Part shown: piece after piece, positions 1 through 40,862 of the stretch
How positions within the stretch are numbered: the first letter of the stretch is position 1
Layout: each line of letters starts with the position of its first letter
Source of the DNA: an uncultured Granulosicoccaceae bacterium
GTDB lineage: Bacteria > Pseudomonadota > Gammaproteobacteria > Granulosicoccales > Granulosicoccaceae
Direction: 5' to 3'
DNA: 40,862 nt
NCBI GenBank assembly: GCA_937928685.1
Contig: CALGJU010000116.1
Span: forward strand, 1-40,862
The notes under the pieces: model-generated
Database searches by the model: none
Told to the model about the DNA's origin: nothing
The model's input: only the letters and a program-made list of their open reading frames with translations
Position numbers and translations under genes: made by a program

Positions 1-51
1 GTGCTACACTCTCGCGCCCAACGAACTGCACCAACTTCAAGAGATCCCTGT

Positions 52-789
52 GTGAGTCAAACGACAGAAGACATTCAACTTCAGGTCTGGAAAGATCTGG
101 CACTCAGCAAACAATTATTGGCAAATGAGGTCATCAAAGCATTAGACCTCGACACAACCGTTTCGGCGGCACAGCTTAAAGATGCACTGAATAAGCTCAT
201 TGACCGGGCCAAACACGCCGACACTCACATCCAGGCTGCTCGTGAGAAAGCAGAGTCGTCTATTAATGAGATGCGAACGGAACTAAAGCAATCTGAAATG
301 GGTCGCCTCAGAGCGGTGGCTGCGATTGACCAGACAACCGCTGCTAAAGAAGCAGCAGAAAGTGCACTTGCGGCGGGTCGTGAATCCAACTCAGACACTG
401 TCCGCAAAGCCAAAGATGAACTGGCGAGAAAAGAACGTGAGCTGAAAGCCATCAATACAGCACTGGCAGATACGCCGGACAATGTTGTTAAAAAACTTAA
501 AGCCCTGAAAAAGCAAAAGCTTGAAGAAAACAATGCTCGTAAAGCGGCCGAAGCGATGGCGCGCACACAAAAGAAAGAGATCAAAGAACTCAACGAGCAG
601 ATTGAAGAACGCAAGAAATTGCTTGAGCAAAGTGGTCAGCTGGTGGAGCAGTATCGTGAGTTACGCACCGCTGCTGAAGCATTAAAAGAAAAAGCAGGCG
701 ACGATGCTGAAGCATTGCCAATTCAAGATGATAAGTTACTTGAGGGCATTGAGATGGCAGCGACTGTTGAAAAGGATGACGACGAATAA
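52..789 (+). CDS. Coiled-coil protein of unknown function
   Basis: I do not recognise a family. From about residue 50 the protein is almost entirely charged heptad-like helix (rich in K, E, A, R, L), as in a long coiled coil, and it ends in an acidic tail (KDDDE). There is no signal peptide or membrane segment, so it is probably cytoplasmic, with a structural or scaffolding role. The reading frame is open to the window edge. I prefer the GTG at 52 because AAGAG at 39-43 sits 8 bases upstream and the first predicted helix follows soon after; the GTG at position 1 lacks visible upstream context. It converges with the polymerase gene at 873. Existence is likely; function is unknown. Confidence 0.75.
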   Translation: MSQTTEDIQLQVWKDLALSKQLLANEVIKALDLDTTVSAAQLKDALNKLIDRAKHADTHIQAAREKAESSINEMRTELKQSEMGRLRAVAAIDQTTAAKEAAESALAAGRESNSDTVRKAKDELARKERELKAINTALADTPDNVVKKLKALKKQKLEENNARKAAEAMARTQKKEIKELNEQIEERKKLLEQSGQLVEQYRELRTAAEALKEKAGDDAEALPIQDDKLLEGIEMAATVEKDDDE

Positions 790-791
790 AT

Positions 792-841
792 CGAGCTCGC
801 CGCTTCTGCGGCGCTCGCCTTTAACTTTCGTCTTCGAAAGT
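792..841. terminator. Two hairpins between convergent genes
   Basis: The first hairpin is CGCCGC (798-803), loop TTCT, GCGGCG (808-813), with outer CGAG/CTCG pairing across a two-base bulge, followed by CCTTTAACTTT. The second is ACTTTCG (824-830), loop TCTT, CGAAAGT (835-841). They fill the gap between the coiled-coil gene and the 3' end of polB and probably end one or both transcripts. T-runs are weak. Confidence 0.4.
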
Positions 842-872
842 CTAGTGCGCCTGAATTGCGCGCCTGATCAAG

Positions 873-3209
873 CTAGAACAACTCTCCCTGGTTACTCACC
901 ACAGAGTGATAGCTAGTATTAAGAAAGTGCAGTATGCCGTCAGCAACTGGTACAAGTTGCTTTTCAACGTAGTGTTGATAATCCAACTCTGATGATCGCT
1001 CCTCGCTTGGCTCCGGCCCGTGCACGGTTAAGACATAGTCTATCCACTTTTGAGGGTTCGCACTTTTACGGGCCGCTTGAACGTGTGGTGGTACGTTGCG
1101 CTCATAGTCAGACAATTTTCGGCGCAAGCGCTTTCTGTAGACCAACTTCTCATCTAACTTACCGGCCAGTAAATCGTTGGTAGTATCACGAATCAGTACA
1201 TCTACTGGCTGATCATTAAAGACCCTGCTGTAGAGCTCTCTCTGAAACTCGCGCGCTAACGGCGTCCAATCGGTACGTACCGCTTCAAGTCCTTTAAAAA
1301 CGACTTCAATGTCACCGTCGGGTTTTAATATTTGCCCGGCATAACGCTTTTTGCTTCCTGAGTTTTCAAGCTTCATGCCCTGCGCGCCACGCACCGTGGG
1401 CATAAGAAATCTCAGGTAATGGGTTTCAAACTCAACCTCCAGGTGGCATTCAAGCCGATACTGTTTCATTAAATACTGCTGCCAGTACTTATTTAACCCT
1501 TCTTGCAACTGCTCTCCAACCAGACAGGCTTTGTCGGATGAATAACTTTCGTCCAGAAGCACAAAGAGTGAATCAGTATCTCCATAAATGACTTGCCAGC
1601 CAGCTTTTTCAATATAGTCTTTACTCTGCAATATAATTTCATGACCACGGCGCGTGATACTGCTGGCCAGCTGATGATTATGGAATCGACACCCAGACGA
1701 ACCCAATACGCCGTAGAGCGAGTTCATAATAATTTTAATTGCCTGAGACAAAGCAGTATTACTTTGCGCCTTGGCCTCATCGCGCTTAGACCACAGCTCT
1801 TCAATCAGTTGCGGCAGGATATGCTCATCACGCGAGAACTCTGCGCCTTCAAAACCCGGCACTGCATCTGCACCTGATACGGCAAGACCCAATGGATCGA
1901 TCACAAACGTTCTTATAATACTTGGGTACAGGCTTTTGAAATCCAGAACGATCACATTTTTGTATATACCCGGTTGGGAATCGAGTACATAGCCACCGGG
2001 ACTTCCAATACTCTCAGAGGCAGCAGTAATGGCCGCAACATAGCCCTTACGGTGTAGACGTGGCAGATATAAGTTATCAAAGGTTTGTACTGCACCGCCA
2101 ATTTTGTCCATTGGCAATCCAGTCATTTGAGCACGCTGCATGGCAAAGTTTATTAGATCTGCCTTGGCAAATATTTCTGTGACTAAACGACAGTCTTCTA
2201 TGTTGTACTTTGCAAGCGCGGGTTTATCGGTTTGGTACAGATGATTTATCTGTGCGACTTTATCCGCACTACCCTGGCCCGTGGTGATGGTCTTGCCGCG
2301 TCCCAGCAATTGCTGTCCAACGCTTTCCAATGAAAAGCTTTCAAACGACCAAAAAGCAGCGCGCAGCATTTCTATGCCATCAAGCACTGCCCGCCCCGGC
2401 ACTCTGCCTATCTTCACAGGGCTTGTGCCACTGCCCACTTGCAAAATGGCAGAGGCTTCACCACCCCGGCCAAGTGCAAACGTAATGTTCAGCTCTTCAC
2501 ATTTACGTGCGATGAAGTCCAGATCAAAACCGATGATATTCCAACCCACGATGACATCAGGATCTACCCGGTGCAACAGGGTGAAAAAGGCTTCCAGCAA
2601 CAATTTTTCGGTGGCGTATAACTGAAGCTGAAAGTCTTCATGGCTACTGATTGGCTCGCCTTTTCCAACCATCAGCACCGTATTTACGTCACCACTGTGT
2701 AACGCAATGGAATAAAGCTGCTGTGATAAACCGCGTGTCTCAATATCAATAGATGCCAGTGTCAGCTGCGGCTGTATATCGCAAGGCAGTAATTTGGGGT
2801 TGATCATTTCTATATAGTTGGCGCGTTGCTCAACTGTTCCACGGGCACTAAACCCGGCATTGATAAACCGCTCCATTAAATAGCGATCAGCAGGCTTTAT
2901 ATCAGACTCATGTAGATGACCACTGCTGGCGGGATCTCTTGCAAGTGCAGCCAGGTCTTTTTGCGCACTGAAGTACAGAGCATCTACCGGTGAACCAGCA
3001 GTTGATGTGAGACTAACGTTTTTGCGCTGCGACCTGGCCGGCAGCACCAGCGCCTGCTCCCGATCTACGAAACAAACAGCATGCTGTGCTGGCATTAGCA
3101 GTCTGAGCGGGCCTCTTTCAGTTTTTGCCCAGTAGGAAACCTCAATTCCCGCAGAGAAATCCCGCCACTGACGCGATAAAAGAAAACCGTTAATGGATTG
3201 CTCAGACAC
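873..3209 (-). CDS. polB: DNA polymerase II (family B, with 3'-5' exonuclease)
   Basis: Family-B replicative-repair polymerase used in translesion and restart synthesis. At 778 aa it matches the usual length of E. coli Pol II (about 783). Exonuclease motifs are complete: Exo I DIE (D155, E157), Exo II VGWNIIGFDLDF (221-232) and Exo III YNIED (335-339). Polymerase motifs are complete: A DFKSLYPS (423-430), B KIIMNSLYG (492-500) and C YGDTDS (542-547), with the two metal aspartates D544 and D546. Both activities should be intact. The start is GTG with a poor ribosome-binding site. I see no clear LexA box (CTGT-N8-ACAG) in the 230 bases upstream, although this gene is SOS-regulated in E. coli. 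The gene is monocistronic by layout. Confidence 0.95.
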   Translation of the reverse strand: MSEQSINGFLLSRQWRDFSAGIEVSYWAKTERGPLRLLMPAQHAVCFVDREQALVLPARSQRKNVSLTSTAGSPVDALYFSAQKDLAALARDPASSGHLHESDIKPADRYLMERFINAGFSARGTVEQRANYIEMINPKLLPCDIQPQLTLASIDIETRGLSQQLYSIALHSGDVNTVLMVGKGEPISSHEDFQLQLYATEKLLLEAFFTLLHRVDPDVIVGWNIIGFDLDFIARKCEELNITFALGRGGEASAILQVGSGTSPVKIGRVPGRAVLDGIEMLRAAFWSFESFSLESVGQQLLGRGKTITTGQGSADKVAQINHLYQTDKPALAKYNIEDCRLVTEIFAKADLINFAMQRAQMTGLPMDKIGGAVQTFDNLYLPRLHRKGYVAAITAASESIGSPGGYVLDSQPGIYKNVIVLDFKSLYPSIIRTFVIDPLGLAVSGADAVPGFEGAEFSRDEHILPQLIEELWSKRDEAKAQSNTALSQAIKIIMNSLYGVLGSSGCRFHNHQLASSITRRGHEIILQSKDYIEKAGWQVIYGDTDSLFVLLDESYSSDKACLVGEQLQEGLNKYWQQYLMKQYRLECHLEVEFETHYLRFLMPTVRGAQGMKLENSGSKKRYAGQILKPDGDIEVVFKGLEAVRTDWTPLAREFQRELYSRVFNDQPVDVLIRDTTNDLLAGKLDEKLVYRKRLRRKLSDYERNVPPHVQAARKSANPQKWIDYVLTVHGPEPSEERSSELDYQHYVEKQLVPVADGILHFLNTSYHSVVSNQGELF

Positions 3210-3345
3210 GCTACTGCAGCGCGCCTGATCGAGAAATCACAAAGTAGTCGCTCAAAGATAGATAATCTGATTAGCCGTCGCCCATCGTATCAGCCTGGCG
3301 CCCGGGGAGACAGGGGGTTTCGATCAGCGAATCAGGTACTGCCGG

Positions 3346-3374
3346 TGTCCTGCATCACTACCGGATGCAGGACA
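3346..3374. terminator. Perfect 11-bp hairpin downstream of the amine-oxidase-like operon
   Basis: TGTCCTGCATC (3346-3356) pairs perfectly with GATGCAGGACA (3364-3374) around a 7-base loop. It lies after the stop at 3441 and before polB, both on the minus strand. No T-run follows on either strand, so it may be an RNA-stabilising stem or a protein-binding palindrome rather than a classical terminator. Confidence 0.4.
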
Positions 3375-3395
3375 GCACAGCCATCACTTTAATGC

Positions 3396-3435
3396 AGCCC
3401 TTGTTAATTATAGCCCTTGTTAATACAGCCCTTGG
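3396..3435. repeat. Short tandem repeat, 15-16 bp unit
   Basis: AGCCCTTGTTAAT occurs at 3396-3408 and 3412-3424, and a partial third copy, AGCCCTTGG, at 3427-3435. It sits just past the stop codon of the amine-oxidase-like gene. Too short to assign a role. Confidence 0.6.
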
Positions 3436-3440
3436 GCAGA

Positions 3441-5360
3441 TCAGTTTGAAGACACTATGCAGTTATCAAAAACACCGACATCTTCACTGTACACCACCAC
3501 TGATCCAAACTTACTGTTTGAGGGCGCAGTGAGCTCTGCGATGTGATTACTGTATGCAGTCGTCTCTACCGGAATCTCTGAGGTTTCCAGTGCGGCGTAA
3601 TTGGCATTCATCAAAGTAAGTGAAACACTCGTGTAGAGCTGTGTGCTTTCACTTTTTGCGCGACAATCCATGCTGTAGCTGGTGCCTGCTTGAATGGCGA
3701 ATTCCTGATACATACAACCACCGTTTTTAGCAGACAATGCACCTGAACCTGCATCAGAATCGGCGCTTAGCCCAATCAGGTTAGAGGCGGCACAGGAATT
3801 CCAACCGTTAAGATTGCTTTCAAAGTCACCATTTGCTAACAGATTAGTTACAGGCTCAGGAGTTGGTTCTGGTGTTGGTTCTGGTTCCGGTGTTGGTTCT
3901 GGTTCCGGCGTCGGTTCTGGTTCTGGAGTCGGGTTTGGTGTTGGCTCCGGTTCAGGTGTTACTGAACCAGACGTCATACGGCAGGAATCAAACAACGTTG
4001 TGTCTTCGCTGTACAGCAGGGCTGCTACATAGGCAGTCTCAGCCGGTGCCACAGCGTCCACCGAATAATCCGTATAGGCAGCCGCAGCACCCACCTGTAT
4101 CACTTCAGTGAGAAGGTTACGGAAATTTGCATCAAGATAGCTGAGCTCGACGATCGTCCAATTACTGCCAGATCTATTGGCAGCACAGGTCAAGTTGTGT
4201 GCCTGACCCGCTTCAGCGACAACCTCCTGGTAGATACATCCGCCGTTGGAAATTTCCATAGCAGCGCTACCACCAGCCTGATTACTCGTCACACGCTGAA
4301 TATTGGCAGAAGATCCGCAATTAGACCACGCGCCAAGCCCGGTTGCTTCAAAGCCACCATTGGCCAGCAGGTTGTTCTCAGGTGTCGGCTCTGGTTCTGG
4401 TTCCGGCGTTGGTTCCGGCTCCGGCTCCGGCGTTGGTTCTGGTTCTGGCTCTGGTTCCGGCTCTGGTTCCGGTGTCGGTTCTGGTGTTGCTGCAAGCACT
4501 TCCAGCCGTGGGCCGGAGGCATGCCAGATAGAAGCGCCTTCTGCAGGACTGTGCGGCAAGTGTGTTACATACCAAAGCACTAGATCAGTGCCATCAATAT
4601 TTTGCGCCGGAGAGTTGTATAACTCACCAATCTCACCACGTGCGCCTTTACGCCACCTCCCTACTTCAGATGCAACAAATGCTCGACCAGCGAAATCCCA
4701 CTTGGAAAAGTTGTCTGGCTCACCATCGTCATCAGCCGGTGTAAGACGCACCTTGCTACCTGTGACTTTATCTTGAATTGTCCAAAATTGAGTATTGGAC
4801 TTGAGGTCATTAAATTCTGTGGCTTGTACATCACTCGCGCCTTTTGCAATTTGATCATCAGACGCACCATCTATGTCGAAATCAAACATCCACTGTGCAT
4901 GGTGGCCGTGTTGTATCTGGCACTGAAGACCCCGGCTATATACCCGTGAATCAAAGTATCCATTCTCACTAAAATAATAAGTCTGATAAATCTGGTATTC
5001 GCCAATTTGCCAATTCGCTCCTACCTCAAGCATATTTTCACCATTTTGAGTGAAGGTGCGGCGACACAAGGCTTGATTTTCACAGGCCGGCGTTTGCGCA
5101 CCACTGCCCGGGTTTCGTAATGCACCTGAAGAAAGTATATCTGCGTAAGGGCCACAGACATCGTTCTCATATTCAACTCGCATTACCGGCATGCTCACCT
5201 TGCCGAGAATTTTCTTGTTGTTGTAGGTAAGATTCGTTAAGACTAAACCGGATGAATTATTATTTGTGCTGTAGTCAAAGCTCCAGCCAGACCAATCGAC
5301 ATCGGCGGCCTGAGCAGTAGTTGCAGCCAACAATAGTAGCGAACTTATCAATGCTTTCAT
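3441..5360 (-). CDS. Secreted copper-amine-oxidase-type catalytic domain with two CBM-like modules
   Basis: Residues are numbered from the upstream ATG at 5366 (M1); I prefer M3 at 5360 because GGAG abuts the 5366 ATG but sits 6 bases before 5360. Signal peptide to about residue 20 (AQA/A). Residues 24-291 read like the catalytic domain of copper amine oxidases: the opening VDWSGWSFD and GLVLTNLTY, and near the end IDGTDLVLW. Compared from memory with Arthrobacter AGAO, D76 fits the catalytic base, Y124 the topaquinone tyrosine (in GEYQ rather than NYD/E), H153-x-H155 two copper ligands (spaced exactly before DIDG) and H272 the third (W+7, as in AGAO). The domain is compact. Two Pro-Glu linkers (294-330 and about 470-505) lead to two similar beta-rich modules (about 332-465 and 507-641), each with four conserved cysteines and an NLLANG-FE start like CenC-type CBMs. 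The family normally deaminates primary amines, releasing aldehyde, H2O2 and NH3. The activity and the family call are inference. Confidence 0.7.
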   Translation of the reverse strand: MKALISSLLLLAATTAQAADVDWSGWSFDYSTNNNSSGLVLTNLTYNNKKILGKVSMPVMRVEYENDVCGPYADILSSGALRNPGSGAQTPACENQALCRRTFTQNGENMLEVGANWQIGEYQIYQTYYFSENGYFDSRVYSRGLQCQIQHGHHAQWMFDFDIDGASDDQIAKGASDVQATEFNDLKSNTQFWTIQDKVTGSKVRLTPADDDGEPDNFSKWDFAGRAFVASEVGRWRKGARGEIGELYNSPAQNIDGTDLVLWYVTHLPHSPAEGASIWHASGPRLEVLAATPEPTPEPEPEPEPEPEPTPEPEPEPTPEPEPEPTPENNLLANGGFEATGLGAWSNCGSSANIQRVTSNQAGGSAAMEISNGGCIYQEVVAEAGQAHNLTCAANRSGSNWTIVELSYLDANFRNLLTEVIQVGAAAAYTDYSVDAVAPAETAYVAALLYSEDTTLFDSCRMTSGSVTPEPEPTPNPTPEPEPTPEPEPTPEPEPTPEPTPEPVTNLLANGDFESNLNGWNSCAASNLIGLSADSDAGSGALSAKNGGCMYQEFAIQAGTSYSMDCRAKSESTQLYTSVSLTLMNANYAALETSEIPVETTAYSNHIAELTAPSNSKFGSVVVYSEDVGVFDNCIVSSN

Positions 5361-5369
5361 TTTCATCTC

Positions 5370-6113
5370 CTACTTCACCAAGCCATGTTCAAGTACAGTC
5401 GCGCCACTTAAATTAACCAACGCGGTGTAGACCGGTAGCTCTCCACCACCAGGCCCAAACGTCACATACATCATTCGCTGTGGATAAAAATGTTGTTGTG
5501 CACTTACTACTTCACTTGCAGGTGGAAACGCCAACATGGCAGTACCCTGTAGACCACTAACATCAAAGCTATCGTTAGTGAGAACGGTTTGAGCAAGGCT
5601 GATTGCATCCTCTACTTCCTGAGGATGTTCCGTTGGCTGGTAAACAGAAGCGGTAAATATCTGGCTGGATACTGAACCATCGCTGGCCAGCACCACCTCT
5701 ACCGTTTCATCAGTGGCATAGTTATAAAAAACAATTCTCGCCACCTCATCACTTTTGCTATCGCCAAGGGTTGCATGAATTTCACGGTAGTCACTACCCA
5801 GACTGGTTCTGACCTGCGGGTTATTCAAGATCGAACTTCTTGCAGCAGTCAACACGCCTGACAGTGCGCCAGCCCGCGCACTCCCCGGATAAAGCTCAGC
5901 GTTAGTCATGTTTTCCGGTTGTGGAGGCCAAATGCCATCCGCAGGCCCTGTGTGCGGCGTGTGGCTGCCAGAAATATTGGAGTCAGTCGAGCCAGTCACC
6001 AGCACACTGCCTGAGTCGCTGCAGGCGGCAAGAACGATTGGCAGTGCTAACGCAACAATCAATACGTTTGCAGACTTTCTTGCCCGCATTCCGGAAAATC
6101 TATACTTGAACAT
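5370..6113 (-). CDS. Lipoprotein resembling amine oxidase N2-N3 domains
   Basis: A lipobox VLAAC follows a hydrophobic segment, so Cys31 should be lipidated. After a Ser/Thr/Gly-rich spacer, the protein reads like the two small alpha/beta (cystatin-like) domains N2 and N3 that precede the catalytic domain in copper amine oxidases. An ARIVFYNY...ETVEVVLASDGSV strand pair is followed by EVEDAISLAQTVLTND (N3 helix pattern) and QRMMYVTF...PVYTALVNLSGATV. The protein stops where N3 ends, and the next gene starts where the catalytic domain begins. The stop overlaps the start region of that gene, so the two are translationally linked. AAAGGGG precedes the ATG. It could instead be a PepSY-like lipoprotein; the homology is from pattern reading only and needs a profile search. 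Confidence 0.6.
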   Translation of the reverse strand: MFKYRFSGMRARKSANVLIVALALPIVLAACSDSGSVLVTGSTDSNISGSHTPHTGPADGIWPPQPENMTNAELYPGSARAGALSGVLTAARSSILNNPQVRTSLGSDYREIHATLGDSKSDEVARIVFYNYATDETVEVVLASDGSVSSQIFTASVYQPTEHPQEVEDAISLAQTVLTNDSFDVSGLQGTAMLAFPPASEVVSAQQHFYPQRMMYVTFGPGGGELPVYTALVNLSGATVLEHGLVK

Positions 6114-6240
6114 TGAAGCCCCTTTAATCGCTACTTATGCGTTAAGCAATGTGCATGGGCCGCAAATTCCGTACCGGTTACCACACCGCTTTCAATCAGC
6201 AACGACGTATAAATGAGCGCACAAGTCAAAAAAACGTCAA

Positions 6241-6525
6241 ATGAGGTCTATACTTTTTCTATCGTCTAGTTTTCTGGCAGCACTGATGAACGACCACACT
6301 ATAAAAATAGATCGATTTACTTTTGCTATTCGCGTGGATCAAACGGCTGATGCCCTGCACGCTATTGAGGCATGGGTTTTCTTTATGGACGAACCATGCT
6401 GCGATGACAATGGCCACCAATATCGTTTTTATCTGCCGCTAGCGCTTAAAGAATCAAGCCTCAGGGATTTATGCACTGCGTTTACCAAGGCAGTTCATTG
6501 CGAGCAGTTTGCCTCTGCTGCTTGA
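6241..6525 (+). CDS. Hypothetical small protein
   Basis: I do not recognise it. The frame gives 94 codons from the ATG at 6241. A second ATG at 6286 gives 79 residues (MNDHTIKIDRFTFAIRV...) and removes a hydrophobic stretch that would otherwise look like a weak signal peptide; no strong ribosome-binding site supports either. Composition looks protein-like (alternating strands, a CC pair in DEPCCDD, one long amphipathic segment). It is divergent from the lipoprotein at 6113 and converges with the acetyltransferase at 6552. Moderate doubt that it is translated. Confidence 0.4.
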   Translation: MRSILFLSSSFLAALMNDHTIKIDRFTFAIRVDQTADALHAIEAWVFFMDEPCCDDNGHQYRFYLPLALKESSLRDLCTAFTKAVHCEQFASAA

Positions 6526-6551
6526 GCGCCTGCGTAAACCGTGCGAGAAAA

Positions 6552-6968
6552 CTAGTCCGGTATCAGACGCTTTCCCATACTAACTACCGCATCAGTACTA
6601 TACCCAAGCGTTGCGTAGAACTCCTGCACCGCAAGGTTATCGGTGCGAATTTGCAAATTAAGTTTTGCACAACCTACAGCAACCAGTCGGCTTTCCAGAT
6701 CATTGATTAGTTTTGTTGCGATACCAGTTCGTTGCGCGCCAGGTGCCACGGCAAGGTAGTTCATCCACCCTCTGTGGCCATCATAACCACCCATGACAGC
6801 AGCTATGATTCTATTGCCTTGCTCACCCACCAGAAAGAGAGAATCCGCTGACTGCATCTTGCGATGGATGTCACGCATCGGATCATTCCATGGCTTGGTT
6901 AACCCGCACTCAGTCCACAGTGCGATAACCTGATCGCTATCAGCCAGCTGGAATTCTCGTATTTCCAA
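6552..6968 (-). CDS. ypeA: GNAT family acetyltransferase (YpeA type)
   Basis: A 138-residue single-domain GNAT enzyme, matching E. coli YpeA (about 141 aa) along its length: LW.EC.L..PWNDP..DI.RKM, MGGYDGHRG, and the acetyl-CoA pyrophosphate loop region (AQRTGIATKLI, the Q/RxxGxG/A motif) at about residues 87-97, then EFYATLGY near the end. The substrate is not known for this subfamily. The start codon is TTG, with GAGAG about 9 bases upstream. It stands alone, tail-to-tail with the small plus-strand ORF, and its start is only 23 bases from the end of the next minus-strand gene, so the two could be cotranscribed. Confidence 0.85.
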   Translation of the reverse strand: MEIREFQLADSDQVIALWTECGLTKPWNDPMRDIHRKMQSADSLFLVGEQGNRIIAAVMGGYDGHRGWMNYLAVAPGAQRTGIATKLINDLESRLVAVGCAKLNLQIRTDNLAVQEFYATLGYSTDAVVSMGKRLIPD

Positions 6969-6991
6969 TTTACTTGTCTCTCAACAGCGGG

Positions 6992-7717
6992 CTAACCGTA
7001 TATCCGCTGTACGTTGAAACGATCGTGAATAGCATTTGACTGTTCTTTGGTAATCCGCAGCCCTTTTGCAACACTGTCTAGAAATTGTGCTTCGTTTCGA
7101 TTGTCGAGCTGTATTGCCATTAACGATACTGAATAGACTTCTTCTTCAATACCACGCGGCACAGACTGTATAAAGCCATTCACATCTGCGCCTTTCGCCA
7201 TCTCCGAGCGAATGAAGTTTTGCTCCTCCGCCCCCAGATTGCCAATCTTCTGCAAGATGGTCTGTTGCTCTTGTTCATCCAGCCTCCCGTCTGAAAGACC
7301 CGCTTGAATCATTGCGCGCAGATACACTGCACTTTGATCATTTTGACTGATCTGCGTTGCCGGTGGTGTTTGCTCGAAAGGGTTGTTACCTACAGGTCCG
7401 GCTGGTGCCCCTTGCGTTGCTCCGCCCCCGTTAGCACGACCCAGTTCCTTTAAGGCCTTACCCAACAGATCACCTAGTCCGCCACCACCTTGTTGCCCGC
7501 CACCTAACGCACCACCGCCTGCTCTGGAACCACCGGTGGTTTGCTGATCACCGCCGAAAACACCGCCGCCCTGCTGGCTGTTTCCCCTCTGACCCTGCGA
7601 CCCTTTACCGACGCCAAGCAGATCCTCGAGCACCTGGGCGCCGGTACCGGTGTTCAATGACCCGCCACCTTTATTACCACCACCAAGTAGCTGACCTAAT
7701 ATGTCTGTTGCATTCAT
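6992..7717 (-). CDS. DUF533 / TerB-like protein with Gly-Gln-rich N-terminus
   Basis: The C-terminal 110 residues (YLRAMIQAGLSDGRLDEQEQ ... EVYSVSLMAIQLD ... FLDSVAKGLRI) match the helical DUF533 (YebE-like) family, related to the TerB fold. The first 120 residues are low-complexity Gly/Gln/Asn, unlike the membrane-proximal segment seen in some YebE homologues, and no transmembrane helix is evident. GGAGA sits 8 bases before the ATG at 7717. Function is unknown for the family; E. coli YebE is associated with envelope stress. Existence and family are fairly sure, role unknown. Confidence 0.8.
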   Translation of the reverse strand: MNATDILGQLLGGGNKGGGSLNTGTGAQVLEDLLGVGKGSQGQRGNSQQGGGVFGGDQQTTGGSRAGGGALGGGQQGGGGLGDLLGKALKELGRANGGGATQGAPAGPVGNNPFEQTPPATQISQNDQSAVYLRAMIQAGLSDGRLDEQEQQTILQKIGNLGAEEQNFIRSEMAKGADVNGFIQSVPRGIEEEVYSVSLMAIQLDNRNEAQFLDSVAKGLRITKEQSNAIHDRFNVQRIYG

Positions 7718-7786
7718 AATTTGATTCTCCGTACCGTCTGCTTTTATTTGTGAATAATCTGTACGCTGATCTGAAAAGGTATGCGC

Positions 7787-8209
7787 TTATTCTCTGTCTT
7801 CGATTCTTGGTCGCAGCGCTTCAAGCGCATAACCTGCCTCAGCAGTGGTTTTTAAAATATCGTCTACCGGCTGTTTACCTGCCTGACTCAAAGCCCACAG
7901 CACACTGCATCTGGTACCACTACGGCAGTAAGCCAACACCGGCTGAGGCAGGCTTTCAAGATGCTGCTCAAATTCCTCCACATCGCCGTCACTAATCATA
8001 CTGCCATTCACCGGTTGGAACGCGATGACCAGCCCGGCCGCATCAGCCAGGGCTTTAATTTCTTCGTAAGAAGGTTGATTTTCTTCCTCCTGATCCGGGC
8101 GATTGCAAAGAATAGAAGCAAATTTTCCTGCTTCTATTTCTTGCCTGTCTGCCGCGGTAAGTTGCGGCGCGACTGATAAGTTGTCAGTCAGTTTACGGAT
8201 ATCTGCCAT
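7787..8209 (-). CDS. DUF442 phosphatase-fold protein (TIGR01244 type)
   Basis: A 140-residue protein with the phosphatase-like fold of the DUF442 family (the domain fused to beta-lactamase-like enzymes in Blh proteins). The active-site loop is YCRSGTRCS with C95 and R100, the CxxGxR form of a Cys-phosphatase or sulfur-transferase P-loop. The first part (LSVAPQLTAADRQEI, SILCNRPDQEE) is typical. I choose the ATG at 8209, preceded by GGAAG 4-5 bases upstream. The longer frame to 8350 would overlap the divergent gene at 8343 and adds an unsupported segment. Likely cytoplasmic; substrate unknown, with sulfur metabolism a possibility. Confidence 0.8.
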   Translation of the reverse strand: MADIRKLTDNLSVAPQLTAADRQEIEAGKFASILCNRPDQEEENQPSYEEIKALADAAGLVIAFQPVNGSMISDGDVEEFEQHLESLPQPVLAYCRSGTRCSVLWALSQAGKQPVDDILKTTAEAGYALEALRPRIEDRE

Positions 8210-8342
8210 TATTCTTCCGAATAGTTGATTTGTGTAGATAGTGTATGACTGCCCCCATTGAGTCGCAAGCCACACCGCTTGTGCTTGTCGCGAACGCTGC
8301 ATTGCTTCAAACTGCGGATAATTATCTGGAGAAAAAAACAAT

Positions 8343-8759
8343 ATGAGCAAAATTACCGGACAATGCCTGTGTGGCGCAGTGGCTTATTCCACTGAGGCAG
8401 AACCGCTGAGAATGGCGCAGTGCCACTGTAAAGGCTGCCAGCGAGCTTCAGGCACCGGCCATATGTCACTCGCATTTTTTAACGAAGATGACGTCAATAT
8501 CACTGGAACATTCAGCGAATTTGCGTCAGTTGCCGATAGCGGAAATGAGAATATCCGAGGATTTTGCGGCACTTGTGGTGCGCGTCTATTCGGCCGTAAC
8601 TCTGCTCGCGCCGGTGTAATGGCCGTGGCAGTCGGCACCGCAGATGACAATAGCTGGTTCAGTCCACAGGTGATTGTCTACAATAAAGACAAACCCGCAT
8701 GGGACTGCATGGATGGCGAATTGACCAGTTTTGAAGGGATGCCACCACCACCAAAGTAG
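8343..8759 (+). CDS. GFA / CENP-V family zinc protein
   Basis: 138 residues, the usual length for the glutathione-dependent formaldehyde-activating (GFA) family. Zinc-ligand cysteines are in place: CLCGAV (8-13), CHCKGC (27-32) and CGTCGARLF. Members bind zinc; few have proven activity toward S-hydroxymethylglutathione, so the formaldehyde link is only a family label. GGAGA lies about 10 bases before the ATG. It is divergent from the DUF442 gene, sharing a 133-base region, and a perfect hairpin follows it. Confidence 0.88.
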   Translation: MSKITGQCLCGAVAYSTEAEPLRMAQCHCKGCQRASGTGHMSLAFFNEDDVNITGTFSEFASVADSGNENIRGFCGTCGARLFGRNSARAGVMAVAVGTADDNSWFSPQVIVYNKDKPAWDCMDGELTSFEGMPPPPK

Positions 8760-8763
8760 AAAC

Positions 8764-8784
8764 ATTCGGATAAACAATCCGAAT
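8764..8784 (+). terminator. Perfect 8-bp hairpin after GFA gene
   Basis: ATTCGGAT (8764-8771), loop AAACA, ATCCGAAT (8777-8784), starting 4 bases past the GFA stop codon and followed by TTTCG. A weak intrinsic terminator candidate. Confidence 0.45.
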
Positions 8785-8820
8785 TTCGACAATAAATTAT
8801 CTGATCGTGCATTTCCCTTT

Positions 8821-8925
8821 TGGCGGGATGAACTAATCATTCCGCCATATGTCTATTAACACCACTTGGGCTCGCCCAAAATCCTTGCTGTGATCGCAAC
8901 TGACGGGCGTAGCCCAAATCCGGAG
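8821..8925 (+). promoter_or_regulatory. Hairpin-rich leader of the CNPC cytochrome gene
   Basis: A long stem TGGCGGGATGA (8821-8831) / TCATTCCGCCA (8837-8847), with one G-T pair and a 5-base loop, is followed by two related units: GGGC-TC-GCCC-AAAATCC (8868-8884) and GGGC-GTA-GCCC-AAATCC (8905-8921). The second unit abuts the GGAG ribosome-binding site (8922-8925) of the gene starting at 8936. Twin repeats next to the ribosome-binding site suggest an operator pair or translational control; no known riboswitch is recognised. Confidence 0.4.
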
Positions 8926-8935
8926 AACCAACAAT

Positions 8936-9997
8936 ATGAGTCAACTACCAAAACACCTGAATCGCCGCCGCCCTTTGCAAGTGGCCATCATGACCGGGAC
9001 CCTGGCAGCTACCGGTTTGGTAGTAGCCTCTGTAAGTGGTTGTGAAAGCAACTCCACTAAAGTAGAAGAAGCTGCCAACCCGACCGCGGTAAAGAAGGTC
9101 GTTGCCGCTGCCTGCAACCCTTGTAATCCTTGCGCCGCAAAAGCCTGTAACCCTTGCGCTGCTAAAGCCTGCAACCCTTGCGCTGCCAAAGCCTGCAATC
9201 CTTGCGCTGCAAAAGCCTGTAATCCGTGCAACCCTTGCGCTGCAAAAGCTTGTAACCCGTGCAACCCTTGCGCTGCAAAAGCTTGTAACCCGTGCAACCC
9301 TTGCGCTGCAAAAGCCTGTAACCCGTGCAACCCTTGTGCTGCAAAAGCCTGTAACCCGTGCAACCCTTGTGCTGCAAAAGCTTGTAACCCGTGCAACCCT
9401 TGTGCTGCCAACGCATGCAACCCTTGTAACCCATGTGCAGCCGGCGGCATCAAAGCCTCAGACTTCGTTCGTCCAGCAGGCGTAGAGTTTGACGCAGCGG
9501 CAGCGATGGCGATGGCTTCCAAAGGTAAAGAGCTTTGGAATGACACATCACTAAGCACCAACGGCCTGTCTTGTAACTCTTGTCACAACGGCGGTGCACT
9601 GCTTAACGCTTCTTTTGCACAGCCCTACCCCCACAACATTGCTATGCCTACTCAACAAACAGGTGTCGGCGCAATTGATATCGATGAGATGGTCAACTTT
9701 TGCATGGTCGCGCCTATGCAAGCAGCACCGCTTGAGTGGAACTCAAATGAGATTATCGCCCTGAGCGCTTACTCATTAGAGCTGCAAGCTTCGTTTAACC
9801 CGTGTGCAGCTAACCCATGCGCCGCAAAAAATCCGTGCAATCCATGTAACCCATGTGCTGCTAAAGCGTGCAATCCATGTGCTGCAAAGAACCCTTGCAA
9901 CCCATGTGCAGCGTGTAATCCATGCAACCCATGCGCTGCGAAAAACCCTTGCAGCCCATGCAATCCTTGCAACCCGTGTGCTGCCAAAACCAACTAG
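8936..9997 (+). CDS. Lipoprotein c-type cytochrome with CNPC cysteine repeats
   Basis: Signal segment with lipobox VSGC (C36), so probably anchored at the membrane on the periplasmic or outer side. Residues 60-169 are eleven tandem units of CNPC(NPC)AAKA, holding 30 cysteines. Residues 172-287 form a single cytochrome c domain: [21 protein letters not shown] with heme motif C213-x-x-C216-H217 and a likely axial Met at M261 (CMVAPM; M257 is the alternative). Residues 288-351 return to CNPC/KNPC repeats with 16 more cysteines. The density of CxxC pairs suggests metal (copper or zinc) binding or a redox relay; this is inference. GGAG is 10 bases before the ATG. A strong terminator lies 23 bases after the stop, inside the next gene's 5' end. 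I do not know a characterised homologue of the whole architecture. Confidence 0.85.
9113..9442 (+). repeat. Tandem coding repeat (33- and 24-bp units), first block
   Basis: Encodes residues 60-169 of the CNPC protein. The order is one 33-bp unit, three 24-bp units, then 33-bp units. Five adjacent 33-bp units between about 9218 and 9382 are nearly identical, differing mainly at third positions (GCC/GCT, TGC/TGT), which points to recent expansion by slippage or unequal exchange. Confidence 0.9.
9797..9988 (+). repeat. Coding repeat, second CNPC block
   Basis: Encodes residues 288-351. Units are more diverged and irregular than in the first block (CAAN, CAAKN, CSPC variants), so this block looks older. 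The two blocks bracket the heme domain. Confidence 0.85.
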
Positions 9998-10005
9998 CAC
10001 ACTCT

Positions 10006-10872
10006 ATGTCAGTAGTAATCAAAGAGCCCGCTTGCCGGGCTCTTTTTTTGATCATTGCACTCGTTATACAAGCCGCTTGCGTTAACGCTGATCAGCTGAA
10101 CGCACCAGGCACCGTGACTATTCCCGCCGGTGAGTTTGTGATGGGCTCTGATCAACAGGAACGCGAATACGCCTACCTTATCGATGAGGAGGCCTATGGT
10201 CACTCGCGCACACGCACTGGCAAATGGTACGACTCCGAACGCGATCGCATCACCACCACCAGTGATAGCTACGACATCACAGTCACCCCTATCACCAATG
10301 CTCAATACAAGCTTTTTATTGACGCCACCGCACACCCGGCACCAAACGTAGATGCAATAACATGGAAAGGCTACGGACTGATTCATCCATTTGAACGCAC
10401 AAGACGCCATGCCTGGAACAACAATCAACCACCGTCAAACCGGGCGAATCATCCTGTTGTACTGGTCAGCTATGAAGATGCGAACGCCTACGCTGCCTGG
10501 TTATCCACCACCCGTAAAGAGAAATGGCGATTACCGACAGAGGCCGAGTGGGAAAAAGCCATCAGAGGCACAAACGGTACGATCTTCCCTTGGGGAAACA
10601 CGTTTGATAGTGCTAAATTAAACAGTCACGACGCTGGCCCGTTTGACACCGTTGCCGTAGGGAAAAGATCATCACCCGGCCCCTATGGTTTGCTCGACGG
10701 TGCAGGCCAGGTGTTCGAATGGGTACTGACACCAAATGCAAAAAGAGCCTGGGTGAAAGGCGGCTCATGGGACGACAGCGGCTGTGGCGTCTGCAGACCT
10801 GCTGCACGCCACAGCAGAGATAAGGCGTTACGCCACATACTTATAGGTTTTCGACTGGTTAAAACACAATGA
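10006..10872 (+). CDS. Exported FGE-sulfatase-fold protein (SUMF1/PvdO-like)
   Basis: Formylglycine-generating-enzyme fold (288 aa from the ATG at 10006): VTIPAGEFVMGS at the start, ITNAQYKLFIDAT, HPVVLVSYEDANAYAAWLS, RLPTEAEWEKAIRG, FPWGN, GPYGLLDGAGQVFEW, KGGSWDD, and IGFRLV at the end. A hydrophobic segment (ALFLIIALVIQAAC) directs it out of the cytoplasm. At the FGE copper/cysteine site, C260 aligns by my reading with the second FGE active-site Cys, while the first is replaced (W255). An extra C263 makes a CGVC pair, so classical formylglycine formation is doubtful. The start is uncertain: no good ribosome-binding site precedes 10006, and an upstream in-frame ATG at 9922 lies inside the cytochrome gene. 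TTG at 10048 is another option. The stop overlaps the next start (ATGA). Confidence 0.8.
   Translation: MSVVIKEPACRALFLIIALVIQAACVNADQLNAPGTVTIPAGEFVMGSDQQEREYAYLIDEEAYGHSRTRTGKWYDSERDRITTTSDSYDITVTPITNAQYKLFIDATAHPAPNVDAITWKGYGLIHPFERTRRHAWNNNQPPSNRANHPVVLVSYEDANAYAAWLSTTRKEKWRLPTEAEWEKAIRGTNGTIFPWGNTFDSAKLNSHDAGPFDTVAVGKRSSPGPYGLLDGAGQVFEWVLTPNAKRAWVKGGSWDDSGCGVCRPAARHSRDKALRHILIGFRLVKTQ
10021..10049 (+). terminator. Canonical intrinsic terminator inside the FGE-like gene start
   Basis: Perfect 10-bp stem AAAGAGCCCG (10021-10030) / CGGGCTCTTT (10036-10045), loop CTTGC, with seven T's at 10043-10049. It is placed as the terminator of the CNPC gene (stop 9997), yet it lies in codons 6-15 of the FGE-like frame and encodes the start of its signal peptide. 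Confidence 0.85.
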
Positions 10873-11627
10873 CACAGGATACACAAAAAACAATTCACTC
10901 TACCTCACTGCCGGAACAGTTGGCTGCATTATCAGTCAAGCAGCTTGAGAATATGAAATCAGCAGGCGAGCAAATCAATCATTGCTATCGCCTACTTAAA
11001 AAAAACGAAACTCACGGCAATGTGGTGCGTGAAGTCCTCAATGATCAAGGCACGTTTTACGAACTTGAACACTACCCGAAGGGCGATGTTCACGACAGTG
11101 ATTCACACTCACAATACTTTTATCATGCGCACCGTGGCATCGATGGTGAAAACGGTCATTTCCATACATTTCTACGTGCTAAAGGCATGCCGGGTAAGCC
11201 GAAGCCCGCCCCCTATTCCGGAAAAGAAAAGTGGCCATCGGGTGACGATGCGCTCAGTCATTTAATAGCTGTCTCTATGGATCCGAAGGGATACCCTATA
11301 GGATTATTTTCTACCAACCGATGGGTAACCGGCGAAACCTGGTACAAAGCCGATGATGTCATTGCGATGCTGGATCATTTCAATATGGATCTTTTATATC
11401 CATCATGGCCGGTTAACATCTGGATCACCAGTACGATGCAATTATTCAGGCCACAAATTGAACAATTGCTAAAAGAACGTGATCAATCCATAGAGCACTG
11501 GCGCGACACTCACCCGGATGTCGATGTATTCGAAGACCGTGAACTTGAAGTAACCAGCAGTCTACTCATTGATGTAGACGCGCAACTCGCCAGCGTCAAC
11601 AAAGAACTCGCCCGCAGAGCGCACTAG
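10869..11627 (+). CDS. Uncharacterised protein coupled to FGE-like gene
   Basis: 252 residues, soluble, no signal peptide. I do not recognise it with confidence; it may be the family catalogued as DUF6969 (from memory, unverified). Visible features: a helical N-terminus (LAALSVKQLENMKSAGEQINHCYRLL), a His-rich central core (YELEHYPKGDVHDSD, YFYHAHR, ENGHFHTFL) that could bind a metal, then LIAVSMDPKGYPIGLFSTNRWVTGETWY and a Trp-rich segment. Its ATG overlaps the preceding TGA (ATGA), so it is translated with the FGE-like gene. Being cytoplasmic beside an exported partner, it may act in maturation or regulation; that is a guess. Confidence 0.75.
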   Translation: MTQDTQKTIHSTSLPEQLAALSVKQLENMKSAGEQINHCYRLLKKNETHGNVVREVLNDQGTFYELEHYPKGDVHDSDSHSQYFYHAHRGIDGENGHFHTFLRAKGMPGKPKPAPYSGKEKWPSGDDALSHLIAVSMDPKGYPIGLFSTNRWVTGETWYKADDVIAMLDHFNMDLLYPSWPVNIWITSTMQLFRPQIEQLLKERDQSIEHWRDTHPDVDVFEDRELEVTSSLLIDVDAQLASVNKELARRAH

Positions 11628-11663
11628 TAGCCTGCATTAGCATTAGCATAAACGGACCGAATC

Positions 11664-12863
11664 ATGAATGCTGACGACTTAAGATCTAAACAAGACCGAG
11701 AAATTTCACGCCAGTTGATGGAGACCAAGGAGGTCAAGCGCATCAACGAAATGATAGAAAAGCGTGAAGAAAAAGGCCCCATGGGTACCCGTAGGCGATT
11801 GCTGGCCACCTCTGTTCGACTGAGCCGCAACATGGCACCGTGGCTACATGAAATGGCCGATGATTGCATGCAGAAACTCGGTGTGGAAATTCCACTCGAA
11901 CTCTACGTATACGCCAGCCCTTCATACAACGCTGCCTGTGTTAAACCGGAAGACGGTCGCCTGTTCATCATGTTTTCATCAAGCTTGCTGGAATCCTTTG
12001 AAGGCTCAGAGCTACGATTTGTGGTAGGCCATGAGTTGGGACACTACCTGTATGGACACCACGACATTCCTATCGGTTACCTTCTAAACGGCAAAGCCAA
12101 ACCCGATCCAAAGCTCGCATTACAATTGACTACATGGTCGCGTTATGCCGAAATTTCTGCTGACCGTGCAGGCGCTCACTGCGCACAAGACTCCATCGGT
12201 GTCGCAAGATCACTATTCAAACTGGCGTCTGGACTAAGCACCAAACTGGTTAAATTCAATATTGACGAGTTTATGGAACAAGTCGATGAAATGCAGATTG
12301 AAGATGCAGAACCGGGCCAGGGCGCACCGCAGGAAGATTGGTTCATGACCCACCCTTTCAGTCCCTTGAGAGTTCGAGCACTTCGCCTTTTTGATACTTC
12401 AGTACTGGCAAAGAAAGACGGCAGTAGTGTTGAAGAACTTGAAGCCGGCGTTCAAGTACTAATGACCATCATGGAACCGAGCTACCTGGAAGGCAGAACA
12501 GATTCTGCAGAAAATATGCGTAGACTGCTGTTTGCGGCTGCTCTTTCTGTTGCCAACGCAAACGGTAAGATATCTGACAAAGAAATAGCAGTGTTTGAGA
12601 AATTCTTTGGTAAGCGTACATTCAATGAAGATCTAAATCTGGAGCGACTTGCAGATGACCTTGCCGATCGCATTGCACAAGTGAAGTCTACAACAACGGT
12701 CGCGCAGCGGATGCAGATAATCCGTGACGTGTGCACAGTGGCCCGCGCTGATAAAAAAGTCGGCAGCGCGGAGATCAAAGTAATTAACGCGATCGCAAAA
12801 GATCTTGAAGTGCCTGAGCATTTTGTCCATCAGGCCTCGTCCATGGAGATCGGCCTGGATTAA
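11664..12863 (+). CDS. M48 family zinc metalloprotease with C-terminal TerB-like domain
   Basis: 399 residues. Zinc-protease signature HELGH (123-127) with a further acidic motif AEISADRAG (third ligand E163, D167), as in M48/Ste24-like peptidases. No transmembrane helices are visible, so this is a soluble form. Residues about 285-395 (LLFAAALSVANANGKISDKE ... VARADKKVGSAEIKVINAIAKDLEV) read as a TerB-like helical domain with acidic DGxI-type helices. It begins 36 bases after the previous gene on the same strand and probably belongs to its transcript. The ribosome-binding site is weak. A role in protein turnover or maturation linked to the preceding genes is inferred from position only. Confidence 0.85.
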   Translation: MNADDLRSKQDREISRQLMETKEVKRINEMIEKREEKGPMGTRRRLLATSVRLSRNMAPWLHEMADDCMQKLGVEIPLELYVYASPSYNAACVKPEDGRLFIMFSSSLLESFEGSELRFVVGHELGHYLYGHHDIPIGYLLNGKAKPDPKLALQLTTWSRYAEISADRAGAHCAQDSIGVARSLFKLASGLSTKLVKFNIDEFMEQVDEMQIEDAEPGQGAPQEDWFMTHPFSPLRVRALRLFDTSVLAKKDGSSVEELEAGVQVLMTIMEPSYLEGRTDSAENMRRLLFAAALSVANANGKISDKEIAVFEKFFGKRTFNEDLNLERLADDLADRIAQVKSTTTVAQRMQIIRDVCTVARADKKVGSAEIKVINAIAKDLEVPEHFVHQASSMEIGLD

Positions 12864-12921
12864 TCCAGCAACCTGAAAAATTGCCTTTCGCTTGCGCCAA
12901 AGTGCTCCACACTGAATATTT

Positions 12922-12956
12922 CCGGTACCATTGCGGTGCCGGAGTCAGTGACTCCG
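12922..12956. promoter_or_regulatory. Two overlapping inverted repeats upstream of VOC gene
   Basis: CCGGTACC (12922-12929) pairs with GGTGCCGG (12935-12942) with one wobble. CGGAGTCA (12940-12947) and TGACTCCG (12949-12956) form a perfect palindrome about one base. They share 12940-12942, so as RNA only one can fold fully. Either a dimeric-repressor operator or the terminator region of the protease gene. Confidence 0.4.
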
Positions 12957-12996
12957 ATCACCTGCATCAAATATGAAACAAAAAGCCGGAGCTACC

Positions 12997-13461
12997 ATGT
13001 CAGTACGCGCGACGATCACTGCTTACCTTACTGTCAGTCGAGCAGATGAAGCCATCACTTTCTATGAAGCGGCCTTTGGCTTTGACGAAATCGGACCGCG
13101 CCTTGAAGACAACCAAGGCAATATCATCCACACCGAGTTAAAACTCGGCGACAGCTCCATCATGCTGTCCGAAGAAATGCCACAATTTGGCAATAAGGGT
13201 CCGAAATCGCTGCGCGGCACCTGCGTGAGGATCAATCTGCAAGTAGATGATGCACATGGCACAGCAAGCCGGGCACAAACGGCTGGCGCTGTGCTTGAGT
13301 CACCGGTCGAAGACCAGTTCTACGGCCACAGATCAGGCAGACTGCGAGATCCGTACGGACACGTGTGGATAATCTCGCAACAGATGGAAGACCTCAGCAA
13401 TGAAGAAATTCGTCGCCGCACTGATGAATACTTCAAGACTCAGGAAGAGTCCCAATCGTGA
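12997..13461 (+). CDS. VOC family (glyoxalase / PhnB-like) protein
   Basis: 154 residues with the paired beta-alpha-beta-beta-beta modules of the vicinal-oxygen-chelate superfamily: ITAYLTVSRADEAITFYEAAFGF (PhnB-like opening), IIHTELKLGDSSIMLSEE, INLQVDD, DQFYGHRSGRLRDPYGHVWIIS. This is the subgroup with the FYGxRxGxxxDPxGHxW ending. The substrate cannot be predicted. I take the ATG at 12997 (GGAG 5 bases upstream) rather than 12973, which would add eight residues before the first strand. Confidence 0.85.
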   Translation: MSVRATITAYLTVSRADEAITFYEAAFGFDEIGPRLEDNQGNIIHTELKLGDSSIMLSEEMPQFGNKGPKSLRGTCVRINLQVDDAHGTASRAQTAGAVLESPVEDQFYGHRSGRLRDPYGHVWIISQQMEDLSNEEIRRRTDEYFKTQEESQS

Positions 13462-13483
13462 CCTAACCTGACAGCTCGCCACG

Positions 13484-13623
13484 CCAGGAAACCCGACGCG
13501 TCAGCGAGTGGATCAAGCCATGCTCGTCCCCGCAACACCTTCACCCGGCAAACAAATAAAAACACCGCACGCATCCACCAGGAAACCCGACGCGTCAGCG
13601 AGCGGATCAAGCCAAGCTCGTCC
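13484..13623. repeat. Two direct copies of an interspersed repeat
   Basis: About 46 bp beginning CCAGGAAACCCGACGCGTC is present at 13484-13529 and again at 13578-13623 (94-bp period, few mismatches), filling the gap between the VOC gene and ppsA. The core AAACCCG...GCGAGTG recurs at 19672-19697, 34322-34348 and 34376-34402. Confidence 0.8.
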
Positions 13624-13699
13624 GTCGCTAATCACAATCTCTCCGCGATTCATCACAGAGCTTTTTCCTACTCTCCACGTATTACACCTATTATCAAAA

Positions 13700-16060
13700 T
13701 CACTCCACTTCCTGCCCCGCAAGAAACAGCCAGGTTTCAATCACAGTATCCGGATTCAAAGACACACTGCTGATTCCCTGCTCCATCAACCATTTTGCAA
13801 GATCTGGATGATCCGACGGGCCCTGCCCGCAAATACCTACATACTTACCGGCCTTATTAGCAGCAGCAATAGCTGAAGCCAGCATTTTCTTCACTGCCGG
13901 ATCGCGCTCATCAAACAAATGTGCAATCAGGCCGGAGTCTCGATCAAGGCCGAGTGTTAGCTGGGTAAGATCGTTCGAGCCAATAGAAAATCCATCAAAC
14001 TTTTCCAGAAACTCATCGGCCAAAATGGCGTTGCTCGGTACTTCACACATCATGACAATCTTAAGATCGTTGCGTCCGCGCTCCAAACCGTTTTCTTTCA
14101 GAAGCTCTAACACATCATCTGCTTCCTGCAAGGTACGAACGAATGGAATCATAATCCAAACGTTGGTCAATCCCATTTCATCACGCACTTTCTTCAGAGC
14201 GCGGCATTCAAGTTCAAAGCACTCTCTAAACGATGACGATATATACCTTGATGCGCCACGAAAACCGATCATCGGGTTTTCTTCTTTAGGTTCGAACACT
14301 TCACCGCCAATCATATTGGCGTACTCGTTCGATTTAAAATCACTGAGGCGTACAATCACAGGGCGCGGTGAAAACGCAGCAGCGAGAGTGGCCACACCCT
14401 CAGTCAGCTTATCAACATAAAAATCAACCGGTGACTTATAGCCTGCTACTCGCTCATCAATTTGCTTTCTAACAGGCGCATCCATCATCTCGTAGTTAAG
14501 CAATGCTTTGGGGTGCACTCCTATGGTGTTGCTGATCATAAACTCCAGGCGCATCAGCCCCACACCGTGGTTGGGTAACCGCTGAAAATCAAACGCACGT
14601 TCAGGATTACCTACATTCATGGTGATCTTAAATGGCAAGTCCGGCAACGTATCCAGCTGTATCTCTTTGACGTTATATTCAATCTGCCCTTCATAGACTT
14701 TACCTGTGTCTCCTTCAGAGCAAGACACTGTGACATCGAGACCATCTTGCAATAGTTTGGTTGCATCACCACACCCAACGACTGCCGGTACGCCCAGCTC
14801 ACGAGCGATGATTGCTGCATGACAGGTTCTACCACCACGGTTAGTCACAATAGCCGCAGCTCGTTTCATTACCGGCTCCCAATCGGGATCAGTCATATCA
14901 GTGACCAGAATATCGCCTTCCTGGACCCTGGATAGATGCTCAAGACTTGGAATATTTCGCACCTTGCCAGCGCCTATGCGTTGTCCGATGCTACGCCCCG
15001 TAACTAAGACTTTTGATTGTGTATGATCAAGTTCATAACGACGAATAACATTTTTATTCGATCGTGATTCAACAGTTTCTGGCCGTGCTTGCAGAATATA
15101 CAATTTGCCATCAACACCATCCTTACCCCACTCGATATCCATGGGGCGGCCGTAATGAGATTCTATCGTCACAGCCATGGTAGCCAGTGCCGCTATGTCG
15201 TCATCATCAAGTGAAAGCTGCATGCGCTCAGCTTCAGTGGTGTCTATGGTTTCAACCGCAACCTCCTGACCGTAAACCATCTTAATCAGTTTGCTGCCAC
15301 GCGTGCGTCGCAGAATGGCAGGTTTACCCAGCGCCAGGGTAGGCTTGTGCACGTAGAACTCATCCGGATTAACCGAACCTTGTACTACACATTCTCCCAA
15401 CCCCCATGAAGAAGTGATAAACACAACATCTTCAAAGCCCGTTTCAGTATCAATGGAAAACAACACGCCACTGGCACCTACATCACTGCGAACCATTCTC
15501 TGGATCCCGGCAGACAACGCCACTTCTGCATGATCAAAACCCTGATGCACTCGGTATGAAATAGCTCGATCATTATACAAAGACGCAAATACTTCTTTTA
15601 TTCGCGCCAGAACGTCATCAATACCGATCACATTGAGAAAGGTTTCCTGCTGGCCCGCGAAAGACGCCTCAGGTAGATCTTCCGCGGTCGCCGATGATCT
15701 GACCGCTACTGATATCTCCCCGGCACCTTGCAAGGTGGCATAGGCCTCTCGAACCGCTTTCTCCAATGCTTCAGGAAACGGCGTCTGCATGACTTTGTCG
15801 CGAATTTGCCGGCCAATTTTTTCCAATGAATCGACATCTTCTACATCAAAATCCACCAATAGACTGTTGATTTGGCTATCGAGGTCATTGTGCGAAAGAA
15901 AATCACGAAACGCATCTGCTGTGGTGGCAAAGCCACCTGGCACAGTGATTCCCGCAGTTGCAAGATTACTGATCATTTCGCCTAAAGAGGCGTTTTTGCC
16001 ACCTACTACAGGCACGTCAGCCATCGAAAGTTTGTCAAACCATAATACGTAATTAGTCAA
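13700..16060 (-). CDS. ppsA: Phosphoenolpyruvate synthase
   Basis: Converts pyruvate, ATP and water to PEP, AMP and phosphate, allowing gluconeogenesis from C2/C3 compounds. 786 aa, close to the E. coli enzyme (792). The N-terminal ATP-binding domain includes [11 protein letters not shown] and [21 protein letters not shown]. The swivelling phosphohistidine domain has [14 protein letters not shown] with catalytic H414 and regulatory T412. The C-terminal PEP/pyruvate TIM barrel holds [25 protein letters not shown] and [17 protein letters not shown]. Divergent from ppsR, which controls it by phosphorylating the Thr next to the catalytic His. Intact. Confidence 0.97.
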
Positions 16061-16179
16061 AGTCGTTTCTCTTGATCTATTCTTCTGGTATTGGTCTTTT
16101 ATTTAGGGCTTGCAGCGCCCCACCAACATTCTAGCTAATCGGTATGCATGGAGTGCTTACCAACTGATTCGGACCCATT

Positions 16180-16998
16180 ATGCAGACTCGTACCACATTC
16201 GTAATCTCAGACCGTACCGGCCTGACGGCAGAGGCGCTTTGCCACAGCCTGCTGAGCCAATTTCCCAAAGTTCAGTTCGATATCGAAAATCTGCCTTTCA
16301 TTGATACCGTGGAAAAGGCACGAGACGTCGTAAAAACCCTTAATCAGCTGGCAGAAAAAAATACCGATAAACCGCTGGTTTTCGCCACACTCGTCAATGA
16401 TGAGATCCGAAAAATCATCTCTGACGGCAATGTGATCTTTTTTGATCTATTCGACACATTTATCGAGCCATTGGAAAAGGAACTTGACCTCGAGTCATCA
16501 CATTCGGTGGGTAAGTCTCACGGCGTACTCGATTTCGCTCAATATTCGTCTCGGATGAGCGCGGTCAACTTTGCAATGACCACTGATGACGGCATGGAGA
16601 CCGATCACTACGCCCGGGCAGATGTAGTGGTGATTGGTGCGTCTCGCAGTGGTAAAACACCCACTTGCCTGTATTTATCTCTGCAATTTGGAATTTTTGC
16701 GGCAAACTATCCGCTAACCGCGCCGGATCTTGAAAACACAGATCTGCCGGAACCGCTCGCCGCCTATAGAGATAAGCTGTTTGGACTCACTATTGATCCG
16801 TATCGCTTACAACAGATCAGGCAGGAACGATATACCGGCGATAGCTATGCCTCTCCAGAGACCTGCCAGTTTGAGGTTGCTCAGGCTGAAGCACTGTATC
16901 GGAATAGCAGTGTGCCCTACGTCAACACCACCAAGAAATCTGTCGAGGAAATTGGCGCTTACATTCTTCATAAAGCGTCACTGCGTCGAAAGATCTAA
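16180..16998 (+). CDS. ppsR: PEP synthase regulatory protein (kinase/pyrophosphorylase)
   Basis: 272 aa (E. coli PpsR about 277). Bifunctional ADP-dependent kinase and Pi-dependent pyrophosphorylase that inactivates and reactivates PEP synthase at the Thr before its catalytic His. Opening VISDRTGLTAEAL is typical of DUF299, and the P-loop is GASRSGKT (153-160). It is transcribed away from ppsA across a 119-base shared promoter region, the usual arrangement. Confidence 0.95.
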   Translation: MQTRTTFVISDRTGLTAEALCHSLLSQFPKVQFDIENLPFIDTVEKARDVVKTLNQLAEKNTDKPLVFATLVNDEIRKIISDGNVIFFDLFDTFIEPLEKELDLESSHSVGKSHGVLDFAQYSSRMSAVNFAMTTDDGMETDHYARADVVVIGASRSGKTPTCLYLSLQFGIFAANYPLTAPDLENTDLPEPLAAYRDKLFGLTIDPYRLQQIRQERYTGDSYASPETCQFEVAQAEALYRNSSVPYVNTTKKSVEEIGAYILHKASLRRKI

Positions 16999-17083
16999 CA
17001 TTTTTGCAATCAGAGACACTCGTATATACGGGGCTCAAAGCAATTTCCTTTATACTTCGTTCCTTCTTAGCTGAGACCATTCA

Positions 17084-18091
17084 ATGCAAATTCTTGTCAC
17101 CGGTTCGGCCGGCTTTATTGGCTCAACTCTCTCACACAAGTTGCTCGATCGCGGCGACACCGTCATTGGTGTGGATAACATCAACGACTATTACGATCCA
17201 TCGCTGAAGCATGCACGACTCGATCGGCTGACCACACACGAGAATTTTACTGAAGTACGTATTTCCATCGAAGACAAAGAAGCGATGGAAGCCACGTTCG
17301 AAGAACACAAACCAGACCGTGTCGTTAATCTGGCCGCCCAGGCGGGGGTTCGATATTCCATAGAAAACCCGTACGCTTATATTGACGCGAATATCTACGG
17401 CTTCATGAATATTCTCGAAAACTGCCGGCATCACAAGGTAGAACACCTGGTCTATGCATCGACCAGCTCAGTCTATGGCGCTCACACCAACATGCCATTT
17501 TCAATTCATGATCATGTGGATCATCCGGTGAGCTTGTACGCTGCTACCAAAAAATCCAACGAGTTGATGGCGCACACCTACAGCCACCTGTTTGATATTC
17601 CCACCACTGGCTTGCGGTTTTTTACTGTCTACGGTCCATGGGGCCGACCTGACATGGCGCTTTTTAGCTTTACCAAGAAAATTCTAGCGGGCGAACCGAT
17701 TGACGTATTCAACCATGGCAACCATCGACGCGACTTCACTTTCATCGATGATATTGTAGAAGGTGTTGTCAGAACGCTGGACAATGTTGCACAGCCTGAC
17801 CCGAACTGGACTAGCGATACACCGGGCTCAGCCACCAGTGCCGCCGCGTACCGTGTATACAACATCGGAAACAGCGAACCGGTCAATCTAATGCGCTATA
17901 TTGAAGTGCTGGAAGAGTGTCTTGGCAAGAAAGCGGAGAAAAACCTGTTACCACTGCAGCCTGGAGATGTTCCCGACACTTACGCTGATGTGACTGATTT
18001 GGTTAAGGCAGTAGACTACAAGCCTGCCACTACGGTTGAAGATGGAATAGCTGCGTTTGTTGATTGGTATAAGTCTTATTATAAAATTTGA
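17084..18091 (+). CDS. NAD-dependent epimerase, probably UDP-glucuronate 4-epimerase
   Basis: Extended SDR enzyme of 335 aa. NAD-binding GSAGFIG (7-13), [12 protein letters not shown] typical of the UDP-glucuronate/UDP-galacturonate epimerase branch, active-site YAATKK (YxxxK), and later [17 protein letters not shown] and FIDDIVEGV. It would make UDP-galacturonate for capsule, LPS or exopolysaccharide. No sugar-polymer cluster lies next to it, though an exostosin-like glycosyltransferase is 5 kb downstream. Start ATG with GAG about 8 bases before. Confidence 0.9.
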
Positions 18092-18106
18092 ATTAGCTAC
18101 ATGTAT

Positions 18107-18129
18107 GTAGGCAGTCGCCATCTGCCTAC
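18107..18129 (+). terminator. Hairpin after epimerase gene
   Basis: Perfect 8-bp stem GTAGGCAG (18107-18114) / CTGCCTAC (18122-18129), 7-base loop, 15 bases after the stop. The following sequence GACTTTGACG has only three T's in a row, so termination is likely weak. Confidence 0.4.
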
Positions 18130-18168
18130 GACTTTGACGCTAAATCTGAATCTAAAGATACAGACACG

Positions 18169-18191
18169 AAAAAGGCCGATAAAAATCGGCC
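18169..18191 (-). terminator. Intrinsic terminator for porin transcript
   Basis: GGCCGAT (18174-18180), loop AAAA, ATCGGCC (18185-18191). Read on the minus strand the stem is followed by TTTTT (complement of 18169-18173). Confidence 0.6.
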
Positions 18192-18253
18192 CAATAGTAC
18201 TGCATAGCTTTGTAATAATCCCTTCCTTAGGACAAGCCAAACTGTTTTAAGAA

Positions 18254-18274
18254 CGGGGTGCGACTTGCACCCCG
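18254..18274 (-). terminator. First hairpin past the porin stop
   Basis: Perfect 8-bp stem CGGGGTGC (18254-18261) / GCACCCCG (18267-18274), loop GACTT, 16 bases past the stop. It has a weak T-run on the minus strand (TTCTTAAAAC), so it may protect the mRNA 3' end with the hairpin at 18174-18191 as backup. Confidence 0.45.
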
Positions 18275-18290
18275 CTCTATCAACCAATCC

Positions 18291-19163
18291 TTAGAAGGAT
18301 TTAGAGACCTGAACGCGGTAGTCAGTCTTGTCTTCAACAGCAGCACCAGTATCATCTACAGCGCTATCGCCAACACTAAGCATGTTCACACGACTGCTCA
18401 CTGCCCAGCCACCACCAAGGCCGTAACTAGCGTCTAGACGAATTTTGCTATCGTCCTGAGCAGCTACATCACCTTGATTCGCTTCAAAGGTAAGGCCAAG
18501 ACCAATGTCACCAACACTCCAGCTTACCTTGGCACCGATTGACTCATAGGTATCAAGATCTTTAAATGCAAGCGCTACAGTAGCACCGCCAATGCCGTAA
18601 CTGGCACCAACAGACATTCTTGAAGCATCATTCTGGTCGCCCACGCCGATCCCGATTCCAAATCCTGCTGCGTTGAACTTTACACCAGCACCGATGGTAT
18701 CTTGATTCTGCGAAGGTGAGAAGTTTAAACCAACACCAACATTACCAAATGAACCTGTGTAGCTTATTCCACCGTTCTGGTCAGAACCAACATCCGAAAG
18801 GATATCACCAGCCATTTGGCCGTATTCGATAGCATTCGATACTTCACCGATGCGGATATCACCGAAATCACCTTTCACACCGATGTGAATAGCATCACCG
18901 CCAGTGCTAGAACCAGACAATGCACTGTCAAGTCTGTAGTTACCGTACCCTGTAAGGCCATTATTAAGCGTGTCAGTTGCTGCGATGTTCAATGTGGAAT
19001 CATCACCAGACATTGTCCACTTGCCATCAGTGGCATCAGAATCATCAGATCCCAGGTTAATGCCGATAGAGCCAGAAAGTGTAACTACAGGCTCTGCTTG
19101 TGCCAATGGTGCTGCAGCTATACCTGCTAGTGCTAGTGCCGCTGCCGTCTTAGTAAATTTCAT
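18291..19163 (-). CDS. Outer-membrane porin-like beta-barrel protein
   Basis: 290 aa from the ATG at 19163 (GGAG about 10 bases upstream; the longer frame to 19202 puts charged residues before the signal). Signal peptide MKFTKTAAALALAG...AQA. The mature protein is rich in Gly and alternating hydrophobic strands (VVTLSGSIGINLG, VGVGLNFS, IGIGVG, VGDIGLGLTFEA), as in a Gram-negative general porin, and ends in Phe (VSKSF), the BAM recognition signal. A Ser/Asp-rich composition fits a marine porin. Substrate specificity cannot be read. Upstream lies a 640-base gap leading to the divergent LysR gene. Confidence 0.85.
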   Translation of the reverse strand: MKFTKTAAALALAGIAAAPLAQAEPVVTLSGSIGINLGSDDSDATDGKWTMSGDDSTLNIAATDTLNNGLTGYGNYRLDSALSGSSTGGDAIHIGVKGDFGDIRIGEVSNAIEYGQMAGDILSDVGSDQNGGISYTGSFGNVGVGLNFSPSQNQDTIGAGVKFNAAGFGIGIGVGDQNDASRMSVGASYGIGGATVALAFKDLDTYESIGAKVSWSVGDIGLGLTFEANQGDVAAQDDSKIRLDASYGLGGGWAVSSRVNMLSVGDSAVDDTGAAVEDKTDYRVQVSKSF

Positions 19164-19802
19164 TATGTTATTTCTCCAGTCAGGTATTCTGATTGTGTTC
19201 ATCTAAAGTTGCGTGGCTATCAAATGCCACATTGCAAATCGCCTCGTTCCCACCCCGTTAGACCAACTGGTCTCAGCGACAGCGAGCACCATGACGTCGA
19301 ACCAAAAGTGGTACACGCCAAATGTGTGGTAATTATGCTAACCAGCAATTTGCACAAAAACAACAGTTTTTTGGCAACAGTGTCGGTAAAAATGGTTGCC
19401 GTAGTGAAAGATTGTGACAATTCGCCCTTTATTTCCGCCCTTTGTACTACGGGAAACACCATTTGTGGTTATTTTGCTACGAATTGGCAATGACAGATAA
19501 GTTCGAATAATCCTGGCAAATACTATTAGAGGGCGTCATTTCCAGCAGGAATTTGCCATATCAAAAATCTGTCAAACTAATGTCGATCGGGGTTTTCGCT
19601 TCAAATAAGCGGGGATTCGGTTCAGGACCTGCGTTGTTGGGATCGGATGAGCGGCTTTACGGACTGAATATCCCTCGCTTACGCTGGCGGGTTTGTTATG
19701 AGGCACGTACTGATTTATCAGCCTTACCGGGAGAGTTATGAGTCTATGTACGAACTCAAATAGAAAAATGACTCTACTATTATGTGAGCTTATAATGATG
19801 CG
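19164..19802. other. Intergenic region between porin and LysR genes
   Basis: No credible gene. It holds the porin leader, an AGACCA-AC-TGGTCT inverted repeat at 19260-19273 that could be an operator, and one copy of the interspersed repeat at 19672-19697. The short frames here lack ribosome-binding sites and protein-like composition. Confidence 0.6.
19672..19697 (-). repeat. Interspersed repeat copy
   Basis: CCCTCGCTTACGCTGGCGGG plus TTTGTT: the reverse complement of the AAACCCGCCAGCGTAAGCGAGGG form. About 30 bases upstream TGAGCGGCTT is also shared with the copy at 34322, so the element may reach about 55 bp. Confidence 0.7.
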
Positions 19803-20801
19803 ATGGAAACCATCCCGAACCAGAATCGATACCGGCAACTAAGAGCGTTTTGCCAGGCTGCCAAGACGGGCAGCATTTCTAAAGCTGCAGCCAGACTGCA
19901 GTTGAGCCAGCCTTCGGTATCGCTTCAGATTCAAGCGCTCGAAAAGGAGCTGCAGATCCTGCTGTTCGAGAGACGAGGCCCTCGCATTCGTCTGACGCCC
20001 GCCGGACAGTTACTGCTGGACATGGCAGAGCCTTTGGTTGCGGGGATGGATAACCTTGTCGATTCTTTTAGTAACGCCGTCAGTGATGTCACCAACGGTC
20101 CGCTGGATATCGCCTCTGGTGAATCCACCCTGCTCTACATTCTTCCTGAGCTCACCAAACACTTTATGGACAAATATCCGCAGATCACCGTCAGACTGCA
20201 CAATGTCACCGGCAGAGACGGCACTGCCATGATGCGTGACGACTCTGCAGACTTTGCCATCGGTGCAATGGATGACGTTCCAGAAGATTTGTCCTACTAC
20301 CCTATATACAACTACAAACCGATACTCATCGTGCCTGTTGATCACCCATTGGCCAAACGGAAAACAGTCACGGCCGCAGACATTAGTCCCCACGGTTTAA
20401 TTCTGCCGCCACGCAGTTTAAGCACGCTGAATCAAATTGATGCCGTTTTTCAGGAACACGGCCTGCCGTGCCATGTTGTACTCGAAGTAGGTGGCTGGGA
20501 GGTGATCAAGCGATATGTTGAGCTCGGCCTGGGCATAAGTATCGTCACGAGCTTTTGCTTACGTGGCCATGAGAGACTGGTAAAAATTCCGGTAGATAAC
20601 ATTTTCCCAAGCCGCAGCTATGGCGTGGTCATGCGTCGCGGCAAGTTTCTTTCGCCGCAGGCAAAAGCCTTTCTTGAATTTATGGATGAAGACTTTTTCT
20701 CAACAGAAGACGATGCACCACTAGACCACCCATATGAAAACGCGAAAGCGCTACACCAGCTGAAAGAACGACTCAACAAGGTGGTCACAACCAACCCCTG
20801 A
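19803..20801 (+). CDS. LysR family transcriptional regulator (CysB-like)
   Basis: 332 aa. N-terminal winged helix with FCQAAKTGSISKAAARLQLSQPSVS (helix-turn-helix at about 20-45). The effector domain has the two-lobed periplasmic-binding fold: GESTLLYILPELTKHF, TGRDGTAMMRDDSADFAIGA, DHPLAKRKTVT, and WEVIKRYVELGLGISIVTSF, which resembles the CysB/Cbl branch. The ligand is unknown; sulfur-source control is only a hint. It faces away from the porin gene across a long gap, which would fit regulation of that gene. Confidence 0.9.
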   Translation: METIPNQNRYRQLRAFCQAAKTGSISKAAARLQLSQPSVSLQIQALEKELQILLFERRGPRIRLTPAGQLLLDMAEPLVAGMDNLVDSFSNAVSDVTNGPLDIASGESTLLYILPELTKHFMDKYPQITVRLHNVTGRDGTAMMRDDSADFAIGAMDDVPEDLSYYPIYNYKPILIVPVDHPLAKRKTVTAADISPHGLILPPRSLSTLNQIDAVFQEHGLPCHVVLEVGGWEVIKRYVELGLGISIVTSFCLRGHERLVKIPVDNIFPSRSYGVVMRRGKFLSPQAKAFLEFMDEDFFSTEDDAPLDHPYENAKALHQLKERLNKVVTTNP

Positions 20802-20842
20802 TCCCATGACGCTTCTCAATTTACCAGGATATTGACATCACT

Positions 20843-21280
20843 ATGGTCTGGAAACCACACGCAACCGTCGCTGCAGTCATCCAAAGGGACGATACCTTCC
20901 TGATGGTTGAAGAAAGAATTGAAGGTGAAACTGTCATCAATCAGCCCGCCGGACATCTCGATGACAATGAAAGTCTTTTCTCTGCGGTAACTCGTGAAGT
21001 GCAGGAAGAAACCGCCTGGACATTCAAACCCGAGGGTATCGTCGGCATCTATCGCTGGCAGCATCCTTCAAAAACTCACACTCATATGCGCACTACCTTC
21101 TTTGGTACCGTGTCCGACCACAGTCCGGAGCAACCGCTGGACACTCCCATTATTAGAGCAGTCTGGCTCACTCGAGATCAGCTGCTGGATTCAAACCTGA
21201 GAAGCCCTATGGTGGTGCGCTGTATTGATGACTACCTCAACGGGCCACACTATCCTCTGGAAATACTTCATGAGATGTAG
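20843..21280 (+). CDS. nudJ: Nudix hydrolase NudJ (HMP-PP / NTP phosphatase)
   Basis: 145 aa. It matches E. coli NudJ closely in layout: KPHATVAAVI, NQPAGHLDDNESLFSAVTRE, NLRSPMVV, YPLEIL. The Nudix box is GHLDDNE-x7-REVQEET with Ala in place of the last Gly. NudJ hydrolyses thiamine-pyrimidine diphosphate and nucleoside triphosphates. It is followed by mnmA, as in E. coli, which confirms the assignment. Confidence 0.92.
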   Translation: MVWKPHATVAAVIQRDDTFLMVEERIEGETVINQPAGHLDDNESLFSAVTREVQEETAWTFKPEGIVGIYRWQHPSKTHTHMRTTFFGTVSDHSPEQPLDTPIIRAVWLTRDQLLDSNLRSPMVVRCIDDYLNGPHYPLEILHEM

Positions 21281-21304
21281 CGCTCGATTACTGGTCTTAA
21301 AGCA

Positions 21305-22399
21305 ATGACAAATACACCTCAAGCAGTGGTACTCGGTGTATCCGGTGGCGTTGATTCCGCCGTGGCTGCGCACTTACTAAAACGTGATCCTGCATATCAA
21401 GTGCAAGCTGTGTTCATGCAAAACTGGGAAGAGGAAGACGATGACTACTGTACTGCTGTCGAAGACTTTCGCGATGCTGCTGGTGTATGTGAAAGCCTGG
21501 ACATACCGCTTAGCAGTGTGAATTTTTCCGGTGAATACTGGAAAACGGTCTTCGCAGGGTTTCTCGACGAATACAATGCCGGTAGAACGCCGAACCCCGA
21601 CATTCTTTGCAACAAAGAAATCAAATTTAAAGCATTTCTTCATCATGCCAAAACGCTGGGCGCTCAAAAGATAGCCACTGGCCACTACGTTCGCAGTGAC
21701 GTGGCAAGTGATGGCAAAGTGCGGTTGCTGCGCGGCGCAGACAACAACAAAGATCAATCGTATTTTCTGCACACACTCAGCCAATTACAACTGGAACATG
21801 CACTATTCCCGGTTGGAGAACTACAGAAAACAGATCTTCGTGCGCTGGCACATGATCTTAATCTGCAAGTGCACGATAAAAAAGACAGCACCGGAATTTG
21901 TTTTATCGGGGAACGTAAATTTCGCGATTTCCTGTCTGAATACGTGGCCACCAAACCCGGCAATATCATCACTCCAGCAGGAGACACCGTGGGCAGGCAC
22001 AATGGCACTGCCCTGTACACTATCGGCCAGCGCCAGGGTCTAGGCATCGGCGGCAACGCAAAATACCCACCTGATCCATGGTACGTGGCCGATAAACGAC
22101 TGGCCAGCAACGAGCTGGTTGTTGTTCAGGGCCATGACCACCCCGCCCTCCATAAAACTTCACTACGCGCCGGCAAACTGCACTGGATAAGAGAGCATCC
22201 GGATGACAATTATCAGTGCACGGCAAAAACACGTTATCGCCAACAAGACCAGCAGTGTACTATTCACCTTGAAAGCGATCACACGGCCGTCGTTGTCTTT
22301 GATGAAAGCGTGCGAGCAATAACGCCAGGTCAGTCAATTGTCTTTTATAACGGCGAAGAATGTTTGGGAGGCGGGATCATTGAAATGGCACCGCACTAA
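21305..22399 (+). CDS. mnmA: tRNA 2-thiouridylase MnmA
   Basis: 364 aa. Adds sulfur at position 2 of U34 in tRNA-Glu, -Gln and -Lys, using persulfide sulfur from the Tus relay. ATP-binding PP-loop GVSGGVDS (11-18); [14 protein letters not shown] typical of MnmA; catalytic C102 (PNPDILCN) and C199 (STGICFIG), which form the persulfide/disulfide pair; C-terminal barrel with [13 protein letters not shown]. Complete. Probably cotranscribed with nudJ (24-base gap). Confidence 0.97.
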
Positions 22400-22441
22400 T
22401 ACTACTGCGAAAAAACCACAGGAATATCGCCACTGCACCCC

Positions 22442-22600
22442 ATGACACTTAACATTCTCAATCAACACGAAACGTATCTCTGTAGCTTGGCAGATTCGAG
22501 AAATGTTCGATTTACCATGCAAGCTTGCACAATGCCGGAACCTGACCTTATGAAAAATGCACGCTCTTATATGCTGGCCAAGGCGAGGCTCTTCCATTGA
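22442..22600 (+). CDS. Possible 52-aa small protein overlapping hflD start
   Basis: An ATG at 22442 opens a 52-codon frame that fills the mnmA-hflD gap and whose TGA (22598-22600) overlaps the TTG start of hflD (TTGA), the pattern of translational coupling. The product (begins MTLNILNQHETYLCSLADS) has no motif I know and no signal peptide. The ribosome-binding site is poor. It may be chance or a leader peptide. Confidence 0.3.
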   Translation: MTLNILNQHETYLCSLADSRNVRFTMQACTMPEPDLMKNARSYMLAKARLFH

Positions 22601-23220
22601 TCACGTCAATAGAAAATCAAACCATAGCGCTTTCGGGTTTATTTCTCGCTACCGAGCTTGTACAGACTATTGCCAATACAGGACAGTACAACGAAGGCAA
22701 CATGCGAATTGCGCTGGAATCCCTCTTCAACACTGATCCGGACACAGTAGAATCAGTTTATGGCAGTGTTAACAATCTTCGCCCTGGCCAGAAACGCTTG
22801 GTTGATCAGCTCGGCGGAACCGACAGCAAACCGAATATGCAAATTACGCAATACACCCTCACCTTGCTCAAGCTGGAAAATAAATGCCATTCGCAGCCGC
22901 AGGTAATGGAGCGAATCAGTCGGGGTATCGACGGTGCAAATACAATGAGATCTCACTACGATACTTTAGACACAGAGATCATCGCGTTGCTTGCAAAAAT
23001 CTACACAGATAACGTCAGTGACATCGCCCCGCGCGTCGTGGTTCATGGCAACCGGGAATACCTTGAACAAGAAACACATGCAAACTGCATTCGCGCCTGC
23101 CTGCTCGCAGGGCTTCGTGCAGCGGTACTGTGGCGACAGTGCGGTGGCAGCCGCTGGAAAATCGTATCCGGCAGACAACGTTATGTTAACCAGGCGAGCA
23201 AAAACTTGAGTTCCATCTAG
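22597..23220 (+). CDS. hflD: High frequency lysogenization protein HflD homologue
   Basis: 207 aa, all-helical (E. coli HflD about 213). Membrane-associated DUF489 protein that in E. coli binds phage lambda CII; the native role is unclear. ALSGLFLATELVQTIANTGQ and GNREYLEQETHANCIRACLLAGLRAAVLWRQCGG are typical. The start is TTG with AAGGCGAGG 8 bases upstream. Its place after mnmA is the conserved gammaproteobacterial order. Confidence 0.93.
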   Translation: MITSIENQTIALSGLFLATELVQTIANTGQYNEGNMRIALESLFNTDPDTVESVYGSVNNLRPGQKRLVDQLGGTDSKPNMQITQYTLTLLKLENKCHSQPQVMERISRGIDGANTMRSHYDTLDTEIIALLAKIYTDNVSDIAPRVVVHGNREYLEQETHANCIRACLLAGLRAAVLWRQCGGSRWKIVSGRQRYVNQASKNLSSI

Positions 23221-23295
23221 TCCGGATTAGTCAAAATTTTTACTCAATCAATACGCTGACGACCCGATAAAAGCTTTTTATCGTTGGTTGTCGCC

Positions 23296-24399
23296 ATGGC
23301 ATATTCCTGCCAACAGATTCGCAAAGTATTGCCCAACTGCCTGATTTGTATGGGCGGTGAAGACACGGAAGAAATATCGGTTGTAGCGCAAAGGTCACCG
23401 TTCGCACTAGAGTGCAACATCGACTACTTCGCAGAACTGATGGAACAGCTGCAAAAACGTCTGCCTCACTTTGATGACTACACGTTTGTCTTCACTCGTA
23501 GCGTTACCGAACTGCCCTCAAAATTCGAGCAAACAGCAAAAGTAGTAGTATTCGTCATGGGTGATGAGTGGGCACGCGTCCCAAGCTACGCCAGCAGAGT
23601 GCATGCGGTCTTTAAAGCACCGGGGCAACATATGAAAATTGCGACCCACAAAGGCTGGGCGCGATTCAACCTCATGACGTGTGTTCAATACTGTCGACAA
23701 CAAATGAAGCGCTTCCCCCATCATCATCGCGATGTCAGCGGAAATATCTTTGCCATACCTTACGGATATTATCGGCTGCCGCGCAGAGCAGAAGTCACAC
23801 CCATAAATGATCGCAGCATAGATACTTCGTTCACAGGCAGCATCGATCACAAGAAGGTTTTAGGTGGCCTGGTAAAAACCGCCAAAGTCCTATCCCGCGA
23901 ACGCATGGTAGAAGTGGTCAACCAGTGGAAAACTGACAAACCTTACAGCGTTGATGTAAAGCTATCCAGCTACTTTCCCAAAGCCAAAGATCAACCAGAA
24001 CATGATGACTATCCGACAATTTTAATGGATACAAAAATTTGTCTGTCACCAAGAGGCACGCATCTGGAAACCTACCGATTATGCGAAGGCATGTACTACG
24101 GTTGTGTCGTGATTTCAGAAGAGCAGCCCAATCACTGGTTTGCTAAAAACTCACCGGCAATTATTGTTAAAGACTGGAATCAACTTCCGCACATTCTGGA
24201 CGAACTGCTTGAAAACCCGGAGCAGTTGGCGGAACTTCAACAGGCGTCACTGAGCTATTGGGAATCAACACTTGCACCAAAAGCAGTAGCGACTCATCTA
24301 CACAACTGCCTCACTGGTTTATCAACACCACTGGCAGCCAACGACGATGAAAAGCCCGATGACGAAAAGCCGCAAGCACCTCAGGAAATCGCAGTATAA
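23296..24399 (+). CDS. Exostosin-like (GT47-type) glycosyltransferase
   Basis: About 367 aa, no signal peptide. The C-terminal half has the exostosin pattern: ILMDTKICLSPRGTHLETYRLCEGMYYGCVVIS, then a GT-B-style tail (QLPHILDELLENPEQLAELQQ). The N-terminal half is less conserved (VVFVMGDEWARVPSYASRVHAVFKAPG). It probably transfers a sugar for a surface glycan; donor and acceptor are unknown. The start is uncertain: ATG at 23296, or TTG at 23284. An AT-rich hairpin CGATAAAA/TTTTATCG (23265-23283) just upstream may limit initiation. It ends in a charged Asp/Glu/Lys tail. Confidence 0.75.
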   Translation: MAYSCQQIRKVLPNCLICMGGEDTEEISVVAQRSPFALECNIDYFAELMEQLQKRLPHFDDYTFVFTRSVTELPSKFEQTAKVVVFVMGDEWARVPSYASRVHAVFKAPGQHMKIATHKGWARFNLMTCVQYCRQQMKRFPHHHRDVSGNIFAIPYGYYRLPRRAEVTPINDRSIDTSFTGSIDHKKVLGGLVKTAKVLSRERMVEVVNQWKTDKPYSVDVKLSSYFPKAKDQPEHDDYPTILMDTKICLSPRGTHLETYRLCEGMYYGCVVISEEQPNHWFAKNSPAIIVKDWNQLPHILDELLENPEQLAELQQASLSYWESTLAPKAVATHLHNCLTGLSTPLAANDDEKPDDEKPQAPQEIAV

Positions 24400-24436
24400 C
24401 TTCGACTTAAAACGCTATAACAAAAAAAAACAAAGA

Positions 24437-25615
24437 TCAGGCCAATTTTACGAGCAATGCTGCTACAAGTCTTGCTCGCTCCACCAGGCTATCAATCTCT
24501 ATGTGTTCCGCCTGGGTACGTAGACCAAAGCCTCTGGCACCAAGCCCGTCTAAAGTCGCGACCCCCATAGCACCCGTGATATTACCGATCGAGCCACCAC
24601 CCGAAGCTGAGGCCAAAAGATTCACCCCCATTTCATTACCGACATCTTTTGCAATAGCGAAAAGGGCCTGAGATGCAGCATCCGGTTCCCACAACGGCAA
24701 CGAAACAGTGCGGCTAACATGAAGACCCAAATCCGGGTTGGGTGAATTAAGCGCAAACATCTTACCTGAGCTATCGGCGGTATCAGCTTTGGTGCGTGCC
24801 TCTGATATCACTTCCGCCATACACTTATTGGCAAAATTAACTGAATCTTCAGATTGCACCGCACTCACAGTAAAGCTGCAATCATCGGTGCTCATGCCTT
24901 CTATCTCTATAAGATGTTTAGCCATTTCAGCAATTGCAGATCGAGGCTTAATGCATTCATCACTGGCACGATCAACAAGGCCTTCCACTACATTTTTTTT
25001 CACATCAAGTGAATACCGAATCACTGAGTGCCGTCCTGAACAAACGCCACCACCGACAGTAGCAGGCTCTGGAACTAATACATACTTATGACTTCTGGCG
25101 GTGGCTTCAATCAACTCACGTGTTGATGGACAGCCAATCTCTTTATCCGACACGACCAGAAAGGTCACAGGTAAATTCTGATTCCATTCACTCCGAGTTA
25201 GCTGTTTCATTGCCTCAAGACAAATGAAGATCCCTGCCTTCATACCCAGAATACCAGGCCCCCACAGCTTATTGCCCTCTCTTCGATACCCCAGCGCAGC
25301 AACACTACCGACGGCGTGTACCGTATCAGCATGGCAGCAAATCAATACACCGGGCTGTTGATTATTTTGCGGGTTGAGTGTCGCACGCAAGGTATCACCA
25401 CACCCCATTCGACCCGGCAGTCTTTGAATACTTGCCCCCATTGATGCGAGTTCATAGATTGCGAGATCGATGACTTTGTTCACCGCCGACGGCTCTGTGC
25501 TCGGGCTTTCAGTCTCAACCCACAGCTTAAGGCCAGCTATCATTTGCTCTGTTTCAAATGATAAATCAAACGGCAAGTTCATCGGTAAGTTCACCGGCAA
25601 TTCAGAATTGTTCAT
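24437..25615 (-). CDS. M20 metallopeptidase homologue with altered active site
   Basis: 392 aa, M20 (CPG2/ArgE) fold: CHADTVHAVG with the HxD metal pair (H95, D97), VPEPA (E183) and C-terminal RTQAEHIEI. Key residues differ from active M20 enzymes: the metal-bridging Asp of the GxDMKGG motif is Gly (G124 in GILGMKAG), and the catalytic Glu of the EE pair is Lys (K158-E159 in SDKEIG). The usual His of AHAG is replaced (VEGL). So it is probably not a normal zinc peptidase and may be a binding or regulatory protein. It is the last of a minus-strand group with two EamA permeases and a binding protein (54-base gap to the next). Confidence 0.85.
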   Translation of the reverse strand: MNNSELPVNLPMNLPFDLSFETEQMIAGLKLWVETESPSTEPSAVNKVIDLAIYELASMGASIQRLPGRMGCGDTLRATLNPQNNQQPGVLICCHADTVHAVGSVAALGYRREGNKLWGPGILGMKAGIFICLEAMKQLTRSEWNQNLPVTFLVVSDKEIGCPSTRELIEATARSHKYVLVPEPATVGGGVCSGRHSVIRYSLDVKKNVVEGLVDRASDECIKPRSAIAEMAKHLIEIEGMSTDDCSFTVSAVQSEDSVNFANKCMAEVISEARTKADTADSSGKMFALNSPNPDLGLHVSRTVSLPLWEPDAASQALFAIAKDVGNEMGVNLLASASGGGSIGNITGAMGVATLDGLGARGFGLRTQAEHIEIDSLVERARLVAALLVKLA

Positions 25616-25669
25616 ATTGAGTGTTAACCATCTGATCGGTTAGAGAGAATATTAATCTGACTAAAAATA

Positions 25670-26545
25670 CTACTTTACCGGTGCGCTTCTTACCGCTACA
25701 ACGGTAACACCCACCAGGGTAAGCAACCCCCCAAGCACGATCCGGGTAGTTAACTGATCGCCCATAAACAGAATACCAAAGCCGACTGCAAACAACGACG
25801 ACAACGTTATAAAAGGCGCGACATCATTCACTTCATAGCGCTGCAATAGGTAATAGAAAGACCCGTGTCCAACTATAGTCGCACCAATCGCTGAATACAC
25901 TGGGGACCAATAGTCAACAAGGGCGGTGCTTTTAACAAACTCCCAGGTAGGCCTTTCAATCAGAACCGCTAGTATGATTAGCGAGATCGACGCGACTGCA
26001 GCAATCCAAAACTGTAAATTAAACACCCCTATATTATCCAGACGACGCATTAAAATTGCAGCCGCCGCCATCGCCAATGAGGCAATTGTAGTAAAAAGTA
26101 AGGACAGAACATGATCAGCGCCAATCGGTTCAAAACTGATAAGCACCACGCCAAAAAATGATAGTGCTATGGCGAGAGTTCTTGTCCATCCCACCTGCTC
26201 TTTCAAATACAGCACGGCAATAATAGTAGAAAGCGGCACCACAAGTTGGGCCGCGATGGCAACGGCTGAGATATTGTCTGTCAGGTACATGGCCGAAAAC
26301 ATAAGCGGGTAGTGCCCCACCCCTAACAACAAACCAATCGAAATGACCGTTTTAAACTGCGCTTGCGGCCAACGCGCAAACGGTGCCAGCAACACCAAAA
26401 CTACTACAAAACGCAGCGCACTGAAATACAGTGGCCCGAATTCCACCGTACCTATTTTACCTGCTATGTAGTTCAATCCCCAACAGGCATTAACAAAAAC
26501 CAACAGAGCCAGATGATGTGGCTTCAAAACTCCATACCGGGACAT
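25670..26545 (-). CDS. EamA (DMT superfamily) transporter
   Basis: 291 aa from the ATG at 26545 (a GTG at 26554 is in frame). About ten membrane helices in two EamA repeats: repeat 1 begins LALLVFVNACWGLNYIAGK, repeat 2 begins near LLFTTIASLAMAAAAILMRR and ends LVGVTVVAVRS. The family exports amino acids or metabolites. Follows a second EamA gene with a 37-base gap; the paired permeases may handle related substrates. Confidence 0.88.
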   Translation of the reverse strand: MSRYGVLKPHHLALLVFVNACWGLNYIAGKIGTVEFGPLYFSALRFVVVLVLLAPFARWPQAQFKTVISIGLLLGVGHYPLMFSAMYLTDNISAVAIAAQLVVPLSTIIAVLYLKEQVGWTRTLAIALSFFGVVLISFEPIGADHVLSLLFTTIASLAMAAAAILMRRLDNIGVFNLQFWIAAVASISLIILAVLIERPTWEFVKSTALVDYWSPVYSAIGATIVGHGSFYYLLQRYEVNDVAPFITLSSLFAVGFGILFMGDQLTTRIVLGGLLTLVGVTVVAVRSAPVK

Positions 26546-26582
26546 TCGAAGCACAACACGCTACCCGCAGCATCGTTACACA

Positions 26583-27485
26583 TCATGTTGATCGAGCAGC
26601 GCGAGGTCTATAGTTTACCAACGCTATGCCGATCGACACCAACACCAGCGCAAGCACTACGTTCCAGCCGAGTGCTTCATTAAGCACCAACCAACCGAAA
26701 AACACACCGAACACCGGTGCCAGAAAACTGTACACCGCCATATCAGCAGCCGGGTAAATTGACAACACCCAGAACCAGGAGAGAAATCCGATACTCACGA
26801 CCACCACAACCTGAAACGCAAAAATGGCCCAGATAATCACAGTAGGTTCTCGCAATGTCTCACCAATCCATAACGAGCCAAGCAACAACAACGGAGCGGA
26901 TACACCCAGTTGGTAGAGCAACTGCATTTCCGGACTGGCTTTCGACAATCTGGTTGTCCTTACGAGCAAAGCAATGGCGGCCCACAAAGTGGAAGCCAGC
27001 AAACAAAATAGATCACCCAACAGCGCGTTATCACTTGCAGGATTTTCATTGTGCAACAAGGCGACTACTACACCGATGCACGCGAAGCCAAGCCCAATGG
27101 ACCGACGCGCTGTCAGCACCTCTCCGGGTATCAACAAGTGTGCACCAACCGCGACCCATATTGGCATCGTATAAAACAACACCGACGCCCTGGCCACAGA
27201 CGTATAGTCGAGCCCGATAAATACCAGGGTAAATTCAAGCGCAAAAATACAACCTGCCAGCATGCCAGGTAATAAGCTACCGTCATTGAGTTTGATTGAA
27301 CGATGCATCCAGAGTGCAAACAACAACACAGTAACAAACGCACACGCCGATCGTAGCCCTGCCTGAAATACGGGATGCATGCCCGCGTTAACCAACTTCA
27401 CCAATACTTGATTGATGCCAAGCAATGCAGAGAATGCCACCAACACTGTGGCGCCAAAGGTATCGATCCGGGTTTTTCTTGTCAC
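26583..27485 (-). CDS. EamA (DMT superfamily) transporter
   Basis: 300 aa, about ten membrane helices: ATVLVAFSALLGINQVLVKLV at the start, FIGLDYTSVARASVLFYTMPIWVA in repeat 1, SFLAPVFGVFFGWLVLNEALGW in repeat 2. Divergent in sequence from its neighbour at 25670, so not a recent duplicate. It starts 3 bases after the stop of the binding protein gene, so it is almost surely cotranslated with it. Confidence 0.9.
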   Translation of the reverse strand: MTRKTRIDTFGATVLVAFSALLGINQVLVKLVNAGMHPVFQAGLRSACAFVTVLLFALWMHRSIKLNDGSLLPGMLAGCIFALEFTLVFIGLDYTSVARASVLFYTMPIWVAVGAHLLIPGEVLTARRSIGLGFACIGVVVALLHNENPASDNALLGDLFCLLASTLWAAIALLVRTTRLSKASPEMQLLYQLGVSAPLLLLGSLWIGETLREPTVIIWAIFAFQVVVVVSIGFLSWFWVLSIYPAADMAVYSFLAPVFGVFFGWLVLNEALGWNVVLALVLVSIGIALVNYRPRAARST

Positions 27486-27488
27486 CGG

Positions 27489-28217
27489 CTAAGCCACTGG
27501 CGCTACAGACAACCTACCAGTCACACCATATTCGTCAATCAAAGTCTCTACCAACCCACCTGCAACAGACTCTGTTACAAACGACTGAATAAACGCCGCA
27601 GCTTCCGGGCGACCCGGTCGACAACCGATGGACTGTTGAACCGCTGTGAAGCTCGCCTCCAGCAGGCGTGAACCGGGGAGTAATTTTTGTTGCTCTATCA
27701 GCTTTGGGCGTAACCCTGCCAATGCATCGAGTGATTGCTCTACGAAGAGTTCATACGATGCATCAATACTCGGTGCCATCACCAGGGTCGCGTTTTGTAA
27801 ATGATCCGTTAACCACAATTCATAGGCTGCACGTTCCTTGACCGCTATGCGATGCCCACTGGCGTCAATCTCCTCAACGCTTTGTAGCAAAGAACCCGGG
27901 GGCAGCAGATAGGTCGCTTGAATCTCGCAATAGGCTGGACTGAAATCAATGGATTTGGCACGCTCAGGTTCCGCAGCAATATTTGCGATATCCCACACAT
28001 CATCACCGGCAGCATCAGCAACCTCTCCAGGCCCGTCAAAAGGAACAAGGCTGACTTCAACACCGAGCTTTTTTGCCAGCGCTCTGGCCATTGCCGGTGA
28101 CACGCCATCTGGCTCACCTGTGTCGGTGCTTCCTGTGATTAACAGAAAGTTCGCCATGTTGAGCCCAACACGAAGTACACCCGTAGGTGCAAGTTGGTCA
28201 AGGAGCTGTTGGTTCAT
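27489..28217 (-). CDS. Solute-binding-protein-family protein lacking a signal peptide
   Basis: 242 aa from the ATG at 28217 (GGAA 8 bases upstream). Bacterial extracellular solute-binding family 3 fold: LAPTGVLRVGLNMANFLLI, DGVSPAMARALAKKLGVEVSLVPFDG, VWDIANIAAEPERAKSIDFSPAY, GHRIAVKERAAYELWL. These proteins normally act in the periplasm, but nothing before LAPTG could serve as a signal peptide, and the longer frame to 28280 adds none. It heads the group with the EamA permeases and the altered M20 protein. It may bind an amino-acid-like ligand in the cytoplasm; that is inference. Confidence 0.82.
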   Translation of the reverse strand: MNQQLLDQLAPTGVLRVGLNMANFLLITGSTDTGEPDGVSPAMARALAKKLGVEVSLVPFDGPGEVADAAGDDVWDIANIAAEPERAKSIDFSPAYCEIQATYLLPPGSLLQSVEEIDASGHRIAVKERAAYELWLTDHLQNATLVMAPSIDASYELFVEQSLDALAGLRPKLIEQQKLLPGSRLLEASFTAVQQSIGCRPGRPEAAAFIQSFVTESVAGGLVETLIDEYGVTGRLSVAPVA

Positions 28218-28322
28218 GCCATATTCCAACGAAAAATCCTGCGATAATAACACCCCTTGGCAAACGGTGCCCGGGAACACATCCTGGTGGCTATGACATT
28301 ACCACTGTTACTTGCTACTGAC

Positions 28323-30602
28323 TTAACGACAGTCAATCGAAACCCGCGTCCCCTTATCGGTCATTATCCCGACATTTTCGATAGTGACCAATCCATCTGT
28401 ATCAGCAATAACAACGCCTTGCGCAAGCACGCGCCTGTTGTTGTTATCCACCGTCTCCCAGCGACATTGTTCACCGGTACGGGCCTTAAATTGTTGTGTA
28501 TTACGTGGCGTAATATCAGCTGTTTGTGCGCCCCCTGTGGACCGCAGTGAAATCACATACTGCCCCGACTTGTCGACAATTTTTTTCGCAAAGCGAGTGT
28601 GCGAAGTCGCCCATTCAATGTCCAGGTTGTACGAATCATGATTATCCAATCCAGGTTGTAAAGGTCCTGAGCCCGACGCATTTTGAATCGCAGGAAAACT
28701 CAGATTCCGAGGATATCGCCATGGGAAAGCTTCGTCATAGCCGAATCCAAACAATGGCTTGACGATGGCAGAGAATCCCAACCAGCCATGCCCTGCCCCT
28801 GCCTCAAAGCGAGCACTGAACCCGACTTTCGCGTCATTAAAAACACGAGCCAGTGGCTCGCCCTGTGTCTCCCAATCAATAATGTCGTCAGCCTTGCCCT
28901 GTGCCAACATTAAATAACCTATCTTGTCGCCGCGACGCTGTACCAATTGCGACTGGTGATCCATCCAATCCCATACGCCGGTGCCGTTATAACGTCTAAT
29001 ATTGTCGCTGTATGGCCCGCGATTAATAATCGGAAGGTTAGATGACTTGCTGCCCCACAGCTGTTCAAAATCTGCCTGAAACTTAGGACTAGCCCGATAG
29101 TTAGTCATCGCTTCACTACCAAAAATACCGGCAATCAGGTTCCCGTATCGAATACCGAGCGATAAAGAACCAGACGCCCCCATCGAATGCCCATAAGCGT
29201 GCACAAGTAATGGATCAATACTGAATTCAGTACTATCCAGCAGATGCTCAACAGCCATCATGACACGCTGCTCAGTGAAGTTAACTATGGAACCTTTGAG
29301 AGGAATGGGACCATCTGTTTTATAGTTATGATCTGCAGAGTAGCCATACCACCACGTATTCAAAGCACCTTGATCAGCACCCGGGTCCATTGGAAACAGC
29401 TGAACCACTTGCCAGCCCCACTCCGATTCTTCTCTTACTGTTACGGTTTCGCCGTAGGCATGCGGGTTAATCAACAATGGATACTCGCGTGAAGACCGAT
29501 AACCTGCCGGCAGCGTTACCATATAATTATAGGCGTAGCCGTTAAGCGTCGGGTTCCAATTCGCATAGTCCATGTATTGGGTATATACGCGACCCTTACC
29601 TTTGTTCAGTGACAAAGTCAGTACCGGAAGCGGTCGCGCTACCGATTCTTTGACCGCATTTAGCAAACTATTTTCTCCACCAACAAACGATGGAATTTCC
29701 CTACCACTTATAACTGATGTCACTGCATAGAAAGCACTTTCGGACGTACGACTGGTGTATACAAACAAACCATTCTGCGGGCTTAAGGGTGCCGCCAGAT
29801 CATCGATGACATAAGTCCCCGGCACCGCACCGACGGCATGCTTATTCACGGACGTATCTGAATCAAGCGGTCCCCATTTGCCGGTAAGCAATTCAGCAGA
29901 TGCAACGTTAGAAGCGGTAATAGGAACGTTGTGTCGATAGACATGGTATCGAGCATCTGTCTTTAGCTCAGTCCAGGTAATAAAGGTTTGTCCACTACGA
30001 TGTACTGCCTTTATCGACTGTACAGTTTTACCCTTAACAGACTTAAGCTTAGCAACTACTGGCACTACGACACTTGACTCAGACACCGTTGACGGTTGCT
30101 GTGCATTTACACTTTCCTGCTGAGCAGCCTCCACGGTGCCACTAGCCGTATTGTACTGTGTATCAAACGTTATCCATGCCGCACCATTGTTGCGTTGCCA
30201 AAACCGCATGGTGACAGGCTTTCCATCAGTAGGAATTGCTCCAAGCGAGATTTCCCACGGATCTCGGTGCAACACCCGTATACCACTGTCAAACAGACCA
30301 GTGACCTCAGGAGAGGTACCGAGCGTTATACGCCATTCATCAAATTCAATCGACCCGGGGCTGAAGTAAATTGTATTGGCACCAGCTGACAAAACATCCC
30401 CCGCAGGTGGATGACTAATGAACGCCGCACCTTCCACCGCTACGTTTTGGCCATGGGCAATGGTTGCGGAAAACGGCAGTGTCAGGCAAAGCAGTAGATG
30501 CAGTAGCGCTGATATACAACGCGTATAAGCAGACGCCGTAGTACGTAGTGCTGTTGTTTCACTAATATTCAAATGAACTTCCAAGGGTATAAGCGTGCGC
30601 AA
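28323..30602 (-). CDS. Secreted alpha/beta-hydrolase (esterase) with extra N-terminal domain
   Basis: 759 aa. After an unusual ~30-residue lead, a signal peptide (LLHLLLCLTLPFSATIAHG). Residues 54-155 form a beta domain absent from the paralogue, 195-300 an Fn3-like domain (GQTFITWTE...YHVYRHN), and 340-650 the hydrolase core. Probable triad: S473 in GHSMG, D in GKADD, H in GAGHGWLGF. A small C-terminal beta domain (SLRSTGGAQTADITPR...) follows. The start is TTG at 30602 (AGGG upstream) or TTG at 30572 (GGAAG upstream). Substrate unknown; the core recalls secreted polyester or acyl-ester hydrolases. Confidence 0.82.
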   Translation of the reverse strand: MRTLIPLEVHLNISETTALRTTASAYTRCISALLHLLLCLTLPFSATIAHGQNVAVEGAAFISHPPAGDVLSAGANTIYFSPGSIEFDEWRITLGTSPEVTGLFDSGIRVLHRDPWEISLGAIPTDGKPVTMRFWQRNNGAAWITFDTQYNTASGTVEAAQQESVNAQQPSTVSESSVVVPVVAKLKSVKGKTVQSIKAVHRSGQTFITWTELKTDARYHVYRHNVPITASNVASAELLTGKWGPLDSDTSVNKHAVGAVPGTYVIDDLAAPLSPQNGLFVYTSRTSESAFYAVTSVISGREIPSFVGGENSLLNAVKESVARPLPVLTLSLNKGKGRVYTQYMDYANWNPTLNGYAYNYMVTLPAGYRSSREYPLLINPHAYGETVTVREESEWGWQVVQLFPMDPGADQGALNTWWYGYSADHNYKTDGPIPLKGSIVNFTEQRVMMAVEHLLDSTEFSIDPLLVHAYGHSMGASGSLSLGIRYGNLIAGIFGSEAMTNYRASPKFQADFEQLWGSKSSNLPIINRGPYSDNIRRYNGTGVWDWMDHQSQLVQRRGDKIGYLMLAQGKADDIIDWETQGEPLARVFNDAKVGFSARFEAGAGHGWLGFSAIVKPLFGFGYDEAFPWRYPRNLSFPAIQNASGSGPLQPGLDNHDSYNLDIEWATSHTRFAKKIVDKSGQYVISLRSTGGAQTADITPRNTQQFKARTGEQCRWETVDNNNRRVLAQGVVIADTDGLVTIENVGIMTDKGTRVSIDCR

Positions 30603-30684
30603 TAGACCCTGCGCAAACAGGCTGCTGATTTTGATTCGGGCAGCCGCCTTTTATAAGCGGCAAGACCTTCGGTGGTTACCAGGC

Positions 30685-32541
30685 TTAAGGGCAATTGACA
30701 ACCAGTCTCGTGCCACTACCAGAAACAATCGGCACACCGGTAACAGTAAGCAAGCGGCTACCATCCACCGTGGCATTACCCGACCCCACGGTTTGATTGC
30801 CACTGATACTTGTTGCTGCCCAGTTGCAGCGTTTACCAGAGGCTGGCTTAAAAGAGTTGGTATTACGAGGAGTAATGTCAGCCGTTTGATTATTGCTCGT
30901 CGAACGGATGGAAATTTCATACCTGGTAGATGTATCGACAATGCCTTGAGCAAAATTGTTTTTCGGTGTGGCCCACTCTATGTTCGTATTGTATCGGTCA
31001 GTACCGGAGCTACCGGGTTGCACAGCACCTGATCCGGTGGCGAAGTGAATTCCAGGGAAACTTAATGTTCGTGGGTAACGCCACGCTGCCTCATCACCAT
31101 AGCCAAGGCCAAACACACTGGTTACCACCGATTCAAAACCCAACCAGTTATGACCTACACCACCTACCGCTGCCGCAGAAAACCCGGCTCTGGCATCCGT
31201 TAACGCCTTCACCATAGGCTGGCCTTGAGTAGGCCAGTGGATCACTTCATCCGTTTTGCCATGATCAACCATAAGATAGGCAAATCGATCAGCACGACGA
31301 CGACGCAATTGTTCCTGATGATTCATCCAGCTCCAGACACCTGTTGCCTGAGATCCACCTGCGCCGTAATTTCTTATGTCAGCGTTGTTCTGTCCATTGT
31401 TTACGATTGGCAGATTAGCCGAACGCTCTCCCCACAGGGAAACAAAGTTTCGCTGAAAGGTCGGGCTGGTGCCGTAGTTAGTCATCGCCTCACTGGCATA
31501 GATACCGGAAAACACACTTGGATACCGCATGCCCAATGCCACAGCACCCGACGCCCCCATAGAATGACCATAGGCGTGTACAAGGTTTCTATCAACGTTA
31601 AATTGACCATCATTGATAATAAAATTCACGGCCGCAATCACACGTTGTTCAGTAAAGTTCTCAACGTTGCCACTGCGTGGTGTTAACCCTTGTGTGCGAT
31701 AGTTGTGATCCGCAGCGAAGCCATACCACCAGGTGTGGAAGGTATTAACGCTCTCTCCAGGATCACTCGGAAACAGCTGGATCACCGGCCAGTCAAACTG
31801 AGCCTGATCAACATACTTATGATCTCCACCATAAGCATGCATTTCAAGCATTAGCGGGTATGCACGCGAACTGTTGTAGTTTGCAGGCAACGCTACTGCA
31901 AAGTTGAACGCATACCCTTTAAGGGTCGGGTTCCAGTTTGCGTAATCCATGTATTGCGTATAGACACGACCTTTACCACCATTTTTAGATAAGGTCAGCA
32001 CCGGTCTCGGCGTACTCACCGACTCATTGACTGACTGGCTACTCGCATTTGCACCGTTAACGATATTTCTATTCTCAACCCCGCCAGAGACAGTCGTCAC
32101 TGCATAATAGGCACCGCCCTGCTGGCCATTTTGAGTGGTATGAACGAATAGCCCTTTATCATCACCTAGTGGGGTGGACAGGTCATTAATCACAAAGTGA
32201 GTCGGTGCAACGCTGCTGCCATAGCGGTTGACCGAGGTGTTCTGATCAAGCGGCCCCCAACGCTCGGTCAGTCGAGTTGCCGAGCCAAGGTTGTTGTTGG
32301 TAATTTGTGAATTGTGGCGATACACATGATACTGCGCGCTCCCCGATTCATTCCACACCAGAAAGGTTTGCCCATTGCGGTGCCGCACGGTAAGACCAGA
32401 GACGCCGATTCCAGAGCTATTTCCATTGTCGCCGCCTGACGTCCCGCCAACATTATCGGATCCATTCGGTGTACTGATATTGCCATCGCTGCAAGCCGCG
32501 AGAACAACCAGTAGGACGGCGGTAAAGGCAAATGCTTTCAC
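30685..32541 (-). CDS. Lipoprotein alpha/beta-hydrolase, paralogue of the next gene
   Basis: 618 aa. Lipobox LAAC (C17) after a hydrophobic segment, then a Gly/Asn/Ser spacer, an Fn3-like domain (GQTFLVWNES...YHVYRHNSQIT, about 55-150) and the hydrolase core with VYTQYMDYANWNPTL, S327 in GHSMGASG, D in GKTDE and H in GVGHNWLGF, then the C-terminal beta domain. Clear duplicate of the gene at 28323 over more than 500 residues, but lipid-anchored rather than freely secreted. The start is GTG with AAGGAA about 8 bases upstream. Gap of 82 bases to the next gene. Confidence 0.87.
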   Translation of the reverse strand: MKAFAFTAVLLVVLAACSDGNISTPNGSDNVGGTSGGDNGNSSGIGVSGLTVRHRNGQTFLVWNESGSAQYHVYRHNSQITNNNLGSATRLTERWGPLDQNTSVNRYGSSVAPTHFVINDLSTPLGDDKGLFVHTTQNGQQGGAYYAVTTVSGGVENRNIVNGANASSQSVNESVSTPRPVLTLSKNGGKGRVYTQYMDYANWNPTLKGYAFNFAVALPANYNSSRAYPLMLEMHAYGGDHKYVDQAQFDWPVIQLFPSDPGESVNTFHTWWYGFAADHNYRTQGLTPRSGNVENFTEQRVIAAVNFIINDGQFNVDRNLVHAYGHSMGASGAVALGMRYPSVFSGIYASEAMTNYGTSPTFQRNFVSLWGERSANLPIVNNGQNNADIRNYGAGGSQATGVWSWMNHQEQLRRRRADRFAYLMVDHGKTDEVIHWPTQGQPMVKALTDARAGFSAAAVGGVGHNWLGFESVVTSVFGLGYGDEAAWRYPRTLSFPGIHFATGSGAVQPGSSGTDRYNTNIEWATPKNNFAQGIVDTSTRYEISIRSTSNNQTADITPRNTNSFKPASGKRCNWAATSISGNQTVGSGNATVDGSRLLTVTGVPIVSGSGTRLVVNCP

Positions 32542-32850
32542 TAAAACTATTCCTTAATCAATACAAGAGCTGAGACCTGAGCGAGGTCTGCAAATAGCGA
32601 TCACCCTGCGGTTGCGCAACATATCAGAATTTGAAATTTAGTCCGTGCGTTTCGTTACTATATTGATACAGAGTTCGAGCATTAATGAGAAAATGAGGAT
32701 TCTGTCAACTAAAACACACCACTACCGGGCACCTGGAACTTATCGACGTCAGCCACCGGTGTAGACCGTTTCACTCAGTGCAATTGTGGAGTATAAAGCA
32801 AGCAACTGTGCGGAAACTTAATCGACTGTAAATCACACAAAGAGCGAGCA
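32542..32850. other. Divergent intergenic region, esterase / M20
   Basis: No gene. It contains AGACCT-GAGCG-AGGTCT (32573-32589), a small hairpin in the esterase leader, and an AT-rich TATAAA near 32793 that could be a -10 for the plus-strand M20 gene. No strong promoter is recognised. Confidence 0.45.
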
Positions 32851-34143
32851 ATGATCCACAAAGACGATCAAATCAACCAGATGTGCACCGCAATTGATGA
32901 CGCAGCAGACGATCTGGTTGAACTAACAAGGCAATTGATCAATATTCCAACGATCAATCCACCAGCTGAGAACTATCGCGAAATCTGCGATCTCATCAGC
33001 GCCCGCCTGACCGGCAGTGGATTCAAGTGTGAACTGGTCCGGGCTCACGGTGCGCTGGGGGATAGTGATAGGTACCCGCGCTGGAACGTTATTGCAAGAC
33101 ATGAAGGTAAGCGATCCGGCCAATGCGTTCATTTTAATTCTCATACCGATGTGGTCGCGGTCGGCGACGGCTGGACAGTCGATCCGTTCGAGGGCGTAGT
33201 GAAAGACGGCAAAGTCTACGGTCGCGGTGCTTGCGACATGAAAGGTGGATTAGCCGCATCCATAGTTGCGGCAGAAAAATTCATCCAGACCTACCCGGAT
33301 TACAGTGGCGCTATCGAAATCTCAGGCACCGCAGACGAAGAATCCGGTGGCTTCGGTGGAGTGGCCTACCTTGCCGAACAAGGCTGGTTTAATCCCGAAA
33401 GAGTACAACATGTGGTTATCCCGGAACCCCTGAACAAGGACCGTATCTGCCTTGGTCATCGCGGCGTACTATGGACCGAGATCGAAACCTACGGCCACAT
33501 CGCCCACGGTTCAATGCCGTTCCAGGGTGATTGTGCCGTCAGACATATGGGCGCGGTGCTCGAGGCGATAGAACAAAAACTCTACCCATCACTGGCAAAC
33601 AAAAAGACCGCCATGCCTGTGGTACCGGAACAGGCACGCCAATCGACACTCAATATTAATTCCATTCATGGCGGATTGGCCGAACCGGAAGAAGGCTATA
33701 CCGGCCTGCCCTCGCCGTTAGTCCCGGACCGCTGCCGTATGGTACTCGACAGACGATTTATCATTGAAGAAGACATTGATGAAGTGCGTGAAGAGCTGCA
33801 GGCGCTTCTACTTGAGGTAGGCCAAAGCCGGAAAAAATTCAAAGCGACAACAAAAGAACTGTTCTCTGTCATTCCAACAATGACCGATAAAGATGCCCCG
33901 ATAGTCACTGCGATCAGTGATGCGATTAAAAGCCAACTTGGCAAAGACCCTGATTTTGTCGTATCCCCCGGTACTTATGATCAAAAACACATTGATCGCA
34001 TCGGAAGATTGAAAAATTGCATCGCCTACGGACCGGGTATTCTTGATCTGGCTCATCAACCTGATGAGTATGTCGGCATTCAAGACATGGTTGATTCAGC
34101 TAAAGTGATGGCACGATCACTGGTATCTCTGTTGACAGAGTAG
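32851..34143 (+). CDS. M20 family deacylase (ArgE/DapE-like), intact
   Basis: 430 aa. Full M20 metal set: SHTDVV, GRGACDMKGG (bridging Asp), TADEESGG (catalytic and ligand Glu), IPEP, and the final ligand His in LAHQPDEY. GHIAHGSMP is the dimerisation-domain His motif. Family members deacylate N-acyl amino acids (N-acetylornithine, N-succinyl-DAP). It is longer than ArgE (about 383), and no arginine or DAP genes are adjacent, so the substrate is open. AAAGAGCG precedes the ATG. It contrasts directly with the degenerate homologue at 24437. Confidence 0.92.
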   Translation: MIHKDDQINQMCTAIDDAADDLVELTRQLINIPTINPPAENYREICDLISARLTGSGFKCELVRAHGALGDSDRYPRWNVIARHEGKRSGQCVHFNSHTDVVAVGDGWTVDPFEGVVKDGKVYGRGACDMKGGLAASIVAAEKFIQTYPDYSGAIEISGTADEESGGFGGVAYLAEQGWFNPERVQHVVIPEPLNKDRICLGHRGVLWTEIETYGHIAHGSMPFQGDCAVRHMGAVLEAIEQKLYPSLANKKTAMPVVPEQARQSTLNINSIHGGLAEPEEGYTGLPSPLVPDRCRMVLDRRFIIEEDIDEVREELQALLLEVGQSRKKFKATTKELFSVIPTMTDKDAPIVTAISDAIKSQLGKDPDFVVSPGTYDQKHIDRIGRLKNCIAYGPGILDLAHQPDEYVGIQDMVDSAKVMARSLVSLLTE

Positions 34144-34552
34144 TTGCCCGGCAAGCTCAGATAATCAAAAATTAGACACTTTGATTGACTCATACGTGCA
34201 ATCTATTTGTTCCAGTACATCAGCGAGGGATACCCAGTACGTAAAGTGATCACGTACGCCCAACAAAGCACTATCTAAATCAACGCAGGCGGCATAACTG
34301 AGCGGCTTGACGAGCCAGACATCACTCGCTCACGCTGGCGGGTTTGTTGACCGCGCACTACGAACAAATATCCCGCAGGAAACCCGACGCGTGAGCGAGT
34401 GGCATATCAGGTAGAAATTTCCAGTTCGTATTACGAAGGTTATTTGCGTGTGGTCTGCACATCGCAGCACCTGCTTATGCATTCTTGCCAAAGCCTCTTT
34501 GCGCTTATACCACCCTACAAAATCATGATTTTCTATTGATCAATGTGACCGG
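34144..34552. other. Intergenic region with paired repeats
   Basis: No gene. The only structure is the pair of oppositely oriented interspersed repeats at 34322-34402; the rest is unstructured by eye and lies between the M20 stop and the liuD stop. Confidence 0.6.
34322..34402. repeat. Inverted pair of the interspersed repeat (REP/BIME-like)
   Basis: 34322-34348 carries TCACTCGCTCACGCTGGCGG and onward TTTGTTG; 34376-34402 carries CAGGAAACCCGACGCGTGAG and onward CGAGTGG. They are imperfect reverse complements, able to form a stem of about 22 bp with a 30-base loop. It sits between two convergent genes, a usual place for REP-like elements. Confidence 0.75.
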
Positions 34553-36505
34553 CTATTCTTCTACCTTCAGGCGCAATAGAATCGAACCATCTTCAACCTG
34601 ATCATTCAGCGATACCAGCAATTCATCCACCTCACCGTCACGCGGGGCGGTAAGTGTATGCTCCATTTTCATGGCTTCCATTACTATCAGAGCATCACCT
34701 GACACTACTGTGTCGCCAGACTTAACGTTAACCATTTTTATCTGCCCGGGCATCGGGGCTATAATTTGATCTCCACCAGCGGCCTCACCACCACTCTCGA
34801 TCAGCGGATCGATCACTGTAAAATGCCAGGCCCGATCCGAAAACACACTGACGCCAGCTAAATGCGTTACACACCTTGCCTCTATGGTTGCATCATTAAA
34901 ACGCACACGACCAGCCCCCAGCCTCTCGTGGAGATAAATGGTTTCATTGATCGTCACACGCCATTTATCTGAACTCTCCCCTTCAAGCAAAACCGACACT
35001 TCAGCACCGTATTGATCAATTAATTTTACTGTATGCGCTAGAGGCTGCCACAATGAAAACGCCGTAAAAGTATTGTGGCTCTGACTGTTGATTCCTGCCG
35101 CCTCTATCGCCGCAATCGCGATCATGGAGTCTGGCACACGTGCGGATTCCGTCAGTTGATCAATACTTCTATCAATCAATCCAGTATCAAAAATACCATC
35201 TGAAAAATCCTGATGATCAAATAAATCACTTAAAAAATTAGTATTAGTAACAGTGCCGGCTGCGTGAGTGTCACGTAGTGCCTGCCGCATCAATCGTAGC
35301 GCTGCATGCCGTGTCGCTCCATGCACAATCACTTTGGCAATCATCGGATCATAGAACGGTGATATCACATCACCCTGACGCACTCCGGTATCCACTCTTG
35401 CGAACTCCGGAAACTCAAGATGATGCAAAGTACCGGTTGCTGGTAAAAATCCTTTACCCACATCCTCGGTATAAATCCGTGCTTCCATAGACCAGCCATC
35501 AATTGCCAGTTCTTGCTGGGTACACGGCAACAGTTCACCTGAGGCGACACGCAACTGCCATTCCACAAGGTCACAGCCTGCAATCGCTTCAGTCACAGGG
35601 TGCTCCACCTGCAAACGGGTGTTCATCTCCATAAACCAGAACTGATCAGGTTGCAGCCCGTCAGAGCCATCAACAATAAACTCAACGGTGCCGGCGCCGG
35701 AATAATCTATGGCCCGGGCCGCCTCCACAGCAGCCTTGCCCATGGCTTGGCGCATCTCTTCGGTCATACCGGGTGCAGGTGCTTCCTCTATAACTTTTTG
35801 ATGACGCCGTTGCAACGAGCAGTCACGCTCAAACAAATGCACCACATTGCCGTGATCATCACCAAACACCTGTATTTCAATATGCCGCGGAGAGGTGATG
35901 TACTTTTCAATTAAACATACCGCGTCGCCAAAACTTGCTTGTGCCTCACGCTGCGCGCTCGCTAATGCATCGGAAAAGTCATCCGGTTTTTCAACCAGTC
36001 GCATGCCTTTACCACCACCACCGGCGCGTGCTTTTATCAACACCGGGTAGCCAATGTCTTTCGCTTGCTGAGCTAAAAACTCACCCTCTTGATTTTCACC
36101 ATGGTAGCCGGGCACCACTGGCACTCCCGCTTCATGCATGAGTTTCTTTGCCGCATCTTTAAGACCCATTGCCCGTATTGCCGATGCGGGAGGACCGATA
36201 AAGCGCAATCCCGCCTGCTCCACTTTTTCAACAAAGTCTGGGTTTTCAGAAAGAAAACCATAACCCGGATGAATCGCTTCAGCACCAGTCGCAAGTGCTG
36301 CTTCAATAATCACATCACCACGAAGGTAGCTTTCACTGACGGACGCAGGCCCGATGCAAACAGCTTCATTTGCCAGGGCAACATGCATCGCATTGTGATC
36401 GGCCTCTGAATACACAGCAACTGTCTTAACACCGTGCTTTACCGCCGTGCGGATCACTCTGCAGGCGATCTCACCTCTGTTGGCTATCAGTATTTTTGTA
36501 AACAT
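34553..36505 (-). CDS. liuD: Methylcrotonyl-CoA carboxylase, biotin-containing alpha subunit
   Basis: 650 aa. N-terminal biotin carboxylase: FTKILIANRGEIACRVIRTA, ATP-grasp GGGGKGMRL, CSLQRRHQKVIEEAPAP, FMEMNTRLQVEHPVTE. The C-terminal biotinyl domain has EAMKMEH with biotin lysine K613. Carboxylates 3-methylcrotonyl-CoA in leucine breakdown together with the beta subunit encoded just upstream (2-base gap). Length fits LiuD (about 655). The choice of methylcrotonyl over other acyl-CoAs rests on the liuA/liuB/liuC context. Confidence 0.9.
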   Translation of the reverse strand: MFTKILIANRGEIACRVIRTAVKHGVKTVAVYSEADHNAMHVALANEAVCIGPASVSESYLRGDVIIEAALATGAEAIHPGYGFLSENPDFVEKVEQAGLRFIGPPASAIRAMGLKDAAKKLMHEAGVPVVPGYHGENQEGEFLAQQAKDIGYPVLIKARAGGGGKGMRLVEKPDDFSDALASAQREAQASFGDAVCLIEKYITSPRHIEIQVFGDDHGNVVHLFERDCSLQRRHQKVIEEAPAPGMTEEMRQAMGKAAVEAARAIDYSGAGTVEFIVDGSDGLQPDQFWFMEMNTRLQVEHPVTEAIAGCDLVEWQLRVASGELLPCTQQELAIDGWSMEARIYTEDVGKGFLPATGTLHHLEFPEFARVDTGVRQGDVISPFYDPMIAKVIVHGATRHAALRLMRQALRDTHAAGTVTNTNFLSDLFDHQDFSDGIFDTGLIDRSIDQLTESARVPDSMIAIAAIEAAGINSQSHNTFTAFSLWQPLAHTVKLIDQYGAEVSVLLEGESSDKWRVTINETIYLHERLGAGRVRFNDATIEARCVTHLAGVSVFSDRAWHFTVIDPLIESGGEAAGGDQIIAPMPGQIKMVNVKSGDTVVSGDALIVMEAMKMEHTLTAPRDGEVDELLVSLNDQVEDGSILLRLKVEE

Positions 36506-36507
36506 GG

Positions 36508-38115
36508 CTACATCCGGAACACCCCGAAACGGGTGTCCTCTATAGGGGCGTTCAACGCGATGGACAAACTCAGTCCCATCACGTCTCGGGTTTTACGTGG
36601 ATCTACTATACCGTCATCCCACAATCTGGCAGAGGCATACAGCGGATGTGACTGCTCTTCAAACATGTCTATCGTAGGCTGTTTAAACTTCACCTCTTCC
36701 TCAGCAGACCATTGCTCGCCTTTGCGCTCCATGCCATCACGCCGAACAGTGGCGAGCACTCCCGCAGCTTGCTCACCACCCATAACTGAAATACGAGAGT
36801 TCGGCCATGACCACAAAAACCTCGGCCCGTAAGCACGGCCTGCCATACCATAGTTGCCAGCGCCAAAGGAGCCGCCTACCAGAAAGGTAAGTTTCGGCAC
36901 GCTGGTCGTTGCCACCGCGGTAACCAGCTTGGCGCCGTGACGGGCAATGCCTTCATTTTCATAACGCTTACCGACCATAAAGCCTGTGATATTTTGCAAA
37001 AATACCAACGGTATTTTTCTTTGCGAACAAAGCTCTACAAAGTGCGCACCTTTAACCGCTGATTCTGAAAAAAGCACGCCATTGTTTGCAATGAGTCCCA
37101 CCGGCATTCCGTGAACATGCGCAAAGCCACACACCAGAGTACTGCCATAACGGGCTTTGAATTCATCAAAACGTGATCCGTCTACTACGCGCGCAATCAC
37201 CTCACGAATGTCATACGGCGTTTTAAGATCCGCTGGAACCACCCCGGTAATCTCTGCCGGATCATACAAAGGTTCTTCAGATGGTTGCAGTACCACAGTG
37301 TCAGGTTTTTTTAAGTTCAGATTTGCTATTGACTGCCTTGCCAGCGCCAGAGCATGGGAATCGTCATCAGCCAGGTAATCGGCCACACCAGAGAGCCTGG
37401 TATGTACATCACCACCACCAAGATCCTCCGCAGATACCACTTCACCGGTCGCTGCGCGCACCAACGGCGGACCGGCTAAAAATATGGTGCCCTGCTCTTT
37501 CACAATGATCGCTACATCGGACATGGCAGGTACATAAGCTCCACCGGCCGTACAAGACCCCATAACAACCGCTATCTGCGGAATACCTTCGGCCGACATT
37601 CGTGCCTGATTATAAAAGATACGCCCAAAGTGATCACGATCCGGAAACACTTCATCCTGATTAGGCAGATTCGCCCCACCACTGTCTACTAAATAAACAC
37701 AAGGCAGTCGATTCTCACTGGCGATTTCCTGAGCACGTAAATGTTTTTTTACCGTCATCGGGTAGTAGGTGCCACCTTTAACCGTGGCATCGTTACAGAT
37801 CACCATCACATCCTGACCGTGCACAAGACCAACGCCCGCAACAACACCTGCGCAAGGCGCTGCATTGTCATAGAGATTGTATGCCGCAGTGGCACCGACC
37901 TCTAAAAAAGGCGAGCCGGCATCGAGCAAATTGGCTACACGCTCACGTGGCAACATTTTTCCACGACCAATATGACGTTGGCGAGACTTATCACCACCAC
38001 CAAGAGCTGCCTGCGTGGCTACGGATGCCACCGCTTCAAGCGACTGCGCGTGTGCTGCGGTATTTTTTTTGAATGCTTCCGAAGTGGAAGAAACAGATGA
38101 CCGGATAATACTCAA
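36508..38115 (-). CDS. liuB: Methylcrotonyl-CoA carboxylase, beta (carboxyltransferase) subunit
   Basis: 535 aa carboxyltransferase of the crotonase-like ACC-beta fold: RIGRGK-type [61 protein letters not shown] (typical of MCC beta), [34 protein letters not shown]. The start codon is TTG immediately after the liuA stop (TAGTTG), with GGGTGA upstream, so liuA and liuB are translationally joined. Complete. Confidence 0.93.
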
Positions 38116-39276
38116 CTAGGTCACCCGCATCAGTTCACGACCGATCAACATACGCCTTATTTCACTGGTGCCTGCACCAATCTCCATCAGTTTTGCGTCA
38201 CGCATTAAGCGACTCACCGGAGAGTCGTTCATAAAGCCTGCGCCCCCCATAGCCTGCACTGCCTGCACTGCCTGCTGCATGGCTTTTTCACTGGAGAGTA
38301 AAACACAGGCCGCTGCGTCTTGTCGTGTTACTTCACCACGATCACAAGCACCGGCTACGGCATAGACGTAAGCACGTGATGAGTTCATGGCGACATAAAG
38401 ATCTGCAATCTTTGCCTGCATCAATTGGAAGTTACCAATGGATTCACCAAATTGCTTACGCTCGTGCATATAAGGCATGATGTGATCAAGGCAGGCGTGC
38501 ATAATTCCCACACCAATACCTGCCAGCACTACTCGTTCATAGTCAAGCCCGGACATTAATACGTTAACGCCCTTACCCTCAAAGCCCAGAATATTTTCTT
38601 CAGGCACTTCACAGTTATCAAAGATCAACTCAGCCGTACTAGAACCACGCATCCCGAGCTTGTCAAAGTGTGCTGAGGTACTAAAGCCTTTAAAGTCACG
38701 CTCAATGATAAAAGCGGTTATTCCACGGGAGCCGGCAGCCGCATCCGTTTTTGCATACACCACCAAAGTATTTGCTTCGGGTGCATTGGTAATCCAGTAT
38801 TTGGTGCCGTTTAGCACGTAGTGGCCGTTCTTTTTTTCAGCGCTCAGCTTCATTGATACGACATCAGAGCCGGAGCCCGCCTCAGACATTGCCAGTGATC
38901 CGACGTGCTCACCAGACACAAGCTTTGGCAGGTACTTTTCGCGCTGCGCCTCCGTGCCGTTAAGTTGGATCTGATTAACGCATAAATTAGAATGTGCCCC
39001 GTATGACAAAGAAACGGATGCGCTGGCGCGAGCTATTTCTTCCACCGCAATGGTATGCGCTAGATAACCCATCGAAGCGCCGCCATACTTTTCATCAACG
39101 GTGACACCCAGCAACCCCAACTCACCGAGCTCCGGCCAGAGTTCAGGCGGAAAGCGGTTACTTTTATCAATTTCTGCGGCCATCGGCGCCAGTCGATCCT
39201 GCGCCCATCGATGCACAAGATCGCGCAGCGCCTCGATATCGTCACCCAGTGCAAAGTTCAATGATGCGTTGAACAT
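38116..39276 (-). CDS. liuA: Isovaleryl-CoA dehydrogenase
   Basis: 386 aa acyl-CoA dehydrogenase. FAD and substrate motifs: MSEAGSGSDVVSMK, YWITNAPEA, and the C-terminal QAMGGAGFMNDSPVSRLMRDAKLMEIGAGTSEI. E247 in GLDYERVVLA is the catalytic base at the position diagnostic of isovaleryl-CoA dehydrogenases rather than the C-terminal Glu of other family members. I use the ATG at 39276 (GGAG 5 bases upstream); the frame open to 39321 adds an unsupported tail. Confidence 0.94.
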   Translation of the reverse strand: MFNASLNFALGDDIEALRDLVHRWAQDRLAPMAAEIDKSNRFPPELWPELGELGLLGVTVDEKYGGASMGYLAHTIAVEEIARASASVSLSYGAHSNLCVNQIQLNGTEAQREKYLPKLVSGEHVGSLAMSEAGSGSDVVSMKLSAEKKNGHYVLNGTKYWITNAPEANTLVVYAKTDAAAGSRGITAFIIERDFKGFSTSAHFDKLGMRGSSTAELIFDNCEVPEENILGFEGKGVNVLMSGLDYERVVLAGIGVGIMHACLDHIMPYMHERKQFGESIGNFQLMQAKIADLYVAMNSSRAYVYAVAGACDRGEVTRQDAAACVLLSSEKAMQQAVQAVQAMGGAGFMNDSPVSRLMRDAKLMEIGAGTSEIRRMLIGRELMRVT

Positions 39277-39398
39277 GATTCGTGCTCCCGTTTGTCCTCG
39301 CGAGTTGCAGCGCAACTGCAATGCCAGCTCGCAAAATCACACTTTTTCGAGTCTACAAAGTTCTCAAAAAAGCCGCTTTGGTGGTTTAAATGTCGAGT

Positions 39399-39410
39399 AT
39401 ATCGCGATAT
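39399..39410. promoter_or_regulatory. Perfect 12-bp palindrome between liuC and liuA
   Basis: ATATCGCGATAT, in the 150-base gap between the liuC stop and the liuA start. A possible operator or promoter element for liuABD; no LiuR (MerR-type) gene is in the window. Confidence 0.35.
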
Positions 39411-39428
39411 GCGATCCAGTTTGGCCCG

Positions 39429-40262
39429 CTATATTTTCTCAACCCACGAGGCCGGACGCTTTTCATTGAAGGCGGCCACCCCTTCCCGACCTTCCGCATG
39501 GCGCAGAGAATCGGCAAAAGACTGTGCAGCATCTTCAACCGATGGCTCGGTCGACAGAATAATACGCTTCGTCACCGCATTGGCTTCAGGCGAGCACTTA
39601 GCGACAAAATTCAGCACCTCGGTCAGGCGAACCTCTATCGACTCTGGTCCACAGTACTCATCCGCCAGGCCAATCCGAAGCGCTTCGTCGGCATCCACCC
39701 TCATTCCACTTAGCGCCAGACGCCGTGCCCCTGACTGCCCGACACGTGCCACCACATACGGGGCAATCTGTGCTGGTGGCAAACCAAGGGTGGTTTCAGA
39801 CAGAGCAAATAAGGCTTTCTCGCCGACGATAACAATATCGGCACAGCAAGCCATCCCGAAACCACCACCAAACGCCGGCCCCTCCACCACAGCAATAACG
39901 GCTTTCGGATAGTGATTCAGCTTGAGGTATAGCTCTCCGACCTGACGGTTCATAGAGGCCACCGGGTCAGATACCCCGGTCGGCTCATCAATACAGTGCA
40001 ACGCCGCCTTTAAATCTGCGCCTGCACAAAAAGCACCATTGGCACCGCGCAGCACCAATGAGCGCAGCGTCCTGTCATCGCAGGTGTTGTCCAGCACCAA
40101 ATTGAGTTCATGCATCAGCTGATCAGTCAGTGCATTTTTAGTGGCAGCGTGATCGAGCGTGGCGATCAAGTGCGGGCCGCGGATGTCGAGCGTGATTCTT
40201 TCCAGATTGAGCTTACTCAATGCAGACTCTAACAATGAAGACTTTACGAGCGTTCCGGTCAT
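39429..40262 (-). CDS. liuC: Methylglutaconyl-CoA hydratase (enoyl-CoA hydratase family)
   Basis: 277 aa crotonase-fold enzyme. Oxyanion-hole segments GANGAFCAGADLK and EGPAFGGGFGMACCADI; SETTLGLPPAQIAPYVV resembles methylglutaconyl-CoA hydratases. In this pathway it hydrates 3-methylglutaconyl-CoA to HMG-CoA. I use the ATG at 40262 (GGAA 4 bases upstream); the TTG at 40283 adds seven residues. It precedes liuA here, unlike the Pseudomonas liuABCDE order, and may have its own promoter. Confidence 0.87.
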   Translation of the reverse strand: MTGTLVKSSLLESALSKLNLERITLDIRGPHLIATLDHAATKNALTDQLMHELNLVLDNTCDDRTLRSLVLRGANGAFCAGADLKAALHCIDEPTGVSDPVASMNRQVGELYLKLNHYPKAVIAVVEGPAFGGGFGMACCADIVIVGEKALFALSETTLGLPPAQIAPYVVARVGQSGARRLALSGMRVDADEALRIGLADEYCGPESIEVRLTEVLNFVAKCSPEANAVTKRIILSTEPSVEDAAQSFADSLRHAEGREGVAAFNEKRPASWVEKI

Positions 40263-40349
40263 CACATTCCAGGCTGTAGACAAGTACCTCTATTTTACAC
40301 TGGAAATCAGGCAAAATTAAAAGTATGCAGATGAATCTGAGATAAAAAT

Positions 40350-40374
40350 ATTGGCGCCAGATGCTGACGCCAAT
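40350..40374 (-). terminator. Candidate terminator upstream of liuC
   Basis: A 10-bp stem with one C-A mismatch and loop ATG, with a TTTTT run on the minus strand side (complement of 40344-40348). It would end minus-strand transcription arriving from beyond the window and insulate liuC. Confidence 0.45.
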
Positions 40375-40639
40375 TAAATTCATACCGCTCGAAGGACTCC
40401 GCCTCTTAATCAATACACTTCTGATCTCAACTCAACGCTTCTGAAATACTTCCAGACGCTGTCATTAACAGAGCTGAACTGCCCCTGTCAGTTAACGCCA
40501 CGTTCTCACACATTTATCTTTCTAGTTATACTCTTACCCTTACAAATGCCGTGACAGAATAATTCAACCAGTCGACATAATTCGAAATAGCCTCTGCATG
40601 TCTTAAGGCAAGATCACTCACCCGATACACAACTGCTAT

Positions 40640-40653
40640 CCCGCAATTGCGGG
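40640..40653. promoter_or_regulatory. Perfect 14-bp palindrome CCCGCAATTGCGGG
   Basis: An isolated GC-flanked palindrome in the gene-free right end, about 380 bases upstream of liuC. Length and symmetry suit a dimeric regulator; the regulator is unknown. Confidence 0.35.
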
Positions 40654-40862
40654 TAAGCTCATTCGAAATAAATATCGCATCCTTCGATGCCGAAAATGCC
40701 AAGCGGATGTATATCACCGACTAAAGCTCTTTACCCGCCCTATATTCACCCCAACGCAGAACAGCACTAGCACCAATAGTAGCGATCGGAGAGGGTGGTA
40801 ACTTTGACGGTCGCACGTCGGTTTTTTGATCGTTCAATAGATCAGACGATATCTCACTGGCA

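Follow-up and report, generated by a model that had tools for sequence, protein, structure and literature searches.

We have found a pair of adjacent genes that very likely represents a split copper amine oxidase (CAO) in the window, that is, the whole stretch of 40,862 nucleotides from an uncultured Granulosicoccaceae bacterium that was analysed here. The first gene would encode an exported lipoprotein made up of the D2-D3 (or N2-N3) pair of small alpha/beta domains, and the second an exported catalytic protein combining a compact CAO catalytic domain with carbohydrate-binding-type domains. We consider it probable that the enzyme was split by gene fission and that a lipid-anchored D2-D3 half works in trans with the exported catalytic half, and we lean slightly towards an active quinone enzyme. 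The split pair is a family, not a one-off. An earlier note on this DNA had proposed a CAO divided into a lipoprotein and a secreted catalytic protein, and that proposal is largely borne out by the PF01179 match, hhalign comparisons, Foldseek and conserved adjacency.

Layout of the gene pair

The lipoprotein gene and the larger exported gene that had been proposed for positions 3441-6113 are both present there, on the minus strand, arranged head to tail with the lipoprotein first. The lipoprotein gene (5370..6113, minus strand, 247 aa) begins with a signal peptide and the lipobox VLAAC, with Cys31 at 6021-6023; the signal peptides and lipobox of the two genes were judged by eye. Its stop codon (5370-5372) is separated by a gap of 3 nt (5367..5369, minus strand), seen directly in the sequence, from the ATG of the next gene (5364-5366), and the stop/start overlap claimed in the earlier note is absent in the window. 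When the first possible start codon was taken, the two genes overlapped in 16 of the 22 loci of the window clade and stood 1-4 nt apart in the remaining six, the window's included.

The catalytic-subunit gene (3441..5366, minus strand, 641 aa), defined from its open reading frame and Pfam matches, encodes a signal peptide, a CAO-like core, linkers and two CBM-like domains. Only about residues 21-290 are CAO-like, and the remainder consists of Pro/Glu-rich linkers and CBM_4_9-like sequence. The compact core itself was placed at residues 22-290 (4497..5303, minus strand) using PF01179, hhalign and a PDB profile search. PF02018 (CBM_4_9) matched the whole protein at 43 bits (cut-off 25.9) and reported two stretches, of which it places only the best; the second domain (residues 508-617; 3516..3845, minus strand) is given as in PF02018, and the limits of the first (3972..4373, minus strand) were set by eye. 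An NTTRR-F1 match at residues 331-420 fell below its cut-off. Of the 22 window-clade loci, 11 carry long forms resembling the window's, with two truncated at contig ends, and the other 11 carry short forms of about 300 residues that lack CBM sequence. A divergent relative (L049) carries a thrombospondin-3-like stretch at 22.1 bits, below the cut-off of 25. Together, this stretch and the CBM-like domains found in the long paralog suggest that surface or polymer-bound substrates may be used.

Relationship of the two halves to copper amine oxidases

Profile comparison shows that the catalytic core and the catalytic domain of CAOs are related. PF01179 matched the second protein at 33.9 bits against a cut-off of 27, as the earlier note had expected, over residues 21-68 only. 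The opening that follows the signal peptide, DVDWSGWSFD...GLVLTNLTY, is as it had been quoted, and Pfam confirms that this is the start of a CAO catalytic domain. Profile-profile comparison (hhalign) of the window-clade core with 15 canonical CAO catalytic domains gave a probability of 96.3 over 242 columns and a score of 72.2, the best of 100 column shuffles reaching 24.5. The canonical set had been filtered for N-Y/F-D/E-Y, and 15/15 loci passed. The corresponding core from f38, a second family in the same class as the window, matched the canonical domains with a probability of 92.7 (score 61.1; best of 100 shuffles 28.3) and the window-clade core with a probability of 99.2, and reversed templates scored no more than 15.3. 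Among PDB sequences, CAOs ranked first for a profile of the 22 cores (best E 5e-4). A profile of 14 diverse cores retrieved 38 PDB sequences at E<=0.01 (best E 3.6e-11), all of them amine, diamine or lysyl oxidases by name except 3pgb, a 'putative uncharacterized protein'. A PDB phmmer search with the whole catalytic protein returned mainly Pro/Glu-repeat matches and no CAO. The compact core is 268-272 residues long, and canonical proteins measured from the same start to their own end have 395-417; the dimer arms may be missing from the shortened core. An AlphaFold model of the core, built from three sequences, was of low confidence (pLDDT 33.7).

The earlier note had set an N2/N3 profile check beforehand as a refutation test for the lipoprotein, and the Pfam search returned no match to PF02727 or PF02728. 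Since neither Pfam nor NCBIfam gave an informative match, structure and intermediate families were needed in order to assign this half. Direct PDB sequence searches with the lipoprotein found chance matches only. Modelled by AlphaFold from three sequences, residues 57-247 (pLDDT 68.8, pTM 0.43) have a D2-D3-like fold, in which a helix followed by four strands occurs twice. The first unit, D2/N2-like, spans residues 77-154 (5652..5885, minus strand) and the second, D3/N3-like, residues 159-245 (5379..5639, minus strand), both placed from the AlphaFold secondary structure and the Foldseek matches to CAOs. For comparison, passages of PMC3382800 describe D2 and D3 as alpha/beta domains of about 100 residues that are thought to derive from duplication.

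When the lipoprotein model was compared with the PDB by Foldseek, ranks 1-7 of 900 matches were all CAOs. Six of these were AGAO (E 3.4e-5 to 6.4e-4, probability 1.00, 195-197 columns including gaps) and the other was the Hansenula enzyme 3loy (E 2.6e-3, 141 columns); the eighth match had a probability of 0.21. TM-scores to the six AGAO matches were low (0.32-0.36, best 0.36; rmsd about 10), as if the two units were differently oriented or the model imperfect. At the profile level, the window lipoprotein family matched N2-N3 weakly (probability 3.9; score 22.9, best of 100 shuffles 20.95). The f38 lipoproteins matched the end of N2 plus N3 with a probability of 81.6 (score 42.6, best shuffle 22.6), in a profile holding 21 of 24 rows after duplicate removal, some of them not trimmed to the lipobox. 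The window and f38 lipoprotein groups matched each other with a probability of 67 (38.1 against a best shuffle of 26.8), and all lipoproteins pooled matched N2-N3 with a probability of 29.7 (32.1 against 19.2). The weak profile match of the window family and the low global TM-score are what might be expected if the lipoprotein were a separate partner, e.g. a factor of cystatin-like fold serving copper delivery or maturation, and not a structural half. This we regard as improbable in view of the seven leading Foldseek matches, six of them over nearly 200 columns, the match of the f38 lipoproteins to the end of N2 plus N3, and the occurrence of about 200 residues in the same place in one-chain relatives.

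Conserved pairing and one-chain relatives

The catalytic core was found in 15 of the 57 genomes searched, among them 13 of the 14 of the window's genus. These genomes give 22 loci, and a related lipoprotein gene lies directly upstream in 22/22. A lipoprotein profile search of 48 genomes of the window's order produced 26 hits in 18 genomes, namely the same 22 loci and four more, each followed by a catalytic gene, such that the pair is adjacent in 26/26. Both relatives that carry a name are MAGs of uncultured Granulosicoccaceae. Within the split clade, identity to the window falls to 43%. Lipidation is proposed because a lipobox-type Cys is present in 22/22 aligned lipoproteins of the window clade. 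The same observation bears on whether a normal CAO gene has been broken by a frameshift or an assembly error, or is a decaying pseudogene. One f38 locus (G546) looks frameshifted, and none does in the window clade; the split and its lipobox-type Cys recur at 22 loci in 15 genomes, with zero stops inside the 22 core matches. An artefact was accordingly rejected, and we give this explanation practically no weight.

In f38, 18 of 147 genomes matched (25 rows). One row (L090) was dropped as a chance match, with 35% identity over 40 aa; as it was the sole match of its genome (G523), 17 rather than 18 genomes look real. A second row (L097) was dropped as the second half of the frameshifted L085 locus. 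A lipoprotein-type ORF lies upstream in all 23 distinct loci that were left, and by a loose pattern 20 of the 24 rows of f38 lipoproteins have a lipobox-type Cys. The pairing of lipoprotein and core is not due to chance: every related locus inspected, both in the window's order and in f38, has a related lipoprotein gene ahead of the core. Of the 398 phylum genomes searched with the core profile, only two besides the window's own matched, both of them f38. A broader core profile matched seven of the 398; in four of these the match was weak (E 1e-5 to 5e-4), and at least two of the weak matches coincide with canonical CAO loci already known in G252 and G212. The phylum sample says that the core family is rare. 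No relative of the core was found in viral contigs, and the window lipoprotein found nothing in plasmid records.

The earlier note had called for genomes in which the two genes are fused or always adjacent, and both arrangements exist. A tblastn search of 72,556 plasmid records with an f38 protein identified Variovorax sp. WDL1 (two records) and Nonomuraea gerenzanensis, and the window core also identified Microvirga ossetica (plasmid). A candidate in Leisingera caerulea was rejected, as it turned out to be a canonical CAO. The Variovorax protein (WP_162487223.1, 529 aa) and the Nonomuraea protein (518 aa) share 41% identity over 88% of the query; the former is annotated as 'hypothetical protein' and the Nonomuraea stretch carries no feature. 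Like the window pair, both have the compact core (Y/F-R-D, W-Y-R-Y, H-x-H-H and a third His) preceded by about 200 residues, in the order of the split genes; unlike it, each is a single polypeptide with no signal peptide by eye. The identity of the N-terminal part as D2-D3 rests mainly on position, because it has no Pfam match and gave only weak profile matches (28 to N2-N3, 16 and 9.5 to the lipoprotein groups, from a two-sequence profile with no shuffles).

Microvirga resembles the window in having a split pair, in a first gene that matches the window lipoprotein family (probability 98.4, 174 columns) and in a core that passes PF01179. It differs in that neither gene shows a signal peptide or lipobox by eye, and in having a Gly-rich insert before Y-x-D and a repeat-rich C-terminus. 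Upstream of the annotated start of its second gene (4226), the reading frame stays open as far as an ATG at 3977, which lies within the end of the first gene. In a catalytic tree of 39 rows, with f38 represented by 7 of 9 chosen rows plus L030, support was 93/85 for f38 joined to the one-chain forms and 100/97 for Microvirga joined to the window clade. Long branches were flagged by the tree program, and a tree holding all 21 split rows together was not rejected (AU p 0.114). Two independent fissions would be the preferred reading of these sequences but are not forced.

Putative active-site residues and comparison with known enzymes

Active-site positions were compared in a 63-row alignment of 26 split-clade, 19 f38 (of 24 rows, those that passed the length filter) and 15 canonical sequences together with Microvirga, Variovorax and Nonomuraea. 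Tyr124 (Y103 of the core; 4995..4997, minus strand), in the context G-E-Y-Q, aligns with the topaquinone precursor Tyr, which is present in all 63 rows (26/26 split-clade, 19/19 f38, 15/15 canonical). His153-x-His155 (4902..4910, minus strand) aligns with the H-x-H copper ligands, with His at both columns in 63/63 rows. His272 (H251 of the core; 4551..4553, minus strand) aligns with the third copper ligand; His occupies this column in 26/26 split-clade and 15/15 canonical rows and in Microvirga, Variovorax and Nonomuraea, and f38 has Asp in 17 of 19 rows and a gap in two. Tyr66 (Y45 of the core; 5169..5171, minus strand) aligns with a Tyr conserved in canonical CAOs and is common to all rows (26/26, 19/19 and 15/15); which conserved Tyr is which in each canonical enzyme follows our own presumed assignment. 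Asp76 (D55 of the core; 5139..5141, minus strand) is invariant outside the canonical rows (26/26 split-clade, 19/19 f38). The 15 canonical rows have A/C/T/S in its column, and the canonical Asp, which we take to be the catalytic base, stands three columns away, so that Asp76 is an uncertain candidate for this role.

The cofactor consensus of CAOs is given in PMC3382800 as T-x-x-N-Y-D/E. It is absent from the split clade, where Asn precedes the Tyr in 0/26 rows; the preceding residue is E in 23, D in one and S in two, and the following residue is Q in 13 (the window included), E in seven and D in six, that is, D/E in 13/26. In view of these altered flanks, we do not class the pair as a proven topaquinone enzyme. 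According to passages of PMC3382800, replacement of the Asn before the Tyr of HPAO-1 by Ala leaves 5-10% of the cofactor, and replacement by Asp makes cofactor formation about two-fold slower; Glu is not mentioned beside these mutants.

The altered flanks of the Tyr, the base Asp that was not placed in the alignment, the Asp in place of the third His in f38 and the shortened core all point to a different possibility, in which a split pair with the CAO fold is no longer an amine oxidase but a pseudo-oxidase, a surface module that binds copper or a substrate and relies on its CBM-like domains for function. We think this unlikely, though it deserves attention. All 26 split-clade rows retain the Tyr, the H-x-H and the third His over a drop in identity to 43%, which is unexpected if the chemistry had been lost, and in the HPAO-1 Asn-to-Asp mutant cofactor formation is slowed about two-fold (PMC3382800).

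On the favoured reading of a split CAO, the D2-D3 half would be made separately, lipidated and kept at the membrane, where it would dock the exported catalytic core, and the assembly of the two halves there would mirror that of D2-D3 with D4 in the one-chain enzyme. Copper would be bound by His153, His155 and His272, and Tyr124 may be converted to a topaquinone-like cofactor. The predicted enzyme would catalyse oxidative deamination of primary amines, and this paralog would act perhaps on substrates that are polysaccharide-bound or at a surface, via its CBM-like domains. A more far-reaching and tentative hypothesis is that of a two-component, lipid-anchored CAO class with D2-D3 in trans, a reduced core, a quinone formed from a Tyr without Asn/Asp flanks, fission on two occasions (window/Microvirga, and f38 beside the one-chain forms) and, in f38, a 2-His-1-Asp metal site.

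A natural split would reveal which parts are dispensable to the catalytic domain and would make the role of D2-D3 testable by omitting the lipoprotein. It would also test how far the Tyr context can change with the quinone still formed, and a function is proposed for proteins that are called hypothetical where annotation was seen. No CAO that is split, or made as a lipoprotein, came up in a literature search of open-licence papers. According to PMC3382800, the CAOs with structures determined up to 2012 are homodimers of one chain, with the domains in series. The window pair shares with such one-chain enzymes (PF02727-PF02728-PF01179; AGAO, ECAO and HPAO) the catalytic-domain relationship, the precursor Tyr, the three His, the D2-D3-like fold and the domain order. 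It differs from them in being encoded by two genes and not as one chain, in its lipid-anchored D2-D3, in a core of about 270 residues and not about 400, in the altered flanks of the Tyr and in the CBM-like appendage. The anchor of VAP-1 (AOC3) is a transmembrane segment in the same chain, whereas that of the window pair would be a lipidated separate subunit. Mammalian VAP-1 is nonetheless like the proposed window pair in being a membrane-anchored CAO, as described in PMC3382800.

Other genes in the window and further amine oxidase-type genes of the genome

The gene at window positions 8936-9997 encodes a protein in which repeats of an 11-letter sequence (not shown) flank a SoxA/TsdA-type cytochrome c domain, and it is followed by an FGE-sulfatase-type gene (9922-10872). 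Elsewhere in the same genome, contig C317 carries a short paralog pair (locus L016), consisting of a lipoprotein and a 298-aa core protein without a CBM. At the end of contig C223 (positions 2-559; locus L025), there is a strong match (191.7 bits) to the second half of PF01179; this partial gene is apparently a canonical copper amine oxidase (CAO).

Gene neighborhood of the short pair in relatives

In two relatives (loci L098 and L099), an AllH gene lies directly 5' of the short pair, on the same strand and approximately 110 bp away. In L098, the short pair is the last element of a purine/oxamate-type nitrogen-use cluster, whose other genes encode an M20 peptidase, an amino-acid kinase, a class-V aminotransferase, AllG, a CoA-ligase and AllH.

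Variation among f38, Microvirga and canonical sequences

In CAO-like cores of f38, the second family with related split pairs (e.g. L030, L079 and L088), the H-x-H motif is retained and Asp replaces the third His. Six genomes have two f38 copies each, in tandem in five of them, and in G546 one frameshifted copy is present as two halves. In L029 and L030, a secreted-looking ORF lies downstream of the core; no match was found for this ORF in Pfam (L029 copy searched) or in NCBIfam (L101 copy of the G450 locus searched).

The Microvirga ossetica plasmid core (L107, 4001-4963) has a repeat-rich C-terminus and a glycine-zipper-like insert that separates the conserved Tyr from the Y-x-D motif; the Pfam matches of this insert fell below the cut-off.

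The canonical CAO of Leisingera caerulea (L115, 2221-4137), with a HupE/UreJ gene upstream, reads A-H-Y-D, such that His rather than Asn precedes the precursor Tyr; the precursor-Tyr consensus can therefore differ even among canonical members.
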